Positions 1 through 64,000 of a stretch of 64,000 bases of DNA are shown here, piece after piece; positions within the stretch are counted from its first letter, which is position 1; the number at the start of each line of letters is the position of its first letter. The DNA is from Desulforhabdus amnigena (GTDB lineage: Bacteria; Desulfobacterota; Syntrophobacteria; Syntrophobacterales; Syntrophobacteraceae): contig NZ_BSDR01000001.1 in NCBI RefSeq assembly GCF_027925305.1, positions 2,569,001-2,633,000 of the forward strand, in the 5' to 3' direction. The notes under the pieces were generated by a model. That model searched no databases. It saw nothing but the letters and a program-made list of their open reading frames with translations, and was not told where the DNA came from. Made by a program: the position numbers and the translations under genes.

Positions 1-17
1 CAGATTGAAGGATAAAT

Positions 18-262
18 ATACTCAGAGAGGATGAGGTCATGACTTAGAGCCTATCCGAAAACCTACCTCGGCAGCGCCCCCCCTTAGTCCCCCCTCGAAG
101 GGGGAATTGAAGGGGGGTGTCACAAAGTCCAAGGAGGCCGGACAGGTTCTTTTGACGCCCCCGAGTGGCTTCCAGCTGCAATAGAAATAGCCGGATCCCA
201 AGAAATCGTGGCTGGAAGCTACTCCTACGAAAGTCAAGGTTTCAACCGTTCGCAGTATAATG
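18..262 (+). repeat. Repeat R5, copy 1, interrupted by an R1 element
   Basis: The two ends (18-45 and about 151-262) match the R5 copy at 41119-41268. On the left, 22 of 28 bases agree up to GTCATGACTT. On the right the shared part runs from GGCTTCCAGC through AAATCGTG to AGTCAAGGTTTCAAC. Between the two halves sits an R1 element. The inner part is palindromic: a GGCTTCCAG arm faces a CTGGAAG arm. There is no coding potential; this whole 1-301 stretch lies downstream of the rluD stop. Confidence 0.75.
46..150 (+). repeat. Repeat R1, copy 1
   Basis: The element begins AGAGCCTATCCGAAAACC and ends with a diverged inverted copy, GGACAGGTTCT. The centre has C-rich and G-rich arms that can form a hairpin. 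Other copies are at 28785-28894, 37701-37810 and, inverted, 43351-43460. This copy is the most diverged in its centre. It splits an R5 element. Confidence 0.8.
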
Positions 263-301
263 AGGATGAACGGTATTGCCCGGCTTTCGGACAGCAGCAA
301 A

Positions 302-1288
302 TCAGGAAAGCCTGTTGAGAAGTTCGGCAAAGTCTGAAGCAAGCGGAGCAGTGAAGGAAAGAGGAGCATGAGACAAGGGATGTTCAAATGCCAGATGCCA
401 GGCATGCAACATTTGGCGATCTATCTGCAGGAATAATTGTTGTAGGGTTTTGTCTTTCAGGGATCGCGCCCGCCGTTTTCCCCCGCCGTATGTTTCATCC
501 CCCACAACAGGATGCCCCGAATGGCTGAGATGAACTCTGATCTGGTGCGTCCGCCCTGTTTGGATTGTGACACGAAGAAGAGCAACTTCATCCCAGGCTT
601 TTTCAACCGACCACAGCGAAACAGCTTCACGCCCTTTTTTCACGGACACGGCCATTTTTTTCCTATCGACCGGGTGGCGGTCCAGTTGTGTTCTGATTTC
701 CCCTCCACCTTCTCGCGGTCGTCCATAAACCAGCGCCAGATACTCTTTATGGACCCTGTGTTCTTTGAACTGCTGAATCAAATTCAGGTAAGCCCGTTCA
801 CTTTTGGCCGCAACCAGCGCGCCTGAAGTGTTCTGATCCAGGCGATGGACAATGCCAGGCCGTTGAGGAGCCCCCTGCATAGCCAGGCGGGAACAATGCG
901 CAAGCAGTCCGTGGACCAGCGTACCCTCTTCATGCCCCGCACCTGGATGCACCACAACGCCTGGTGCCTTATTTACCACAATGATATCTTCATCTTCATA
1001 CAGGATTTCAAGAGGCATGGGCTCAGGAACCAACTGCTCCTGAGCCTTCAGGACGGGCAGCCAGACGACGATCTTGTCACCGTAACGGAGTTCATACCCC
1101 GGTTTCACACGCTGCTCATTTACCAGGACCAGACCATCCTGAATGAGCTTCTTGAAACGGCTTCGCGAATGTTCCGAGCAATGCTCACTCAAAAAGATAT
1201 CCAGTCGCTGATTCAATTCATCACGAACAACAAAGGAGCATTCTGGGTCTCCTTGTGTTTCAATTTCTAGTGCACTCAACGAAAGCAT
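302..1288 (-). CDS. rluD: Ribosomal large subunit pseudouridine synthase, RluD type
   Basis: This enzyme isomerises uridines to pseudouridine in 23S rRNA (helix 69 for true RluD). The 328-residue protein has an N-terminal S4 RNA-binding domain (about residues 25-85) and then the RluA-family catalytic domain. The motif HRLDQNTSG (148-156) carries the catalytic Asp151, and VVNKAPGVVVHPG (104-116) is also typical. Length is normal for the family. RluC/RluD specificity cannot be settled from motifs alone. The start is an ATG with AGAAGG immediately upstream, so spacing is poor and a slightly later start is possible. The gene is last in a run of minus-strand genes. Confidence 0.9.
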   Translation of the reverse strand: MLSLSALEIETQGDPECSFVVRDELNQRLDIFLSEHCSEHSRSRFKKLIQDGLVLVNEQRVKPGYELRYGDKIVVWLPVLKAQEQLVPEPMPLEILYEDEDIIVVNKAPGVVVHPGAGHEEGTLVHGLLAHCSRLAMQGAPQRPGIVHRLDQNTSGALVAAKSERAYLNLIQQFKEHRVHKEYLALVYGRPREGGGEIRTQLDRHPVDRKKMAVSVKKGREAVSLWSVEKAWDEVALLRVTIQTGRTHQIRVHLSHSGHPVVGDETYGGGKRRARSLKDKTLQQLFLQIDRQMLHAWHLAFEHPLSHAPLSFTAPLASDFAELLNRLS

Positions 1289-1465
1289 ACCTTCTTTATT
1301 AGCATATCATGCGAAAAATGTTGCCGGATGTGTTTGCCGGATGTGTTCATTAAAGAGCCAAGGGGCTTTCCCCAAGGATTGTTTGCCTTCCGACGGATTT
1401 CCTTAACCCCACATCGCCGCTCATTATCTTAACTGAGGTCCGCTCAGAAGGCTGGAGGCACAAGA

Positions 1466-2503
1466 TCAATGTTGCTGCCGGCTATGATCTCCGTCCTTGA
1501 GGGTCGTAAAAATCAGTCGCCCAGCGGTGGTCTGCAGAATGCTCGTCACTGAAACATCTACCTCTTTACCAAGATGCCGGCTGGCATTTTCCACCACCAC
1601 CATGGTTCCATCTTCAAGATAAGCTATTCCCTGGCCGTGTTCTTTGCCCTCCTTGAGAATCTGCAGGCGGAGTATTTCGCCTGGCAAAACCACAGGTTTT
1701 AGAGCATTAGCCAGCTGATTGATGTTAAGAACTCGAATTCCCTGAACCTCTGCTACCTTCGACAGGTTGTAATCATTGGTAACGATTTTTGCGTTCAAAC
1801 GGAGCGCAAGAGCCACCAATTTTGCATCGACTTCGTTCAGATTATCGAAGTCCTGACGGTCAATGCGGATTTCAACCATATTTTCCTGCTGCAGGCGTTT
1901 GATAATATCCAACCCCCGTCTTCCACGAACACGCCGTGTCGGGTCGGGACTATCCGCGATATGCTGAAGTTCCTGCAGCACAAACTCAGGTATCACCAGG
2001 ACACCTCCCATAAAACCCGTTTCAACTATGTCTGCGATGCGGCCATCGATGATCACACTGGTATCCAATATTTTTATGACCTGATTGCTTCGATTCATCC
2101 CACGCATGAGCCAGGACCAATTGGGAATACGTATTTCTTCTATTTTAATGCTTCCCAAAACCATACCGATGTAACCAAAAATGCAAGTCAAAACGACATA
2201 AATGGATACACTGAGCGTATTGTTTTGCAGTCCTGCAAAACCAAAACCTATGAGTTTAGCCACAAAAAGCCCTGATACAAGGCCGATGGTCCCACCGAAA
2301 ATGATTTTGAGAGGAAGGTGCTTGATGATTTTCTCAACGGATAAGGCCAACAACGCAAAAAAGATTCCGACCATCAACCCGGCCCAGGGAGCCCAAGAAA
2401 AATGCTTCAAGCCCTCCATTTGGTCGGCAATAAAATAACCTCCTACACTACATACGACAAAAAGAAGTATTTTTAGTACAAGCCAAGCCCATCTCAACCC
2501 CAT
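1466..2503 (-). CDS. Membrane PIN/TRAM-domain protein, YacL-like
   Basis: The 345-residue protein has about four N-terminal membrane helices (residues 5-125). A PIN-type nuclease fold follows, starting at ILDTSVIIDGRI with its first acidic metal ligand. Later come the PIN acidic residues around EVDAKLVALA and TNDYNL, and a C-terminal TRAM domain (about 275-330) that may bind RNA. The family resembles Bacillus YacL and often sits near carD, as here. PIN domains are usually Mg-dependent RNases, but activity is not proven for this family. ATG 2503 is preferred over the GTG one codon upstream because it sits better behind the GGAAAGG sequence. Confidence 0.85.
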   Translation of the reverse strand: MGLRWAWLVLKILLFVVCSVGGYFIADQMEGLKHFSWAPWAGLMVGIFFALLALSVEKIIKHLPLKIIFGGTIGLVSGLFVAKLIGFGFAGLQNNTLSVSIYVVLTCIFGYIGMVLGSIKIEEIRIPNWSWLMRGMNRSNQVIKILDTSVIIDGRIADIVETGFMGGVLVIPEFVLQELQHIADSPDPTRRVRGRRGLDIIKRLQQENMVEIRIDRQDFDNLNEVDAKLVALALRLNAKIVTNDYNLSKVAEVQGIRVLNINQLANALKPVVLPGEILRLQILKEGKEHGQGIAYLEDGTMVVVENASRHLGKEVDVSVTSILQTTAGRLIFTTLKDGDHSRQQH

Positions 2504-2624
2504 CACCCCCTTTCCATTAAGTTTTCGATATAATTAATTTAAATAGGATTTTAATGTATAATTTTTCGGTATGAGAAGGTTTGAGCTTCGGTTTTCAACA
2601 AAATCCGCAAACCATCCGAGCAGG

Positions 2625-3104
2625 TCACTTCAAGATTTCACTGATCTCCCTGTCAACTTCATCTTCAGTAATTTCCTGCACAATTGAGAGCTCTTTCAAA
2701 AGCAAAGCTCTGGCAGTATCCAACATCTTTCTTTCACCAAAAGAGAGCTCCTTATCACCCTTGAGTACCGTCAGATCTCTTAACACCTCCGCCAGTTCAT
2801 AGATGGAACCGGTTTTGATCTTTTCCATATACTCACGATATCGCCGATTCCAAGTTCCACCGTTGACAGAAACTTCTCTTGATTTGAGTATTTCATAAAC
2901 TCTTGAAATATCATTATAATTTAATAGTTCTCTCAGCCCAACCGATTTGGCGTTGCTGATGGGAATCATGATTTTCATGTCATTTTCCAAAATGCGCATG
3001 ATATAAAATTCCTGCTTCTTTCCTCCGATGTTCTTCGTTTCAATGGATTCGATTTTACCAACCCCATGAGCAGGATAAACGGCTAAGTCCCCAAGTTTAA
3101 ACAT
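2625..3104 (-). CDS. carD: CarD family transcriptional regulator
   Basis: CarD proteins bind the RNA polymerase beta subunit through an N-terminal Tudor-like domain and stabilise open promoter complexes, typically at rRNA promoters. The protein starts MFKLGDLAVYPAHGVGKIES, the hallmark of the RNAP-interaction domain, and has a helical DNA-binding C-terminal half (about 70-159). ATG 3104 is chosen over an in-frame start eight codons upstream, because GGAGG lies six bases before it and the conserved domain begins right there. At 159 residues the length is normal. The next gene downstream is the PIN/TRAM gene, 121 bp away across an AT-rich gap. Confidence 0.92.
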   Translation of the reverse strand: MFKLGDLAVYPAHGVGKIESIETKNIGGKKQEFYIMRILENDMKIMIPISNAKSVGLRELLNYNDISRVYEILKSREVSVNGGTWNRRYREYMEKIKTGSIYELAEVLRDLTVLKGDKELSFGERKMLDTARALLLKELSIVQEITEDEVDREISEILK

Positions 3105-3607
3105 TATTTCCTCCATGCTCCCGGTCATTCAAGGCTTATCTTCAAAAAGTTAAAATCTTTTTTATTTTATCATTAGTCCAATAGCGCGCAAAGCCCCAAA
3201 CGAAGAATAAAGAAAAGCAAGAGAGGTCAAGAAAAAGATAACCACATGAAGTAATTATTAAATTGGCGATTTCTGTTTAACAATGTCTAAGAAGGCGAAA
3301 TTCCAAGCCTTACTTGTTCCAGGAATGACTCCATGCGTCTGCCAACGAAATAAAGGCTGTACTCGAACAACAAAAAGGAGGAGGCAGCTTTGATAAAAAA
3401 GGCAAGTCCGTTTAAAGGCCACCCATGCCGGGTCCAACTGTTAGAGTCAAAAGAAGAGTAAAAAGAAGTACAACGGCAAATGGCATTTGGAACAGCCATA
3501 TCTGACAGCGCCTCGACTACCGTTGGACAGCTTGAGATTATATAAGAGGACGGTGTGTTATGAGCGACAAACTCTTTTCCCTTCAAGCATCCATGCAAAT
3601 GGACGGA
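3105..3607. other. Gene-free gap between pth and carD
   Basis: About 500 bp lie downstream of pth and upstream of carD. The part next to carD (about 3140-3290) is AT-rich and probably holds the carD promoter, though no clear -35/-10 pair was chosen. The remainder (3290-3600) carries only an unconvincing 103-codon minus-strand frame with no ribosome-binding site and no recognisable motif. No tRNA, repeat or terminator was recognised. Confidence 0.6.
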
Positions 3608-4231
3608 TCATGAATCTGCACTCCGGGACTCCCGCCTGTTATATTGGTTCATGGCGACAGTAAGGCCACATTGAAGAGTGGTCAATACCGCTTCAACCCC
3701 CGATTCCAACATCTCGGCAAAGAGGCTTTCTTCTTCCGGATAGGGAGGTTCGAGCACGAAGGCCTCAACTGTCTCTCCGCGCAACGGCCTTCCTATACCC
3801 AATTTCACCCTTGGAAATTGCTTACTTCCGAGATGCTCGATAATCGATGAAACCCCACGGTGCCCACCGGCCCCTCCTTTTCGAACGAGACGAATACGTC
3901 CGCAGGGTAAATCGAGATCATCATGAACCACAAGAATCTGAGGAGCGGAATATCCAAAAAGATGCACCAGCTCGGCGACAGCCACACCACTTCGATTCAT
4001 GAAAGTATCGGGCTTCAGGAGGCGTACCTGCCGACCGGCAATGATTCCTTCTCCCCAAAGCGCGGAAAATCTTCCTTCCTCGAGGTTGATTCCATATCTT
4101 CGAGCGAGACAATCTACAACACGGAACCCCACGTTGTGACGGGTCAGGGCGTATTGCTTTCCAGGATTCCCCAACCCCACCACAACGGCAATCCTTGCTT
4201 CGTCACCGGCTTGGCCATCCTTTATCAGCAT
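3608..4231 (-). CDS. pth: Peptidyl-tRNA hydrolase
   Basis: Pth releases tRNA from peptidyl-tRNAs that drop off ribosomes. All bacterial Pth signatures are present: VVGLGNPG, TRHNVGF with the catalytic His (residue 32), FMNRSG, HDDLDLPCG and GGAGGHRGVSSI, then KLGIGRP. The length of 207 residues includes an N-terminal extension of about 13 residues before the conserved start, so translation may begin a little later than ATG 4231. It follows rplY with a 46-bp gap; the order prs-rplY-pth is the classical one. Confidence 0.95.
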   Translation of the reverse strand: MLIKDGQAGDEARIAVVVGLGNPGKQYALTRHNVGFRVVDCLARRYGINLEEGRFSALWGEGIIAGRQVRLLKPDTFMNRSGVAVAELVHLFGYSAPQILVVHDDLDLPCGRIRLVRKGGAGGHRGVSSIIEHLGSKQFPRVKLGIGRPLRGETVEAFVLEPPYPEEESLFAEMLESGVEAVLTTLQCGLTVAMNQYNRRESRSADS

Positions 4232-4277
4232 CCGTTATGTTTCCGCAACACTATGGCCTTGAAGAACAGCCGGCAGA

Positions 4278-4874
4278 TTATTCTTCCCCTGCCGCTCCCC
4301 CTTTACCCGCCCCTTCAGGTGCAGATATGTTCACAATGGAAAGGTGTTTGTCGTCTACGAGCTCAAAAGGAACGATCTTTGCCAAATCGCGGACATGAAT
4401 GGCTTCGCCCAAGTCGAGCTTGCTGACATCAAGCTCGATCTTTTCAGGAATCTCTCCGGGCAGGCAACGCACTGAAACAGTCCTTCGAACCAAATCAAGC
4501 GTTCCCCCCTTCTTGACCCCCACAGCATCCCCTACGGGCTCAACGGGAACAATCACCACAATGGGATGATCCAGGGGAACCTCATAAAAATCGACATGAA
4601 GAAAACGCCTGCGTACCGGATGGACTTGAACCTCCCGGATCAATACCTTTTTCGTACCGGTCTCCGGTGAACCCTCTATAGAGAGGTTGAGGAGCCTGCT
4701 TTCCTCGCCCATATCTCTCAAAAGCCTTTCCAGGCGCCTGGAAGAGACGGAAAGGGAAAGGACCTCCATCTTCGGACCATAAAGAACCGCAGGAACCATT
4801 TCTTCGCGGCGCAGTCTACGCGCCGCGCTCTTACCCGTTTTGTTTCGCAGTTGACCGATCAAATCTATATCCAT
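4278..4874 (-). CDS. rplY: 50S ribosomal protein L25, Ctc form
   Basis: L25 binds 5S rRNA. This is the long two-domain TL5/Ctc form (198 residues): an N-terminal L25 beta-barrel (about 1-90, beginning MDIDLIGQLRNKTGKSAARR and including VQVHPVRRRFLHVDF) and a C-terminal Ctc domain. ATG 4874 is used because GGGAGG lies about nine bases upstream and conserved sequence starts there; the longer frame adds eleven unconserved codons. The last 15 residues are Gly/Ala/Glu-rich. It lies between prs and pth in what looks like one operon. Confidence 0.93.
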   Translation of the reverse strand: MDIDLIGQLRNKTGKSAARRLRREEMVPAVLYGPKMEVLSLSVSSRRLERLLRDMGEESRLLNLSIEGSPETGTKKVLIREVQVHPVRRRFLHVDFYEVPLDHPIVVIVPVEPVGDAVGVKKGGTLDLVRRTVSVRCLPGEIPEKIELDVSKLDLGEAIHVRDLAKIVPFELVDDKHLSIVNISAPEGAGKGGAAGEE

Positions 4875-4923
4875 GCCTGATAGCCTCCCAAAAATGAGAA
4901 AGCACACGCGACCCGTGTGCTCA

Positions 4924-5862
4924 TTATCCAGAAAAGAGGGAACTCACCGACTCCTCCAGGTGAACCCGCCGAATCGCCTCAGCGAGCATCGGCGCTATAC
5001 TCACTACCCGGATCTTCTCGCACCCTGTAGCCTCCTGGGAAAGGGGAACCGTGTCCGTAACAGTTAAAGCTTGAAGCGCGGAAGAAGCCAGCTTCTCTAC
5101 GGCGTTTCCAGAAAGAACCGGATGCACAACGCAGGCAACTATCGAAGCGGCTCCAGCCGCCTCAGCGCCTTCCACAGCCCGGAGCAACGTCCGTGCAGTG
5201 TCCACCATATCATCAAGAATGATCACACGACGTCCCGACACATCACCGACTATAAAAGAGTGCCGAACGTCATTCTGGTATCTACTGTCCATTATGGCCA
5301 GGTCGACATTCAGCCGACTGGCAAATGCACGAGCCCTGGAAACCCCCCCGGCATCAGGAGCCACAATCACCTCATCCCCCCTGATGTCCTTTCGTATAGC
5401 ATCCAGGAGGACTCGAGTTCCGAAGAGATGCTCTACGGGGATATTGAAAAAGCCCTGGATCTGGTCAGCGTGCAAATTTACCGTAATGATCCGATGCGCC
5501 CCTGCAACGGTCAAAAGATCCGCCACCAGCCTGGCGGTGATGGAAACCCGGGGCTTATCTTTTTGATCCTTGCGCCCATAGGCGTAGTAAGGAATCACAA
5601 CGTTGATACACCGCGCAGAAGCTCTTTTGAGTGCATCAATCATTACGAGGAGCTCAACGAGATTCTCATTCACAGGCGGGCAGGTAGACTGGACGACGTA
5701 TACGTCTTTTCCCCTGACATTATGTTGAATCTCTACACGAACTTCACCGTCACTGAAGCGACCGATCAAAGCCTTTGCAGCTTCCACTCCGAGGTTCAAA
5801 CACACCTTCCGGGTAAGCTCAGGATTGGAATTGCCAGATAAAATGACAAGCCGGCTTTGCAT
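4924..5862 (-). CDS. prs: Ribose-phosphate pyrophosphokinase, divergent active site
   Basis: By overall similarity and locus this is PRPP synthetase, which makes PRPP from ribose 5-phosphate and ATP for nucleotide, His and Trp synthesis. The 312-residue protein keeps GRFSDGEVRVEIQHNVRG, VNLHADQIQGFFNIPVEHLF and APDAGGVSRARAFASRLN. Several residues usually essential differ. The flexible-loop KRR after AIID reads SRY (193-195). The PRPP loop DT(A/G)GT reads DTART (221-225). The ATP-site RQDR reads RKDQ (97-100), and Asp of the usual DLHAEQ is Asn. Two residues are missing just after the KRR position. ATG 5862 gives the standard N-terminus. It may be a low-activity or altered enzyme; annotation as prs is by homology and position. 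Confidence 0.85.
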   Translation of the reverse strand: MQSRLVILSGNSNPELTRKVCLNLGVEAAKALIGRFSDGEVRVEIQHNVRGKDVYVVQSTCPPVNENLVELLVMIDALKRASARCINVVIPYYAYGRKDQKDKPRVSITARLVADLLTVAGAHRIITVNLHADQIQGFFNIPVEHLFGTRVLLDAIRKDIRGDEVIVAPDAGGVSRARAFASRLNVDLAIMDSRYQNDVRHSFIVGDVSGRRVIILDDMVDTARTLLRAVEGAEAAGAASIVACVVHPVLSGNAVEKLASSALQALTVTDTVPLSQEATGCEKIRVVSIAPMLAEAIRRVHLEESVSSLFSG

Positions 5863-5935
5863 GCAATCCCCGATCCCACCCTTCCTATGGAAGACTACGG
5901 CTGTATCTCTTCCAGGTTCACCACGCATAAATCAT

Positions 5936-6010
5936 TGGCTGGGGCGGGAGGATTCGAACCTCCGAATGCGGGTGCCAAAGACCCGTGCCTTACCGCTTGG
6001 CGACGCCCCA
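5936..6010 (-). tRNA. tRNA-Gln (anticodon TTG)
   Basis: On the minus strand the sequence folds as a complete cloverleaf. The acceptor arm TGGGGCG (6010-6004) pairs with CGCCCCA (5946-5940), the anticodon loop is CTTTGGC with anticodon TTG, and the T-arm reads GGTTCGAATCC. Discriminator G and an encoded CCA (5939-5936) follow. It sits six bases after the ispE stop and about 70 bp before the prs start, the classical ispE-tRNAGln-prs arrangement. Confidence 0.97.
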
Positions 6011-6015
6011 AAAAA

Positions 6016-6903
6016 TCAAAACCATTTTTCACCGGCCGGAGAGGCTGTCAACACCTCTGCAACTGCAACATAACAATCTTTCCATTCCTCGCCGGCCAAC
6101 AGAGCAGCTTTTTCGGCTGAGCCCTTTTCAGGAAAGACGCCGAAAACCGTGGGGCCGCTGCCACTCATAAGAGCCCCAACTGCACCATGCCCCCGCAACC
6201 AGGCCTTCATCCGAGTGAGGAGAGGAAACTTTTCCTGAGTTACGGTTTCAAGATCGTTTTCCAGTACATCTTCAACCTGCCACGGGTGAGACAAAAACGA
6301 AGCGAGTTTAATTCGACTTCGCCCTCTTGTCAACTTCAAACTTTGGTAAACCCATCGTGTAGAAACGGCGACGGGCATCTTGATCAGCACGAGTGGATAG
6401 GCGGGAATTCCATCCAACTCTTGCAGATTTTCCCCGATCCCTGTGGCCAGGGCAGGCCGCCTGTAGAGGAAAAACGGCACATCGGCGCCCAGCATCAGAG
6501 CCAATTGATGCAGTTTGTCCACAGGGAAAGGGTATTCAAAGAGTCGATTCATCCCCAGAAGGACCGCTGCAGCATCCGCACTGCCACCACCGAGCCCCGC
6601 TCCCACGGGGATGTTTTTGGACAGTTTGATGTGCACGCCCGCACGCTCCCCCAACGCCTTCAAGTAAGATTCGGCCGCCTTCCATGCAAGATTGGCGGAA
6701 TCCCCGGGCACCCCGGGGTGATCACATTCCAGATGAATTCCGGCGTGATCAAGCAAACCCATTTCTAGGTGATCGTAAACACTGATGGGCAGCATAAGGC
6801 TGGAGAGTTCGTGATACCCGTCTTCACGTTTTTGCAGCACTTCCAGCCAAAGATTGATTTTGCCCGGCACACTGATGTCTATGGTCAAAATGGAAGTCCC
6901 CAT
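6016..6903 (-). CDS. ispE: 4-diphosphocytidyl-2-C-methyl-D-erythritol kinase
   Basis: IspE phosphorylates CDP-methylerythritol in the non-mevalonate (MEP) isoprenoid pathway. The 295-residue protein shows the GHMP-kinase layout: [20 protein letters not shown] near the N-terminus (catalytic Lys), the glycine-rich ATP loop [15 protein letters not shown] (about 98-112), and the C-terminal motif [13 protein letters not shown]. Length is normal. The stop codon lies six bases from tRNA-Gln, so both are probably on one transcript with prs downstream. The gap to DUF1844 upstream is 58 bp. Confidence 0.95.
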
Positions 6904-6961
6904 GAGTCGAGTACAGAACCACGTTCTGTACTCCTCAAACCCTTTTCTATGGATTCAGGCC

Positions 6962-7390
6962 TTATTGACTGCTCTTTTGCACATAACGCATGCGCAAGTC
7001 GTAGAGAACCGTCTTCAGCAGTCGATCTTCATCCGGATCCAGGTTTCCCCTGGTTTTATCCTGCAACATGCCCAACGTGTCAATGATCTGTTTGGCCATG
7101 GGCAAGTCCACCTGAACCCGCTGCGTATCGGGCCCGGGAATTTCACCCAGATGCACCAGAGCCGATGAACTCAAGGAAAATACAAAGGTCGAAAAGGACA
7201 CTTCCGGAAGAGATAGACGGCTCTTTTCCTCTTCCTTCTTTGCAGCCTCCTGGAATTCCGCTTTCGCCTTCGCTTCGTCCTTGGCTTTTGGCTCCTCGAT
7301 GGTTTCGCCGGCCGGCTCCCGTTCGGCCTCATCCATGGAGAACTTCCGGCGATCCTTTATCACAAAACCTTTTTCTTCCTTTTCTTCCAT
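6962..7390 (-). CDS. DUF1844 domain protein
   Basis: The 142-residue cytoplasmic protein has a charged, low-complexity N-terminal half (Glu, Lys and Ala rich, about 1-65). The DUF1844 domain follows (about 66-135): LPEVSFSTFVFSLSSSALVH, LPMAKQIIDTLGMLQDKTRGNL and EDRLLKTVLYDLRMRYV. The function is unknown in all bacteria. ATG 7390 has GGAG eight bases upstream; an ATG five codons earlier lacks one. The gene starts 22 bp after the serA stop and is probably co-transcribed with serA. Confidence 0.85.
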   Translation of the reverse strand: MEEKEEKGFVIKDRRKFSMDEAEREPAGETIEEPKAKDEAKAKAEFQEAAKKEEEKSRLSLPEVSFSTFVFSLSSSALVHLGEIPGPDTQRVQVDLPMAKQIIDTLGMLQDKTRGNLDPDEDRLLKTVLYDLRMRYVQKSSQ

Positions 7391-7412
7391 ATCACACTCT
7401 CCCATTACACCA

Positions 7413-8993
7413 TCAGAGCTTCACCGTCTGGACTACATTGACGTTTTCCATAGCAAGCAACTCTTGTACAACCTCTTTGGGAACAACCGAGTCTGTCTGG
7501 AGGAAAATGATATTCTGCCCCCGCTCTAAAACCTGTCCTACATCCATCATGGAAATGTTGATCTTATTGCGCCCCAGGCATGTTCCAATGGCTCCAATGG
7601 TGCCCGGCGTATCAATGTTATAGATGAGCAACAGATTTCCTTCCATAGCCGATTCCATGCGGAAATCATTGATACGCACAATGCGCGGATCCTTTTTGCC
7701 GAAAATGGTTCCTGCCACAAGGTTCCGCTCTTCAGACGTCTTGATGGAGACATTGATCAGAGTCGTAAAGTCTTCAGCCTCGGTCCGCATGGATTCCGTA
7801 ACCTTGATGTTCCTTTCTTTTACCATAACGGGAACATTCACAAAATTGACCATATCCCCCAGGATGGGCGTCAACAGACCCTTGAGAATCGAAATGGTCA
7901 GCGGCTGGGTATCTTCTTTGGTGACTTCACCGACATATTCGATGGCAATTTCCTGGATGGCCCCTCGCGTGATTTGAGCCAGGAGACTTCCAAGTTTTTC
8001 CGCCAGTGTCAAATAGGGTCTCAGCCGGGCCAGCACGGCACCGTCAATATTGGGAGCATTGACCGCATTGCGGATGGTTCCGCGCAGGAGGTAATCGATC
8101 ACCTGATCGGCAACCGCCGTGGCGACATTTTCCTGGGCTTCATCCGTGGATGCCCCGAGATGCGGTGTAGCGATGACCTGATCCAAGGCGAGAAGGGGGT
8201 GGTCCTTGGGCGGCTCCACCACAAAAACATCCATGGCCGCTCCAGCTACAATGCCCGACTCGATGGCCTTGAGAAGATCGTCTTCGTTTACAATTCCGCC
8301 TCGCGCGCAATTGAGAATGAAAACCCCCTTCTTCATTTTGGCAAAAGCCTCAGCATTGAGAATGTTTCGGGTCTCCTGAGTCATGGGAGTATGCACGGTG
8401 ATATAGTCGGACCGGGCAAAGAGTTCATCCAGGGCGACCCCTTCGATACCCATCTTATCGATCACTTCCGTACTGATATAGGGGTCGTAGGCGATCACAT
8501 GCATCTTGAGTCCCTTGGCGCGATCCGCAACAACGCGGCCGATGCGCCCCACACCGATGATCCCCAACACCTTGTTGAAGACCTCCTTGCCTCTGAAGCG
8601 TTTTTTCTCCCATTTTCCAACTTTGAGAGACTGTGTCGCCTGGGGGATATTCCGGCTGAGGGAAAGCATCATGGCAATGGTATGCTCAGCAGTGGTGATC
8701 ACATTTCCTTCAGGAGTGTTCATGACCACGATGCCCCGCTTGCTGGCAGCTTCGATGTCCACATTGTCCAAACCGATTCCGGCTCTGGCAATCACCTTCA
8801 AATTATCGGCAGCTTCGATCACATCTGCCGTCACCTTTGTGGCGCTTCGGATGACGAGAGCATCGTATTCCTTAATGATCTGCTGAAACTCTTCCTTGGT
8901 GAGACTGGTGTTCACTTCCACCTCGAACTCGGGAACACTCATCAGCTTTTCAATACCGGAATCTGCCAGATTATCACTGACCAAAACTTTCAT
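7413..8993 (-). CDS. serA: D-3-phosphoglycerate dehydrogenase
   Basis: SerA oxidises 3-phosphoglycerate to 3-phosphohydroxypyruvate, the first step of serine synthesis. The 526-residue form has a substrate-binding and NAD-binding core (about 1-315; Rossmann motif GIIGVGRIGRVVADRAKG, catalytic-region NCARGGIVNEDDL and TPHLGASTDEAQENVA), an intervening ASB domain, and a C-terminal ACT domain (about 453-526, LLIYNIDTPGTIGAIGTCLG) for possible serine feedback. A strong AGGAGGGG lies before ATG 8993. The upstream 9030-9090 stretch is very AT-rich and is the likely promoter region. Confidence 0.97.
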   Translation of the reverse strand: MKVLVSDNLADSGIEKLMSVPEFEVEVNTSLTKEEFQQIIKEYDALVIRSATKVTADVIEAADNLKVIARAGIGLDNVDIEAASKRGIVVMNTPEGNVITTAEHTIAMMLSLSRNIPQATQSLKVGKWEKKRFRGKEVFNKVLGIIGVGRIGRVVADRAKGLKMHVIAYDPYISTEVIDKMGIEGVALDELFARSDYITVHTPMTQETRNILNAEAFAKMKKGVFILNCARGGIVNEDDLLKAIESGIVAGAAMDVFVVEPPKDHPLLALDQVIATPHLGASTDEAQENVATAVADQVIDYLLRGTIRNAVNAPNIDGAVLARLRPYLTLAEKLGSLLAQITRGAIQEIAIEYVGEVTKEDTQPLTISILKGLLTPILGDMVNFVNVPVMVKERNIKVTESMRTEAEDFTTLINVSIKTSEERNLVAGTIFGKKDPRIVRINDFRMESAMEGNLLLIYNIDTPGTIGAIGTCLGRNKINISMMDVGQVLERGQNIIFLQTDSVVPKEVVQELLAMENVNVVQTVKL

Positions 8994-9189
8994 CTACCCC
9001 TCCTGAAACACATGAATTTCGACCAGGCCAAAAAATAAAACTATTTGATTTTTATATAAATATCTATTTTTCATATTGTTTTTGACTCATCCGAACGGTT
9101 ACGCTAACACCACAATGAATGAATCGTCAAGAAATAAACTCATAGAAAGGAATGCACCGAGAATTTTTGGGGTAAGGGCAGGGGCAGTA

Positions 9190-10632
9190 TTATGATTTTC
9201 CTTCCGACTGCTTCAGCTCTTCTTCGATGATTTCTTTGAACTGCTCAAAGGTTGGGCCTCCTGCGGCCATCTTCCCATTAATGACGAAAGTTGGTGTGCT
9301 GTCTATTCCCACTGTCCTGGCTTCCTGAACTTCCTTTTCTATCGCCGCCCCGAATTTTCCGCTCTCCAGACACTGATTGAAACGGCCGGTATCCAATCTC
9401 ATATCCTGAGCGTAGTTTTTCAACTGCTCTTGTGAAAGACCCTCCTGGGTAGAATAAAGAACATCCTGGTACTCCCAGAACTTATTCTGCTCTGCAGCAC
9501 AGCGGGCCGCTTCGGCCGCCTTCTTAGCGTCCTTATGCATCTTCAACGGCAAGTCCTTGAAAAACCAGCGAAGTTTGCCGGCATAAGCCTCTCGAATCCG
9601 GCGAACCACGCCGTGACTATGGCGGCAGGCGGGGCATTGATAATCAGAAAATTCAACAACCGTCACCGGTGCATCTTCAGGACCCAGCACCGGACTGCCC
9701 TCCACTTGCACCTGCGTGAGGGGAGGCTTGGGTTCCCCAAGAAAAACAGTCACTCCATACTTGGGCTCCAATGCCTTTACATATTGGTTGATCTCCTGCA
9801 ATTTTTTCTCTTGCTCGAGATATGCCCTTACCCTCTCTCTAAGCTCATCTTGCGACCCTCTCCAATTCTTCAAACGCTCCTGATTTTCTCGAAGGTACCG
9901 GTCCGTTTCCTCTTCACTCACCTGGGTTCCTTTCTTCAGGACAACCTCATCGATATATTTTTCCGTGGAAATTCCCCGTTCTTTGGATTCCTTTTCCAGG
10001 AGCATTTCCCTGATCAGCCCATCCAGTCGCTCCCGTTTCAGCCGATAGACCTCCCGCTCATAAGGAGAAATCCTGGCATACAGGGGAGCTTCCAATCTTT
10101 GACGCGTAATGATTTCATCCCCTATTTTGGCCACAACATCCGATTGAACCCCAGCCTTCACATCCTCTGACAGTACCCCTTGATTTTCGTGAGACATAAC
10201 AAAAAACGAAGCGATGAAAAGGAATTGGAGCATTGAAGCGGCTGACCAAAAGCGCAACCCTGGAACGGAAAAAAGAAGAAGGAGCAAGATCACCATAAAA
10301 TTGCCGAGACAAAATACACACGGAGCTTTCATGGCATACATGAACCAGAGGAGCGTGACTTCCACTCCTGCTCCTGCGGGAATCCACCACAAAAGCCAGC
10401 CCTTGAAGCGCCATGCTGATACCGTCAGCAGGAGATAATAGGCCACCCCCCATCCCCACAAAGGAAGTCGAAGCAGGGTGATCTTTTCCGTCTCCCTGCA
10501 GCCATTGGAAAAACCGGCGCAGAAGGATTGCAGCCAGGGAAAAAACTCCGCCAGCAGCGACAACAGCGAAACCAGGAGTCCGGTCAGAGCAAGAAACAAT
10601 ATTACCCTATATCTCAGCTTTTCTTCCAACAT
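9190..10632 (-). CDS. VKOR / SurA-like / DsbA-like fusion protein
   Basis: The 480-residue protein appears to unite three modules of periplasmic oxidative folding. Residues 1-145 form a vitamin K epoxide reductase domain with four or five membrane helices, a loop pair Cys38/Cys45 and the quinone-side pair CVFC (105-108). Residues about 160-290 are helical and resemble the N-terminal chaperone part of SurA/PPIase proteins (DVVAKIGDEIITRQRLEAPL, then long charged helices). Residues about 305-475 are a DsbA-like thioredoxin domain (VEFSDYQCPACRHSH, active site CPAC 333-336; cis-Pro in STPTFVING). VKOR would reoxidise the DsbA part with quinone. The SurA-like assignment is weaker than the other two. 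It lies 196 bp after serA's start, transcribed separately from it. Confidence 0.85.
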   Translation of the reverse strand: MLEEKLRYRVILFLALTGLLVSLLSLLAEFFPWLQSFCAGFSNGCRETEKITLLRLPLWGWGVAYYLLLTVSAWRFKGWLLWWIPAGAGVEVTLLWFMYAMKAPCVFCLGNFMVILLLLLFSVPGLRFWSAASMLQFLFIASFFVMSHENQGVLSEDVKAGVQSDVVAKIGDEIITRQRLEAPLYARISPYEREVYRLKRERLDGLIREMLLEKESKERGISTEKYIDEVVLKKGTQVSEEETDRYLRENQERLKNWRGSQDELRERVRAYLEQEKKLQEINQYVKALEPKYGVTVFLGEPKPPLTQVQVEGSPVLGPEDAPVTVVEFSDYQCPACRHSHGVVRRIREAYAGKLRWFFKDLPLKMHKDAKKAAEAARCAAEQNKFWEYQDVLYSTQEGLSQEQLKNYAQDMRLDTGRFNQCLESGKFGAAIEKEVQEARTVGIDSTPTFVINGKMAAGGPTFEQFKEIIEEELKQSEGKS

Positions 10633-10763
10633 GGTTGAGATGATCCTCGACTTTCAGGCTTGATCAAAAATACAGTTCATAAGATAAAAGAGACAATACA
10701 GGGGAGAATGGGCGAAATCCGAGGTTTTAAGGTCATTTTTCTCTTCAATACTTTGTTTTGAGC

Positions 10764-12221
10764 TCATTTTCGGTAACTTTCCCAATGGGCCTTCTTTTTC
10801 TTCTTTTCGACTTCCTTCAGTGTCTTGTCGAGTTCCTGCAGTTTGTCAGGAGATTCCTTGAGCAGCACTCTGGCTTTTTCATAATGAAAAAAGGCAAGTT
10901 CCCAATCCTGTTTCTGCTGGTAATAGCGCCCAAGGTGATAGTGAGCGAGACCCAGCCGATTCAGTTGCCCGTAAAGCACCCCGAGATTGTAATCGATTTC
11001 CGGAAACATGGGTGAGAGGTCCTTGATTTGCTGTAAATGTTCCAGTGCTGCGTCTTTTTGCCCCATTTCCTGGAGAACCATCGCCAGCCGAAAGTGCACG
11101 ATGGATGCGGAAGGTTCCAGCAAAAGCGCCGTCTCCAGCACTCTACGCGCCTCCATGAGCCGCCCTTCTTCGATATAGGCCGAACCGAGCGTACTCAGAA
11201 TAAAGGGGCTTGCCGAATCCTGACGCGCAGCCTGCTGCAGCAAAGGTATCGCCTCCTTCACCTTCCCCTGCCTCAAGTAGAACCTTCCCAGTCCGTACAA
11301 GGCAACCGTTTTGCCCTTTTGCGCGTCACCTTCAAAACGGTCGAGTGCGACTCGGGGGTCACCATACTCGGCAATGAGAGCCGCTTGCATGATGGGAAAA
11401 TCCCCTTGATTTCCCGATGAAGAGACTTTGCTTCCCGTCTTTTTCCGCTGCTGCGAAGCAAGATCGCGCAAGTACTGGACGCGTTCCCCCAGGGCTGGGT
11501 GCGTGGAGAGATAAGAGGGAATTTTGGAACTCGTGCTCCAGTTTCCCTGAGCCATCTTCTGCATGATATTCGCCATATCGTCCGGAGGATATCCAGCGGC
11601 ACAAAGATACCTGAACCCAAGCTGGTCCGCTTCCTCTTCGTTTTCCCTGCTGTATTTCAGCTCAAAACTCTTGGCTCCGGCCATGCTCCCCATCACCACA
11701 GCCCGGGAAACTTCAGGACTCGATCCTCCGAGCAAAATGCCCGCCACCAAACCCGCAATGGTGGCCACATTGAGAATCTTGCTCTCCTCCAGGCGCCGAT
11801 GGATGTGACGCGCCTGAATGTGAGCCAATTCGTGAGCCAGAATACTTGCCAACTCCCCCTCCGAGCTCATCATTTCGATGAGTCCACGGTAAATGAAAAT
11901 GTTCCCGCCCGGAACAGCGAAGGCATTGGGGACAGGTTGATCGACCACAAAAAAATTATGCTGATAAGACGTTGTTCCCACCTGTTTGCTCACACGATTT
12001 CCCACGGATTGCACATAGGTGAGGATCTCACCGTCTTCGATGAGGGGCAGTTTCTCCCTGATTTGCTGCAGAATCTTTTCCCCCAGCTCCTTCTCTTCAC
12101 TCAAGCTGAGCGCCCAGGCGGTTTTAGGAGCGGTCACCCCCATGGCAGCACAAAAGAAAGTCAGAATCAGCAGTGCGGCCCCCCGATGCCATCTTTCGGA
12201 GAAGTACAGGAGAAAACTCAT
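10764..12221 (-). CDS. M48 family zinc metalloprotease with TPR repeats, BepA-like
   Basis: The family member BepA degrades or assists misassembled outer-membrane proteins in the periplasm. The 485-residue protein has an N-terminal signal segment (about 12-38, TAWA before the mature chain) and an M48 domain with HELAH at 130-134. The downstream glutamate ligand lies in SRENEEEADQLGFRYL. Several TPR units follow (about 275-450, for example ALYGLGRFYLRQGKVKEAI and FILSTLGSAYIEEGRLMEA). The C-terminus is Lys-rich (VEKKKKKAHW). It begins 19 bp after the rsfS stop and is likely co-transcribed with nadD and rsfS. Confidence 0.9.
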   Translation of the reverse strand: MSFLLYFSERWHRGAALLILTFFCAAMGVTAPKTAWALSLSEEKELGEKILQQIREKLPLIEDGEILTYVQSVGNRVSKQVGTTSYQHNFFVVDQPVPNAFAVPGGNIFIYRGLIEMMSSEGELASILAHELAHIQARHIHRRLEESKILNVATIAGLVAGILLGGSSPEVSRAVVMGSMAGAKSFELKYSRENEEEADQLGFRYLCAAGYPPDDMANIMQKMAQGNWSTSSKIPSYLSTHPALGERVQYLRDLASQQRKKTGSKVSSSGNQGDFPIMQAALIAEYGDPRVALDRFEGDAQKGKTVALYGLGRFYLRQGKVKEAIPLLQQAARQDSASPFILSTLGSAYIEEGRLMEARRVLETALLLEPSASIVHFRLAMVLQEMGQKDAALEHLQQIKDLSPMFPEIDYNLGVLYGQLNRLGLAHYHLGRYYQQKQDWELAFFHYEKARVLLKESPDKLQELDKTLKEVEKKKKKAHWESYRK

Positions 12222-12240
12222 AAAACATCCTTCATCCCTT

Positions 12241-12672
12241 TCAGGACTCTATCTTTTCTTCCCACTGCACCCTTTTGGCCTCCGACCAGAGGCTTTCCAG
12301 ATCATAAAAATGGCGAATGGGCTCATAAAAGATATGAATGATCACATCCCCATAGTCCATCAAAATCCACTGCCCCTCGATGCGTCCTTCAACCCCAAGA
12401 GGTTTGATCCCGTGATCCCGAAGGCTCTTTTCCACATTATCCGCGATGCCTTGTACCTGGCGGCTGGATTTTCCACTGCAGATCACGAAAAAATCCGCAA
12501 AAGAAGTAAACCTCGAGACATCCAGTAATACCAGATCCAAAGCTTTGAATTCTGCTCCTACCCGAGCACACAAGAGAGCCTTCTCCATGGAAGTCACGCT
12601 ATTCACTTTTTTCAGGCTTTTCTGTTTCTCCCCTTCCAGGCACGCTCTCACTTCGTTCTCCATCTCCAGCAT
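12241..12672 (-). CDS. rsfS: Ribosome silencing factor
   Basis: RsfS binds ribosomal protein L14 and blocks subunit joining when nutrients are scarce. The 143-residue protein contains the RsfS/Iojap core from about residue 29: KALDLVLLDVSRFTSFADFFVICSGKSSRQVQGIADNV, then GVEGRIEGQWILMDYGDVIIHIF. The core is 18-plus residues at a stretch only in the chromosome; key points are the invariant FADFFV and W-(I/V)-L-x-D-Y. ATG 12672 adds about 28 residues before the core, so the true start may be downstream. The nadD-rsfS order is widely conserved. Confidence 0.92.
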   Translation of the reverse strand: MLEMENEVRACLEGEKQKSLKKVNSVTSMEKALLCARVGAEFKALDLVLLDVSRFTSFADFFVICSGKSSRQVQGIADNVEKSLRDHGIKPLGVEGRIEGQWILMDYGDVIIHIFYEPIRHFYDLESLWSEAKRVQWEEKIES

Positions 12673-12689
12673 ATTTTTCGTTTCCTCTC

Positions 12690-13361
12690 CTATGAAATGA
12701 TCAGACTTTCAAGATGATAAAGCTTTTTCGTCATAATATAACTCATGACCTCCGGAAGAACCAGATACCGAATGGATCTTCCTTCTTTGACCAAATGCCG
12801 TATTCGAGTCGAAGAAATTTCCAGGTGAGTGTTATGAAGGTAATGCACGGGATAGAGCTGAGGATGATCAAACTGAGCGGTTTCAGCATTCAGAGTGTAA
12901 AGGTCGGAAATTTTTCGTTTCAAAAAGCCGGCTATTTCGGTTCCGCTGTACCCGGGCCTTCGCAGAGCTACAATATGAGCCAGTTGGAACAACTCCTTAT
13001 AATGCCACCAGGTATCCAATTCCAGAAAGGCATCCAGCCCCACGAGGAAAAAAAGCTCGGCACCCGGCAGCACCTCTTCACGCAGCTTGCGAAGAGTGAT
13101 CACCGAGTAAGATTTTCCGGGCAACCGCCGTTCAAGATCCGAAATATGAAAGCGCGGGTGTCCTTCCAAAGAGAGCTGAAGCATACGCCAGCGGTGTTTG
13201 AACGGCTGAATTTTCTTTCCCGTTTTATGGGGAGGATCTGCTGCGGGCATAAAAAAAAGAGCATCGAGGTTCAGCGCCTCAACCGTTTCCTCCGCCGCCC
13301 TGAGATGTCCAATGTGTACGGGATCGAAAGTGCCTCCCATTATTCCCACCCGCTCAGGCAT
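12690..13361 (-). CDS. nadD: Nicotinate-nucleotide adenylyltransferase
   Basis: NadD transfers AMP to nicotinate mononucleotide in NAD synthesis. The nucleotidyltransferase signature GIMGGTFDPVHIGHLR lies at the N-terminus, and the second motif, SSTRIR, near the C-terminus (EISSTRIRHLVKEGRSIRYL). ATG 13361 is preferred because conserved sequence begins at once; the longer frame adds 32 unlike residues. The protein is then 223 residues, normal for the family. GGAGG is about 14 bases upstream, rather far. It precedes rsfS by 17 bp, the usual pairing. An R4 repeat lies between it and proA. Confidence 0.93.
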   Translation of the reverse strand: MPERVGIMGGTFDPVHIGHLRAAEETVEALNLDALFFMPAADPPHKTGKKIQPFKHRWRMLQLSLEGHPRFHISDLERRLPGKSYSVITLRKLREEVLPGAELFFLVGLDAFLELDTWWHYKELFQLAHIVALRRPGYSGTEIAGFLKRKISDLYTLNAETAQFDHPQLYPVHYLHNTHLEISSTRIRHLVKEGRSIRYLVLPEVMSYIMTKKLYHLESLIIS

Positions 13362-13468
13362 CTCCCTAAAACTCTCCTCCCCCCAGGAGTCATCGCCACA
13401 TAAACCGAAATGCAAAGGAGGTAAAACGGCTGATCCGGCCCCCCACACACGGAGCATCCCACAACACG

Positions 13469-13600
13469 CCTATATGAAAAAAAAGCCCATGGTTCATAGC
13501 TCTTGGCTCATGACAACATCGCATTTCAAGAGGGTTTTCCGTTTTCCATGTCGCCTTGCATTCCCTTTGCGCTTTTTCATTTTTCGCTGAAACCGTTTCG
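13469..13600 (-). repeat. Repeat R4, copy 1 (inverted)
   Basis: Read on the minus strand this matches copies at 35188-35296, 41033-41290 and 62390-62518. Shared blocks are GCAAxGxGATGCAAG-like sequence, CAxGGAAAGCGG, CTTGAAAAGCGATGTT and ATCATGAGCC, ending with a T-run and CATATAG. It fills the gap between the proA stop and nadD. No open frame is conserved between copies, so it is a non-coding mobile-type repeat. Confidence 0.75.
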
Positions 13601-13627
13601 TGCATGAGGATTAAAGACGATCTGAAA

Positions 13628-14878
13628 TCAGCTCCTCACCTGACCATTGCCCAGTGCGATGAATTTTGTGGTGGTCAGTTCTTCGATGCCCATGGGACCG
13701 AAGGCGTGCAATTTGGACGTGGAAATACCGATTTCGGCCCCCAATCCCAATTGAAAGCCGTCATTGAACCGGGTGGAAGCATTGACAAGGACCAGAGAAG
13801 ACTGCACCTCCTGAAGGAAACGATGGGCCCTATGAAAATTCTCGGTAATGATGGCTTCCGTATGGTCAGACCCATAAGTGGATATGTGCCGAACGGCTTC
13901 ATCCATTCCGTTCACCACACGCACAGCCAGGATGAGATCCAGGTATTCCGCATACCAATCTTCCTCCGTAGCGGGAACGCAATCAGGGACATACATCCGG
14001 GTCCGCTCACAGCCGCGCAGCTCCACCCCGGCCTTCCGAAAAGCGGCTGCCATTCGGGGCAGGAACTTGTCGGCAACTTCCTGGTGAACCAAAAGGGTTT
14101 CCAGGGCATTGCACGCGCTGGGGCGCTGAACCTTGGCGTTCAAGGCGATCTCTTCGGCCATGAACAGGTCCGCTTGAGAATCCACATAAAGGTGACAGAC
14201 CCCTTTATAGTGCTTGAGCACGGGCATACGGGCATGCTCCGTCACGAAGCGGATCAATTCTTCCCCCCCGCGCGGAATCATGACATCGATCTGTTCCTCC
14301 AGTTTGAGCATATCGAGGACGGCGTCCCTGTCCGTTGTTCCCACAAGCTGGACCACTGTTTCGGGAAGCCCCGCATCCTTCAAAGCCCCCTGCAAAATGT
14401 TTGTCAGACATCGATTGGAGTGAAAGGCTTCAGAGCCACCCCGAAGAAAAACGGCATTGCCGGCCTTGATGCAGAGGGCCGCCGCATCCACAGTCACGTT
14501 GGGTCTGGATTCATAAATGATTCCAATCACTCCCAGAGGAATTCGCATTTTGCCCACACGCAGTCCGTTGGGGCGGGTCCACATGCGGGTGATTTCTCCG
14601 ACGGGATCAGGCAACATGGCCACTTCACGCAAGCCGCTCACCATCTCTCCGACAACTTTGTCGGTCAAACGGAGCCGGTCCACTTTGGGCTTGGAAAGTC
14701 CCTTTTCCAGAGCCGCCTGTATATCTTTCTCGTTGGCAGATCCGATCGCCTGACTTTCTCTTTCCAGCGCAACCGCCATGAGTTCCAGCGCCTGCCGCTT
14801 GACGCCACTGTTCACATTTGCCATATGACGAGCCGCCTCGCGCGCCCGCTTACCCATCATGAGGATTTCTTCACGCAT
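13628..14878 (-). CDS. proA: Glutamate-5-semialdehyde dehydrogenase (gamma-glutamyl phosphate reductase)
   Basis: ProA reduces gamma-glutamyl phosphate to glutamate 5-semialdehyde in proline synthesis. The 416-residue protein shows the ProA hallmarks: [28 protein letters not shown], the catalytic cysteine in [16 protein letters not shown], and [21 protein letters not shown] 14878 has GGGAGGAACCG directly upstream, and the frame upstream of it is not conserved. The start lies inside the end of proB (8-bp overlap), which indicates translational coupling with the enzyme that makes its unstable substrate. Confidence 0.96.
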
Positions 14879-16058
14879 CGGTTCCTCCCTCAGCCCTCTC
14901 TTCTTCGATGTCTTCACCGGACAGGACAAAATTATTCCGGTGGATCACCTCGTCTGAATGCTTATAGCCGATGATCCCTTCGATCTCTTCCGTGTGCCGC
15001 CCTTTGATCTGGTCGATTTCAGTGGATCTGTAGTTGCACAAGCCTATTCCGATGACGTTCCCCGCCTGATCCAGGCAGCGAACGGGTGTCCCTACACCGA
15101 ATGTGCCGCGGATTTCGCGAATTCCTATGGGGAGAAGGGATTTCCCCCTTTTTTGAAGAGCCAATACCGCTCCATCATCCAGGATAAGATCTCCTGCCGG
15201 CTTGGGCAGATTGGCCAGCCACAGCTTCTTGCCGTGATAGAGTCTTTTGCGCGGCAGGAAGAGCGTCCCGAGTTCTTCCCCTTCAAAAAGCCTCAGGAGT
15301 ATATCACGCTCTTTTCCTGGAGCAATGATCATGGGAATCCCCGAAGCGAGGCACTTCCTAGCCGCATTGACCTTGCTCAACATGCCCCCCGTTCCCACAG
15401 CGCCGGGCTGCGGAGTGGCGCATGCCAGCAGCTTCGCATCCACTCGATTTACTACCGGGATGAGGCGTGCCGAAGCATGTGTTCGGGGATCACAGTCATA
15501 CAACCCCTGCGTATCCGTCAAATTGATCACGAGATCCGCTCCGATGAGGCCGGCAATCATGGCGGAAAGCTGGTCGTTGTCTCCAAACTTGATCTCTTCA
15601 ACGACCACCGTATCATTTTCATTGATGATGGGCAATATTCCCCAATCCAGGAGGGTTTCCAGGGTATTGCGCGCATTGAGATACCGATGACGATGCGCCA
15701 GGTCCTCACTGGTAAGCAGCAACTGAGCCACGAGCAGTTCGTATTTGTCAAATGCGGCCTCCCAGGACTCCATCAAGACCCCCTGGCCGACCGCAGCCGT
15801 TGCCTGCTTATGAGGAATGGTACGAGGGCGTTCGGACAAACCGATCTTCCGCACTCCGGAAGCGACAGCACCCGACGTAACAATGACAATCTGGCAATCC
15901 CCGTTGCGTTCCCTCAGTTCCGCAATCTGATCACTGAGACGGTGAATCATGACCCGGTTCAATCCACGCGGACCCGTCAAAACGGCACTTCCCACTTTGA
16001 TGACCAACCGACGACAACGGCTGAAAAACGACTTCCGGTCCGTAAGATCTAACGTCAC
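14871..16058 (-). CDS. proB: Glutamate 5-kinase
   Basis: ProB phosphorylates glutamate, the first step of proline synthesis and the usual feedback point. The protein has an amino-acid-kinase domain ([53 protein letters not shown]) and a C-terminal PUA domain (about 290-375). The GTG at 16058 is chosen as start: GGAGG lies nine bases before it and the conserved kinase fold begins 15 residues later; this gives 395 residues. The longer frame would overlap untranslated leader. proB ends eight bases inside proA. Confidence 0.94.
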
Positions 16059-16160
16059 CTCTAAACTCCTCCCTCTCCTTTTCTTGAGAAAGCATACGGA
16101 AAAATCATCTTCAAAATCTGCAGACAACCGTCCTGGCACGTAACGCAGAGTCCCCTGGAA

Positions 16161-17177
16161 TCAACCCGACTCCTCTTCGGTTTCATGGAGCATTTGAGCC
16201 AAAAGGCGCACCAGTTCCTTGACTCCCTCCTTGCGAAGAGCGGAAACAAGTAAAACCGGATAGCCCAGTTTGCCATATGCTTCGGTGATCGCACAGAGTT
16301 TCCCGGAGGAGGGAATCATATCGATCTTGTTGAGGACAATGATCTTCTTCTTGTCTTGAATCACGTCCGAATAATTTTTCAATTCATTATCCACCTGCCG
16401 ATAGGGATGCAGCGGGTCGTCCTGGGGGAGTTGTGAAACATCGACTAGATGGACCAGGATGCGTGTCCGCTCGATGTGGCGCAGAAACCGAATGCCCAAG
16501 CCGGCCCCTTGGTGCGCCCCTTCGATCAAGCCGGGAATATCCGCCACCACAAATGGCGGAGCATCTCCATATTGAACGACGCCCAGATTGGGAACAAGGG
16601 TGGTGAAAGGATAGTCGGCAATTTTGGGGCGTGCCGCTGAAATGGCTGTAATCAAGGTAGACTTTCCTGCGTTGGGAAGGCCCACCAGTCCTACATCAGC
16701 AATGAGCTTCAGTTCCAGGACAAATTCCCGCTCCTCACCTTCCTGACCGTCCTGGGCAAACCGCGGCACCTGCCGAGTGGAGGAGACAAACCGGGCATTG
16801 CCCCGCCCTCCCAACCCGCCCTTCGCAGCGAGCCAGCGTTGTCCGGGTTCAGTGAGGTCTATCAGGGTCTCCTTCGTTTCCGCATCCTTGACGACGGTAC
16901 CCAGAGGCACTTCCAGTATCAGATCCTCACCACTTCTGCCGTGCCGGTTCTGACCGGATCCGTGTTTTCCGGACGTCGCATGAAAGAGATGCCGATAACG
17001 AAAATCCAGGAGGGTATGTTTCTTTTCAGTAGCTTCCAGAATAACATCGCCGCCTTTCCCCCCGTCTCCGCCATCCGGGCCCCCTTTGGGCACATATTTT
17101 TCGCGCCGAAAACTCACGCAACCATGCCCGCCATTTCCTGCTCTGACCCGGACTTTGACTTCATCCACAAATTTCAT
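16161..17177 (-). CDS. obgE: Obg family GTPase
   Basis: ObgE/CgtA is an essential GTPase in 50S ribosome assembly and stringent control. The 338-residue protein has the glycine-rich Obg fold (1-158, MKFVDEVKVRVRAGNGGHGC and GGDGGKGGDVILEA). A GTPase domain follows with G1 GLPNAGKST, switch region DYPFTTLVPNLGV, G3 DIPGLIEGAHQG and G4 NKID. The variable C-terminal tail ends in acidic EETEEESG. The gene lies between rpmA and proB; rplU-rpmA-obgE-proBA-nadD is a widely conserved order. The 102-bp gap to proB holds the proB ribosome-binding site. Confidence 0.97.
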   Translation of the reverse strand: MKFVDEVKVRVRAGNGGHGCVSFRREKYVPKGGPDGGDGGKGGDVILEATEKKHTLLDFRYRHLFHATSGKHGSGQNRHGRSGEDLILEVPLGTVVKDAETKETLIDLTEPGQRWLAAKGGLGGRGNARFVSSTRQVPRFAQDGQEGEEREFVLELKLIADVGLVGLPNAGKSTLITAISAARPKIADYPFTTLVPNLGVVQYGDAPPFVVADIPGLIEGAHQGAGLGIRFLRHIERTRILVHLVDVSQLPQDDPLHPYRQVDNELKNYSDVIQDKKKIIVLNKIDMIPSSGKLCAITEAYGKLGYPVLLVSALRKEGVKELVRLLAQMLHETEEESG

Positions 17178-17638
17178 AAGCCACCATATTTCAAAATAAA
17201 AATGAATTTCAGTTGTGAGCTCCCCTCATGGGGAATAACGGCCGACAGAAGAACCCGGGCCGTAGTTTATCTTCCTTCGGGAAAAAACGAACGGCGTAAG
17301 GCATGCGCAGCCCACGGAACGATTCCGTCGATCATGCAAGCCCTGAACATGATCGGGAAATGAGGTGAAAAAGACCCATCCGACTCCTCACTGAAAAGCT
17401 GCAACAAACCTGCAGCATTCCACCTTGGAACCGTTGGACAGTGCGGTCGATGGGATGATTTCAAACCACTGCCTTTCAGCATGGGGAAAAAGTAGGCATG
17501 GGCCGCAACCTTCTGCCACCCTATTTTCGAGTGAAAGAAAGATGCGGCCCAAAGGAAAGCGCCGCAAGACCAAGCTCACCTGGCCAGGCAAGCTGATCTG
17601 CGCCGGGCTTTCCCCGGAATTCTGGGAAGGGGAAAAAC
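17178..17638. other. Gene-free gap between rpmA and obgE
   Basis: About 460 bp without a credible gene. Short open frames on both strands lack ribosome-binding sites and familiar motifs. Small inverted repeats are present, such as CCGGGCTTTCCCCGG near 17608, but none has a T-tract that would make a convincing terminator. It may hold the obgE promoter. It is unusual only in separating rpmA from obgE, which are often closer. Confidence 0.5.
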
Positions 17639-17905
17639 TTATTCTTGCGTGGGAATAGGATAAACGCTGATCTTCTGGCGTGTTTTGTCCTTGTATTCAA
17701 AAGCCACCATACCATCGATCAAAGCAAAAATGGTATAGTCTCTGCCCATCCCGACATTTTTCCCAGGGTGAAACTGCGTTCCCACCTGTCGCACCAGAAT
17801 ATTTCCGGCCCGAACCAATTCACCCCCAAAGCGTTTGACGCCACGCCGCTGACCGGCGCTATCGCGGCCATTTCGGGAACTTCCGCCCGCCTTCTTATGT
17901 GCCAT
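17639..17905 (-). CDS. rpmA: 50S ribosomal protein L27
   Basis: L27 reaches into the peptidyl-transferase centre with its N-terminal tail. The 88-residue protein begins [18 protein letters not shown], the classical L27 start without the cleavable leader seen in Firmicutes, followed by [20 protein letters not shown] and the conserved [18 protein letters not shown]. It follows rplU by 61 bp in the standard ribosomal pair. Confidence 0.98.
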
Positions 17906-17966
17906 GGTCTGTTCCTTCCGTTATCCGCCTGAAAGCGGAAACCGTTCCGTTGAAAAACGGCCTCTC

Positions 17967-18284
17967 TTATGCCTGCTTTTCGATTCCATCGATGCGCACC
18001 GCCGTATAATACTGGCGATGCCCCTGTTTCTTCTGATAATCTTTACGTCTTTTGGACTTGAAGACAATGATCTTGCGATGGCGCCCCTGTTCCACAATAC
18101 GAGCCCGGATGGCCACATCCTGCACGAGGGGCTGTCCCACCTGGACCTGTTCGCCATCAGAGAACAAAAGCACCTGGTCCAACGTTAAATTCTCGCCCAC
18201 TTCACCGGGGAGTTTTTCAAGCTTCACGACCGCCCCGGGCCTGGCTTCGTACTGCCTGCCACCCGATTTAAAAATTGCATACAT
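17967..18284 (-). CDS. rplU: 50S ribosomal protein L21
   Basis: The 105-residue protein is L21, which binds 23S rRNA. It begins MYAIFKSGGRQYEARPGAVV. Typical later segments are KLEKLPGEVGENLTLDQVLL and the C-terminal KRRKDYQKKQGHRQYYTAVRIDGI, with the basic RNA-binding part. ATG 18284 is preceded by GGAGGATTTTCCT. A probable transcription terminator for the gene upstream lies about 70 bp ahead, so rplU-rpmA has its own promoter in 18285-18350. Confidence 0.97.
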   Translation of the reverse strand: MYAIFKSGGRQYEARPGAVVKLEKLPGEVGENLTLDQVLLFSDGEQVQVGQPLVQDVAIRARIVEQGRHRKIIVFKSKRRKDYQKKQGHRQYYTAVRIDGIEKQA

Positions 18285-18353
18285 AGGAAAATCCTCCGAC
18301 CTTCTCTCTTTACCACTGCTCCGGTTTTCCGGCAGTACCTACCATCATCTCGA

Positions 18354-18377
18354 CAAAAAAAGCGGCCATGAGGCCGC
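18354..18377 (-). terminator. Intrinsic terminator
   Basis: On the minus strand GCGGCCTCATGGCCGC (18377-18362) forms a short GC-rich hairpin followed directly by seven T residues. It lies about 30 bases after the stop of the 42-codon gene at 18407-18535, which it would terminate, and upstream of rplU. Confidence 0.8.
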
Positions 18378-18406
18378 CCAAAGGGGATGGCGGAACCACC
18401 CTGTTG

Positions 18407-18535
18407 TCACATCGTTGCATAAATGCCTTGCTTTAGGATCAGTTCCTGGTATTCTCGCAACTTCTCGCATTCTTCCAAGCACTTATTCTTATCTTCATTC
18501 GCACGGTCACAAGTTATACACGGGCTTTTGAGCAT
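18407..18535 (-). CDS. Small cysteine-containing protein, 42 residues
   Basis: A strong ribosome-binding site, GAGGAGG, stands eight bases before ATG 18535. The product begins MLKSPCITCDRANEDKNKCL and is charged and probably helical. It has CITC (6-9) and CLEEC (19-23), a four-cysteine pattern that could bind zinc or form disulfides. No signal peptide is visible. An intrinsic terminator 30 bases downstream makes it a complete small transcription unit between rplU and YggT. No family is recognised; the evidence is the start signal, codon flow, cysteine pattern and terminator. Confidence 0.7.
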   Translation of the reverse strand: MLKSPCITCDRANEDKNKCLEECEKLREYQELILKQGIYATM

Positions 18536-19106
18536 GCTGACACCTCCTCAAAAAATATTGGAACACTTTTATATAGTTGACAGCAAGAGATCGTGTCAAG
18601 GCCTTTTTATAGATAACTCAGCAATTCTCATTTTGAAAAGTGAACACCCCCCATGCCCCCTTAAATGGGGGTTTTTAGGATAAAGTCCCTTTGAAGGGGG
18701 ATCGAGGGGGATGTTGGAAGTGACAGCACCATGAGGACCATCCAAAATGAGAATTGCTAATAGATAATTACTCACCAGAAGGGTATGAACGCAGAGGATA
18801 AAGTGTTTTCGTTCATAATCCGATACCTCACCATGAACGGAAAACCAGTAACGAACCCGTGATCTCGGACGACCGGTCGCCCTGAGGTATCGAAGGGCGA
18901 AATCAAACTTACAAAAGGTTCTGAGGGAAGTTCAGAAAAATAGACGTTCTCCCGCTTTCTGCGACATGTGCGTAGTCTGCGGACATGCAAATGGTGATGA
19001 ACAGCTACGAAGTTGACAGTCTGAGAGAAAAACAGTAGTTTCAGCACTGCAAAGAGTGAAAATGTTTTTTCATCGGTCTGCTTTTTCCATCAAAAACAGG
19101 TGAATC
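18536..19106. other. Intergenic region upstream of YggT, with an R2 repeat
   Basis: This gap separates the minus-strand ribosomal block from the plus-strand YggT block and must hold divergent promoters. The 18620-18758 part is an R2 repeat. The 18780-19050 part resembles non-coding repeat debris found in many proteobacterial genomes (CGCCCTGAGGTATCGAAGGG-like sequence). A 91-codon minus-strand frame there has no start signal and is not accepted as a gene. Confidence 0.55.
18620..18758. repeat. Repeat R2, copy 1
   Basis: The element has terminal inverted repeats: AGCAATTCTCATTTTG at the left (18620-18635) and CAAAATGAGAATTGCT at the right (18743-18758). The inside carries GGATAAAGTC and facing C-rich and G-rich arms. 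The copy at 47214-47357 shares ends and inner blocks. The flanks ATAGATAACTC (left) and ATAGATAATTACTC (right) are similar and may be an imperfect target duplication. Confidence 0.8.
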
Positions 19107-19409
19107 ATGTTCATAATAAGCAATCTCTTCACTGCCCTGGCCACAATTCTCCATATAGTTCTCAATGCCTACATGTGGCTCATCATTGCGCGGGCTGTTC
19201 TCTCCTGGGTCAACCCGGACCCGTACAACCCCATTGTCCGATTTCTCTACAGCGTGACGGAACCCCTTCTTTTAACTATTCGGCGCCGCATACCGATAAG
19301 CTTCGGGGGGATCGATTTTTCACCCATGATCGTGATTCTGGCGATCATCTTTCTGGACAGTTTTTTGGTGAGGACTCTGGCGCAGTTGGCTGTGATGATG
19401 GGCGGTTAG
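19107..19409 (+). CDS. YggT family membrane protein
   Basis: The 100-residue protein has two hydrophobic blocks (about 5-35 and 70-95) joined by the conserved loop NPDPYNPIVRFLYSVTEPLL, then IRRRIP, the YggT signature. YggT/YlmG proteins are linked to osmotic shock, nucleoid or division functions, but the molecular role is open. It precedes DivIVA by 20 bp, a classical pairing also seen next to division genes in Gram-positive bacteria. Confidence 0.92.
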   Translation: MFIISNLFTALATILHIVLNAYMWLIIARAVLSWVNPDPYNPIVRFLYSVTEPLLLTIRRRIPISFGGIDFSPMIVILAIIFLDSFLVRTLAQLAVMMGG

Positions 19410-19429
19410 TTCGGAGGAATTAACGGGTT

Positions 19430-19924
19430 ATGGGATGGAATGCGGTCGAAATACAGCATCGGCGTTTTCGCATGCGCTGGATGGGCCTGGATCCACACGA
19501 AGTCGAGATGTTCGCTCAGCAGATGGCGGAAGAATTACAGATCCAAAAAAGAGATAACGCCTCTTTGCGAAAAGATCTTCAGGAGCGCGAAGAGGAACTC
19601 AAGGAATACAAGCAACGTGAAAAGACCATCCGCAACGTCTTGATGAGCGTTCACAAAAGCGCCGAACAAATCAAGGAAAATGCAGAGAAAGAAGCCAAAC
19701 TGATTGTGGCCCAGGCGGAACTCAATGCGGAAAATATCCTGCGCGGAGCCAATCAGCGTTTGACTCAACTTCATGAAGAGATCGGCGAGCTGAAACGGCA
19801 CAGGCTTCAGCTGGAGAGCAAACTGCGTTCTGTCCTGGAATCCTATCAGCAACTGCTCGATCTGGAAAAAGAAGATGCGAAAGAGGATGAACAGCCTGCC
19901 AAGGTTACATTGTTGAGCCGCTGA
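19430..19924 (+). CDS. DivIVA domain protein
   Basis: DivIVA proteins recognise curved membranes and recruit division or polarity factors. The N-terminus (AVEIQHRRFRMRWMGLDPHEVEMF) matches the membrane-binding DivIVA lipid-binding domain. Residues about 30-145 form a long coiled coil rich in Glu, Lys and Gln (KEYKQREKTIRNVLMSVHKSAE). The tail is acidic. Start ATG 19430 keeps the complete conserved N-terminus; GGAGG lies 12 bases upstream. Operon with YggT; in Gram-negative bacteria the specific role is unknown. Confidence 0.9.
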   Translation: MGWNAVEIQHRRFRMRWMGLDPHEVEMFAQQMAEELQIQKRDNASLRKDLQEREEELKEYKQREKTIRNVLMSVHKSAEQIKENAEKEAKLIVAQAELNAENILRGANQRLTQLHEEIGELKRHRLQLESKLRSVLESYQQLLDLEKEDAKEDEQPAKVTLLSR

Positions 19925-20029
19925 AACCGGCATTGACTCTTTTCAAATAAATTGTCATTCCGGGAGGCACCCTAGCACGATGAAAAGCCCCCGGAAGTTT
20001 GTTTTCCAGGTAATATATGGGGAAAAAAG

Positions 20030-20203
20030 ATGGCTATCAGTAAAGAATTATTGGATATTTTAGCATGTCCCAAATGCAAGGGAACCATCATTCTCAACGA
20101 GACGCAAGATGGTCTGATCTGCAACAATTGCAAACTCATCTACGAAATCCGGGATGGTATCCCCATCATGCTGATTGATGAGGCCAAGCCCTTACAAGAG
20201 TAA
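20030..20203 (+). CDS. Trm112 family zinc-ribbon protein
   Basis: This 57-residue protein begins MAISKELLDILACPKCKGTI and contains CPKC (13-16) and CNNC (31-34), a four-cysteine zinc ribbon. The C-terminal LIYEIRDGIPIMLIDEA completes the Trm112/UPF0434 (YcaR) signature. In eukaryotes Trm112 activates methyltransferases; the bacterial role is unclear. ATG 20030 follows GGGGAAAAAA. The next gene, the heptose kinase, begins 11 bp after its stop, so the two share an operon. In E. coli the ycaR homologue also lies in a lipid A/KDO locus. Confidence 0.9.
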   Translation: MAISKELLDILACPKCKGTIILNETQDGLICNNCKLIYEIRDGIPIMLIDEAKPLQE

Positions 20204-20214
20204 GGCCCTCTTCC

Positions 20215-21231
20215 ATGCACAACCATTTTCATCTCTCGCGGGAACAGAAGCGACATCTCCTGGAAGCCATAGAACGATTTCCTCACCGCCGCATTCTGGT
20301 AGTCGGCGACCTTATGCTGGACCTCTTCATTTGGGGGGAGGTACGCCGCATTTCCCCCGAAGCTCCTGTGCCGGTAGTGGAAGTGTGTGAAGAAAGCCGG
20401 CTTCTGGGAGGCACAGCGAATGTGGTGCACAATGTCGCCTCTTTGGGAGGACAAGTGCTCGTAACGGGAATCATCGGAGACGACGGGCCGGGGGAGGAAC
20501 TGATGCAGCTTTTGCGGAGTATCCATGTCCCCACCGAGGGCCTCGTCGTCGAAACGGGCAGACCGACTACCATAAAGACACGGATTATTGCTCAGAATCA
20601 GCAAGTGGTCCGTTTCGACCGTGAATGCCGGATCCCGCTGCGGAGAGAGTCCGTCGGAGACATTCTTTCTCACATTGCAGGCAACCTGGAAAATATTGAC
20701 GGTATCATCGTTTCGGACTATGCCAAAGGTGTGGTGACCCCGGAATTCATGGACGCCTTGAGATCTCTTACCGCCACATGCCGCTTCCCCGTGATTGTCG
20801 ATCCCAAAGTGCAGCATACTGAGCTCTACCGGCATTTCACCATGATCACCCCCAACCATCACGAAGCCTCCAGAATGAGCGGTATTGAAATACGCGATGA
20901 AAAATCACTGGTTGAGGCGGGAAGAATCCTGTTGAAGCGCCTTCAATGCAAAACGGTTCTCATCACACGGGGGAAGGAAGGCATGAGCCTTTTTCATCAA
21001 GATGGGGAGGTATTTCACATCCCCACGGTGGCGAGACGCGTTTTTGACGTGACGGGTGCGGGCGATACGGTCATTGCAACTCTGGCTCTTGGTATCGTCG
21101 CGGGTTTGTCCATGGTGGAAGCGGCTCTTCTGGCCAATCTCGCCGCAGGAATCGTGGTCGGTGAGGTGGGAACCACCGCCGTCGCAGCGTCCCAACTTTT
21201 CCAAACGGTCGAGAAGGCTCAGAGCGAATAG
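20215..21231 (+). CDS. hldA: D-glycero-beta-D-manno-heptose-7-phosphate kinase
   Basis: The kinase makes heptose 1,7-bisphosphate for the ADP-heptose branch of LPS inner core synthesis. The 338-residue PfkB-family protein shows VVGDLMLDLFIWGEVRRISPEAP near the N-terminus, LLGGTANVVHNVASLGG, VDPK and the catalytic anion hole VTGAGDT, all HldE kinase-domain traits. The C-terminal nucleotidyltransferase domain of E. coli HldE is absent, so this is the monofunctional (RfaE1) form and a separate adenylyltransferase must exist. It indicates a Gram-negative cell with heptose LPS. Confidence 0.93.
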   Translation: MHNHFHLSREQKRHLLEAIERFPHRRILVVGDLMLDLFIWGEVRRISPEAPVPVVEVCEESRLLGGTANVVHNVASLGGQVLVTGIIGDDGPGEELMQLLRSIHVPTEGLVVETGRPTTIKTRIIAQNQQVVRFDRECRIPLRRESVGDILSHIAGNLENIDGIIVSDYAKGVVTPEFMDALRSLTATCRFPVIVDPKVQHTELYRHFTMITPNHHEASRMSGIEIRDEKSLVEAGRILLKRLQCKTVLITRGKEGMSLFHQDGEVFHIPTVARRVFDVTGAGDTVIATLALGIVAGLSMVEAALLANLAAGIVVGEVGTTAVAASQLFQTVEKAQSE

Positions 21232-21235
21232 GGAT

Positions 21236-21365
21236 GAGTCGCTCTTGAAATCCCCATTCACCACGGAGACACAGAGATTACGGAGGAATCCCATAAGAAT
21301 TCCAAAATCTTCTCCGTGCCCTCCGTGTCTCCGTGGTGAATAACGGGATGTTAAAATCCGCCAGC
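21236..21365 (+). repeat. Repeat R3, copy 1
   Basis: Begins GAGTCGCTCTTGAAATCCCC, with a large palindrome CACCACGGAGACACAGAG ... CTCCGTGTCTCCGTGGTG, and ends near CGGGATGTTAAAATCCGCCA. Other copies are at 34229-34360 (inverted) and 50829-50960. It lies directly behind the hldA stop, where its hairpin could also stop transcription. Confidence 0.85.
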
Positions 21366-21526
21366 TCCAATAAAAGCGCTCTCATGGCTCATGAAAGAGG
21401 GCCTTCGTCTGAGGAACAAAAGCGTGATGGGGAAATCGCAGGTTCTGCAGTTTGCGGTATCGATGCCTGCTTTGCACGAAATGGAGATGTGGATGGCGAC
21501 CTGTTCAGCTCTATTGCGAGATAATC

Positions 21527-22090
21527 ATGAGTGAACCCAGAAAGCCCTCACCTGCCAAGCTCATGATGGGGATCCTTTTTCGCGATTTCGACCTGCAGCG
21601 ACGTGTGCTGAAGCGTCTGTGCGAAGAGTTCGGCCCCATGGATTTCTTGACGGAACCTGAGCCCTTTTCCTACACACATTACTATGACCGGGAAATGGGA
21701 GCCGGGATTTATCGCCAGACGGTGAGCTTCCTGCAATTGGCGCCGCTGGAAAGCCTTCCGGACATCAAGTTTTTCACCAATGCGCTGGAAAAGGAAAATT
21801 CTCTCGATGGCAGACGGCAGATCAATCTGGATCCTGGGTTGCTCAGTGAGGAAAGGCTGATCCTTGCCACGGGGAAAAACTACACGCACCGCATTCATTT
21901 GAGAGACGGGATTTATGCCGATTTGACTCTTATCTATCAGGGTGGGGCTTATCAGAGCCTGCCTTGGACGTACCCCGACTACCAGAATCCGGAATTGCGC
22001 CATTTCCTCGGCATCTTGAGAATGAAGCTTGCCTTTCAACGAAATGGGCGATTGCCTCGAAAGTACATAACAAAAGGAGAAAACCCTTGA
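21527..22090 (+). CDS. DUF4416 family protein
   Basis: The 187-residue protein matches the DUF4416 family, which is common in Deltaproteobacteria and related phyla and has no known function. Recognisable segments are PAKLMMGILFRDFDLQRRVL, then PFSYTHYYDREMGAGIYRQT, then NLDPGLLSEERLILATGKNY and the C-terminal TYPDYQNPELRHFLGILR. Cytoplasmic by appearance. ATG 21527 is used because family sequence begins there. The stop overlaps the TTG start of yicC, so translation is probably coupled. Confidence 0.85.
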   Translation: MSEPRKPSPAKLMMGILFRDFDLQRRVLKRLCEEFGPMDFLTEPEPFSYTHYYDREMGAGIYRQTVSFLQLAPLESLPDIKFFTNALEKENSLDGRRQINLDPGLLSEERLILATGKNYTHRIHLRDGIYADLTLIYQGGAYQSLPWTYPDYQNPELRHFLGILRMKLAFQRNGRLPRKYITKGENP

Positions 22091-22968
22091 TTTGCAGTAT
22101 GACCGCTTTTGGACGGACCCAAAAGGAAGAATCCGGTTACTCCGTTACAGTTGAAATTCGGAGCCTGAACGGCCGTTATCTGGATATCGTTTTGCGCCTG
22201 CCCAAAAACTATCTGGAGTTTGAAGAGCCTCTGCGCAAGCAGATCGCCCAAGTTGCGCGGCGCGGCCGGGTTGAAGTGTTCGTGCAAATCGAAACCACAC
22301 AGATTGAACAAAAAGCACCCCGCCTGCATATCCCACTGGCCCGCTACTATTGGGCACAACTTCAGGAACTGCATCGGGAACTTCCCGGAATCGATCCTCC
22401 CAAAATGGAACATCTTCTCAGGATCCCCCACATTTTCGAATCCCACAAGGAAGAAGGGGATAGAGACGTTCTTCAAAAGATCCTCATGAACGCCGTTGCA
22501 GAAACCCTCGAACAAGTCCGTCAGATGCGATGCCGTGAGGGCGAAGCGCTTTTGCAGGACTGCCTCAACCGCCTGTCGACACTGCGCCGGGAATTGGCGG
22601 TGATCGACAGCAGGAAGGATCTGATCCTGGAGGAATATCAGCAGAGGCTGAGGGACAGGATTCAAGAACTTCTGGGCGATATCCAGGTGGATGAAAACCG
22701 CATTTTGCAGGAAGCGGCCTGTTCTGCAGAGCGCTCGGACATCAATGAGGAGATTGTCCGATTGAACAGTCATTTCGACCAACTGGAGACGCTCCTGACC
22801 ACATCCAGGGAGGCGGATGGAAGAAAACTCGACTTTCTTACCCAGGAACTGCACCGTGAAGTCAACACGATCGGCTGCAAAACAGGTGACCTGGAGGCCC
22901 TTCAGGCGGTTGTGCGCATGAAGAGCGAAATCGGCAAATTGAAAGAGCAGGTCCAAAATGTGGAATAA
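22087..22968 (+). CDS. yicC: YicC family endoribonuclease
   Basis: The 293-residue protein starts (TTG)ICSMTAFGR, matching the conserved MIRSMTGFG of YicC, and ends with LDFLTQELHREVNTIGCK and SEIGKLKEQVQNVE, the family C-terminus. YicC-like proteins are reported as endoribonucleases acting on small RNAs. TTG 22087 is preferred over ATG 22099 because AGGAG stands eight bases upstream and the homologous start lies there. TTG overlaps the DUF4416 stop as TTGA. It is followed by remA and gmk, a conserved order. Confidence 0.92.
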   Translation: MICSMTAFGRTQKEESGYSVTVEIRSLNGRYLDIVLRLPKNYLEFEEPLRKQIAQVARRGRVEVFVQIETTQIEQKAPRLHIPLARYYWAQLQELHRELPGIDPPKMEHLLRIPHIFESHKEEGDRDVLQKILMNAVAETLEQVRQMRCREGEALLQDCLNRLSTLRRELAVIDSRKDLILEEYQQRLRDRIQELLGDIQVDENRILQEAACSAERSDINEEIVRLNSHFDQLETLLTTSREADGRKLDFLTQELHREVNTIGCKTGDLEALQAVVRMKSEIGKLKEQVQNVE

Positions 22969-23077
22969 ACAATGCGTTCAGGCCCACTCCGTCGGGCGAA
23001 AAACAGACGCCGGGATAAAACGTTTCGTTCACCTGCGAAATATGATGGCTTGAGACCCATGCCAAAGTGAGGTTCTT

Positions 23078-23362
23078 ATGGAAGTCAAATTGTTGAATAT
23101 CGGTTTTGGGAATACCGTGCTCGCCAATCGAGTCGTTGCCATTGTCTCTCCTGCATCCGCTCCCATGAAGCGTCTCAAAGAGGATGCCAAGCTGGCCAAC
23201 AAGCTTGTAGACGCCACCATGGGCCGTCGCACACGGTCCATCATCATCACCGACAGCGATCATGTCATTCTCTCGGGCGTACAGGCCGAAACCATCGCTC
23301 AAAGGCTGTTGACCGACAACAACCCCAAGGATGTCAACCTTCTCAAGGCGGAAAAAGAATAG
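23078..23362 (+). CDS. remA: RemA-like DUF370 protein
   Basis: The 94-residue protein matches the RemA/DUF370 family: [20 protein letters not shown], then [12 protein letters not shown], then [20 protein letters not shown]. In Bacillus subtilis RemA is a DNA-binding activator of matrix genes. In Gram-negative bacteria the role is not established; the yicC-remA-gmk neighbourhood is what is conserved. It is four bases from the chosen gmk start, so the two are translated from the same message. Confidence 0.92.
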
Positions 23363-23366
23363 AATC

Positions 23367-23996
23367 ATGCTTCCACAGGATCAGAGAGGTCAGCTTTTTG
23401 TCATTTCAGCCCCTTCGGGCGTAGGCAAAACCACCATCATCCGGACCATCCTTGCGCAATGGCCAAGCCTGCGTTTTTCCGTTTCTTGCACGACCCGTTC
23501 CCCTCGCGCTGGGGAAACTCCGGGCAAGGACTACCACTTTCTGAGCCATGAAGAATTTGAAAGGGGCATCCAGTCGGGCCGGTTTCTTGAATGGGCCCAG
23601 GTACACGGCCAATACTACGGAACGGACGGTGAACAGATCGAAGAGTGGCTGATCGACGGCGAAGATGTGCTTCTGGATATTGATGTTCAGGGAGCCCGCC
23701 AGGTGCGTTGTGCCCATCCAGGCGTACAGAGCATTTTCATCCTTCCACCTTCCATGAAGGCCCTGGAAGAAAGGCTTCGAGGCCGTAACACCGAATCCCC
23801 TGAACAACTGGCCGCACGATTGACCGCCGCCCGGAAGGAAATCCAAGAAGCTCACTGGTATGATTACATTGTCGTAAACGATATTCTCGAAGACGCCATC
23901 GCCGACCTGCAGGCCATCTTGCGTTCCTGCCGCTGCAAGAGAATGTTTCAACTGGAAAAAGTAAGAACCTTCCTGATTCCCCAAACGCCTTTCTAA
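23367..23996 (+). CDS. gmk: Guanylate kinase
   Basis: Gmk phosphorylates GMP to GDP. The 209-residue protein has the P-loop SAPSGVGKTTI, the GMP-binding segment SCTTRSPRAGETPGKDYHFL, the lid region, and DIDVQGARQV, all diagnostic of guanylate kinase. ATG 23367 is chosen since it gives the usual length; an in-frame upstream start would overlap remA by 32 bases. No strong ribosome-binding site is visible, so coupling to remA is likely. In this gene neighbourhood an omega subunit (rpoZ) gene often follows, but none is present here. Confidence 0.95.
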   Translation: MLPQDQRGQLFVISAPSGVGKTTIIRTILAQWPSLRFSVSCTTRSPRAGETPGKDYHFLSHEEFERGIQSGRFLEWAQVHGQYYGTDGEQIEEWLIDGEDVLLDIDVQGARQVRCAHPGVQSIFILPPSMKALEERLRGRNTESPEQLAARLTAARKEIQEAHWYDYIVVNDILEDAIADLQAILRSCRCKRMFQLEKVRTFLIPQTPF

Positions 23997-24100
23997 TTTC
24001 CGTCCGGCAAATGGATTCCCTCTTCGGGAGGGCAATGGAGATTTCAACTTCCATCTGACAGATTCTTGTAATCATTTTTTCACACTACGGAATTTTTACC

Positions 24101-24913
24101 ATGCAGGGACAACGCAAAGAAAGACACACCGAAACAGCCTCGAGACGGCATTCGGGGAAAGGGCCTCAACACCCGCCCCAGGATTTATGGATATCGGGGA
24201 TAAATCCGGTTCGAGAAGCACTCCGGGCGGATCGCATGGTGATCCGGGAGATGATTCTTGCCAGAACGGACCAGAGAGTTCAGGAGCTCATGGATTGGGC
24301 AAAGCAAAAGGGTATTGCCTTGCGGCATGAAACCCGGGAATTTCTGTCAACGCAGGTGGGGCACGATCATCATCAGGGAGTAGCTCTGCGCGCGAACGAA
24401 TACCCTTACGCTTCATTGGAATCCATCCTGGAAGGGGCTGCAGGCGAGCGTGAACCGGTCATTATTCTGGACTGCATTCAGGATCCTCAAAACTTCGGGG
24501 CATTGCTGCGGAGCGCTTGTTTCCTCGGAGCGAAGGCGGTCGTTATTCCCTCGGACCGATCGGCCAGGGTCACCGCCGCAGTCATCAAGGTGGCTGCAGG
24601 CGCGACCTCCTATATCCCCATCGTGCAAGCGACCAACCTGACGCGTGTTCTGGAAACCCTGAAAGAATCGGGACTCTGGATCGTGGGCCTGGATGTAGCG
24701 GGAAACCAATCCCTCTACGAAGCGGACCTCTCACTCCCTCTGGGTCTGGTGGTGGGAAACGAACAGAAGGGGCTGCGCCCCCTGGTGCGCAAACATTGTG
24801 ACTTCCTGGTGCAAATTCCGGTTCTCGGCCCCATTCAATCCCTCAATGCCGCAGCCGCCGGCGCCATCGCTCTGGCGGAGGTGCAACGCCAACGGCTCAC
24901 AAAGCGAAAGTAG
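24101..24913 (+). CDS. rlmB: TrmH-family 23S rRNA 2'-O-ribose methyltransferase, RlmB type
   Basis: RlmB methylates a guanosine ribose (G2251 in E. coli) in the 23S P-loop. The 270-residue protein has a basic N-terminus, a substrate-binding domain (INPVREALRADRMVIREMIL, KGIALRHETREFLS), and the SPOUT trefoil-knot catalytic domain. Motifs are ILDCIQDPQNFGALLRSA (motif 1), VVGNEQKGLRPLV (motif 2) and IPVLGPIQSLNAAAAGAIAL (motif 3). It converges with yggS, 77 bp away. Exact modification site is inferred from family only. Confidence 0.9.
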   Translation: MQGQRKERHTETASRRHSGKGPQHPPQDLWISGINPVREALRADRMVIREMILARTDQRVQELMDWAKQKGIALRHETREFLSTQVGHDHHQGVALRANEYPYASLESILEGAAGEREPVIILDCIQDPQNFGALLRSACFLGAKAVVIPSDRSARVTAAVIKVAAGATSYIPIVQATNLTRVLETLKESGLWIVGLDVAGNQSLYEADLSLPLGLVVGNEQKGLRPLVRKHCDFLVQIPVLGPIQSLNAAAAGAIALAEVQRQRLTKRK

Positions 24914-24990
24914 GCGGTCCTCACCCCGTCCATCTTTCCCTCAATCCGGAGAGAAGCATCCTTGTTCCAAAGCCCGGCACGGAAACCGGA

Positions 24991-25686
24991 TCAAGTAGAC
25001 CGCGAACCAAAAAGCGCCGTACCGATACGAACCAGAGTGGACCCCTCTTCGATGGCGACCTCGAAATCATTGCTCATCCCCATGGAAAGCTCCGTCAATT
25101 CTTCAGGCCGTGAGGCGGCCTCACGGAGTTGCTCCAGGAGTTGCCGAAGCATGCGCAGGTAGGGCCGCACTGCGTTGGGATCGTCAAAGTAGGGAGGCAG
25201 AGTCATGAGTCCCCGAACAATCAGGCCGTCATATTGGGAAACAGCCCGGAAAAGATCCGGAAGCCCCCCGGGTGAAACACCGCTTTTGCTCTCTTCTTCC
25301 CCCACGTTCACCTGCAGCAAAACGGACAGGCGCTTTCCCCGCTTCTGGACTTGCCGGTTCAGTTCGCGGGCCAGGCTTTCCCGGTCTACCGTCTCCACCC
25401 AGTCAAAGCATTCCGCAGCCACTGCGGCCTTGTTGGACTGCAAGTGTCCGATAAAATGCCAGGAAACCTTCATATCCGACAGAAGTTCGATTTTTTTTCG
25501 GGCCTCCTGGATGTAGTTTTCCCCGAGAATCGTTATTCCTGCCAGTACGCCCTCCCGAATGCGTTCCACGGGAACGGTCTTGGTCACTCCCACAAGCCGC
25601 ACATCCGAGGGATTACGCCCACACCGCAGACAGGCTTCTTCGATTCTTTTTCGAACGACGCTCAGATTTTCAGCAATAGCGGTCAT
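24991..25686 (-). CDS. PLP homeostasis protein, YggS/PROSC family
   Basis: The 231-residue protein binds pyridoxal 5'-phosphate and keeps cellular B6 pools balanced; it has no known enzymatic activity. Diagnostic sequence is RLVGVTKTVPVERIREGVLA with the PLP lysine, GENYIQEARKKIEL, WHFIGHLQSNK, VNVGEEESKSGV and the C-terminal LSMGMSNDFEVAIEEGSTLVRIG. Length normal. It starts 18 bp after the Maf stop in a tatD-maf-yggS operon. Confidence 0.95.
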   Translation of the reverse strand: MTAIAENLSVVRKRIEEACLRCGRNPSDVRLVGVTKTVPVERIREGVLAGITILGENYIQEARKKIELLSDMKVSWHFIGHLQSNKAAVAAECFDWVETVDRESLARELNRQVQKRGKRLSVLLQVNVGEEESKSGVSPGGLPDLFRAVSQYDGLIVRGLMTLPPYFDDPNAVRPYLRMLRQLLEQLREAASRPEELTELSMGMSNDFEVAIEEGSTLVRIGTALFGSRST

Positions 25687-25704
25687 GGTTATTCCATCCT
25701 TGTG

Positions 25705-26334
25705 TCATTTCACCACTGCAGGGGCTATGACCCGGTGTTGCATCAGATATTCCAGGGTTTCACATAATGGGAGCCCCACCACATTGGTGTAGGAACCCTG
25801 GATGGAATGCACCAAAAATGCGCCCCTCCCCTGGATGCCGTAGGCTCCAGCCTTGTCCATGGGCTCTCCCGTATCGACGTAGGCGCTTATTTCGGCGGCG
25901 CTCAATTCCTTGAAATGGACAAACGTCCGCACGGAACGAACGTAGACAATCTGCCGGTAAGAATGCAGGAGGCATACCCCGCTGATCACCTCGTGGGTCC
26001 TATTGGAAAGCCGTCTGAGCATGGAGACCGCTTCAGCGGCATCCCGGGGTTTGCCAAAAAGCACGCCTTCGAGCACCACGATGGTATCTGCGGCCAAAAT
26101 CCAGCGATCCGGGTACATCTTCGAAACCACGCGAGCCTTTTCTTCCGCCCACCGCACCACAAGTGTTTCAGGCGCTTCACCTTCTCCTCCCGCCTCTTCG
26201 GTTCCACTGGGAACAACCTCAAAACTAAGCCCCATGGAACCGAGCAATTCCCTTCGCCGCGGAGAAGACGAAGCCAGCACCAATGGTTCAAGGTTACGAA
26301 ATATGGCTTTTTCCCTTGAGGATAGGGTCGTCAT
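25705..26334 (-). CDS. maf: Maf-like nucleotide pyrophosphatase
   Basis: Maf proteins hydrolyse non-canonical or canonical nucleoside triphosphates (dTTP, UTP and modified forms). The 209-residue protein shows LVLASSSPRRRELLGSMGL, the conserved WILAADTIVVLEG with the metal-binding Asp, FGKPRD, THEVISGVCL and YVDTGEPMDKAGAYGIQG. The last motif fits the dTTP/UTP-specific (YhdE-like) group. The start overlaps the tatD stop as ATGA, implying coupling. Confidence 0.92.
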   Translation of the reverse strand: MTTLSSREKAIFRNLEPLVLASSSPRRRELLGSMGLSFEVVPSGTEEAGGEGEAPETLVVRWAEEKARVVSKMYPDRWILAADTIVVLEGVLFGKPRDAAEAVSMLRRLSNRTHEVISGVCLLHSYRQIVYVRSVRTFVHFKELSAAEISAYVDTGEPMDKAGAYGIQGRGAFLVHSIQGSYTNVVGLPLCETLEYLMQHRVIAPAVVK

Positions 26335-27173
26335 TTTATCACAGCTCGCAAAACTTTAGACTGTTCTATTCCGAAAATTCTGTGGGCATTGCAGGTGGTC
26401 TGAAAAGCCACCTCGGCAAAGGAACACCGCCGCAAATCGGCCACCTTCTGTGCCGTATAAAAGACATATGAAGGTTCATTGGCCTTTCCACGGAAAGGCA
26501 CGGGCGTCAGATAAGGGGCATCGGTTTCCACCAGCAGGCGTTCCAGGGGAGCCCGGCGCACGACATCTTGAAGCGTTCCGGCCTTGGGAAAGGTGACGGT
26601 GCCCGGAACGGAGAGGTAAAAGCCCAGATCCAGGCAGCGCTTCGCTATGGGCCAATCTCCCGAAAAACAGTGGAGAACGACGCCCTTGAGAGAAGAGACG
26701 TACTCCGTGATGATCCCCATAAAATCGCCATAGGCTTCCCGGATATGAAAAACCACGGGGAGTTGCACTTCGCAGGCCACTTCCAGCTGCCGGTGCAGAC
26801 ATTCCTTTTGAAGTGCTCTGGGTTGGCGGTCCCGGTAGTAATCCAGCCCTATTTCTCCCACAGCCACCACACGATCCTGGCGCGCCAGATTCCGCAGACT
26901 GTCCAGGGAATCTTTATCCAGCACAAAAGCATCATGGGGATGAATCCCCACGGCGGCATAGAGTTGAGGATGACTCTGCGCCAGTTCCACCGCTTTGCGA
27001 CTGGTGGAAAGATCGATGCCTATGGTTACGATTTCCTCGACCCCCTTTTGAGCGGCACGATCAAGCACTGCATCGAGGTCGGTTGAAAATTCTGGAAAAT
27101 CCAGGTGTGCGTGAGTATCGATGAGTTTTTCCAATTTCGTATCTTCTTTCTGCATGTTCTTCAGAGAGGACAA
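26331..27173 (-). CDS. tatD: TatD family deoxyribonuclease/hydrolase
   Basis: TatD enzymes are metal-dependent nucleases linked to DNA repair or turnover. Motifs along the 280 residues are LIDTHAHLDFPEF (metal ligands), IGLDYYRD, VVFHIREAYGDF, VLHCFSGDW and LLVETDAPYLTPVPFRGK with the final Asp. The first codon is TTG (27173), close behind AAGGAAAG; the ATG six codons later (27155) is an alternative. It heads the tatD-maf-yggS operon and overlaps maf by four bases. Confidence 0.92.
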   Translation of the reverse strand: MSSLKNMQKEDTKLEKLIDTHAHLDFPEFSTDLDAVLDRAAQKGVEEIVTIGIDLSTSRKAVELAQSHPQLYAAVGIHPHDAFVLDKDSLDSLRNLARQDRVVAVGEIGLDYYRDRQPRALQKECLHRQLEVACEVQLPVVFHIREAYGDFMGIITEYVSSLKGVVLHCFSGDWPIAKRCLDLGFYLSVPGTVTFPKAGTLQDVVRRAPLERLLVETDAPYLTPVPFRGKANEPSYVFYTAQKVADLRRCSFAEVAFQTTCNAHRIFGIEQSKVLRAVIK

Positions 27174-27534
27174 CTTTCCTTAAAAAACGAGCCACTCCAA
27201 GCAACTACGGAATCCCGGCTCCATGCCTTCTGCCTTTTTGCCTTGCTCGCCCCCTATTCTCCATCTATAATGTCTCCCATTTCAACCAGTTTTCTGGTTG
27301 CGCACCACGCAGTTTAAAAACCGTGGTCCGCTCCATGGGTCTCCATCCAGGGAGCAACAGGATTGAATCGGGCAACAGCATTATAACGGACATTGGCCAT
27401 GGCTCATGTGCACAATGGCTTCTGCCGCCGTTGCCCCGATATTTTTTTCGACGCTGTTTTACGCAGTCAGCTACGCTTGAGCGATGTTTCAAATGCCAAT
27501 AACGATGACTCTCGACCCGACGGGACTATACGCA
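27174..27534. other. Gene-free gap between tatD and the SH3 protein
   Basis: About 360 bp between divergent genes. Both promoters must be here, but none was chosen with confidence. No repeat family found elsewhere in the window occurs here. A short inverted pair, CCAGTTTTCTGG (near 27285), is present. An in-frame extension of the SH3 gene back to 27484 is not favoured. Confidence 0.5.
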
Positions 27535-28197
27535 ATGAAAAAGAGCCGAATACCTACTGTTTTCATCATGCTTCTTATCATGATTTTCATGTCACAGGCA
27601 AGCTGGGCAGCCAGGGCATATATCACCGATTCCGCACCCGTTCCTCTGCGTTCAGCTCCCAACAAGCAGAAAAAAGCCATCGCCACCCTTCCGCCCGGCA
27701 CCAGTGTAGAGGTTTTAAAAGCACCCGAATGGACCATGGTGCGCTATACTCCGGAATCCGGCGACCCAAAGAATGGCTGGGTTCCAACTTCATCCATCGG
27801 GTCGCGCCCCCCCGAGGAAACGCTCACTAAAGAGTTGGAAGCAGAAAACTCCGCCCTCAAAGAAAAACTGGCAAACCTTGAACGTGAGAAAAACGAGTTG
27901 ACCCAGAAGCAAAATGAACTGAGTGAAAAGTTGGGCAAACTGACAGGCTCTTACGAATCACTCAAGAACGGTTCTGCAGATTACCTGAAACTCAAGCAGG
28001 AATACGATTCGGCCAAATCGACTCTGAGTTCTGCCCAGGAAAACATTCAAACACTCATGCAGGAGAATGAAAACCTGAAGCTTTCTCAGAAGATCAAATG
28101 GTTTGGGGCCGGGGGGCTGGTGCTCGTTTTAGGCTGGTTTATCGGATGGATCACCGGGCGCCAAGGCAAAAAGCGCCGTTCCAGCTATTTTTTTTAA
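27535..28197 (+). CDS. Secreted SH3-domain protein with coiled coil and C-terminal membrane anchor (TIGR04211-like)
   Basis: The 220-residue protein has a signal peptide (about 1-26, ending SQASWA), a bacterial SH3 domain (about 30-95, AYITDSAPVPLRSAPNKQKK to GWVPTSSI), a coiled coil (about 100-185, rich in Glu, Lys and Leu), a single membrane helix (about 190-210) and a basic tail. This order matches the TIGR04211 family of envelope proteins found across proteobacteria, whose role is unknown. ATG 27535 is used because the signal peptide begins there; no strong ribosome-binding site precedes it. Confidence 0.85.
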   Translation: MKKSRIPTVFIMLLIMIFMSQASWAARAYITDSAPVPLRSAPNKQKKAIATLPPGTSVEVLKAPEWTMVRYTPESGDPKNGWVPTSSIGSRPPEETLTKELEAENSALKEKLANLEREKNELTQKQNELSEKLGKLTGSYESLKNGSADYLKLKQEYDSAKSTLSSAQENIQTLMQENENLKLSQKIKWFGAGGLVLVLGWFIGWITGRQGKKRRSSYFF

Positions 28198-28315
28198 ACA
28201 TATTAGATATTTAATATAATTTTACTTTCTCTTTTCGATGAAACTTCAAACTCGAAAGGTTATATTGACAGCCGTTCACCCCCTATGCTATTGACTGAAT
28301 GGATTTCATGAAAAG

Positions 28316-28392
28316 GCCCCCGTAGCTCAGGTGGATAGAGCACAAGATTCCTAATCTTGGTGCCACAGGTTCGAATCCTGTCGGGGGCACCA
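28316..28392 (+). tRNA. tRNA-Arg (anticodon CCT)
   Basis: Acceptor GCCCCCG (28316-28322) pairs with CGGGGGC (28382-28388). The anticodon loop TTCCTAA between CAAGA and TCTTG has anticodon CCT. The T-arm reads ACAGGTTCGAATCCTGT. Discriminator A and an encoded CCA follow (28389-28392). It stands alone. The accessory, repeat-rich region starts right after it; tRNA genes are common integration sites, but no attachment-site repeat or integrase gene is seen. Confidence 0.97.
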
Positions 28393-28892
28393 CCTTAAAC
28401 ACAATGCCTACGGGAACTTATGAGAAATCTTAAGTTCCTTTTTTGTGCTCTTCAACCCTTGCGTGCATCACCCTGAAAAGATGTAACGTACATCACGCTC
28501 TACAGCTCGTTCTCGTAACTGGACAGTGGGAAATTCTATGTAAGTGATTGATTTTACAAGATTCCACTTTGACACTACGGCAGAAGTAGCCACTGATTGT
28601 TTGCCTTTAAAATCGGCAAGTTACGCTCTGGGCAGGCCAAGCTTCGAAGGTTTTCGTGTAGAATCGTATACTCAATGACACAGGGATGTAGGGTGCGTTG
28701 AATGGAATGAAACGCAACAAAAGTATTGCCCCCTCGAAAGATGGTATGACATGATGTCGTGTTTCGCGGGCTCAACGCGACCTAAGAGCCTATCCAAAAA
28801 CCTACCTCGGCAGCGGACACCCCCCTTGGTCCCCCCTCAAGGGGGGACCAAGGGGGGTGTCGCAAAGTCCACAGGTGGTTTCTGGATAGGTT
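28393..28892. other. Gene-free region after tRNA-Arg, with an R1 repeat
   Basis: No credible gene. It holds an R1 element at 28785-28894. The segment 28690-28735 (GGGTGCGTTGAATGGAATGAAACGC) resembles a dispersed repeat type known from several deltaproteobacterial genomes. The rest shows no motif. Confidence 0.5.
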
Positions 28893-28894
28893 CT
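28785..28894 (+). repeat. Repeat R1, copy 2
   Basis: Begins AGAGCCTATCCAAAAACC and ends GGATAGGTTCT, an inverted pair. The centre holds CCCCCTTGGTCCCCC facing GGGGGACCAAGGGGGG, a long perfect hairpin. Its right boundary coincides with the stop codon of the small minus-strand frame at 28893-29039. Confidence 0.88.
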
Positions 28895-29039
28895 AAGACT
28901 GCTCTTCGGCAAGGATCGGATTCGACACTTCCCGGACGCCTGGGTACAGTGCGGACGCTTCGTTGGCCGCAATAAGGTGGAAGCCCGCGAAGCCCGATAA
29001 GAAAAGAACACAAATAAGGATTTGAATCCTGAGCTTCAT
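28893..29039 (-). pseudogene. Possible remnant of a small exported protein, cut by R1
   Basis: On the minus strand ATG 29039 opens a 48-residue frame starting MKLRIQILICVLFLSGFAGF, a good signal-peptide-like N-terminus with an Ala-containing cleavage region near residue 30. The frame ends at TAG exactly at the border of the R1 element, so the repeat may have truncated a longer gene. No strong ribosome-binding site (only GGAA) and no family is recognised. It could also be a chance frame. Confidence 0.3.
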
Positions 29040-29064
29040 GCAAGAAATCGTTCCAGGTTATGAA

Positions 29065-29094
29065 CAAAACGAAAAGAGGGGACACATGTCCCCC
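29065..29094 (-). terminator. Probable terminator of the PHP-domain gene
   Basis: On the minus strand GGGGACA and TGTCCCC (29093-29078) form a hairpin followed by TCTTTTCGTTTT. It begins about 40 bases after the stop of the PHP-domain gene. The loop is very small, so the inner pair probably opens. Confidence 0.55.
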
Positions 29095-29134
29095 CTCCAG
29101 GTGTCTCAGAAGAAAACCTTGCTTCGAGACGACA

Positions 29135-30892
29135 TCATTTCACGTAGACGAAGATCGGGTTGGAGTAGAACCAGAGGTCGTTCCATGCTTCTTGAGCAGC
29201 GGAGATTTTGCGGACCCCATTAGCATCCTTATCTAATGTGACCAGAGCATCCGGCAGCGGGTTGCCGGCCTCATCGGTCTCATGGGGAGTATTCACCGGC
29301 ACGTTTGTTCCGCGGAGCCGGAAGTACATGCTGTCGTCAAGATCCTTGATCCGATAACTGATCACGTTGTAGCCTTGGCGATCGGTGCGCCAGTCGTCAG
29401 CTGTGAAGGTGGCAATGACCTTGGTTGTTTCATTGGTGGCTTTTGTGTAGTCCGGGCTGGACGAATCGACTTTACCTGTGATTTTGCCGGCGATGAGGTC
29501 GATGTGATCCACCACGGGGGCCGGACAAGATGTAACGAAAGTGCCGTCGGCTACGCAGTTGTTGGTCGAGGGGCTTTTGAATTTGATGGTGAGAACCAGT
29601 GGCTCTCTGGACTGGTACCGGTCTTTGATACGGAGGGTGCCGCCCATGGAGGCCAGCTCCATGCGGCTCTGGGCGCTGAATTCGAGGTGGTCGATCAAGT
29701 CACCGTGCACGAAATAAGCATCACCCGACCTCAGGCCGTCGGCGATCTCGTCGGGATCGTGCTCGCCGTTCCGATTTTTGTCAATGACATGAACATAGGT
29801 CTTTTGATATTCGCCGGGATAGAAATCATCACCGCCTGCCGTCCAATGGGTGTGATAGTCGGAATTTGCGTAGTTGAACCAGTGCCGTCCTTCTCCCAGC
29901 AGGGCATCCCACAGACCGCCCACCTTGGCCGTATAGTAGCCAACGCCACCGTAGGTGCCGCCGAAATCACTGGAGGTGCAAACGCCGTCCACGCAGGTGA
30001 CCTTATTTCCGAGACCGCGGAAATCGTTGACCTGATGCCCCGGAGCGCCTTCAAAGCCAAAGCAGACGTCCGGAGCGGTGTTGTTGAAATCGCGAAAATG
30101 CTCGATGTTATATCCGCCGTCGCTTGAACCGGTCTTGAACACACCGGCCCGTTCGATATGGGCGAAAATGATCCAGCCATTGTCAATCGTTCCGGCCTTG
30201 TATTGTTCCTCCATCCATTTACAAGCTGCAACAGCGTCTGCGTGACGGTCCGAGCCAAGAGGTTTTGTTGCCTGTGTGTCGGGGTCTCGTCCATTTTGCT
30301 TGGCCAGAATCCCGTAGGGAGTGACCTCGCCGGTGCGGCTCTTGTCCGTATCGCTCTTGTCGAACTGATACTCGAAAGCACTGATCGCGCCGGCATCCTT
30401 GGCGACGATAGCCGTGCTGCAATGTTCGTGGCCAGGAACATTCCACTCGAGGCCGGAGAAGATCCTCTTGTCAGGATAGAGCGCCCGAGCATCCAAAATG
30501 TCGGGAAAAACGAAGTCTCTCAGGCTCTGCCAGCGCCACATGTTGCCGGATGCTGCGTTATCGCCCAGAATTGGGTTGACCGGGTACTTCGTGGTATCGA
30601 GCCACTTGACACCATCGCCGTCCCGGTTCCGGCTCCCGCCGTGCTCGGAATTGGCCCACCAGTCCAAACCGAACTCATTGTCTTTCTCCATCACGAAGTC
30701 AAAGCTGGTGCTGCCGTCAGTGTAAAGCGTATGCTGATGAAAATCGCCTGCCAGCCACCTTTCTGCAGGCTTTGGACAATGCTTGGCCGACGCCGGACTC
30801 AGCCCGCCGCAGAGCAGCGAGAAGGCCGCTGTTACGGCAGCAACCTTCGCGAAGGACGTCGTAGCTTTCTTTAACCAAGGACTACCAATCAT
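29135..30892 (-). CDS. Secreted PHP-domain metallohydrolase (DUF3604-like)
   Basis: The 585-residue protein has a signal peptide (1-36, ending PASA). A polymerase-histidinol-phosphatase (PHP) fold follows: GDFHQHTLYTDG with His52, His54 and Asp59, then ANSEHGG with Glu83 and His84, and later IIFAHIERAG and NYANSDYHTHW. These are metal ligands of a two- or three-metal hydrolase. A short loop, DKNRNGEHDPDE, looks like a calcium-binding EF-hand. Related proteins are often annotated DUF3604. The substrate is unknown. GGGAGGAATG lies before ATG 30892. It stands alone between a terminator and a repeat-bearing gap. Confidence 0.82.
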   Translation of the reverse strand: MIGSPWLKKATTSFAKVAAVTAAFSLLCGGLSPASAKHCPKPAERWLAGDFHQHTLYTDGSTSFDFVMEKDNEFGLDWWANSEHGGSRNRDGDGVKWLDTTKYPVNPILGDNAASGNMWRWQSLRDFVFPDILDARALYPDKRIFSGLEWNVPGHEHCSTAIVAKDAGAISAFEYQFDKSDTDKSRTGEVTPYGILAKQNGRDPDTQATKPLGSDRHADAVAACKWMEEQYKAGTIDNGWIIFAHIERAGVFKTGSSDGGYNIEHFRDFNNTAPDVCFGFEGAPGHQVNDFRGLGNKVTCVDGVCTSSDFGGTYGGVGYYTAKVGGLWDALLGEGRHWFNYANSDYHTHWTAGGDDFYPGEYQKTYVHVIDKNRNGEHDPDEIADGLRSGDAYFVHGDLIDHLEFSAQSRMELASMGGTLRIKDRYQSREPLVLTIKFKSPSTNNCVADGTFVTSCPAPVVDHIDLIAGKITGKVDSSSPDYTKATNETTKVIATFTADDWRTDRQGYNVISYRIKDLDDSMYFRLRGTNVPVNTPHETDEAGNPLPDALVTLDKDANGVRKISAAQEAWNDLWFYSNPIFVYVK

Positions 30893-31517
30893 TTTTCATT
30901 CCTCCCTAGTGTGATTAGAACCGGCCATGGAAAAACTGATACCCATCTCGTGCGGACGATCCATCAGGTAGTGCCGCACCTCCAATGTTCATAGCGATGC
31001 CAGTATGCAGGCGAATGAAGGCCATTTAATGTCAGATTCGTGTCGTTTGCGTATCAAAAGGCGTTCGCGCTGGGGACGGATGCGAAACCTCATGAAGCTA
31101 GCGTCGGGATCATGGGCAAGTTTTTCCTTAGAAATTATCTCAAAACGGTCCGAATACCCTTGATCGTCATTCCGATGGAAACCGGAATCCAGGCATTCTC
31201 GATAGAGCTGGACCCTGGCTTCCGCCAGGGTGACGGTATGAACGAATTTTGAGATAATTTTTTAATAAAAAGGAGTGAAGTAAAAGGAATTTGAGGGGAC
31301 GGGGAAAGGCTGGTCTATTTTCAACCGCCATGGCGGCCGATTTTCTCACCGCCCATTTGGGACTATTTTCCCGGCGTCGTTGGGTTCTGTTGACATTTGA
31401 TTAAAGTTCAACATTTTCAAATAGATGCTTGATCTGCCTCGAAGCGGTCCTTGCCGGTGCAATGCCTTATGGATTCGGCCTCTACGAGAACGTTTCGATC
31501 TGAAATGCCAACAGCGC
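30893..31517. other. Gene-free region upstream of the PHP gene
   Basis: This gap lies between the PHP-domain gene start and the alpha-glucan phosphorylase stop. Both genes are on the minus strand. The PHP promoter should lie at 30893-31000. An inverted-repeat element occupies 31132-31260. The segment 31300-31517 shows no gene, motif or repeat that could be matched in this window. Confidence 0.5.
31132..31260. repeat. Inverted-repeat element, single copy
   Basis: The ends are AAATTATCTCAAAA (31132-31145) and TTTTGAGATAATTT (31247-31260), a perfect inverted pair. The inner part CGTCATTCCGATGGAAACCG resembles a repeat class widespread in bacterial genomes. Only one copy occurs in this window. 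Confidence 0.7.
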
Positions 31518-34043
31518 CTAGTGCTGCCAGAGAATGTAGGGGGCTTCGAGTGGAATTGCGGCATCCGGCCCCTTTGGGATCACTCGTGCCGTGTAGTCCA
31601 TGACTGAACCCACGGCAGGCACCCGAGCATGATACACATAGCCGTGAGCGCCGCTCAGCTGCCGCCCTCGCTCCATTTCCCGCCGCACTGGACGATCGTC
31701 CTGATTCCCATCGGCGTAAATCTCTACACACACTGCATTCGGGTCAAGATCGCCAAGATAAACCTGAACCTCAAAACGGAATTGCTTCTCGTCCGTCTCG
31801 ACAGTCACTGTGCCAAACCGAACCTGCAGCCAGTTCTGTTCAAGGGTTCGCTGCCAGTCTACAATCCTGGCGCCCAACCGTCCTTTTTCAGAAGCACGCG
31901 ATTGATAGGCTGCAGCACTTGGCAGGTAGTATTTTTCAGTGTATTCGCGCACCACGCGGTTGGCGGAAAAACGCCCTGTGAGCCGCGCCATGCTTTCGCG
32001 CATGTGCGAAATCCATTCTGCCGGTATGCCGTCGTGGTTTCGCATGTAGAACATGGGGATCACTTCCTGTTCCAACAGGGTGTACAACTGGTCCGCTTCA
32101 AATGCGTCCCAGCCGGGGTCATCGTCATGCTCCATTCCATCGCCCAGCGCCCAACCGACCTCGGGAGTGTAAGCTTCCGCCCACCAGCCATCGAGTTCGG
32201 AGAGGTTGAGACCTCCATTCACGAGGACCTTCATACCGCTTGTGCCGCATGCTTCCCAGGGGCGGCGCGGTGTATTGAGCCAGAGATCCACCCCCTGTAC
32301 CAACTGCTGAGTGAGTTCCATGTCGTAATCGCTCAGAAAGATCACGTGCGAACGCACTTCCTGCCTGCAAATGAAGTTCATCCAGTCTTCAATCATGGCC
32401 TGCCCCGATGCGTCGTCCGGATGGGCCTTTCCGGCGATGGCGAGCTGCACAGGACGCTGTGGGTCGGTCAGGATGCGAATCAACCGCGCCGGATCATGGA
32501 GCAACAGGTTCGGTCGCTTGTATGCGACAAACCTGCGTGCAAAGCCCATGGTCAAAATGTCCGGGTCGAAAATCCGGCGCGCCCGAGCGATTTCTTCGGG
32601 CGCTGCCCCCCGCTCGGCCAGTTGCCTCGACAGACGATTTCGCACGTTTTCCACAAAGATTTGGCGAGCCTGCGAACGCATCTGCCAGAGATCAACATCC
32701 GAAACGCTTCGAAGGTCCGTTTCCAGTGTCTCCATCTCACCGAGCCAGCGTTCTTTTCCACAAGCATTGGTCCACAAAAGGTCGGCCATGGCTGAATCCC
32801 AGGTCGCCACATGGATACCGTTGGTCACATGTCCGATCGGTACCTCCTTTTCCGGCCAGCGAGGAAATAGAGGCTGGAAAATGCGCCGGCTCACCTGCCC
32901 GTGGAGGCGGCTCACTCCGTTGACCGCGCCACTGCCTCTAACCGCTAGATAGGCCATGTTGAACGGCTCGAGGGAATCGTTCGAATTCGCACGGCCCAGA
33001 GCGAGCAGTTTATCAATGGAAATGCCGAGCCGCTGCTGGGCGTAAGCACCGAGGTATTGTTCCATAAGGGCTGGAGGAAAGAGATCGAACCCGGCGGCTA
33101 CGGGCGTATGAGTAGTGAAAAGGTTGCCTGGACGCACGGCGGCAAGAGCGATGTCGAACGGCTGATCGTTTTCCTCCATGAAACACCGGGCGCGCTCGAG
33201 TACGGCGAAGGCGGCATGTCCTTCATTGAGATGACAAACCTCCGGTCGAATTCCGAGTGTTTGAAGAAGCCGCCAGCCACCGATGCCGAGCACGAGTTCC
33301 TGTTTGAGCCGCAGTTCCGGCCCGCCACCGTACAGTTCTCCGGTAATGCCCCGATGTACGGGAGGATTGGCCGGATCGTTGGTATCGAGCAGGTAGAGTG
33401 TGAGCTGTCCCACTCGTGCCTGCCATGCCCTCAGCCACACCTTGGAACCCGGCAAGGAAATCTCGATCCGCACCCACTCCCCCGCTTTATCCCGAACAGG
33501 TAAAATGGGCAATTGCGACGGATCATTGTAGGGATATAGTGCCTGCTGCTTTCCGTTCCGGTCGATCATCTGACGGAAATAGCCCTGCTGGTAAAGCAGC
33601 CCGACGCCGACCAGCGGGATCCCCAGACAACTGGCGGCCTTGAATTGGTCTCCCGCTACATTGCCCAGCCCTCCCGAGTAGATAGGCAGGGCCTCACTCA
33701 GCATGAACTCCATGCTGAAATATGCGATGGAAGTCAAGGGAGCGTTCGGATACATCCGTTCAAACCATCGGGACCGGTCTTTATCCTGCCGTCTAGCTTC
33801 CAATGTCGCCTCTATCTTTCGGAGGTAATTTGAATCTTTGGCCAAATGTTGAAGCCGGGCCCGTGATGCTGTTAGCAGCACAAGCCACGGATTTCGGGTC
33901 AGAGACCAGAGTTCCGGCTCCAGTTCACTCCATAGCTCATCAAAGGAGTGATCCCACGACCAATGTAGATCCAGAGCGATTTCAGCGAGGGGCTCCATCC
34001 CTTCGACCTGAATTCCGGGAAACAGAAGATCTAAACGCTCCAT
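31518..34043 (-). CDS. glgP: Alpha-glucan (glycogen/maltodextrin) phosphorylase, DUF3417 type
   Basis: The enzyme releases glucose 1-phosphate from alpha-1,4-glucans with PLP as cofactor (GT35). The 841-residue protein belongs to the DUF3417-containing subfamily: IALDLHWSWDHSFDELWSEL at the N-terminus, then FSMEFMLSEALPIYSGGLGN, HLNEGHAAFAVLER, and GTSGMKVLVNGGLNLSELDG, in which the lysine should carry PLP. The C-terminal extension (about 740-841) has beta-rich sequence and may be a carbohydrate-binding region. No other glycogen gene is nearby. The start is ATG 34043, with AAAGGATACCCC upstream. Confidence 0.92.
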   Translation of the reverse strand: MERLDLLFPGIQVEGMEPLAEIALDLHWSWDHSFDELWSELEPELWSLTRNPWLVLLTASRARLQHLAKDSNYLRKIEATLEARRQDKDRSRWFERMYPNAPLTSIAYFSMEFMLSEALPIYSGGLGNVAGDQFKAASCLGIPLVGVGLLYQQGYFRQMIDRNGKQQALYPYNDPSQLPILPVRDKAGEWVRIEISLPGSKVWLRAWQARVGQLTLYLLDTNDPANPPVHRGITGELYGGGPELRLKQELVLGIGGWRLLQTLGIRPEVCHLNEGHAAFAVLERARCFMEENDQPFDIALAAVRPGNLFTTHTPVAAGFDLFPPALMEQYLGAYAQQRLGISIDKLLALGRANSNDSLEPFNMAYLAVRGSGAVNGVSRLHGQVSRRIFQPLFPRWPEKEVPIGHVTNGIHVATWDSAMADLLWTNACGKERWLGEMETLETDLRSVSDVDLWQMRSQARQIFVENVRNRLSRQLAERGAAPEEIARARRIFDPDILTMGFARRFVAYKRPNLLLHDPARLIRILTDPQRPVQLAIAGKAHPDDASGQAMIEDWMNFICRQEVRSHVIFLSDYDMELTQQLVQGVDLWLNTPRRPWEACGTSGMKVLVNGGLNLSELDGWWAEAYTPEVGWALGDGMEHDDDPGWDAFEADQLYTLLEQEVIPMFYMRNHDGIPAEWISHMRESMARLTGRFSANRVVREYTEKYYLPSAAAYQSRASEKGRLGARIVDWQRTLEQNWLQVRFGTVTVETDEKQFRFEVQVYLGDLDPNAVCVEIYADGNQDDRPVRREMERGRQLSGAHGYVYHARVPAVGSVMDYTARVIPKGPDAAIPLEAPYILWQH

Positions 34044-34528
34044 AGCTGGGGTATCCTTTCGTAGAAGTCAAACGGAAAAACTGGGGGTGCACGTAGAAAT
34101 TGTCAAACTACATTAAAATGCTATAGTCGAACGATGTTGAAATCCACATTTTTGGCAATAGCTGTTTCCCGATGGCAAGCCGATCCATCGATGCGAAATG
34201 TAAGATTTCTACGTCTTCTAAGGGAATTGGCGGATTCTAACATCCCGTTTATTCACCACGGAGACACGGAGGGCACGGAGAAAATTTTGGAATTCTTATG
34301 GGATTCCTCCGTGATCTCTGTGCTTGCGTGGTAAAATAAAAGTTTTAAGAGCGGCTCACTCCCTAACTACATATGATTTTTCCTGATTGTTGTGTAGAAA
34401 GAAAAACGTTTTTTTCCAGTCGGTAAGGCAGTTACTTCATCGGCAAACCGCTCATTCCAACCTCGGGGTATTGGAATAAATCTTTGGCCTCATCGAACGA
34501 TTCGGTTCAATTGCAAGAGGTACAGAAA
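34044..34528. other. Gene-free region with an inverted R3 repeat
   Basis: About 485 bp between divergent genes. R3 copy 2 fills 34229-34360. The segment next to glgP (34044-34200) should carry its promoter and the segment 34370-34528 that of the membrane protein. No other element is recognised. Confidence 0.5.
34229..34360 (-). repeat. Repeat R3, copy 2 (inverted)
   Basis: Read on the minus strand it begins GAGCCGCTCTTAAAAC and contains ATCACGGAGGAATCCCATAA, ending in CTCCGTGTCTCCGTGGTG and CGGGATGTTAGAATCCGCCA, matching copy 1 at 21236-21365 closely. Confidence 0.85.
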
Positions 34529-35188
34529 ATGAGAGAAATTATCGCATTGAGCGTCTTTTTGATTTTGACGGGACTGGTCATTTTCCTTGTCCTGAAAAAG
34601 CACATCGGCAATGGTCTCACTGCCATTTTATTGGCTTTCGCACTGATTTCCGGCTGGAGCATCGCCAACCATGACTGGATGCGGAACGTCCGGTGGGAGG
34701 TCCCGGGCATCCAGCCTTTTGAAGACAAGGTCCAAAGCATCAAGCGGGAAGCGATCTCGGCCATTGAAGAGGAATCCAATGCTCGCCGCAAAGCTCTTGC
34801 GGCTATGATTGAAGATGTGAAAAGCGCTTCCCAAAACCTGGAAGAGAAGAAAAAGATGGATGAAACGCTCATACAAGCTGCAAAGAAGCTGGATGACGGG
34901 CTGAAAGTTCAGGAACAGCGCATGAGGGAACTTCAGGGGCTTGCAGAGAATACGAAGGAGCAGATGATCGCCGTTCACGATGCGACGGCCAACCTCGCCC
35001 TCGTGCTCACCCGCCTCATTTACTTGCAGCTCGAAACGAAGGGAGAACCGGGAAACGAGAGGGAAATGAGAGTGAAGCAAGAGATCCTGGACAGTCTGGA
35101 TCATGTGGTCGGCATGGCCATCCCCAATCCGGAGGAGCGCGAAAAATTCATCTCAGAAGTGAAGAATTTGGTTCCCGCTCCACAATGA
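34529..35188 (+). CDS. Membrane-anchored coiled-coil protein, unknown function
   Basis: The 219-residue protein begins MREIIALSVFLILTGLVIFL and has two membrane helices (about 3-22 and 28-48). A long charged region follows that is predicted coiled coil (about 60-170, for example KREAISAIEEESNARRKALAAM and LDDGLKVQEQRMRELQGLAE). The tail ends PEEREKFISEVKNLVPAPQ. ATG 34529 has GAGG eight bases upstream. It resembles no named family that I can identify. An R4 repeat follows at once, and the next gene is on the other strand, so it is probably a single transcription unit. Confidence 0.7.
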   Translation: MREIIALSVFLILTGLVIFLVLKKHIGNGLTAILLAFALISGWSIANHDWMRNVRWEVPGIQPFEDKVQSIKREAISAIEEESNARRKALAAMIEDVKSASQNLEEKKKMDETLIQAAKKLDDGLKVQEQRMRELQGLAENTKEQMIAVHDATANLALVLTRLIYLQLETKGEPGNEREMRVKQEILDSLDHVVGMAIPNPEEREKFISEVKNLVPAPQ

Positions 35189-35296
35189 AACAGTCACAAC
35201 AAAAAATGAAAAAAGGCAAAGAGATGCAAGGTGATAGGGAAAGAGGGAAACGCCCTTGAAAAGCGATGTCATCATGAGGCGTGAGCCTTCTTTCAT
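35188..35296 (+). repeat. Repeat R4, copy 2
   Basis: Starts AAACAGTCACAAC and runs through GCAAAGAGATGCAAGG, AGGGAAAGAGGGAAACGCCC, CTTGAAAAGCGATGTCATCA and TGAGCCTTCTTTCATA. It follows the membrane protein's stop directly. Comparable copies lie at 13469, 41033 and 62390. Confidence 0.78.
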
Positions 35297-35316
35297 AAAA
35301 TTTATATGAACAGCCG

Positions 35317-36051
35317 TCATTTCAGCAGAGGAACAATATCTCCCGCCTTGCCGATAAGACTCAAGTGATAGGCAGCCGTGTAAGGGGTCGGCTCCAGATT
35401 GATCTCCACCACCATGGCTCCCGCATTCTTGGCCTGCATTCCCATGGAAGCCGCCGGCTGCACCGTCCCTGAAGTGCCGATCACCATCATCAAATCGCAT
35501 TTTTGCACCGTACTGTACGCCTGATCCAAAATTTTCGGGTCGAGCATTTCCCCGAACCAGACCACATGGGGACGCAAAAGAGATCCACAAGCCTTGCACA
35601 GGGGGAGTTCCGGAAGGGGCACCGTCCGGTCCTCCACCAGGCCGCTGCAACCGGTGCAGCGAAGCCACCAGATATTGCCGTGAAGCTCCAGAATATTTCT
35701 GCTGCCCGCCTTGTGGTGGAGACCGTCGATGTTTTGAGTGATGAGAGTGAAGTGGGGCACTTTCTTTTCGATTTCAGCCAAGGCAAAATGCGCAGCATTG
35801 GGCTTGAGCGGGGCCAGCAGTTCCCTGCGCCAGTTATAAAATTCCCAGACCAGCCTGGGGTCGCGGGCAAAGGCTTCCGGAGTGGCAAGATCTGTTGCCC
35901 GGTACTGCCGCCACAAACCGCCCTCACCCCTGAAAGTCGGGACTCCGGATTCCGCCGAAATGCCGGCACCCGTCAGAACAACGACCCGTTTGGACTGTGC
36001 CAGCTTTTCTTTCACGACACGGATTTTTTCTTCAGCGGACTGTTCGATCAT
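35317..36051 (-). CDS. cobB: NAD-dependent protein deacylase, sirtuin (CobB type)
   Basis: Sirtuins remove acyl groups from lysines using NAD. The 244-residue protein shows VVVLTGAGISAESGVPTFRG, TQNIDGLHHKAGS with the catalytic His, and a zinc site (CTGC and CKAC). WEFYNWRREL provides the Tyr-x-x-Arg pair that in class III sirtuins (human SIRT5, E. coli CobB) binds succinyl or malonyl groups, so desuccinylase activity is plausible. ATG 36051 with AGGAAGGATC upstream fits the family start; the longer frame adds 45 unlike residues. Confidence 0.92.
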   Translation of the reverse strand: MIEQSAEEKIRVVKEKLAQSKRVVVLTGAGISAESGVPTFRGEGGLWRQYRATDLATPEAFARDPRLVWEFYNWRRELLAPLKPNAAHFALAEIEKKVPHFTLITQNIDGLHHKAGSRNILELHGNIWWLRCTGCSGLVEDRTVPLPELPLCKACGSLLRPHVVWFGEMLDPKILDQAYSTVQKCDLMMVIGTSGTVQPAASMGMQAKNAGAMVVEINLEPTPYTAAYHLSLIGKAGDIVPLLK

Positions 36052-36243
36052 GACCGATCCTTCCTGTTCGAAGGTGAGAAAAAGAGGGCAAAAAACGCGG
36101 AGAGAAATCTCTTCGAGGCTGCAGAAAGCGATTGCAGCCTCGAAGAGGCGACTGTGGAAGAGAGCGGCCGCCCCTTCCCCTCCCATTTACAGGGAAAGAA
36201 GACAAAAAAACTGACGGTTCCAATCGTTATTCATGGGAAGGAA

Positions 36244-37206
36244 TCAGCTGGCCGATCCCCCGGATCTCATGAGATCATCGAAATAATCGATGGTCTTGCG
36301 CAGACCTTCTTCCAGCGGGATTTTGGGTTCCCAGTTCAAATGCTGCTTGGCCAGAGTGATATCGGGTCTCCGCATGGTGGGATCATCTTCGGGCAAAGGT
36401 TTGAAGATCAGCTCCGACTTCGATTTTGTCATGGCGATCACTTTTTCGGCCAGTTCCAGGATGGTGAATTCCCCAGGGTTCCCCAGGTTTACAGGCCCTG
36501 TGAAACTGTCAGGCGTGTTCATGAGCCGGATAAAACCCTCGATCAGATCGTCTACGTAGCAAAAAGAGCGGGTCTGGGTCCCCTTGCCATAAATGGTGAT
36601 GGGTTTCCCTTCCAGGGCCTGGACGATAAAGTTGGACACCACACGGCCATCCTGCGGATGCATACGCGGGCCGTAGGTATTGAATATACGGGCCACTTTG
36701 ATGAGCAACTTATGCTGACGGTGATAATCGAAGAAAAGGGTTTCGGCGCAACGCTTGCCTTCATCATAGCAGGAACGCCGACCGATGGGATTCACATGGC
36801 CCCAGTAGCTTTCCTGCTGAGGATGCACTTTGGGATCACCGTAAACCTCTGATGTGGATGCCTGCATGATTTTAGCCCGCACTCTTTTTGCCAATCCCAA
36901 CATATTGATGGAGCCATGCACATTCACTTTGGTCGTCTGAACCGGATCGTTCTGATAATGGATGGGAGATGCGGGACAGGCCAGATTGTAGATCTCATCC
37001 ACCTCTATATAGAGAGGATAGGTGATATCATGCCGGTACAATTCAAAATAGGGATTATTCAAAAGATGCAAAATATTGCGTTTGCTGCCCGTATAAAAGT
37101 TGTCGATACAGAGCACATCGTAGCCATCCTTGAGAAGCCTTTCGCACAGGTGAGAACCCAAAAATCCGGCGCCGCCGGTTACTGCACAACGTTTACGAAT
37201 ATGCAT
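36244..37206 (-). CDS. UDP-glucuronate decarboxylase-like sugar nucleotide epimerase
   Basis: An extended short-chain dehydrogenase of 320 residues with [17 protein letters not shown] (NAD site), [14 protein letters not shown], the [11 protein letters not shown] active-site Tyr and Lys, and [22 protein letters not shown]. These match bacterial UDP-xylose synthases (UXS), which turn UDP-glucuronate into UDP-xylose. A UDP-glucose epimerase or dTDP-glucose dehydratase is less likely from the sequence [15 protein letters not shown]. Product sugar cannot be proven here. It begins the glycan-related gene set that extends to 47.1 kb. Confidence 0.88.
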
Positions 37207-37958
37207 GAAAATTCCTTTCCCAAAGGATCAAAATGAAATCTTCCGTCAGTTCTCTCGACAAGACAAACCATAAACTTCTTTAAATTATTTCCAATACTTA
37301 ATCTCAAAAGGCCAAACAACTCCAGCAGTTGGCTAAATGTAAATCTTCTCCTGAATTTTTACAATGTCTTCTGCTGAAAATAATACACTCCATTCGATAA
37401 ATTTCGTTGGATCATATTTATCTGCAATTGTTAATATTTTAGACTATTGATTGGAACTTACAACCACAAACCCTCAACGGTTCGTATAAGCAGTATTGAC
37501 TTGAGGAGGAATTTTTTCATGGCAGAATGAGCCCGCTCCTTGCCACAACGGATAATACAGGAAGTCACAAAATTTACAGTTGATTACCTCATTTGGTTAG
37601 GTTAGAAATCCTCCCGTTCCCTTAAAAAAGATGAAATGTAATCCTTTTCTTTAAGGTGGTATCAAGCTGAGTTGAATCCCAAGGAGGGATTTCTCTATTT
37701 AGAGCCTATCCGAAAACCTACCTCGGCAGCGGACACCCCCCTTGGTCCCCCCTCGAGGGGGGACCAAGGGGGGTGTCGCAAAGTCCACAGGTGGTTTCCG
37801 GATAGGCTCTTAGAAGCAGTTCGCCCCCTCCTGCATCTTTCCGCCTTCTTTCCTGCAGAGAAGAGCTGACAGACCCGAGGGGTGAACATTTATCCTGATG
37901 GAAAGACTACTTCCCGGACGCTGTCGCTTCCGCGCATCCCCAAAGGTGATGGTTAAAA
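37207..37958. other. Gene-free region between UXS and the ABC exporter
   Basis: About 750 bp between divergent genes. 37207-37480 is AT-rich and probably holds divergent promoters. At 37503 GAGGAGG stands before ATGGCAGAATGA, a three-codon frame too short to be a gene. An R1 element fills 37701-37810. The last 150 bp lead into the exporter gene and show no strong motif. Confidence 0.5.
37701..37810 (+). repeat. Repeat R1, copy 3
   Basis: The best preserved copy: AGAGCCTATCCGAAAACC at the left and GGTTTCCGGATAGGCTCT at the right form terminal inverted repeats. The centre is the long palindrome CCCCCTTGGTCCCCCC with its complement, containing the CTCGAG core. Confidence 0.9.
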
Positions 37959-39713
37959 ATGATACGCAAGGTTATGCCTTATCTTTTGCCCTACCGTTTA
38001 CCGTTTCTTTTCGCTTTGACCCAGGTCTTTCTGATGAGTGCCTGTGAAATTCTGAAGCCATGGCCTATTAAAATCGTCATCGACAATGTACTCGGCAACA
38101 AACCCATCCCCTGGGAATTTGCGGCCGGGTTTTCCCACCAGACGATTCTCATTCTGTCATGTCTGGGGCTGGTAATGATCTACCTCATCCTGGGGGGAAT
38201 CACACTCCTCAACAACTATACCACCATCAGAATCGGCCAGCGGATGGTCAACGACCTGCGGCGTGATATTTACAGCCATCTGCAGCGCCTTTCCCTGGCC
38301 TTTCACAGCCGCCGCCAGGTGGGTGACCTCATGTACAGGGTCACGGCGGACACCTATGCCATTCAGAGCCTCACCATGAATGGCGTTTTCCCCATCGTTA
38401 CGGCAGCCGCGCTTTTGGGGGGAATGTTTTTCGTAATGGTCAAAATCGACTGGCAACTCACTCTGCTCTCCCTCGCCGTAGTCCCTGCCCTCTTTGTCAC
38501 CATTTCACTTCTGAGCGGGCGCATCTCCACCGCAGCAACCCTCGCCCGCCAGCAGGAAAGCGAAGTCTATTCCATAGTGCAGAGAGGCATGTCCGCCATG
38601 CGTATCGTGCAGGCCTTCACCAAGGAAGAGGACGAACACAGAAAATTCATGACGGCCAGTGATCTCAGCCTGGATGCCAGTTTGAGGCTTTACACTCTGC
38701 AGACCTTTTATTCCGGCGTGATCAATGTAGTCATGGCACTCGGAACGGCTTTCGTGGTCTGGGTGGGAGCACGCCATGTTCTCTCCGGTTCCCTGACAGT
38801 TGGCGAAATCGTTGTTTTCACCACATACCTCGCTTCCCTCTACGCCCCCATCAATACCATCAGCCAGACCTGGGGAATCATCCAGGGCGCGAAAGTGGGA
38901 GTGCAAAGGGTTTTTGAAATCCTTGACGTAGAAAGGGACATCAAAGAGGGGCACCGGACTTTTCCCCGAGAGGGAGCAAAGGGTGAAGTCGCCTGGGAGG
39001 CTGTTTCCTTTGAATATATGCCGGGGCAGCCGATTCTCAAGAAGATCGATCTTCACGTTCAACCGGGGCAAAGAGTCGCCATTGTGGGTCCCACGGGCGT
39101 GGGGAAATCCACCATGGTGAGCCTTCTTCCCCGCTTTTATGAACCACAGGCGGGCAGAGTGCTCATTGACGGAACGGATATCCGTGAATTCCAGACCAAA
39201 TCCCTGCGTCAGCAGATCGCCATGGTGCTTCAGCCGCCCCTTGTTTTTCCCATAAGCGTTCGGGAAAACATTGCCTACGGCCGCCCTGAGGCCACTCTGG
39301 AGGAAGTCATCGAAGCCGCCCGTCTGGCGCGCATCCATGAATCCATAGACCGCCTTCCGAACAAATACGACACGGTGATCGGAGAGCAGGGAGCCACTCT
39401 GTCCGAAGGGGAAAGGCAGCGCATCACCATTGCCCGGGCCATCCTGAGGAACGCACCCATTTTGATCCTGGATGAACCTACCTCCTCTGTGGACGCCGAA
39501 ACAGAAGCGCTCATCATGGAGGGGCTCAACCAACTCACCAGAGGGCGTACGACCTTCATCATTGCTCACCGCCTTTCCACCGTCCGGCAGGCAGATGTCA
39601 TCATTGTCGTTAAGGGCGGCGAAATCGTGGAGAAAGGTGATTTCGAAGAACTGGTGAAGGGACAAGGTCCTTTTGCATCTCTTTACCGCAGTCAATTCAG
39701 CCTGGAAGAATAA
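37959..39713 (+). CDS. ABC exporter, MsbA-like fused permease-ATPase
   Basis: The 584-residue half-transporter would act as a dimer in the inner membrane. The first 310 residues hold six membrane helices of a type-I exporter. The ATPase domain has Walker A GPTGVGKST, Q-loop, signature LSEGERQR (a variant of LSGGQ), Walker B ILILDEPTSSVD and the H-loop IIAHRLSTVRQADVI. The cargo is unknown; lipid-linked sugar or lipid A is likely from its position beside UXS and glycosyltransferases. It is followed by a PIG-L gene 99 bp downstream on the same strand. Confidence 0.92.
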   Translation: MIRKVMPYLLPYRLPFLFALTQVFLMSACEILKPWPIKIVIDNVLGNKPIPWEFAAGFSHQTILILSCLGLVMIYLILGGITLLNNYTTIRIGQRMVNDLRRDIYSHLQRLSLAFHSRRQVGDLMYRVTADTYAIQSLTMNGVFPIVTAAALLGGMFFVMVKIDWQLTLLSLAVVPALFVTISLLSGRISTAATLARQQESEVYSIVQRGMSAMRIVQAFTKEEDEHRKFMTASDLSLDASLRLYTLQTFYSGVINVVMALGTAFVVWVGARHVLSGSLTVGEIVVFTTYLASLYAPINTISQTWGIIQGAKVGVQRVFEILDVERDIKEGHRTFPREGAKGEVAWEAVSFEYMPGQPILKKIDLHVQPGQRVAIVGPTGVGKSTMVSLLPRFYEPQAGRVLIDGTDIREFQTKSLRQQIAMVLQPPLVFPISVRENIAYGRPEATLEEVIEAARLARIHESIDRLPNKYDTVIGEQGATLSEGERQRITIARAILRNAPILILDEPTSSVDAETEALIMEGLNQLTRGRTTFIIAHRLSTVRQADVIIVVKGGEIVEKGDFEELVKGQGPFASLYRSQFSLEE

Positions 39714-39812
39714 ATATAAATACCGTAGCAAGATATGGAACTTTTCGGCTGTTTTTCGCTTCGTTCGTAGCGAATTCATTCTTGACCCCTTTGCGACGGA
39801 AGGCAAAAGACC

Positions 39813-40949
39813 ATGCGAACCTGGATTATCAGACTCTTATCCGGACTGTTTTTTTTGATACTTGGAAGCTGGATTCTCTGGACTCACGACACCTCGCATA
39901 CAATACAACCAGCCGTGCCGCTAAACGATGGCACACGGTCATGGAACAATTCCAACAGCATTGCAAGGTCTCTCATTCCCAAAAAATCTCTATCCATTCC
40001 GACGAATACTTCTGTCCCGTGGCCGATTGCCAGCCAAGAAATGGAAATCCCCGTTGGCTTGCGCCTGATGGTTTTTTCTCCACATCCGGACGACGAGACA
40101 TTGGCCGCAGGAGGTCTCATCCAGAGAGTACTGGAAAAGGGCGGCAGTGTTCGGGTCGTATTTGTGACCAATGGAGATGGCTATACAGAAGGAGTGCGAA
40201 CCAGCCTGAAGGAGAAAAACACATCCTCCAACGATTTCATCGAATATGGGGAGAAACGCCACGATGAAGCCCTTGGAGCTCTGCGGGCCCTGGGGCTTCA
40301 ACCTGAAAACGGTATTTTTCTGGGGTTTCCCGACGACGGCATCGATGACCTGTGGTCACAACATTGGTCCAGCATCAGACCCTATACATCGCCTTATACC
40401 CGTTACAGCCGACCGGAATACAAAGAGCGCTTCAGCCGATGGACGGAATATGCGGGAATGGACTTGAAAGAAGAGATCAGCCGCACGCTGGAAGGGTTCA
40501 TACCCGACTGGATTGTTCTGCCGGATCCACGGGATTACCATCCGGATCATTGCACCACGGGAGTTTTCGTGCTGGACGCGGTGCGCCAATTGAATGAAAA
40601 AGGTGATATTTCCTTCAGCGAAACAAAAATTTTTACCTATCTCGTCCATTACTTTGACTACCCATCCTCGAACCAGTGGATCAAGGAAATCAGTGTAACC
40701 GGCATTGGCGGCACAAGGGCTGCCGGCAAGGTACTTGCCTCAGCTCAATGGTACAATCTGCATCTTACCGCCAATGAACTGGAAGGGAAAAAACGTGCCC
40801 TTGCAGCACATCACACGCAAATACAGGTGCTAGGAGAATTCCTCAAGGAGTTCATGCGCTCCGACGAACTCTTCTGCCAGCTAAGCTCAACACAAACACT
40901 TAATATTCCGATAGAATACGCCGCACGTTTCAAGCGGTCCAGGAGTTGA
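39813..40949 (+). CDS. PIG-L family N-deacetylase, membrane-anchored
   Basis: PIG-L proteins are zinc-dependent deacetylases that act on N-acetylglucosamine-type sugars. The 378-residue protein has an N-terminal membrane anchor (about 5-23) and the diagnostic SPHPDDETLAAGG at 89-101, whose His and Asp residues bind zinc. DYHPDHCTTG supplies the later His pair. A segment VVFVTNGDGYTEGVR is typical too. The anchor suggests a periplasmic enzyme, perhaps modifying an exported glycan. It lies in the plus-strand glycan block between the ABC exporter and the glycosidase. Confidence 0.9.
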   Translation: MRTWIIRLLSGLFFLILGSWILWTHDTSHTIQPAVPLNDGTRSWNNSNSIARSLIPKKSLSIPTNTSVPWPIASQEMEIPVGLRLMVFSPHPDDETLAAGGLIQRVLEKGGSVRVVFVTNGDGYTEGVRTSLKEKNTSSNDFIEYGEKRHDEALGALRALGLQPENGIFLGFPDDGIDDLWSQHWSSIRPYTSPYTRYSRPEYKERFSRWTEYAGMDLKEEISRTLEGFIPDWIVLPDPRDYHPDHCTTGVFVLDAVRQLNEKGDISFSETKIFTYLVHYFDYPSSNQWIKEISVTGIGGTRAAGKVLASAQWYNLHLTANELEGKKRALAAHHTQIQVLGEFLKEFMRSDELFCQLSSTQTLNIPIEYAARFKRSRS

Positions 40950-41032
40950 GCGCCGGCAGCGGACCTTGCCGCGCTCCTGGTGCGGGGTGCCTGTTCTTCC
41001 GATCATCTCCCCGCTTTTTCATCAGCCCCATG

Positions 41033-41290
41033 GCTGGAACGATCACAATGAAAAAATGGAAAAAGGCAAAGAGATACAAGGCGACAGGGAAAGCGGGAAA
41101 CGCTCTTGAAAAGCGAAGTTATACTCCATGCGGACGAGATCATGACTTCTTGATGATACAAGGAGCGGCTTCCAGCCGCGACAAAAATAGCCTGTTCCCA
41201 AAAAAATCGTGCCTGGAAGGCGCTCCTACAAAACTTACAGAAGTCAAGGTTTCAACTGTTCATAGTAAATCATCATGAGCCCTCATTCAT
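41033..41290 (+). repeat. Repeat R4, copy 3, interrupted by R5
   Basis: The left half (41033-41118) reads GGAACGATCACAATGAAAAA, GCAAAGAGATACAAGG, CTCTTGAAAAGCGAAGTT. The right half resumes at about 41269 with ATCATCATGAGCCCTCATTCATG. In intact copies (35188, 62390) these parts are adjacent. An R5 element has separated them. Confidence 0.8.
41119..41268 (+). repeat. Repeat R5, copy 2, inserted in R4
   Basis: The element runs from ATACTCCATGCGGACGAG to GTTTCAACTGTTCATAGTAA. It contains GGAGCGGCTTCCAG and CTGGAAGGCGCTCC, an inverted pair. The other copy is at 18-262. Both copies share AAATCGTG and AAGTCAAGGTTTCAAC. Confidence 0.78.
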
Positions 41291-41306
41291 GTAAAAAAGG
41301 AAATAT

Positions 41307-43340
41307 ATGATTCGTCTATTAGCTTCTATACTTCTTACATTCCTTTTGGCAGCCGGCAGCGTGGCGGCGCAGACTTCCGAGGTCCCCTCCCAGGGCTGGA
41401 CGACCATGGAGGCGGACGGAGTCCAATGGCTGCGGACACCGGACGGACGGCCTTTTTTTTCCAAGGGAGTGAACATCGTGTCGGGGGCCATGGAAACGGA
41501 AAAAAGCCGCCAGAACCAGGCTTATTACTGGAAAAACTTTTACCCTTCTCTCGACGCATGGCGCAAAACTGTTGGAAGCCAGCTCGACGGATGGGGGTTC
41601 AATACCCGGGGGGGCTGGTCGGACCCCTCTCCCGATATGGGACTTGCCCTCACGGTAGACCTGGAACTTGGCAGGAATGCGAAGTTTCACTGGTTTGACC
41701 CCTTTGACCCCGCCATGGAAGCCACGACCCTGGAGTGGGCCAAAAAACTCACCGCCCCTTACCAGAATGACCCTCTTCTCATCGGCTATTACTCAGACAA
41801 CGAAGTCGGATGGTGGAATTCGCCTCTTTTCACATGGTATCTCAAAGCCGGCTGGGAAAATCATACGAAACGAGTGCTCTGGCAGCTTCTCCACGATCAC
41901 TATGGCGGCGACTGGAACCTTCTGCTCAAAGACTGGGTTCCCCAGGGTGGTCTTGGAAGTTTCGAAGAATTGAAGCGCGCCGGCTCCCAACTCAAGTTGA
42001 GGGCAGGCGGTGAAGGCATACACCTCGTCGATCGATTCATGGCACTTTGTGCCGGACATTACTATCAGTTGATGTCCCAGGCCATTCGCAAGGCACATCC
42101 GGGCGCACTCATTCTCGGAGACCGCCTCCCCCTCTACTATCACCAGGATGCCGTTCTAGCCATGCGAGACAATGTGGATGTCATATCCACGAACTACAAC
42201 GTGGACACCCCCGATGGATGGATCGCCCCCTACTACTTTGAAGGTCTTCAACGGCTGACGGGAAAACCTGTTCTGGTGACGGAATTTTTCTTTGCCGCAG
42301 AAGAAAATCGAAGCGGAAACCGCAATGAAACGGCTCGAAAGGAACACCCCAAGCCCGGTCACCTCATGACCGTGGATACTCAGGCGGAACGCGCCTGGGG
42401 AGCCGCTGCAGCCCTGGTCAATTTTGCAAGATTTCCCAACATAGTGGGCGTTCATTGGTTCCAGTACGCGGACGAGCCTCTCGGCGGGCGTGAGGACGGG
42501 GAAGACTACAATATGGGCCTCGTGGATACGGCAAACCGACCGTATGAAGAGGTCACGGACCTCTTCCAGCGGCTGAACCCCGTGCTCGAGGCATACCACA
42601 AAGAAGGGCACCCTCGCGCCTCATTACTCAACGAAAATATAATTCCTGTAAAGGCGCAAAACCCTGCAATCCCCTCCTCTTCGGCAGGAACACCAACCAT
42701 TCTGAAGCCGCTGCACTCCATCGACGTGACGGACCAATCCCTCGTGGATTGGGACAAGGCAAACACGCGACTGCAGGGGCTCCAGACCCCACAACCCTAT
42801 GTCCCCTTTGGCGACTTTCATCTCTGTTGGAAACCGGAGGGACTTTATCTGGCAAGTATCGCCAACACCTTTGTGGATCCGCTTTTCCTCGACTACAAGG
42901 GAGAATTTCCTCAGGCCGAAGCCTTCCAGATCCATCTTCAGGTAGAGGCGGAAGGCGGCAGGCTCAACCATTTCGTCATTTATCTCATACCGGAAAAAAA
43001 TCCGGCTCTTCCGGACGGTTTTGAAATCAATCCTCAACTCTACCGTCAGGTAGAAAACGGTCCTATGGAGCGCATGCCGATTCAGGGGCATGTCCAGAGA
43101 CTCCGCAAGTTTTTGCCTCATATGGCCGTTGAAGCCTTTTTCCCCTCGGATTGGCTCGGAATCCCAGCTCTGAAGGACGGAATGAAACTGAAGATGAATA
43201 TCACCGCTGCCAGTTACTACAGGGAAATGACCATGACCTGGTTCGGAGCCCCCACTCTGAAGAGCGCCGAGGACCCGGAAACTCTACGGATCGTTGTGCT
43301 GCGGGATTCTACCGCGGAACAGCGTGCGCAGAACGATTGA
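41307..43340 (+). CDS. Secreted glycoside hydrolase (clan GH-A type) with C-terminal sugar-binding-like domain
   Basis: The 677-residue protein has a signal peptide (1-21, ending VAAQ). A TIM-barrel hydrolase follows: LIGYYSDNEVGWW with the likely acid/base Glu166 after Asn165, and PVLVTEFFFA with the likely nucleophile Glu326. The pattern resembles beta-agarase/beta-galactosidase-like families, but the exact family is not certain. The C-terminal part (about 490-660) is beta-rich and contains HLCWKPEGLYLASIANTF and FQIHLQVEAEGG, resembling CBM9-like domains. It is likely to act on the exported glycan or on plant or algal polysaccharide. ATG 41307 follows AAAGGAAATAT. Confidence 0.8.
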   Translation: MIRLLASILLTFLLAAGSVAAQTSEVPSQGWTTMEADGVQWLRTPDGRPFFSKGVNIVSGAMETEKSRQNQAYYWKNFYPSLDAWRKTVGSQLDGWGFNTRGGWSDPSPDMGLALTVDLELGRNAKFHWFDPFDPAMEATTLEWAKKLTAPYQNDPLLIGYYSDNEVGWWNSPLFTWYLKAGWENHTKRVLWQLLHDHYGGDWNLLLKDWVPQGGLGSFEELKRAGSQLKLRAGGEGIHLVDRFMALCAGHYYQLMSQAIRKAHPGALILGDRLPLYYHQDAVLAMRDNVDVISTNYNVDTPDGWIAPYYFEGLQRLTGKPVLVTEFFFAAEENRSGNRNETARKEHPKPGHLMTVDTQAERAWGAAAALVNFARFPNIVGVHWFQYADEPLGGREDGEDYNMGLVDTANRPYEEVTDLFQRLNPVLEAYHKEGHPRASLLNENIIPVKAQNPAIPSSSAGTPTILKPLHSIDVTDQSLVDWDKANTRLQGLQTPQPYVPFGDFHLCWKPEGLYLASIANTFVDPLFLDYKGEFPQAEAFQIHLQVEAEGGRLNHFVIYLIPEKNPALPDGFEINPQLYRQVENGPMERMPIQGHVQRLRKFLPHMAVEAFFPSDWLGIPALKDGMKLKMNITAASYYREMTMTWFGAPTLKSAEDPETLRIVVLRDSTAEQRAQND

Positions 43341-43350
43341 AGCTCACTTA

Positions 43351-43460
43351 AGAACCCACCCGGAAATTTCCTGTGGACTTTGAAACAACCCCTTTAGTCC
43401 CCCCCCTCGGGGGGGGGACTAAAGGGGGACGCTGCCGAGAAGGGTTTTCGGACAGGTTTT
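43351..43460 (-). repeat. Repeat R1, copy 4 (inverted)
   Basis: Read on the plus strand it starts AGAACCCACCCGGAAATTTC, has CCCCCCCTCGGGGGGGGGAC in its centre and ends TTTTCGGACAGGTTTT. It is an inverted and degenerate R1. It sits between the convergent stop codons of the glycosidase and the acyltransferase. Confidence 0.82.
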
Positions 43461-43465
43461 CGGTG

Positions 43466-44641
43466 CTAACCCGCAATGGCCGGTGGCGACGAAATCAATT
43501 TCAGCCGCCCCTCCATCAGGCTCACCCAACGGTTCACCAGGCGCTCCAATGCGATGCCACTCCAGCAGATGACCGCCAACACGATGCAGGCGAAGACCAC
43601 ATAGAGGGGCATACTGAGGCCGACGAACTGTTTTCCAAAATACATGACATAGGGTTGGTGCAGCAGGTAGACGCTGTAGCAATACACACCCACCGGGGGG
43701 AGGGCCCGGCCAAGGAGAGGCACGGCACTTATCCACCGGGCGACATGGGCTATAATGACAAACAGCCCGGTCCCCATGAGCGCATCACTGCAAATGAAGG
43801 CGATGTTCGGCTGATATGCATAAACGCCGAGATTGTAGACAAGGATTCCAGCCAGCAGCATCGGCCAGGAGAAAAGATGCCGTATCACGTCTTCCGGGCG
43901 CTTGCGAAAGAAGAAGGCAAGAGCCATACCCACCGCGAATTCCCAGAGTCTGGCTCCGAAAAAGGCCCCCTGGACATAATTCCAATGCGCATGGAAGACA
44001 AAGTGAAGCAGAAAACGGCTGGAGAGGGTTATGAGGCCGCTCAGCACGAGAAACCAGGCAACCCCCACTTTTTGCATCGTGCGAAAAAGGAGCGGGTAAA
44101 CGACGCAGAGTTCCAGAATCAGACCGAAATACCACCACGCAGGGTTGATGTAATAAAACATGGCGTCCACGGGGAAAACCCGGTCCCCAAGGAAACTCAA
44201 AAGAAACCGGTAATCCACGGGGTCATGCTTGTACACAAGAGGAGAAATCAGGTAGATCAGGTGCGCCAGCCAGTACATAGGGAAAAGGCGCAGCAAACGC
44301 TTTCCGTACCAGCCAGCCCAGCCATCTTTCGGAAACCCCGTTCGTGTCAGGGAATAGGTGAGACCGAAGCCGCTCAAGATGATGAAAACCCCGACTGCCT
44401 GCGGGCCGCGCTCAAAAAGGGCGGCAAGCAGGGCATCCAGCGTACAACTCAGAATGCCCGAACCAGCTCCGCAATCAGACACAAAAGGAAAGAAGGTTTT
44501 CAGGTTAAGAGGCCAGGGAAACCTGCCATTGTCATAAGTGATGAAAAAGTGGAAAAAAGCGATCCACAGAATGCATATCCCGCGCATGGTATCGAGCCAT
44601 GTCAGTCTTTGAGCGGCGGGTACGACTGATGAAATCTTCAC
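43466..44641 (-). CDS. Acyltransferase 3 family membrane protein (OafA-like)
   Basis: The 391-residue protein shows the acyltransferase-3 N-terminus LTWLDTMRGICILWIAFFHFF, with the typical His, followed by about ten membrane helices. Such proteins O-acylate surface polysaccharides or LPS; the acyl donor and target cannot be told from sequence. It lies 44 bp behind the first CgeB-like gene on the same strand, so the three minus-strand genes (acyltransferase and two glycosyltransferases) probably form one operon. Confidence 0.88.
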   Translation of the reverse strand: MKISSVVPAAQRLTWLDTMRGICILWIAFFHFFITYDNGRFPWPLNLKTFFPFVSDCGAGSGILSCTLDALLAALFERGPQAVGVFIILSGFGLTYSLTRTGFPKDGWAGWYGKRLLRLFPMYWLAHLIYLISPLVYKHDPVDYRFLLSFLGDRVFPVDAMFYYINPAWWYFGLILELCVVYPLLFRTMQKVGVAWFLVLSGLITLSSRFLLHFVFHAHWNYVQGAFFGARLWEFAVGMALAFFFRKRPEDVIRHLFSWPMLLAGILVYNLGVYAYQPNIAFICSDALMGTGLFVIIAHVARWISAVPLLGRALPPVGVYCYSVYLLHQPYVMYFGKQFVGLSMPLYVVFACIVLAVICWSGIALERLVNRWVSLMEGRLKLISSPPAIAG

Positions 44642-44684
44642 ATGATTCTCCAGAGAGGGAAAAGCGCCCGGGAACGGCTGAAAA

Positions 44685-45866
44685 TCACGTCAGCCCAGCT
44701 CGTTCCAGGAGACTTGCCAGAACCTTTTCCGCAGCAAAGTATTCTTCAGCGATTTCGCGTGCGGCCCGGCAGCTTCCTTCATAATCGCTTTCGATGATGT
44801 CCACTGCGGCAAGAATGTCTTCCATGGTGAGAAATCCGAAAAGTCCTTTCCCTGTGGGCAAAATGTTGCTGAAGCCCGTTTCTTGCGTGATCACGGGGCG
44901 CCCCGCCGCCAGATAACAGCAACTCCGGTCACTGAACCAACCGGTGCGGGGCCGCACCACCTGTTCCTTGGCCACAGTGAATTCTCCGTGGGATTGTTGG
45001 ATATATCTGCGGTAGTCATGGATATCCTTGGACACGTCCAGGGAATGCACCAGGCGCCAGCCATTTTTCGTGAGAAGCCGATGGGTGGGTTCATCCACTT
45101 CCAGCGCAAGTTCAAAGGGGACATTCCGGCGCTGGGGAAGATCCAGGAATTTCAAGAATTCGCGATCCTTGGTCCAGTAATAGGTCTTCCCTCGGTACTC
45201 GATGTTCTTGCCCTTGTTGTGCCATGTGGTGATGGTGCTGAAAGCCGAATCGCGTGACGGGGCATAAGGATTATCCCACAGGTCGAGAAGGACCGGCTGG
45301 CGCGTGGGGAGCCAGTCCACACCCTCCAGGGGAAGATCGCAGTCGGGAGCACCAAAGTTTTCTCCGAAGCTGAAATGGGTATCATGTGCAGCCAAAGCAT
45401 CCAGAGTGGGCTGGTCTCCCTGAGCGACCTTCACCTGCACGGCGAACGGATCGGATTCCACATAGATGCGGCGTGGAACGTTCATGTGTTCTTCGCGGAG
45501 CTCCTGGGATGCCGTCACGTTGAGGAATGCGTCGGCATCTTTGTAGAGCTGCAGCAGTTGCGCTTCGCTCATCCCGTAGCACCGTCCCCCTTCATAATTG
45601 CCTCTAAAAACCCACCGGTCCTTGAAGCCGTACTGATCGAGAACGGGAGCCACCGCCGCAATATTTTCCGAGGCGTCGGGGGAGAACTCGAATGTTCGGG
45701 CATTATAAATCCAACGCCCCGAATCTTCCACGTAATAGGGATCATAACCCAGGCGTCGAAGTCCCATCAAGTAATGAAGAAACTGAAAGGTCACTCCTGC
45801 CAGCGGATACCAGAAGATGATTCCAAAAACGATAATCTTTCCCTTACAAGGTTTTGCCGGGCTCAT
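44685..45866 (-). CDS. CgeB-like glycosyltransferase, paralog B
   Basis: The 393-residue protein starts PCKGKIIVFGIIFWYPLAGV. It contains two Rossmann-like halves. The late motif RTGWFSDRSCCYLAAGRPVI, followed by QETGFSNILPTGKGLFGF, resembles the UDP-binding part of GT-B (CgeB/GT1-4-like) enzymes. Substrate unknown. The next gene upstream (45943-47130) is a clear paralog with the same motifs. No signal peptide or membrane helix, so it acts in the cytoplasm. Confidence 0.78.
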   Translation of the reverse strand: MSPAKPCKGKIIVFGIIFWYPLAGVTFQFLHYLMGLRRLGYDPYYVEDSGRWIYNARTFEFSPDASENIAAVAPVLDQYGFKDRWVFRGNYEGGRCYGMSEAQLLQLYKDADAFLNVTASQELREEHMNVPRRIYVESDPFAVQVKVAQGDQPTLDALAAHDTHFSFGENFGAPDCDLPLEGVDWLPTRQPVLLDLWDNPYAPSRDSAFSTITTWHNKGKNIEYRGKTYYWTKDREFLKFLDLPQRRNVPFELALEVDEPTHRLLTKNGWRLVHSLDVSKDIHDYRRYIQQSHGEFTVAKEQVVRPRTGWFSDRSCCYLAAGRPVITQETGFSNILPTGKGLFGFLTMEDILAAVDIIESDYEGSCRAAREIAEEYFAAEKVLASLLERAGLT

Positions 45867-45942
45867 GGCTCGTTTTCCTTTTTAAACTCTTAGCTTGACA
45901 TTGTCACATTAACCAACCCAATCCGCTCTCTAACAAAAAAGA

Positions 45943-47130
45943 TTATAATGCATCTTCGATCATTTTTCCGAGGACTCTGGATGAGTCGAAATACTCGCGA
46001 GCGGCAGCGAAAGCGGCTTTTGCATGGAAGGCGTAGTCATTCTCCACTTTACGGAGCGCATCTGCAGCTTCTTCCGCACTGTTGAAAGCGAGAATGCCTT
46101 TCCCGCAGGGAATCAAAGATGAAAATCCCGTGTCCTGGACCACCACGGGCCGCCCAGCTGCCAGGTAGCAGGCGGAACGGCAGCTGAACCATCCGGTTCG
46201 CATGGCCACATACACATGCTTTGCCGGGGAAATCTCTCCCCGGGATCCCAGGATGAAATCTTGATATTTGGCTGGAGTCACTGTGGCTTCAGGGCCGTCG
46301 ACCACCTGCCAGCCTGCCGCAGCCAAACGCTCCAGGGGGGCGTTCACTCCCCCCACGGCAACCTTGAGAGGAACCCCGACCTGGCGGGGAAGGTCGATCA
46401 ATTTTTCGAACTCAGCCCCCTTGCTGGCATACTCGACGCCTTTGTAGATCAGCTTTCCCTTGAATGCGTTCCAGGTCATGATGGTCGACCAGGGAGACGT
46501 TTCGTGAGAAACGCGCCGTGCAAGAGGTTCCCATAAATCCATTACGATGGGCATGCGGGTGGTCTTCCACTTGAAATCCAGTCGAGGGGCGGTACAGTCG
46601 GCCCCGTATATGTTTTCGGCATAGGTGAAATGCTGATCGTGCTCGGCGACACCGGCACACCACCTTTCGACATTTTCCGACCACTCCAGACGCTCACTCA
46701 GCATGATCTGATTGTAGCCGGGATCCGTATCGAGAAATATCCTGGTGCAGCGGGGAGACAACGTATCGGGTATGATGCACGCTCCACTGACATTGAGAAA
46801 GATATCGGCCGTCCCGGCCACTGCATCGAAAGCCGCCTTGTCCATGCCGTAACTGGTCGCGTGCAAATGGCGATAGTGCCAGCGGCTGCATAGATCCGGC
46901 GCATAGTTCTTGAAGAAGTCTTCCAGATACTTCACCGAGTACCCCGGATCCTCGGTATAGGTTTTCTGGAGCGGATGATAGGGCCAGCTCCATGTGTCTT
47001 CATGATAGTACACGTCATGCCCCATCCGGGCAAAGCCGATCGCATACTGCAGATAGTCCCACGCCACACCGCCCACAGGATAGAGCCCGACCAAGCCCGT
47101 AACAATAATACGAAGACGCGAAGTTCCCAT
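45943..47130 (-). CDS. CgeB-like glycosyltransferase, paralog A
   Basis: The 395-residue protein shares with its neighbour the N-terminal IIVTGLVGLYPVGGVAWDYL, the pattern of a mid-region RIFLDTDPGYNQIM segment and the C-terminal MRTGWFSCRSACYLAAGRPV, then QDTGFSSLIPCGKGILAF. The paralogs are therefore a tandem duplication with moderate divergence. GGGAGG precedes ATG 47130. Function as in the neighbour: sugar transfer in a glycan pathway, acceptor unknown. Confidence 0.78.
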   Translation of the reverse strand: MGTSRLRIIVTGLVGLYPVGGVAWDYLQYAIGFARMGHDVYYHEDTWSWPYHPLQKTYTEDPGYSVKYLEDFFKNYAPDLCSRWHYRHLHATSYGMDKAAFDAVAGTADIFLNVSGACIIPDTLSPRCTRIFLDTDPGYNQIMLSERLEWSENVERWCAGVAEHDQHFTYAENIYGADCTAPRLDFKWKTTRMPIVMDLWEPLARRVSHETSPWSTIMTWNAFKGKLIYKGVEYASKGAEFEKLIDLPRQVGVPLKVAVGGVNAPLERLAAAGWQVVDGPEATVTPAKYQDFILGSRGEISPAKHVYVAMRTGWFSCRSACYLAAGRPVVVQDTGFSSLIPCGKGILAFNSAEEAADALRKVENDYAFHAKAAFAAAREYFDSSRVLGKMIEDAL

Positions 47131-47856
47131 TCTTTTTCCCTCCCATAATGAACGAATAAAATTATTAGAATATCACACCAATCCAGAAAAACATCTTTAA
47201 TTATCATGCAATCAGCAGTTTTCATTTTGAAAAACTTGTGCCCCCTACCTCCCTCGAGGGAGGGGAATTTTTAGGATAAAGTCTCACTTTGAAGGGGGTT
47301 TGAGGGGGGATGTCGAAAATCCCAAAATCACGAGAGACATCCAAAATGAGAATTGCTGATCAAAGCAAAAACTTTCTTGACATTATTAATGATAAGTAGT
47401 AGATTTTTAAAAAGTTTTTTATATTTCATTTTTCTCGCTTTATCCATTGATCCAGAAACCAGCTCTCCTTAAATGATCTGAGATGATGTTCTTGCTTGCA
47501 GGCTTGTGTCAACTTCACCCTTTGACAATTCCACGCAAAGGAGGTGAGAGACTTCAAGAGGAAAATCCACTGAGCGGACGTCTCATCATTTCAACCAATG
47601 TTATTTTTCTTCTAACCTAACATGCCATGAATTGCGGTCCATTTCACCCATGAGGATGAAAATGGAATCGATTCTGAGTAATGGGAGGGCCATATGATGT
47701 TCCGGGTCACGAACAAATCCGGTGTGGCCTGGATGTGCAGCTTTCGTGAAGGGGGAATTTACTCCAGGGGAGCTCTGGCTCTTTCTCATCTTGCTCTCTC
47801 CTGTACCGACATCACCTGGGGTCAGCTATTACCATGAATGACAAATGGAGGATAGA
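47131..47856. other. Gene-free region with an R2 repeat
   Basis: The gap between two divergent units. R2 copy 2 lies at 47214-47357. The remainder (47358-47856) is AT-rich up to 47460 and likely holds promoters for the DUF6345 unit; a minus-strand frame at 47601-47789 has no start signal and no motif and is not accepted. Confidence 0.5.
47214..47357. repeat. Repeat R2, copy 2
   Basis: Terminal inverted repeats ATCAGCAGTTTTCATTTTG (left) and CAAAATGAGAATTGCTGAT (right), with the same GGATAAAGTC and C-rich/G-rich inner arms as copy 1 at 18620-18758. The elements are about 140 bp each. Confidence 0.8.
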
Positions 47857-48594
47857 ATGAAAAAGACTTCAATCCTGGCAGTGCTCTTCCTCCTGGGAGG
47901 GATGGCCACATCGGGTTGGTGTGACGCCGACAGAGAGGTCGCTGTGGAATGGATAAACATCTGCAATCCATGTGGAAACAACGATCTTTCCTGTCGTGAT
48001 GACGTAGCGGTTCGATTTTACAATATCCTTCGCGACAATGGATACGTAGGGCTCTTTAACTTCGGCAACTCGCTTGCCTGGGAGAGCGATTTCAAGGAAC
48101 CCGGTGACCAGAACTGGATAGATAAAGCAGATATCGCCTTGCATGCGGATCACGGCAACCGGTGCCGCTTCGCCTTCGGCAACACAACTCACGATGACTG
48201 CAGACTTTGGGCTGACGAGGCGGGATGGGGAAATAAGGATCTCGAGTGGATCATCTTTGACGACTGCTCTTGCGTCCAGCATGATTTCCAGTGGACCTGT
48301 TGGGAAGATGCCTTCCGGGGACTTCATTTAATAGCCAGCTTCGATACCAATGCCCACGACATGTGCGATCGGGGTGAGTACTTCGCCAATAAGCTGGTGG
48401 ATGGATGGACCCTCATGCAGGCATGGTTTTATGCCGCCGAGCAGACGGAAGGAGCTGGAACGTTCGCTTCCGTCATGGGAGCCAATAAGGGCAGCATCAG
48501 TCCTGCGTCCGATCATATCTGGGGATTCGGATCCCAAAGCGCTGACCCGTATCCTGCAGATTCATACTGGTGCTCATTCCATGACTGCGACTAA
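47857..48594 (+). CDS. Secreted DUF6345 protein, clan CD-like His/Cys motifs
   Basis: The 245-residue protein begins MKKTSILAVLFLLGGMATSG, a signal peptide. Its mature part matches DUF6345-like proteins with many cysteines. DIALHADHG places His99-Gly100 after a hydrophobic strand, and WIIFDDCSC places Asp-Cys (136-137) after another. Together they resemble the h-H-G and h-D-x-C pattern of clan CD cysteine peptidases (caspase, legumain, gingipain). HLIASFDTNAHDMCDRGEYF and DGWTLMQAWFYAAEQTEGAG follow as in these folds. Protease activity is an inference. GGAGG lies before ATG 47857. The next gene starts ten bases after its stop. Confidence 0.75.
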   Translation: MKKTSILAVLFLLGGMATSGWCDADREVAVEWINICNPCGNNDLSCRDDVAVRFYNILRDNGYVGLFNFGNSLAWESDFKEPGDQNWIDKADIALHADHGNRCRFAFGNTTHDDCRLWADEAGWGNKDLEWIIFDDCSCVQHDFQWTCWEDAFRGLHLIASFDTNAHDMCDRGEYFANKLVDGWTLMQAWFYAAEQTEGAGTFASVMGANKGSISPASDHIWGFGSQSADPYPADSYWCSFHDCD

Positions 48595-48604
48595 GGAGGC
48601 ATCG

Positions 48605-49666
48605 ATGCAAGCAACCAAATTGTCCGGATTTTTTGTCGTCGCAATCATCAGTGCTTTCCTCCTGATGGACAGTCAAGCCTGGGCCAAAGAAGAAGCAGTC
48701 CGGCATGGCTCCGCTTCACAACCCAATGTAACTGCTACGGAAATTAAGGTCGTTTACAAGGTCGACCTGGAGCAGTTGGCAAAGAAGCTACCCGGAAGAT
48801 TGATGGTTTACCGTACCAGTCCCGACCAGGGTGGAGAATCCCAGATGGAAGCCGTCAAGAAATTTTTCGGCAGCGAAAGCAACATGGTCGTGGACATGCA
48901 GAAGGCTTCGGGGGGGATATTTGCGGCGGACCTCAACAGACTCTGGGCAAGAGTGCCTGGATTCAACGATGAAGTGCCGCCCCTCAACAGGAAGCAGATC
49001 CTAGCGGCAACAGCAACCTTTCTATATGAAATCAATGGAAACCCTCAAGAAAAGACTGTGAGGCGCTTCTCCACCGATTCTGTCGAGCTCACTGACAAAG
49101 AAGGCAAGCAGAAGGTGCTTCCTCTGGGAGCCAATATTACCTACCGGCGGATTCTCAATGGTTACAAGGTGATTGGTCCTGGCGGTAAGATCAAGATCTT
49201 TCATGATTCAGAGGGGATGGTGGCAGGTTATTTGCGCGTGTGGCGCTCCCTGAAAGCTGAAAGCGTGAAACCGCTCATCGGTGTCTTCGGCGCCAGGGAT
49301 GAGTTCAATAAGAACCCTCTCGGTGATACGCTTTTGGCCGACATATCAGAGGTAAACGTAAACAACATCACTCTCGCCTACCTGGAGCGCGGGATCAACC
49401 AGTCCCAGAACTATCTCCAGCCCATCTACGTATTTGACTGTACCGCCTTTTACAAAGGCACGGAAAAGGCCGAGGGCACTCGATACACCAGGTATGTGGC
49501 GGCTCTGACCAAACAGCCGGAGCCCCTATGGCAAGAGGGAGAAGAATATAAATCCGACAGGAGGCGCAAGGCTCTGCCACGCCAAAGCTCGAAAGTACAA
49601 AAAATGTCGGATGAATCATCTCAGCCCACATCTCCTTTCACTTTAGAGGATAAGGATCCCGATTGA
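48605..49666 (+). CDS. Secreted partner of the DUF6345 protein, possible propeptide-like protein
   Basis: The 353-residue protein begins MQATKLSGFFVVAIISAFLL and has a signal peptide (about 1-26, ending SQAWA). Most of the chain has no family I can name. The segment ILNGYKVIGPGGKIKIFHDS, then EGMVAGYLRVWRSL, resembles the PepSY/FTP-type domains that inhibit or help fold proteases. The C-terminus is charged. ATG 48605 has GGAGG seven bases upstream. The gene follows the DUF6345 gene by ten bases, so it is co-transcribed; the propeptide-like role is inferred from this and the segment above. Confidence 0.7.
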   Translation: MQATKLSGFFVVAIISAFLLMDSQAWAKEEAVRHGSASQPNVTATEIKVVYKVDLEQLAKKLPGRLMVYRTSPDQGGESQMEAVKKFFGSESNMVVDMQKASGGIFAADLNRLWARVPGFNDEVPPLNRKQILAATATFLYEINGNPQEKTVRRFSTDSVELTDKEGKQKVLPLGANITYRRILNGYKVIGPGGKIKIFHDSEGMVAGYLRVWRSLKAESVKPLIGVFGARDEFNKNPLGDTLLADISEVNVNNITLAYLERGINQSQNYLQPIYVFDCTAFYKGTEKAEGTRYTRYVAALTKQPEPLWQEGEEYKSDRRRKALPRQSSKVQKMSDESSQPTSPFTLEDKDPD

Positions 49667-49967
49667 GCATTGGCGGAGGGGAATATACAGCTCATCATCA
49701 GTGTAGCCCTTCCAACATTCTTGGAAGGGCTACACTGTGTCGGTGGGTACTTTTCAGTGAGCGCTGAGTCTTGTTCCATCTCCAGGCGCTTGTCCGAGAT
49801 CGGATACGGCAAGGTATAAGAGAGATTGGAGACAAAAAATCCTTTCCTTTTTTGGAGAAAATGTGCTTCAGATTTATCAACTTTCCGATATATAGATTTG
49901 TTCAATGTCGGCAAGCGACATTCATGAACTCTTTATGGCCGCTCCATCAGAAAATAAAGGATAGACC
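49667..49967. other. Gene-free region with a strong hairpin
   Basis: About 300 bp. A perfect 15-bp hairpin lies at 49701-49735. The rest is AT-rich and probably leads to the TTG start of the flavodoxin-ferredoxin gene at 49968. Confidence 0.5.
49701..49735. terminator. Perfect 15-bp hairpin, possible terminator
   Basis: GTGTAGCCCTTCCAA (49701-49715) and TTGGAAGGGCTACAC (49721-49735) are perfectly complementary, with a five-base loop CATTC. It lies 35 bases after the partner gene's stop. No T-tract follows, so it may be a Rho-independent terminator without the U-run, an mRNA 3' stabiliser, or another element. No second copy was found in this window. Confidence 0.5.
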
Positions 49968-50804
49968 TTGAGACATATCATAGCGTACAGTTCGCCCGCT
50001 GGTTCTACACGGCATGTGGCCGAAGTAATTGGTCAAAGACTCAGGCAAATGGAGTGCACCGTTTTGAAATGCGACCTGGCTCGAAAAGACGACCTGAAGG
50101 CAATTTCAAAAACATTCATCGAAGATGAAAAATCTCTCTGCCTGTGGGTCGCCTCTCCCGTTTACGTCGATCACGCGGTTCCTCCGGTGGAAGCCTTTCT
50201 GAGAGGTTTGCCATCGCGAAAAGGCGGGTATGCCGTGCCGTTTGTGACCTGGGGAGGCGTCAGCAGCGGCGTGGCCCTGCTTGAGATGGGTCAGATGCTT
50301 GAAGAAAAGGGATTTCTCCTGCTCGGCGCCGCAAAAGTCGTAGCGACGCACTCTTCCATGTGGCAATGTGAACAACCCCTGGGGATGGGACATCCGGATG
50401 AGAACGATGACGCTGCGGTAAAGAGTCTCGTAGATCAGGTGCTGGCAAAGCTTGCAGGAGAGCAAAGATCGCCCATTTCCTTGAGTGTTCTGGATTATCT
50501 TCCACCCGAGAGGAAAAGCGCCGCTCAGGGCAAAAACATAGGAATGGCCAAGAAGATGCACCCGGAATTTGGAGTCGATGCAAGCCTTTGCACTCAATGT
50601 GGAATCTGTGCGGAAAATTGCCCGGCACACGCCATTTCATTGGACCCCTATCCCCGGTTCGGCAACGATTGTTTCGCATGCTGGAGCTGTGCCCGCATTT
50701 GCCCGGAATCCGCCATCATTCTAGACCTCTCCTCCTCCGATGAACACCTTCGAAATATGGCTCGACAAAACCACGAAAAGCCCCCTACTCAGATCTTTTT
50801 CTGA
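49968..50804 (+). CDS. EFR1-type flavodoxin-ferredoxin fusion protein
   Basis: The 278-residue protein fuses a flavodoxin-like N-terminal domain (SSPAGSTRHVAEVIGQRL, the FMN-binding start, to about residue 170) with a C-terminal two-[4Fe-4S] ferredoxin domain. The cluster motifs are CTQCGICAENCP and CFACWSCARICP. Proteins of this type (EFR1) are cytoplasmic electron carriers of unknown partner, frequent in anaerobes. The start is TTG 49968, with AAGG eight bases before it. It is a single gene followed by an R3 repeat. Confidence 0.85.
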   Translation: MRHIIAYSSPAGSTRHVAEVIGQRLRQMECTVLKCDLARKDDLKAISKTFIEDEKSLCLWVASPVYVDHAVPPVEAFLRGLPSRKGGYAVPFVTWGGVSSGVALLEMGQMLEEKGFLLLGAAKVVATHSSMWQCEQPLGMGHPDENDDAAVKSLVDQVLAKLAGEQRSPISLSVLDYLPPERKSAAQGKNIGMAKKMHPEFGVDASLCTQCGICAENCPAHAISLDPYPRFGNDCFACWSCARICPESAIILDLSSSDEHLRNMARQNHEKPPTQIFF

Positions 50805-50828
50805 GTCGCGTAATGTAGTGAAAGGAAG

Positions 50829-50960
50829 TGAGTCGCTCTTGAAATCCCCATTTACCATGGAGGCACAGAGATCACAGGGAAATTCCGTAAGAACTCCAAA
50901 GTCTTCTCCGTGCCCTCCGTGTCTCCGTGGTGAGTAATGGGATATTGAAATATGCCAACT
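50829..50960 (+). repeat. Repeat R3, copy 3
   Basis: Starts GTGAGTCGCTCTTGAAATCC and contains CCATGGAGGCACAGAGATCA, ending with CTCCGTGTCTCCGTGGTGAG and GGGATATTGAAATATGCC. It lies behind the flavodoxin-ferredoxin gene's stop and before DUF3124. Confidence 0.85.
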
Positions 50961-51040
50961 CCCAAAAGAGAAAGCCCAGGAAAACTTAAACGGATCCAGT
51001 ACCCGCTCACGGAACAGGGTCCGCCAAAGGAGCAGACGGA

Positions 51041-51538
51041 ATGGTTTTTACGAGATTTTTTCCCCGCTGGCTTTTCGTAGCAGCAGTACCCCTCTTCGTT
51101 CTTGTTCTGACGCTCTCGGCTTTCGGAGGGACAAAGGATGACCTCTCGACAGGCGCCATGGTCTACGTATCCGTGTATTCCAATATTTACTACGGGCCTC
51201 GAGTCCGTCCATTTCCTCTGGCTGCAACTCTGAGCATTCGCAATACGGATCCTCAATTTCCCATCACTGTTGAATCGGCCGACTATTATGATTCAGACGG
51301 CAGGAAAATCCGGGATTTCATGGAAGCGCCACAGGTCCTCAAGCCCCTGGCTTCAACCTACTTCTATGTCGAGGAAAAGGACACCAGGGGAGGCTCGGGC
51401 GCAAACTTCATAGTGCGTTGGAGCGCAAAAAGCGGGGTGAACCGTCCCATCATCGAAACCGTGATGACGGGAGTGGAATCGGGTCAGGGCATCTCGTTTG
51501 TCTGCCCTGGAAAGGAAATCATGGAACACCGGGATTGA
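51041..51538 (+). CDS. Exported DUF3124 protein
   Basis: The 165-residue protein begins MVFTRFFPRWLFVAAVPLFV, a signal or anchor segment (1-30). The DUF3124 core follows: VYVSVYSNIYYGPRVRPFPL, then TLSIRNTDPQFPITVESADYYDSDG and FYVEEKDTRGGSGANFIVRW. The family is found in many proteobacteria without a known function. GGAG stands eight bases before ATG 51041. It is followed by a PEBP-like gene 74 bp downstream, possibly in the same operon. Confidence 0.85.
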   Translation: MVFTRFFPRWLFVAAVPLFVLVLTLSAFGGTKDDLSTGAMVYVSVYSNIYYGPRVRPFPLAATLSIRNTDPQFPITVESADYYDSDGRKIRDFMEAPQVLKPLASTYFYVEEKDTRGGSGANFIVRWSAKSGVNRPIIETVMTGVESGQGISFVCPGKEIMEHRD

Positions 51539-51612
51539 AAGCAACTGAGCGGCAATGAGTTTCGGCTCTGTTTTCCTTCATTTAAGAAATACCGAAAAAG
51601 GGAGAAAAGGAC

Positions 51613-52260
51613 ATGCCACGATTTTGTTTTGTTCCAACGCGTCATGCCGGGACTTTTCATTTGCGGCGCTTTCCAAGCCCATCCATTCTATGCTTCATTA
51701 CGGTACTGGCCTTTATGCTGATGGACGGGATTCCCGCCCCTTTTGCGGCGGCTGAATCCAAAGCTCAGAAAGGAGAATACGCCATGTCTCTTGAGATCAC
51801 CTCGCAAGCCTTTTCGCAGGATGGTTCCATCCCCCGTCGTTATACCTGTGACGGCCAGGATGCTTCCCCTCCTCTCCAATGGTCCGGTGTACCGCAGGGA
51901 ACCAAAAGCCTCGCACTCATTGTCGATGACCCGGATGCCCCCGACCCCAAAGCTCCCAAAATGACCTGGGTGCACTGGGTGCTTTACAACATTCCCCCCA
52001 CCGCTACCGGTCTGCCTGAAGGAGTAAAGGCCAAGGACCTCCCGGAAGGCACCCGGGAAGGCCTCAATGACTGGAAACGAACCGGCTATGGAGGACCCTG
52101 CCCCCCCATCGGGCGACACCGCTACTTCCACAAGCTTTATGCTCTCGATACGGTCCTGCCCGATCTCGGCAAACCCACCAAGGCTCAGCTGGAAAAAGCG
52201 ATGCAGGGACACATCCTGGAACAGTGTGAACTTGTGGGAACCTATCAACGTTCCCGCTGA
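51613..52260 (+). CDS. Exported YbhB/YbcL (PEBP) family protein
   Basis: The 215-residue protein has an N-terminal signal-like region (about 27-50, TVLAFMLMDGIPAPFAAAES). The phosphatidylethanolamine-binding-protein fold follows: YTCDGQDASPPLQWSGVP, DDPDAPDPKAPKMTWVHWVL, GPCPPIGRHRYFHKLYALD. E. coli YbhB and YbcL are of this group. The ligand is unknown. GGGAGAAAAGGAC precedes ATG 51613. A shorter start (MSLEITSQAF, at 51784) would make a cytoplasmic form and is the usual start of family members; both are possible. Confidence 0.85.
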   Translation: MPRFCFVPTRHAGTFHLRRFPSPSILCFITVLAFMLMDGIPAPFAAAESKAQKGEYAMSLEITSQAFSQDGSIPRRYTCDGQDASPPLQWSGVPQGTKSLALIVDDPDAPDPKAPKMTWVHWVLYNIPPTATGLPEGVKAKDLPEGTREGLNDWKRTGYGGPCPPIGRHRYFHKLYALDTVLPDLGKPTKAQLEKAMQGHILEQCELVGTYQRSR

Positions 52261-52306
52261 TACCCGGCAATAGCCCAAAATACCTTATCTCACGGAGCAA
52301 CGGTTC

Positions 52307-52498
52307 ATGAAATCACAAGATGACGCTAAAAAACAGAATGCTCCCCGGCGCACGGGACTGGAAATGAACTGCCACAGGTGTGGACGGGCACTTCCCCTGC
52401 TTCATCCCCACATCATGGTTGAAAGAATGGATGAGAATGAGAACCTGATTTGTGAGTGGTGCTACGAGGAATATTACGCATCCAAAAACAAGGACTGA
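52307..52498 (+). CDS. Small zinc-ribbon protein, 63 residues
   Basis: The product contains CHRC (about 22-25) and CEWC (about 50-53), a paired-CxxC zinc ribbon, within LEMNCHRCGRALPLLHPHIM and ENLICEWCYEEYYASKNKD. No signal peptide. A plus-strand gene 46 bp after PEBP; a 9-bp hairpin follows the stop. Function unknown; it could be a regulatory or nucleic-acid-binding protein. Confidence 0.7.
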   Translation: MKSQDDAKKQNAPRRTGLEMNCHRCGRALPLLHPHIMVERMDENENLICEWCYEEYYASKNKD

Positions 52499-52548
52499 AA
52501 ACCTGACCGGTTCGCCCATCGGGTATCACGATTTCCCTGCGACTGCCA

Positions 52549-52569
52549 AACTACAGTGTAACTGTAGTT
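52549..52569. terminator. Short inverted repeat between zinc-ribbon gene and marC
   Basis: AACTACAGT (52549-52557) and ACTGTAGTT (52561-52569) pair perfectly around a three-base loop. It is followed by an AT-rich run with TTTTT. It could terminate the zinc-ribbon transcript or serve as an operator for marC. Confidence 0.4.
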
Positions 52570-52650
52570 AAATTATTATATTTTTATGTTAACAAAAAAG
52601 ATTTTATCTACCCAAGCTAGGCGAAAAGCGGAGTATGGGACCCCAAGATC

Positions 52651-53262
52651 ATGAGCGATGCCGTTCGATTCTTTATCAGTGTCTGGATCAAATTTTTCTT
52701 TCTACTGACCCCCTTTTTTGCGCTTTCCATGTTTCTCTCCCTGACAGCCGATTTGGAAGCAGCAGCAAGACGTCTCATCGCCCTGCGCGTTACCGGTTCC
52801 GTCATAGTAGCCTGCTTTGTCCTCTATTTTTTCGGTAACAGTATCTTTTACGTATTCGGCATCACTTTGGATTCCTTCCGCATCGGTGCGGGAAGCCTCC
52901 TGTTTCTCTCCGCCGTGGATCTCGTGCGAAAGACTTCCAGCGCTGCACCTCTCACACAAGATAACAACGACATCACGGTCGTTCCCCTGGCTGTCCCCAT
53001 TATCGTCGGACCGGCTACGACAGGCGCACTTCTCGTCATGGGAGCAGAAACTCAGGATACCTTCCTGAAAGTGATGGGTTGCGGGGCACTCACCGTCGCC
53101 GTACTCTGTGTGGGAATCATGCTCTTTATGGCATCTTCCATCGAACGCATCGTCGGCCGCAGAGGACTCAACATCCTCAGCAAACTGACAGGGCTGATCC
53201 TCTCTGCCTTGGCGGCCCAGATCGTCTTTACGGGAATCAGGAGTGTGCTACTGAACCATTGA
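52651..53262 (+). CDS. marC: MarC family integral membrane protein
   Basis: The 203-residue protein has six hydrophobic helices and the MarC-family segments PFFALSMFLSLTADLEAAAR, then VPLAVPIIVGPATTGALLVM and IERIVGRRGLNILSKLTGLI. The family has no proven transport substrate despite the old multiple-antibiotic-resistance name. It converges with the lpd gene, 21 bp away. An AT-rich stretch and a small palindrome precede it. Confidence 0.9.
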   Translation: MSDAVRFFISVWIKFFFLLTPFFALSMFLSLTADLEAAARRLIALRVTGSVIVACFVLYFFGNSIFYVFGITLDSFRIGAGSLLFLSAVDLVRKTSSAAPLTQDNNDITVVPLAVPIIVGPATTGALLVMGAETQDTFLKVMGCGALTVAVLCVGIMLFMASSIERIVGRRGLNILSKLTGLILSALAAQIVFTGIRSVLLNH

Positions 53263-53283
53263 GGACGGATCAGGCTTTCCAGC

Positions 53284-54705
53284 TCAAGACCCACGGAGGG
53301 AGCTCTTGCGCGCAGCCATCGCCGCTTCATGCAGGGTTTCAGAAAGAGTCGGATGTCCATGGACCACCCGGGCAATATCCGCGGACTTTGCATTGAATTC
53401 GATGGCTACAACGCATTCGGCGATGAGTTCGGACGCTCGCGGACCAATGACGTGCACCCCAAGAAGACGGTCCGTTTTCGCATGGGCGATCACTTTGGCA
53501 AAACCCTCCTTTTCTCCCAGGGATCGCGCCCGGCTATTGCCCGCGAAGGGAAAAGTCCCCACTCTGTATTCGACGCCTCGAGATTTCACCTCTTCCTCGG
53601 TGAGACCGACGCCAGCCACTTCGGGGGACGTGTAAACCACAGCAGGAATGGCGTCGTAATTGACTTCGCCCGGCAACCCCGCCATACACTCCACGGCTGC
53701 TATGCCCTCGGCCGAAGCCTTGTGAGCCAGCATGGGACCGTCGATGAGGTCTCCTATGGCATAAATCGAAGGGATGCTGGTGCGATACTGCCCATCGACC
53801 CAGATCTTCCGCGTCTGCTGCGTCAGTTTCATCCCGAGTTCTTCCAGGCCGAGCCCTCGCGTGAGGGGTCTGCGTCCCACGGCCACCAGCAAACGATCGC
53901 AGGTCATCGTTTTTTCCTGCCCTTCGGAATCCAGGGTGAGGCGGACTTCTCCACCCTCCACATGGGCTTCCGTCACTTTGGTCTTGAAATGGAAGCTGAA
54001 TCCCTGTTTGCCGAGAGCCCGCTCCAGGGCGCGTCCCACCTGGGCATCCAGAGTGGAGGCGATCCTTGGCAGCATCTCGATCACGGTCACCTGCGCTCCC
54101 AGACGCCGCCACACGGAACCCAGTTCCAGGCCGATATACCCGCCGCCGACAATTCCAAGATGCCCGGGCACGGTATCTAACGCCAGCGCTTCCGTGGAAG
54201 TGATGATATGCACCCCGTCAAAAGGAAGGGACGGTATGGAAATCGGCTCACTCCCGGCCGCAAGGAGGATTTTTCCGGCTCTCAGTTTCCGTATTGCCGA
54301 CCTAGATTTTTCTCCGGCCATCACTTCAACGGTATCTTCGCTCGCCAGGCGCCCCACCCCGCGGACGATCTCGACCCCGTTTCCTTCCAGAAGGTTGCGA
54401 ACGCTTTCGGTGAGCTCCCGGACTACCTGCTCCTTGCGGGACATCATGGCACCCAGGTCGAACGTTGCCTCTCCCGTCTGAATGCCGTGTTCCGCCAGCC
54501 GCTCTTTTACCAGATGATAATATTCCGTCGAGTCCAGGAGGGCTTTGCTGGGGATACAGCCCACATTGAGGCAGACACCACCCGGGTGAGGATCTTTCTC
54601 CACACAGGCCACCTTGAAACCCAACTGAGCGGCACGAACGGAGGCAACATATCCGCCGGGGCCCGCTCCGATGACAATGAGATCGTGGTTGTCCTGGCCG
54701 CCCAT
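53284..54705 (-). CDS. lpd: Dihydrolipoyl dehydrogenase (E3)
   Basis: E3 reoxidises dihydrolipoamide on the E2 subunit and passes electrons to NAD. The 473-residue flavoprotein has the FAD site LIVIGAGPGGYVASVRAAQLG, the redox pair in GGVCLNVGCIPSKAL, the NAD site LGIVGGGYIGLELGSVWRRLG and the catalytic C-terminal HGHPTLSETLHEA. ATG 54705 has GGAG eight bases upstream, and lies two bases after the sucB stop, so all three subunit genes are on one transcript. The C-terminal gene order sucA-sucB-lpd supports use with 2-oxoglutarate dehydrogenase. Confidence 0.95.
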   Translation of the reverse strand: MGGQDNHDLIVIGAGPGGYVASVRAAQLGFKVACVEKDPHPGGVCLNVGCIPSKALLDSTEYYHLVKERLAEHGIQTGEATFDLGAMMSRKEQVVRELTESVRNLLEGNGVEIVRGVGRLASEDTVEVMAGEKSRSAIRKLRAGKILLAAGSEPISIPSLPFDGVHIITSTEALALDTVPGHLGIVGGGYIGLELGSVWRRLGAQVTVIEMLPRIASTLDAQVGRALERALGKQGFSFHFKTKVTEAHVEGGEVRLTLDSEGQEKTMTCDRLLVAVGRRPLTRGLGLEELGMKLTQQTRKIWVDGQYRTSIPSIYAIGDLIDGPMLAHKASAEGIAAVECMAGLPGEVNYDAIPAVVYTSPEVAGVGLTEEEVKSRGVEYRVGTFPFAGNSRARSLGEKEGFAKVIAHAKTDRLLGVHVIGPRASELIAECVVAIEFNAKSADIARVVHGHPTLSETLHEAAMAARKSSLRGS

Positions 54706-54707
54706 TT

Positions 54708-56024
54708 TTATATCTCCATCATGATCCGCTCGGGATTTTCGATGCATTCCTTGATACGTTTCAAAAAGTTCACAGCTTCACGGCCGTCGATGATGCGGTG
54801 ATCGTAACTGAAAGCCACGTACATCATGGGCCGAATCACGATCTGGCCGTCCACAACGACGGGGCGGTCTTCTATTTTGTGAAGCCCCAGGATGCCGCTT
54901 TGAGGCGTATTGAGAATCGGAGTGCTCAGGAGCGACCCGAACACCCCTCCATTGCTGATGGTGAAGGTGCCTCCCTCCAGGTCCGAGAGTTGCAGTCGAT
55001 TTTCCTTGATGCTCTGGACATAATCCACAATGGACTGTTCCAGTTCGGCAAAACTGAGCCGGTCCGCATGGCGAATGACGGGAACAACAAGCCCCCGTTC
55101 CGCTCCTATGGCCACTCCGATATGATAATAGTGGTGATAAACGATTTCTTTTCCTTCGATGAAAGCGTTGACTTCGGGAAACTCCTTCAAGGCAGCAATG
55201 GAAGCCTTGATGAAAAAGGACATGATCCCGAGGGAAACCCCGTGCTTTTCACGAAAAATGTCTTTGAATCGCGTTCGAATCTCCTTCACCCGGCTCATGT
55301 CGATTTCATTGAAAGTGGTCAACATAGCCGTGTTCTGCCGCGCTTCGAGAAGACGGGCGGCGATGCGCTGCCGGATGGGGGTCATGGTTTTGCGGGTGAT
55401 CTTTTCTTCGAGGGAAGGCCCCTCTTCCTCCTTTGTGCCGGTTTCTGCAGCAGCAGGTGGTTTGGCTACCTTCCCCGGCGCCGGTCGGGGTTTTTCCTCA
55501 CCCCTTTCCCCGGAAGTTTCCTCCAGATACAAGAGAACATCCCCCCTGGTGATTCTCCCTCCCGGACCTGTTCCCGATATTTTAGACGCGTCGAGTCCCT
55601 TTTCCTCCAACATCTCCCGCACCGAAGGAGCTATATCCATGCCTGGAACCTCCTGCCGCTTCGGCTCCGCTTCTAAAGCCCTCCCGGCCTGTGGAGGGAT
55701 TTTGGGGGCCTTTGAAGGCTTTTCCACCTCGGGAGCTTCCTTTTCAGCTTCTTTCACGGGAGACTGCTCTTTGCCCCGCGCCGCAGAAACCTCCGTTTCA
55801 AGGGTCCCCACCACGGCGCCGACAGCCACCGTTTGCCCCTCCGGAACGAGGATTTCAAGAATCCCGTCCGCTTCGGCGGATATCTCCAAAGTGACCTTGT
55901 CGGTTTCGATCAAAAACAGTATCTGGTCCTTTCGAACCCGATCTCCATTCTTTGCATACCACTCGGCCAGGACAGCTTCCTGTACCGATTCTCCTACTTC
56001 AGGCACCTTGATATCTATTTTCAT
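54708..56024 (-). CDS. sucB: 2-oxoglutarate dehydrogenase E2, dihydrolipoyl succinyltransferase
   Basis: E2 carries the acyl group on lipoate and transfers it to CoA. The 438-residue protein has one N-terminal lipoyl domain (about 1-77, MKIDIKVPEVGESVQEAVLA, with lipoyl lysine in ETDKVTL), an Ala/Pro/Lys-rich linker, a subunit-binding domain (DIAPSVREMLEEKGLDASKI), another linker and the catalytic acyltransferase domain (about 205-438) ending YDHRIIDGREAVNFL, whose His is catalytic. ATG 56024 has GGGGAG nine bases upstream; the open frame extends 21 codons further, which is not conserved. Confidence 0.94.
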   Translation of the reverse strand: MKIDIKVPEVGESVQEAVLAEWYAKNGDRVRKDQILFLIETDKVTLEISAEADGILEILVPEGQTVAVGAVVGTLETEVSAARGKEQSPVKEAEKEAPEVEKPSKAPKIPPQAGRALEAEPKRQEVPGMDIAPSVREMLEEKGLDASKISGTGPGGRITRGDVLLYLEETSGERGEEKPRPAPGKVAKPPAAAETGTKEEEGPSLEEKITRKTMTPIRQRIAARLLEARQNTAMLTTFNEIDMSRVKEIRTRFKDIFREKHGVSLGIMSFFIKASIAALKEFPEVNAFIEGKEIVYHHYYHIGVAIGAERGLVVPVIRHADRLSFAELEQSIVDYVQSIKENRLQLSDLEGGTFTISNGGVFGSLLSTPILNTPQSGILGLHKIEDRPVVVDGQIVIRPMMYVAFSYDHRIIDGREAVNFLKRIKECIENPERIMMEI

Positions 56025-56087
56025 GGTGGTCGCTCCCCGCTTCCTCGAAAAAGAGTTGGAAGGGCTGTTGTAAATGAATGCCCCCAT

Positions 56088-58811
56088 TTATCCTTGCGCC
56101 TTGATGCCGATGGCCAGGTCCAGCAGCGCCGTAAGTTCCAGCTTATGGGTCACAAGATGGCCAGTGGCGGGACTCGCCGCCGCCGCTCTACCGATGTATT
56201 GCAGGGCTTTTCCCACCCGATCCTGCAGGCGGTGTCTCATGAAGCTCCAACCACCCATATTCTCGGGCTCTTCCTGCACCCAACACCATTCTTCCGCGCT
56301 GCCGTACCGGGAAATGATCTTCTCGAGAGGTTTTTCCGGAAAGGGATAAAACTGCTCGATGCGCAGAATGGCAATATTGGAAATCTGCAAATCCCGGCGT
56401 CGTTCCAGCAGATCGTAGTAGACCTTTCCACTGCAGAAAATCACCCGTTTCGGGTTCTGGATTTCCAATGCATCGTCCAGCACTTCCTGAAAATGACCCG
56501 ACGCCATCTCCTCAAGACTTGAAACAGCGAGGGGATGGCGCAGGAGGCTCTTGGGGGTCATGACGATGAGCGGTTTTCTGAAATCGCGTTTGACCTGGCG
56601 CCGAAGCATATGAAAGTGCTGAGCGGGAGTGGTGGGGTAGCAGACCTGAATATTGTCTTCAGCACAAAGCTGGAGGTAGCGTTCCAGCCTGGCGCTGGAA
56701 TGTTCCGGGCCCTGTCCTTCAAAACCGTGGGGAAGGAAGAGAACCAGGCCGCTCAGCCGATTCCACTTGTACTGAGCGCTGGAAATGAACTGATCGATGA
56801 TCACTTGGGCATTGTTGGCAAAATCCCCGAACTGGGCCTCCCATATCACCAGGGATCGAGGGCTCGCCAGGGAATACCCATATTCAAATCCCAGCACGGC
56901 ATTTTCCGAAAGCATGCTGTCGTACACCGTGTAGAGCGCCTGGTCTTCGCTCAAATGATTCAAAGGCGTATAGTGTTCGCCCAAGTGCATGTCGGTCAGA
57001 ACACTGTGCCTCTGGCTGAAGGTTCCCCGCCGAGAGTCCTGGCCGCTCAGCCGGACGGGCGTGCCTTCCAGCAGCAGGGACCCAAAAGCCAGAAGCTCCG
57101 CGGTGGCCCAGTCGATCCCCTCCCCTTTTTCCACCACCTCCAGGCGCCGGTCCAGAATGCGTTCCAGCTTCCGGTGGACGGAAAATCCTTTAGGCACATG
57201 ATGCATTTTGCGGGCGATGGAGACAAGTTCCTCTCTCTTCACGCCTGTTTCTACCGGCGTGTGTGAATAGTTCCCGCGAATTTCGCTCCAACTCTCGTAA
57301 AATGGGGATTCGGGAGGACCGCACGTTTTGTCCCGTTCCGAATCGTATGCCCTCGCCAGGCATTCGTTAATGCCGCTCTTGATCTGCTCCAGGTCTTCTT
57401 TGACAACGACCTTTTCGTCCTGAAGCTTCTCTGCGTAAATTTCATAGACCGGCGGCCGCTCCCGAATGCGATCATACATCCGGGGCTGCGTGTAATAGGG
57501 TTCATCCCCCTCGTTGTGGCCATAGCGGCGATAGCAGACGACATCGATCACCACATCCTTGGCAAACTCCATGCGGTAGTCGCAGGCCAGCTTGACGACA
57601 TGGAGGGCGGCCTCGGGATTTTCCCCATGAACATGAAAGATGGGAACCATGAGCATCTTGGCCACATCGGTGGCATATCGTGTGGAGCGGGCATCCTCGG
57701 GAAGCGTCGTAAAACCGATCTGGTTGTTGATGACGATGTGAACCGTTCCCCCCGTCCGGTAACCTTCCAATTGCGAAAGATTGAGTGTTTCCGCAACGAT
57801 CCCCTGTCCGGCAAAGGCTGAATCCCCGTGAATGAGGAGAGGCAGGATCTTTTTTCCGTCCAGATCGCCCGCTTGATCCTGCCGGGCGCGGGCAATGCCT
57901 TCCACCACTGGATTCACCGCTTCAAGGTGGCTGGGGTTGCTCGCCAGCAGAATGCGCAGCGCTTTCCCATGGAGCGTTTGAATATCGGCCATAAACCCCT
58001 TGTGATATTTCACATCTCCACTGCCTACGAGAGATTCGGGATCGTAGTTGTCATCGAACTCGCAAAAGATGGTTTCGTACAGCTTGAGCAGGTTGTTCAC
58101 CTGTACGTTCAGACGCCCCCGATGAGCCATTCCCATGATCATTTCCCGGCACCCCCGTTCCGAGGCATGCTGAATGAGTCCGTCCAGCATGGCAACCACT
58201 ACTTCGGCCCCTTCCAGGGAAAAACGTTTTTGACCCACGTATTTAGTATGAAGAAACTCTTCAAAGAGAGTCGCCTGGCAAAGCTTGTTCAGAATGCGGA
58301 TTTTGTCCTGGGCTTCCAGATGCGGACGGTTTCGACCGGGTTCCATACGTTCCTGCAGCCAGCTTCGTTCATCAGGGTCCTGCAGGTGCATGTATTCCAC
58401 TCCGATGGAACGGCAATAGGTTTCCTTGAGAGCTTGAAGGATTTCCCTCAAGGGAGCCTGCCCGGAGTCCGAAAAATTTTCTGCATAGAAAGACCGTTCC
58501 AGATCCTCGCCGGAGAGATTGAAGGCCGTAAGGTTCAGCAGTGGATGATCTGTCGGACAGCTCACGAGGGGATCAAGGCACGCAAGCAGATGCCCCAGAT
58601 CCCGGTAGCGATGAATGAGTTCGTTCACTCGAGCCTGACGCAATACCTCGCTTTTGTGGCAAATTCCCACGGCTTCCCGTTCCGGAAAGGCCGCCAGTTC
58701 AAACCCTTCAAAAAAGATCCGCCACTCTCGGGAAACCCGCTTGGGGTCTGATTTCCAAAGCTTGTATTGCGAATCGATGAAATCGGCATTCCAGGTAAGT
58801 GAGACGTCCAT
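56088..58811 (-). CDS. sucA: 2-oxoglutarate dehydrogenase E1
   Basis: E1 decarboxylates 2-oxoglutarate with thiamine diphosphate. The 907-residue protein shows the N-terminal E2-binding helix region (ADFIDSQYKLWKSDPKRVSR), GMAHRGRLNVQVNNL, the thiamine and metal motif GDSAFAGQGIVAETL followed by HIVINNQIGFTT, and RYGHNEGDEPYYTQP. Length is near the E. coli enzyme. ATG 58811 has AAAGG nine bases upstream; a TTG six codons earlier is less likely. It is the first gene of the operon sucA-sucB-lpd. Confidence 0.95.
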   Translation of the reverse strand: MDVSLTWNADFIDSQYKLWKSDPKRVSREWRIFFEGFELAAFPEREAVGICHKSEVLRQARVNELIHRYRDLGHLLACLDPLVSCPTDHPLLNLTAFNLSGEDLERSFYAENFSDSGQAPLREILQALKETYCRSIGVEYMHLQDPDERSWLQERMEPGRNRPHLEAQDKIRILNKLCQATLFEEFLHTKYVGQKRFSLEGAEVVVAMLDGLIQHASERGCREMIMGMAHRGRLNVQVNNLLKLYETIFCEFDDNYDPESLVGSGDVKYHKGFMADIQTLHGKALRILLASNPSHLEAVNPVVEGIARARQDQAGDLDGKKILPLLIHGDSAFAGQGIVAETLNLSQLEGYRTGGTVHIVINNQIGFTTLPEDARSTRYATDVAKMLMVPIFHVHGENPEAALHVVKLACDYRMEFAKDVVIDVVCYRRYGHNEGDEPYYTQPRMYDRIRERPPVYEIYAEKLQDEKVVVKEDLEQIKSGINECLARAYDSERDKTCGPPESPFYESWSEIRGNYSHTPVETGVKREELVSIARKMHHVPKGFSVHRKLERILDRRLEVVEKGEGIDWATAELLAFGSLLLEGTPVRLSGQDSRRGTFSQRHSVLTDMHLGEHYTPLNHLSEDQALYTVYDSMLSENAVLGFEYGYSLASPRSLVIWEAQFGDFANNAQVIIDQFISSAQYKWNRLSGLVLFLPHGFEGQGPEHSSARLERYLQLCAEDNIQVCYPTTPAQHFHMLRRQVKRDFRKPLIVMTPKSLLRHPLAVSSLEEMASGHFQEVLDDALEIQNPKRVIFCSGKVYYDLLERRRDLQISNIAILRIEQFYPFPEKPLEKIISRYGSAEEWCWVQEEPENMGGWSFMRHRLQDRVGKALQYIGRAAAASPATGHLVTHKLELTALLDLAIGIKAQG

Positions 58812-59249
58812 ATGGGTATGACCTTTCAAGAAGTCGTATCTGGATCATAAAACCGGTGAGGGACGGTTCAACTTTGCCCCTTCATTTGGAGGAAGGAGAG
58901 ACCTTCACCGGCAAACATATCGGACAAGTTATAGAGCAAGGATCATTCCGCCCGGAATTCCAGAATGTTTATGGATCTGAGAATCAACCCTCGCTCCCGA
59001 AAGAAATGCCAGGACACAGGAAAATGGACATGAGTAAATGAGAACGCTGATTTGAAAAAAGCTAGCACCGCTCTGCAAAACTTGTCAAGCTCAGGCAATG
59101 AAAAAAGGATTTAAACTGCCGATCTGAAATTACCGGCAGGCTTCGTCGATGGGGGGGATGGGATACTCTATTGACCTGCCCGCAGGGCGGGAGGATGGGC
59201 AGGAGAAGCGCCCCCTTGCAGGGGCGCTTCCGTACATCGAGGGTACTGA
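58812..59249. other. Gene-free region upstream of sucA
   Basis: About 440 bp, between sucA's start and the stop of the GH-GT2 gene, both on the minus strand. The first 250 bp probably hold the sucA promoter. Near the other end lie two GC-rich hairpins (59175-59203 and 59205-59230). A chain of short open frames has no start signal. Confidence 0.5.
59205..59230. terminator. GC-rich hairpin after the GH-GT2 gene
   Basis: GAAGCGCCCC (59205-59214) pairs with GGGGCGCTTC (59221-59230), a 10-bp stem with a six-base loop, 20 bases beyond the GH-GT2 stop codon. A second hairpin, CCTGCCC (59175-59181) with GGGCAGG (59197-59203), follows. No T-tract is present, so termination by this pair is only probable. 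Confidence 0.5.
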
Positions 59250-62051
59250 TCAGTCTTTCTTTTGGAGTTGCATGGGCTTGAACACGCAGACCATGGCGGA
59301 GAGGGCGCCCGCGCATTCCTTGAAGATGCGCATCATGAAAAGGAACGCCGTGGCCATGAGCACACCGGAGGCGATCCATGCCTGGGCGAAGGCCGCCCCG
59401 GCCGCGAGGGCCGCAAAGAGCAGAGTGAGCAGGATTCCCGCCGGTGCGATGCGCGGCCAGGTGCGGAACCGTACAAACTGTTTGCCACCGCCGTGTTCTT
59501 CCACTGCCATGAGCACTCGAACGCAACCCAAAAGGCCGCCGCGCAATTGAAGATCCCAATGATCGTAATCTCCTCCGCGGGAAACCACCTTGCGGAGGCT
59601 CTTCATGCTGTTTTCAAGAGATTCCAGCCAGTCAACGGGAGAATGCCACTCTTCACTCCAGACAGTGAACGTCTTGGGTACCGGCAGGGGAAGAGAAATG
59701 CCCGTTACGGCACAACTGCGCCAGGGAGTCAGTCCCAGACGGATACGCCCCACCAGGCGCGCAAGGGGCTGAAGCAGGTGCAGGAAAGCCGTCAGACCTT
59801 TCAGTTTCAACTGTTCCCAGCGCGATTTTCCTGCCGCTGGAAAGTCCACTCTTGCCGCACAGAGGCCGGCGTGCAGCACCGGAACGACAACGGCGAAAAC
59901 CAGCAGGGGCAGAGCCAGAAGCAGCGGAGCCCATTGAATGCCAAGGAGGGAAAGCCCCGCAAGCGCTGCGATGACCACATACCATTCCGGCATCATGGGC
60001 AACGACCAGAGAAGGCTCGGCGCCGGCTGATAAATGGACTGGAACAAAGCGCTCCCCCATGTCCCCTGGTAGATCCTTCCCCGCATGGACCCCAGCAACT
60101 GTTCGAACCCCTTGAAATAGAGGCGTCCCGCCCAGGGAATATGGCCCGCTGCATTGTACTTTTCAGGCCATTTCTTCTCCAGGTCCGCTTCCGCCTTTCC
60201 ATAATTCTTCTGCTGCCTCCAGTAGGCCTTCACCGAATTGCGGCGATGGTGCCAAACCATGGCCGCCGGGCTGAATCCCAGGGTCCAACCCTTCTGCTGG
60301 AGGCGCCAGCAGAGATCCACATCATCGCCCGCGATACGGAATTGATGGTCGAAGCCCTCGATAGCTTCCAGGGCAAATTTGCGGAAAGCCATATTACAGC
60401 CAGGGATGTGTTCCGCCTCCTGGTCCGTGAGGAGCACATGGAGGGGGCCACCGGGCGAATTGGAAACGCAATCGGCGATGGGGCCATCATTAGGAGGAGG
60501 GAGGTTGGGACCGCCGACTCCCACATGATCCGAATTCAGGAAAGTAGCCGCCAGATAGGTCAGCCAGTGAGGATCGGGCCGGGCGTCGTCGTCGATATAC
60601 GCTACAATTTCCCCTTTGGCGGCGCGCATGCCCGTATTGCGTGCGCTGCTCAGTCCGCGGTTTTCAGTGGAGATCACCCTGAAACCATACTCCTTGGCGA
60701 TTTCCCCCGTCCCGTCCGTGGAACCGTCATTCACTACTATGACTTCGAAATTGGGGTATTCCAGCTTGCGAAGCCCGTCCAAAGTGTCCCGAATAGTCCG
60801 CTTTCCATTGTATGTGCAGACCACGACGGAAATACTCGGCCAGTTCAGGTCTGGAGCAAACGGCACCTCGGCATAAGCCTTGCGAATGGTTTCCAGGGAT
60901 GCTTTGGGATTCCGGTCACGATCCGTTACTCCAAAGCCCCAGTCATCGATATCGAAACCACCACGGTGCCATTCATCGGTCCAGGAGAAGACGAAAACAC
61001 CGGAGCAACCGGCTGCGAATGTGGATCGAATCTGCCAATCCAGCATTCGGGCCTGAGCTTCCTCGCCGTTTCTCATGCTGTCGAGGCCGATTTCGGCCAT
61101 CACCAGGGGGCGATCCCCCGCGATGTTCTGGAGCCGTGCCAGGTATCCTTCCAGCTTTTCCTTCGTTTCCAGGTAGACATTGAAGGAGGCAAAATCCATG
61201 AAGGAAAGCTCCAGGTATTCCGTGGTCGGGAAATTCACATAGGTCACGAGCGCTTCGGGGTCCTCGGCCTTGGCTGCGTTGTAAAGGCGTTCCAGGAAGC
61301 GTTCAATGCGCCGACGGCCATACCAGCGCACAATGGATGCGGGAATTTCGTTGCCCACGGTAAAACAGAGCAACGCAGCATGACCGGCACAGGCCCGAAC
61401 GCCGGCACGGACACGGTCTTCGATATCCCGAGCCAGTTTCCTGTTTTCCAGGAAAGCGATGTGCTCTTCCCAAGGAAGGCCGACCATCACGCGCAAACCG
61501 TATTTCTGGGCCACGTCCAGCAGCCAGCGGGGAGGAACCGTGTAAGTACGCACCGCATTGATGCCGTATTCAGCCATCTTGGCGAAGTCTTTTTCAACCA
61601 GTTCCGGAGTGTGATACTCACAACCTTCTTCATCCGGCCGAAAGGGGCCATACGTTACACCGCGCATGTAGAACTTTTCATCGCCGACGAAGATGAATTT
61701 CCCCTTAACCTTGGGGCGTACGCCTTCTACAACGGGAATGGCCTTGGGAGGATTCAGGTAAAACTCCGCAATCCCCGTCGAGGGTTCCACCCGGGGAAAT
61801 ACCGGCCGTACGATTTTGGAATCATCGGATTGGACCCTGAAGAAATCGATGTCGAGATTCCTGCCATCCCGATCCACCGGGGGCACGACCTCGCCTTCAG
61901 CAAAAGAATCACCGCCGGAATCAGGAGCCGCAGTCTCCGAGACACATTCGGTCTCCGATGCGTTTTCGCTTTGATCTCTTTCGGTACGATCTTTAGCTGC
62001 CAAACCTCCGGTGACCAAACCCAAGATGCTGTTCAATGCAAGTTTTGCCAT
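59250..62051 (-). CDS. Membrane fusion: glycosidase-like TIM barrel plus GT2 glycosyltransferase
   Basis: The 933-residue protein has a variable N-terminal region (1-110, acidic and Ser-rich), then a GH2/GH-A-like barrel (about 115-395). The barrel keeps an Asn-Glu acid/base site in FTVGNEIPASI (Glu235) and a possible nucleophile in PLVMAEIGLDS (Glu320). A GT2 domain (about 406-640) has SISVVVCTYNGKRTIRDTLD, NDGSTDGT and DDD at 487-489. C-terminal segments form membrane helices (about 690-735 and 875-910). The two-domain order means hydrolase (or transglycosidase) and transferase may act on one glycan. Donor and acceptor are unknown. Confidence 0.85.
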   Translation of the reverse strand: MAKLALNSILGLVTGGLAAKDRTERDQSENASETECVSETAAPDSGGDSFAEGEVVPPVDRDGRNLDIDFFRVQSDDSKIVRPVFPRVEPSTGIAEFYLNPPKAIPVVEGVRPKVKGKFIFVGDEKFYMRGVTYGPFRPDEEGCEYHTPELVEKDFAKMAEYGINAVRTYTVPPRWLLDVAQKYGLRVMVGLPWEEHIAFLENRKLARDIEDRVRAGVRACAGHAALLCFTVGNEIPASIVRWYGRRRIERFLERLYNAAKAEDPEALVTYVNFPTTEYLELSFMDFASFNVYLETKEKLEGYLARLQNIAGDRPLVMAEIGLDSMRNGEEAQARMLDWQIRSTFAAGCSGVFVFSWTDEWHRGGFDIDDWGFGVTDRDRNPKASLETIRKAYAEVPFAPDLNWPSISVVVCTYNGKRTIRDTLDGLRKLEYPNFEVIVVNDGSTDGTGEIAKEYGFRVISTENRGLSSARNTGMRAAKGEIVAYIDDDARPDPHWLTYLAATFLNSDHVGVGGPNLPPPNDGPIADCVSNSPGGPLHVLLTDQEAEHIPGCNMAFRKFALEAIEGFDHQFRIAGDDVDLCWRLQQKGWTLGFSPAAMVWHHRRNSVKAYWRQQKNYGKAEADLEKKWPEKYNAAGHIPWAGRLYFKGFEQLLGSMRGRIYQGTWGSALFQSIYQPAPSLLWSLPMMPEWYVVIAALAGLSLLGIQWAPLLLALPLLVFAVVVPVLHAGLCAARVDFPAAGKSRWEQLKLKGLTAFLHLLQPLARLVGRIRLGLTPWRSCAVTGISLPLPVPKTFTVWSEEWHSPVDWLESLENSMKSLRKVVSRGGDYDHWDLQLRGGLLGCVRVLMAVEEHGGGKQFVRFRTWPRIAPAGILLTLLFAALAAGAAFAQAWIASGVLMATAFLFMMRIFKECAGALSAMVCVFKPMQLQKKD

Positions 62052-62225
62052 GTTGACCTCACTATTATTTTTAAAAAGTTTCTATCCGTTCCACATATCT
62101 CTATGTACGCATTCCAACCTGCAAGATATATCACAGTCGGCCTTTATACAAAAGGCGTGCCATAGTAAATTTAAATAATAAAATCATTTAATTATTAATC
62201 AAAACCCTCTCTAAATAGCCCTTGG

Positions 62226-62264
62226 GTTACGATTCTTGCGCACACGAGTTACGATACGTGCGCA
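62226..62264. promoter_or_regulatory. Direct repeat pair, possible operator
   Basis: GTTACGATTCTTGCGCA (62226-62242) and GTTACGATACGTGCGCA (62248-62264) agree at 15 of 17 bases with a 22-base period, about two helical turns. They lie about 175 bp upstream of the GH-GT2 start and about 275 bp upstream of oppD. A regulator dimer could bind; none is identified. Confidence 0.4.
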
Positions 62265-62389
62265 ATGCTTCATCCTCTTTGCACGTGACGGTCGGAGTGG
62301 TATAAGAATTCAGGGAAAAATGGGGATTCAAAGAAGATCGAAAAATCCATTGTTTTCAAGCCGGGTTGCAGGCTATTTTCCCTTGACTC

Positions 62390-62518
62390 CCATGACCGGA
62401 ACGGTCGCAATGAAAAATGAAAACAAGCGAAGAGATGCAAGACAACAGGGAAAGCGGGCAACGCGCTTGAAAAACGATGTTACCATGAGCCATGAATCAT
62501 GAGTCTTTTTTCATATAG
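62390..62518 (+). repeat. Repeat R4, copy 4
   Basis: Starts CATGACCGGAACGGTCGCAA and continues GCGAAGAGATGCAAGACAAC, AGGGAAAGCGGGCAACGCGC, CTTGAAAAACGATGTTACCA and TGAGTCTTTTTTCATATAG. It is the least diverged intact copy and ends 20 bases before oppD. Confidence 0.8.
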
Positions 62519-62538
62519 ACGATAAGGACCTCTTTTGC

Positions 62539-63522
62539 ATGGATACGCCATTGCTTGAAGTAAAGGACCTTCAAACATATTTCTATACGGAACGGGGCAT
62601 TGCCAAAGCCGTCGACAGGGTGAGCTTCAGCCTTTCCGAGGGCCAGGCTCTTGGCATCGTAGGAGAATCCGGCTGCGGAAAAACAGTGACGGCTCAATCC
62701 ATTATGCGCCTGATCCCTTCACCACCCGGCGAAATCGTCAATGGACGGATCCTCTTCGAGGGAGTGGACCTGCTCTCTCTTTCCGAGGAAGAAATGAATG
62801 CCATCCGAGGCAACAGGATTTCCATGATCTTCCAGGAGCCCATGACGGCCCTCAACCCGGTTTTCAGGGTGGGAGATCAAATCAGTGAAGTCATTGTGCG
62901 CCACAGAAAAGTTCGGAAGCCGGAAGCCATGGAGAGGACCGTCGAACTTCTTCGAAAGGTGGGAATCCCTTCCCCCGAAGTGCGGATCATGGATTACCCG
63001 CACCAGATGAGCGGCGGAATGCGCCAACGTGTGATGATCGCCATGGCTATCGCCTGCGACCCGCAACTTATCATTGCCGACGAACCCACCACCGCGCTGG
63101 ATGTGACCATCCAAGCCCAGATCCTGCAACTTCTGCAACACCTTCGCGAGTCGACTCGCACCTCCATTCTTCTTATCACCCACGATTTAGGGGTCGTGGC
63201 GGAGATCACCGAAAGGGTGCTGGTCATGTATGCCGGACGCATCCTGGAAGAAGCCGGCGTGAAGGACCTGTTCGACAATCCCCTCCATCCTTACACGCAA
63301 GGGTTGATGCAGTCCATACCCGGCCGCATCGTTTGTAAGGACAAAAAACGGCTGGACGCCATTCCGGGCGTTGTTCCCAGCCTGCTGGACCTCCCCGCCG
63401 GGTGCAAGTTCAATACGCGCTGCCCTCACGCCTTTGACCGATGCTTTCACGATCCGGAACCCGGTCTTCTGCTTCCCCAAAATGGACATCCCGTACGCTG
63501 TTGGCTCTACGAGGAGAAATGA
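62539..63522 (+). CDS. oppD: Oligopeptide/dipeptide ABC transporter ATPase, OppD/DppD type
   Basis: The 327-residue ATPase would power uptake of peptides or other solutes (nickel is possible in this family). Motifs: Walker [15 protein letters not shown]-loop [12 protein letters not shown], signature MSGGMRQR, Walker [15 protein letters not shown], and the OppD-type C-terminal extension with a four-Cys-rich region ([15 protein letters not shown]). Start ATG 62539 follows AAGGACC. The next gene, oppF, begins two bases after the stop. Permease and binding protein genes are not in this window, so substrate is unknown. Confidence 0.93.
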
Positions 63523-63523
63523 C

Positions 63524-64000
63524 GTGGTAGAATGGAAAGAGACCAGCAACCTGCTGGTTCTAAAAAATGTCAGGAAACATTATCCCATCACACGGGGAAT
63601 ACTGCACCGGGAAGCGGGATGTGTCAAAGCGGTGGATGGAATAAACCTCACCATCCATCAGGGTGAGACATTGGGACTGGTGGGAGAAAGCGGTTGTGGG
63701 AAATCCACTCTGGGCAGAGTCATCCTGCGATTGGAAGAACCCACGGAAGGTGAAATCCTCTTTGAAGGTCAAAATATCCTGCAAGCATCTCACAAAGAGA
63801 TGCAGGTCCTTCGCAGAAAGATGCAGATCGTTTTCCAGGATCCTTACTCTTCACTGAATCCCCGCAAAACCATCGGCTGGATCATCGCTGAAGGGCTCAA
63901 CATTCACAAAATCGGCTCCGTTAAGGAACGGCGGGAACGGGTGCAAGATATGATGGAGGTTGTGGGCTTGCGTCCGGAATATATCAACCGCTACCCTCAT
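63524..64000 (+). CDS. oppF: Oligopeptide/dipeptide ABC transporter ATPase, OppF/DppF type (partial)
   Basis: The frame starts at GTG 63524 behind GAGGAG (seven-base spacing), two bases after oppD. The window end cuts it after 159 codons. The N-terminus has the OppF-type sequence [15 protein letters not shown], Walker [13 protein letters not shown] and Q-loop [15 protein letters not shown]. Signature and Walker B lie beyond the end. It pairs with oppD as the second ATPase of the transporter. Confidence 0.93.

Follow-up and report, generated by a model that had tools for sequence, protein, structure and literature searches.

A putative caspase-fold cysteine peptidase of the DUF6345 family and its predicted PepSY/FTP-type partner, encoded by adjacent genes in Desulforhabdus amnigena

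Two neighbouring genes of Desulforhabdus amnigena, located in the stretch of 64,000 nucleotides that was analysed (the window), raise the question of whether DUF6345, a protein family of unknown function, consists of cysteine peptidases, and whether the gene that follows it encodes a pro-domain acting in trans. Both ideas were put forward in an original prediction made from the DNA letters and their translations. According to this prediction, the first product has the paired motifs of clan CD peptidases, and the second, whose gene begins ten bases later and which is also exported, is a propeptide-like partner. The features of the locus are the following:

47857-48594, plus strand: ORF1 (245 aa plus stop), exported DUF6345 protein, predicted caspase-fold (clan CD-like) cysteine peptidase
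48605-49666, plus strand: ORF2 (353 aa plus stop), exported partner, homologue of fused DUF6345 pro-regions
49699-49737, plus strand: perfect 17-bp inverted repeat with a 5-nt loop, 3' of ORF2

The gap between the two genes is indeed 10 bases (48595-48604), and each ATG has a Shine-Dalgarno-like GGAGG upstream. In a simple hydrophobicity scan both N-termini are hydrophobic and resemble signal peptides, as is typical of exported proteins; export of both products, as claimed, is thus predicted from sequence. The inverted repeat might mark the end of the transcription unit, but because it is not accompanied by a run of T residues this role is merely possible, and unproven. The surrounding genes with Pfam matches (Acyl_transf_3, a 4Fe-4S protein, DUF3124, a PEBP-like protein, MarC and a pyridine nucleotide-disulphide oxidoreductase) have no evident link to the pair. 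Two adjoining genes on the minus strand (44685-47130), encoding proteins of 393 and 395 aa without a Pfam match at E 0.001, are partly alike by eye.

ORF1 is a member of DUF6345 (PF19872; E 9.1e-53, 179.4 bits against a curated cut-off of 26.9), the match spanning positions 1-217 of 221, and it is the sole DUF6345 gene of the 4.54 Mb genome. In public genomes, bacterial relatives are present in Armatimonadota, Planctomycetota, Verrucomicrobiota, Chloroflexota, Spirochaetota, Bacteroidota, Nitrospirota, Cyanobacteriota, Pseudomonadota, Actinomycetota and Deinococcota, and archaeal ones in several groups. The distribution is patchy: the family occurs in 7 of 395 genomes of the phylum to which the window belongs and in 26 of 247 genomes of a sampled archaeal phylum, these two counts having been obtained with E-value limits that were not the same. 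A single relative was plasmid-borne (Deinococcus peraridilitoris), and no relative was found on viral contigs or phages. Neither NCBIfam nor PADLOC gave a match, and searches of PDB sequences with ORF1, ORF2 and their profiles yielded no credible match. One Methanophagales genome (G434) contains four DUF6345 genes, two of which share a locus (L013, 4992-9709) where a separate partner gene comes after each of them.

What, then, is the likely structure of ORF1? The AlphaFold2 model, based on 35 aligned sequences, has a pLDDT of 88.6 and a pTM of 0.85. In a Foldseek comparison with the PDB, the first match was SAVED-CHAT (E 3.5e-6, TM 0.5), caspases came next in the ranking from E 2.6e-5 onwards, and 88 matches were obtained at E<=1e-3. 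Clostripain and a caspase were also among the best four matches in a viral library. As far as a predicted rather than a solved structure allows, ORF1 therefore has what a clan CD assignment demands, namely a caspase/haemoglobinase fold, and the caspase-like fold anticipated for the first product is borne out by both libraries. The likeness to clan CD structures is only remote (TM about 0.4-0.5); of the helices that belong to the caspase core, numbers 2 and 3 are short in the model. Profile comparisons point the same way, and only weakly. With hhalign, DUF6345 scored 27.1 against family C14 (best of 40 shuffles 19.8) and 23.8 against C25 (best of 40 shuffles 19.1), with probabilities of only 9% and 2%, respectively; the HG motifs align in both comparisons. 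The Pfam matches to C14 and C25 are weak (0.12 and 0.029). Regarding kinship with the named clan CD families, the profiles alone are only suggestive and do not constitute proof.

The predicted active-site positions lie at the ends of two core strands of the model, in the order strand 93-97, His99-Gly100, short strands 104-106 and 116-118, strand 131-135 and Cys137:

48151..48156, plus strand: His99-Gly100, predicted catalytic His, after strand 3 (93-97)
48262..48267, plus strand: Asp136-Cys137, predicted nucleophile, after strand 4 (131-135)
48325..48327, plus strand: His157, GLH motif before strand 158-162, near-invariant (83 of 88 rows)

Clan CD peptidases are recognised by His-Gly and Ala/Ser/Asp-Cys blocks that follow hydrophobic strands, and both blocks are present in ORF1, the first after DIALHAD and the second after WIIFD, as had been pointed out together with the downstream HLIASFDTNAH and Gly-Trp segments, which are also there. 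Judged on the strand order of the model alone, the predicted catalytic residues are placed as clan CD requires, with His at the end of strand 3 and Cys at the end of strand 4. Conservation of the two residues, the absence of which would have refuted the original prediction, was observed in an alignment of 91 family rows that includes near-copies. Cys137 is Cys in 86 of the 87 rows having a residue at this position and ranks first in conservation; His99 is His in 83 of 85 such rows and ties with His157 for second place. Since Cys137 is the most conserved column and His99 is tied second, the motif in ORF1 is far beyond chance. The motif of the family is G-H-G ... (S/A/T)-C, and ORF1 itself, with DHG and DC, is unusual: the position of Asp136 is otherwise Ser, Ala or Thr, and that of Asp98 is normally Gly. 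No clan CD counterpart has been assigned to His157. A divergent branch of the family, which belongs partly to the bacterial family of the window itself (L002, L003, L007, L008 and L098), keeps His and Cys; the first four of these have the motifs THGGD or YHGGD and LSSCHSL or LSSCQSL. Matches to the partner are weak or absent in this branch, which may have a more distant partner.

These data bear on the possibility that ORF1 is not an enzyme at all, and that the conserved His and Cys serve structure, metal binding or disulphides in a binding protein. The distant fold likeness and the lack of a profile link to clan CD that is significant by itself leave room for this explanation, as do the twelve cysteines of ORF1. 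However, the two most relevant residues directly follow strands 3 and 4, and the other cysteines do not share the conservation of Cys137. Furthermore, the only loss of the Cys goes along with loss of the His: in a fused homologue from Saccharothrix algeriensis (L042) the His is replaced by Arg and the Cys by Ser, as predicted for a catalytic pair. In its close relative from Saccharothrix obliqua (L046), also fused, the His is replaced by Asn, suggesting that both are pseudoenzymes in one small clade. We consider a non-enzymatic ORF1 very improbable.

A different question is which reaction such a dyad would catalyse. The chemistry is not determined by fold and dyad, and ORF1 could be a caspase-like protein with His and Cys that is not a general peptidase, for example one that acts as a ligase or transpeptidase, or one whose cleavage is confined to itself or its partner. 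In the fused forms the linker, a low-confidence part of the model of the homologue discussed below, could be a site of such self-cleavage. On the other hand, the standalone ORF1 has no linker to cut, and the structural neighbours that can be named (caspase, clostripain and CHAT) are mostly peptidases. We regard this alternative as unlikely, and continue to interpret ORF1 as a putative peptidase.

The second gene can be understood from the architecture of the relatives. In several long homologues the DUF6345 domain is C-terminal and preceded by an extra region. A profile of 31 such N-terminal regions of fused proteins was compared with every ORF in the window and in the loci of the relatives, and it matched the gene directly downstream of standalone DUF6345 genes, including ORF2 (E 1.1e-11). 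A second profile, constructed from 19 fused regions without any separate-gene partner, gave a single match in the whole 4.54 Mb genome, which was ORF2 (E 4.1e-9). When ORF2 by itself was compared with the fused-region profile by hhalign, the result was 93.7% (E 2e-7); with the family of separate partners it rose to 99.5% (E 8e-23). Thus, ORF2 is a homologue of the fused pro-regions, and the proposal that a pro-region fused elsewhere is a separate gene here is supported by these searches. The segment highlighted in the original prediction is present in ORF2:

49157..49216, plus strand: NGYKVIGPGGKIKIFHDSEG, corresponding in the alignments to LxGxPLxGPGAK of the fused pro-regions

How general is this arrangement? 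The layout was surveyed for 77 non-redundant DUF6345 genes. The partner was N-terminal in 28, C-terminal in 7, encoded by the next gene downstream in 39 and undetected in 3, one of which (L034) starts at a contig end. The predicted co-occurrence is hence near-universal, a partner being present with 74 of the 77 genes, or with 70 of 77 in a strict count that leaves out four weak next-gene cases (E 0.0002-0.007). Provided that DUF6345 is a peptidase, this is the linkage expected of a PepSY/FTP-type pro-domain. The survey relied on an iterated profile, and the first-pass searches described above (E 1.1e-11 and 4.1e-9) were free of iteration. As sampling was done via DUF6345, the numbers give the frequency of the partner for DUF6345 and not the converse. 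The separation of the pro-region, which had been inferred for this locus, holds, and needs correction in its scope: far from being a local oddity, a notion that we reject, the split layout is the commonest one in the survey, and a C-terminal fusion exists as a third. An Ig-like domain often lies between the pro-region and DUF6345 in the N-terminally fused forms.

In a tree of 74 domains, N-terminal fusion requires two changes, and because one of them is owed to the cut-off L034 a single origin is likely. C-terminal fusion requires at least three changes. The sequence from the window groups with the separate-gene rows, without firm support for its exact placement. A hydrophobic N-terminus was clear in both genes of 16 of 18 pairs in the simple scan. 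In Pseudoduganella guangdongensis (L016, 4983-6515) neither gene has one, and this pair may work inside the cell; at L099 only the partner has one, on an ORF without a fixed start.

The survey also addresses whether ORF2 could be an unrelated exported protein that is adjacent to ORF1 by chance. In favour of this, ORF2 has no Pfam or PDB match of its own. However, a profile built without ORF2 finds ORF2 alone in the genome, and bacteria and archaea that are only distantly related have the two genes side by side as well, or fused. Chance adjacency is strongly contradicted by these observations, and we give it almost no credence.

The nature of the partner has to be inferred from its relatives and from the model of a fused homologue, and not from a match of ORF2 itself, which had no accepted Pfam match and no PDB sequence match. 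Its WIV_dom match (E 0.011, under the cut-off of that family) was dismissed as chance. Among 19 separate-gene partners, ORF2 included, FTP was matched in six (best E 4.4e-5), DUF4901 in five and YycI in three, all of which are PepSY-type families. Where located, the FTP matches of the relatives did not reach the cut-off; they coincided with, or lay close to, the GxPVxGPG segment highlighted in the original prediction. Additional information comes from a fused Actinoplanes protein without the Ig domain (L040, 518 aa), whose model has a pLDDT of 89.7 and a pTM of 0.90. Its PDB matches were EUBREC_2869, YpeB (E 5e-6) and YycI (E 3e-5), followed by caspases. The high pTM, together with a linker modelled with low confidence, points to a defined packing of the two parts, as far as a model can indicate this. 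The propeptide-like character ascribed to the second gene is supported through its relatives, which match FTP, DUF4901 and YycI, but not through ORF2 itself, for which no match rises above a cut-off.

Taken together, we favour, as a moderately probable explanation, that the pair consists of an exported caspase-fold cysteine peptidase and a pro-domain serving as its folding aid and inhibitor, which is provided here in trans. The caspase-like (clan CD) domain of ORF1 would cleave peptide bonds by means of the His99-Cys137 dyad. The PepSY/FTP-type ORF2, made from the next gene and exported alongside ORF1, would bind it, assist its folding and keep it inactive, and ORF1 would be freed once ORF2 had been removed or degraded outside the cytoplasm. 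Elsewhere in the family this pro-region is fused to DUF6345, at its N-terminal or its C-terminal side. Catalysis, binding, chaperoning and inhibition are all inferred for the ORF1/ORF2 pair, in distinction from the family assignment, the predicted fold, the conservation of the dyad, the homology of ORF2 to the fused pro-region and the co-occurrence, which were computed.

The main rival shares the peptidase and concerns the role of ORF2, which may be no inhibitor and instead be an aid to folding or export, an anchor or a targeting factor that stays with the active enzyme. Co-occurrence and fusion show that the two proteins are functionally tied, and do not reveal the sign of this tie; in addition, the existence of both N- and C-terminal fusions, with the Ig-like domain often interposed in the former, is compatible with a non-inhibitory role. 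Against this, what PepSY/FTP-type domains are chiefly known for is a pro-domain role in which they both fold and inhibit their enzymes. Moreover, YpeB, a PepSY protein that stabilises SleB in trans, can also inhibit it (PMC6660665). We view a partner that is a chaperone or anchor only as rather unlikely, and retain the inhibitory pro-domain as the preferred function of ORF2.

Comparison with known systems shows that each half of the pair is of a known kind; what appears to be new is their pairing and the way in which the pro-domain has moved among three positions. With the clan CD families (C14 caspases and metacaspases, C11 clostripain, C25 gingipain, and CHAT), DUF6345 shares the predicted fold, the order of His and then Cys, the place of the dyad after strands 3 and 4 and the H-G and (S/A/T)-C motifs, whereas the sequence profiles barely connect. 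Eight clan CD families were recognised as of March 2025, and DUF6345 is not among them (PMC12445089). A precedent is gingipain, an exported enzyme of clan CD that a prodomain keeps in check (PMC4357240). In gingipain RgpB this is a large N-terminal prodomain of the same chain, in contrast to the separate gene found here, and the PepSY/FTP-type partner of DUF6345 is unlike any clan CD mode of self-inhibition tabled in that work. The FTP/PepSY propeptides of secreted metallopeptidases (thermolysin-like; M4, M36) resemble several ORF2 relatives, which match FTP at GxPVxGPG; their mates are zinc peptidases, whereas here the mate has a caspase fold and the pro-domain is often a gene of its own. As to YpeB and SleB of Bacillus spores, the C-terminal structure of YpeB ranks among the top matches to the fused L040 model, but SleB degrades peptidoglycan, unlike the predicted peptidase ORF1, and the stronger inhibition by YpeB comes from its N-terminal region and not from the PepSY part. 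In the open-access papers searched we found no mention of DUF6345, PF19872 or IPR045926, nor of clan CD, cysteine peptidase and PepSY together; a single paper has the words caspase-like and PepSY, each of them once, and a paper on archaeal dark matter (PMC4158269) does not describe the pair.

What would this mean for the family? That DUF6345 is a new exported clan CD family, and comprises the first cysteine peptidases known to depend on a PepSY/FTP-type pro-domain for both folding and inactivity, with the pro-domain provided in trans in many lineages, we put at about an even chance. If true, a family of unknown function that is spread over many bacterial phyla and archaea, and of which a genome can have up to four members, would become a peptidase family that can be tested and whose nucleophile is named. 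PepSY/FTP-type pro-domains are known mainly from metallopeptidases, and their range would be extended to caspase-fold enzymes. The family would also provide a case in which one pro-domain shifts between N-terminal, C-terminal and separate-gene positions and is rarely lost. The almost constant pairing, sometimes as a fusion, is what one would expect if a protease family had gone unrecognised that carries a safety catch of its own.
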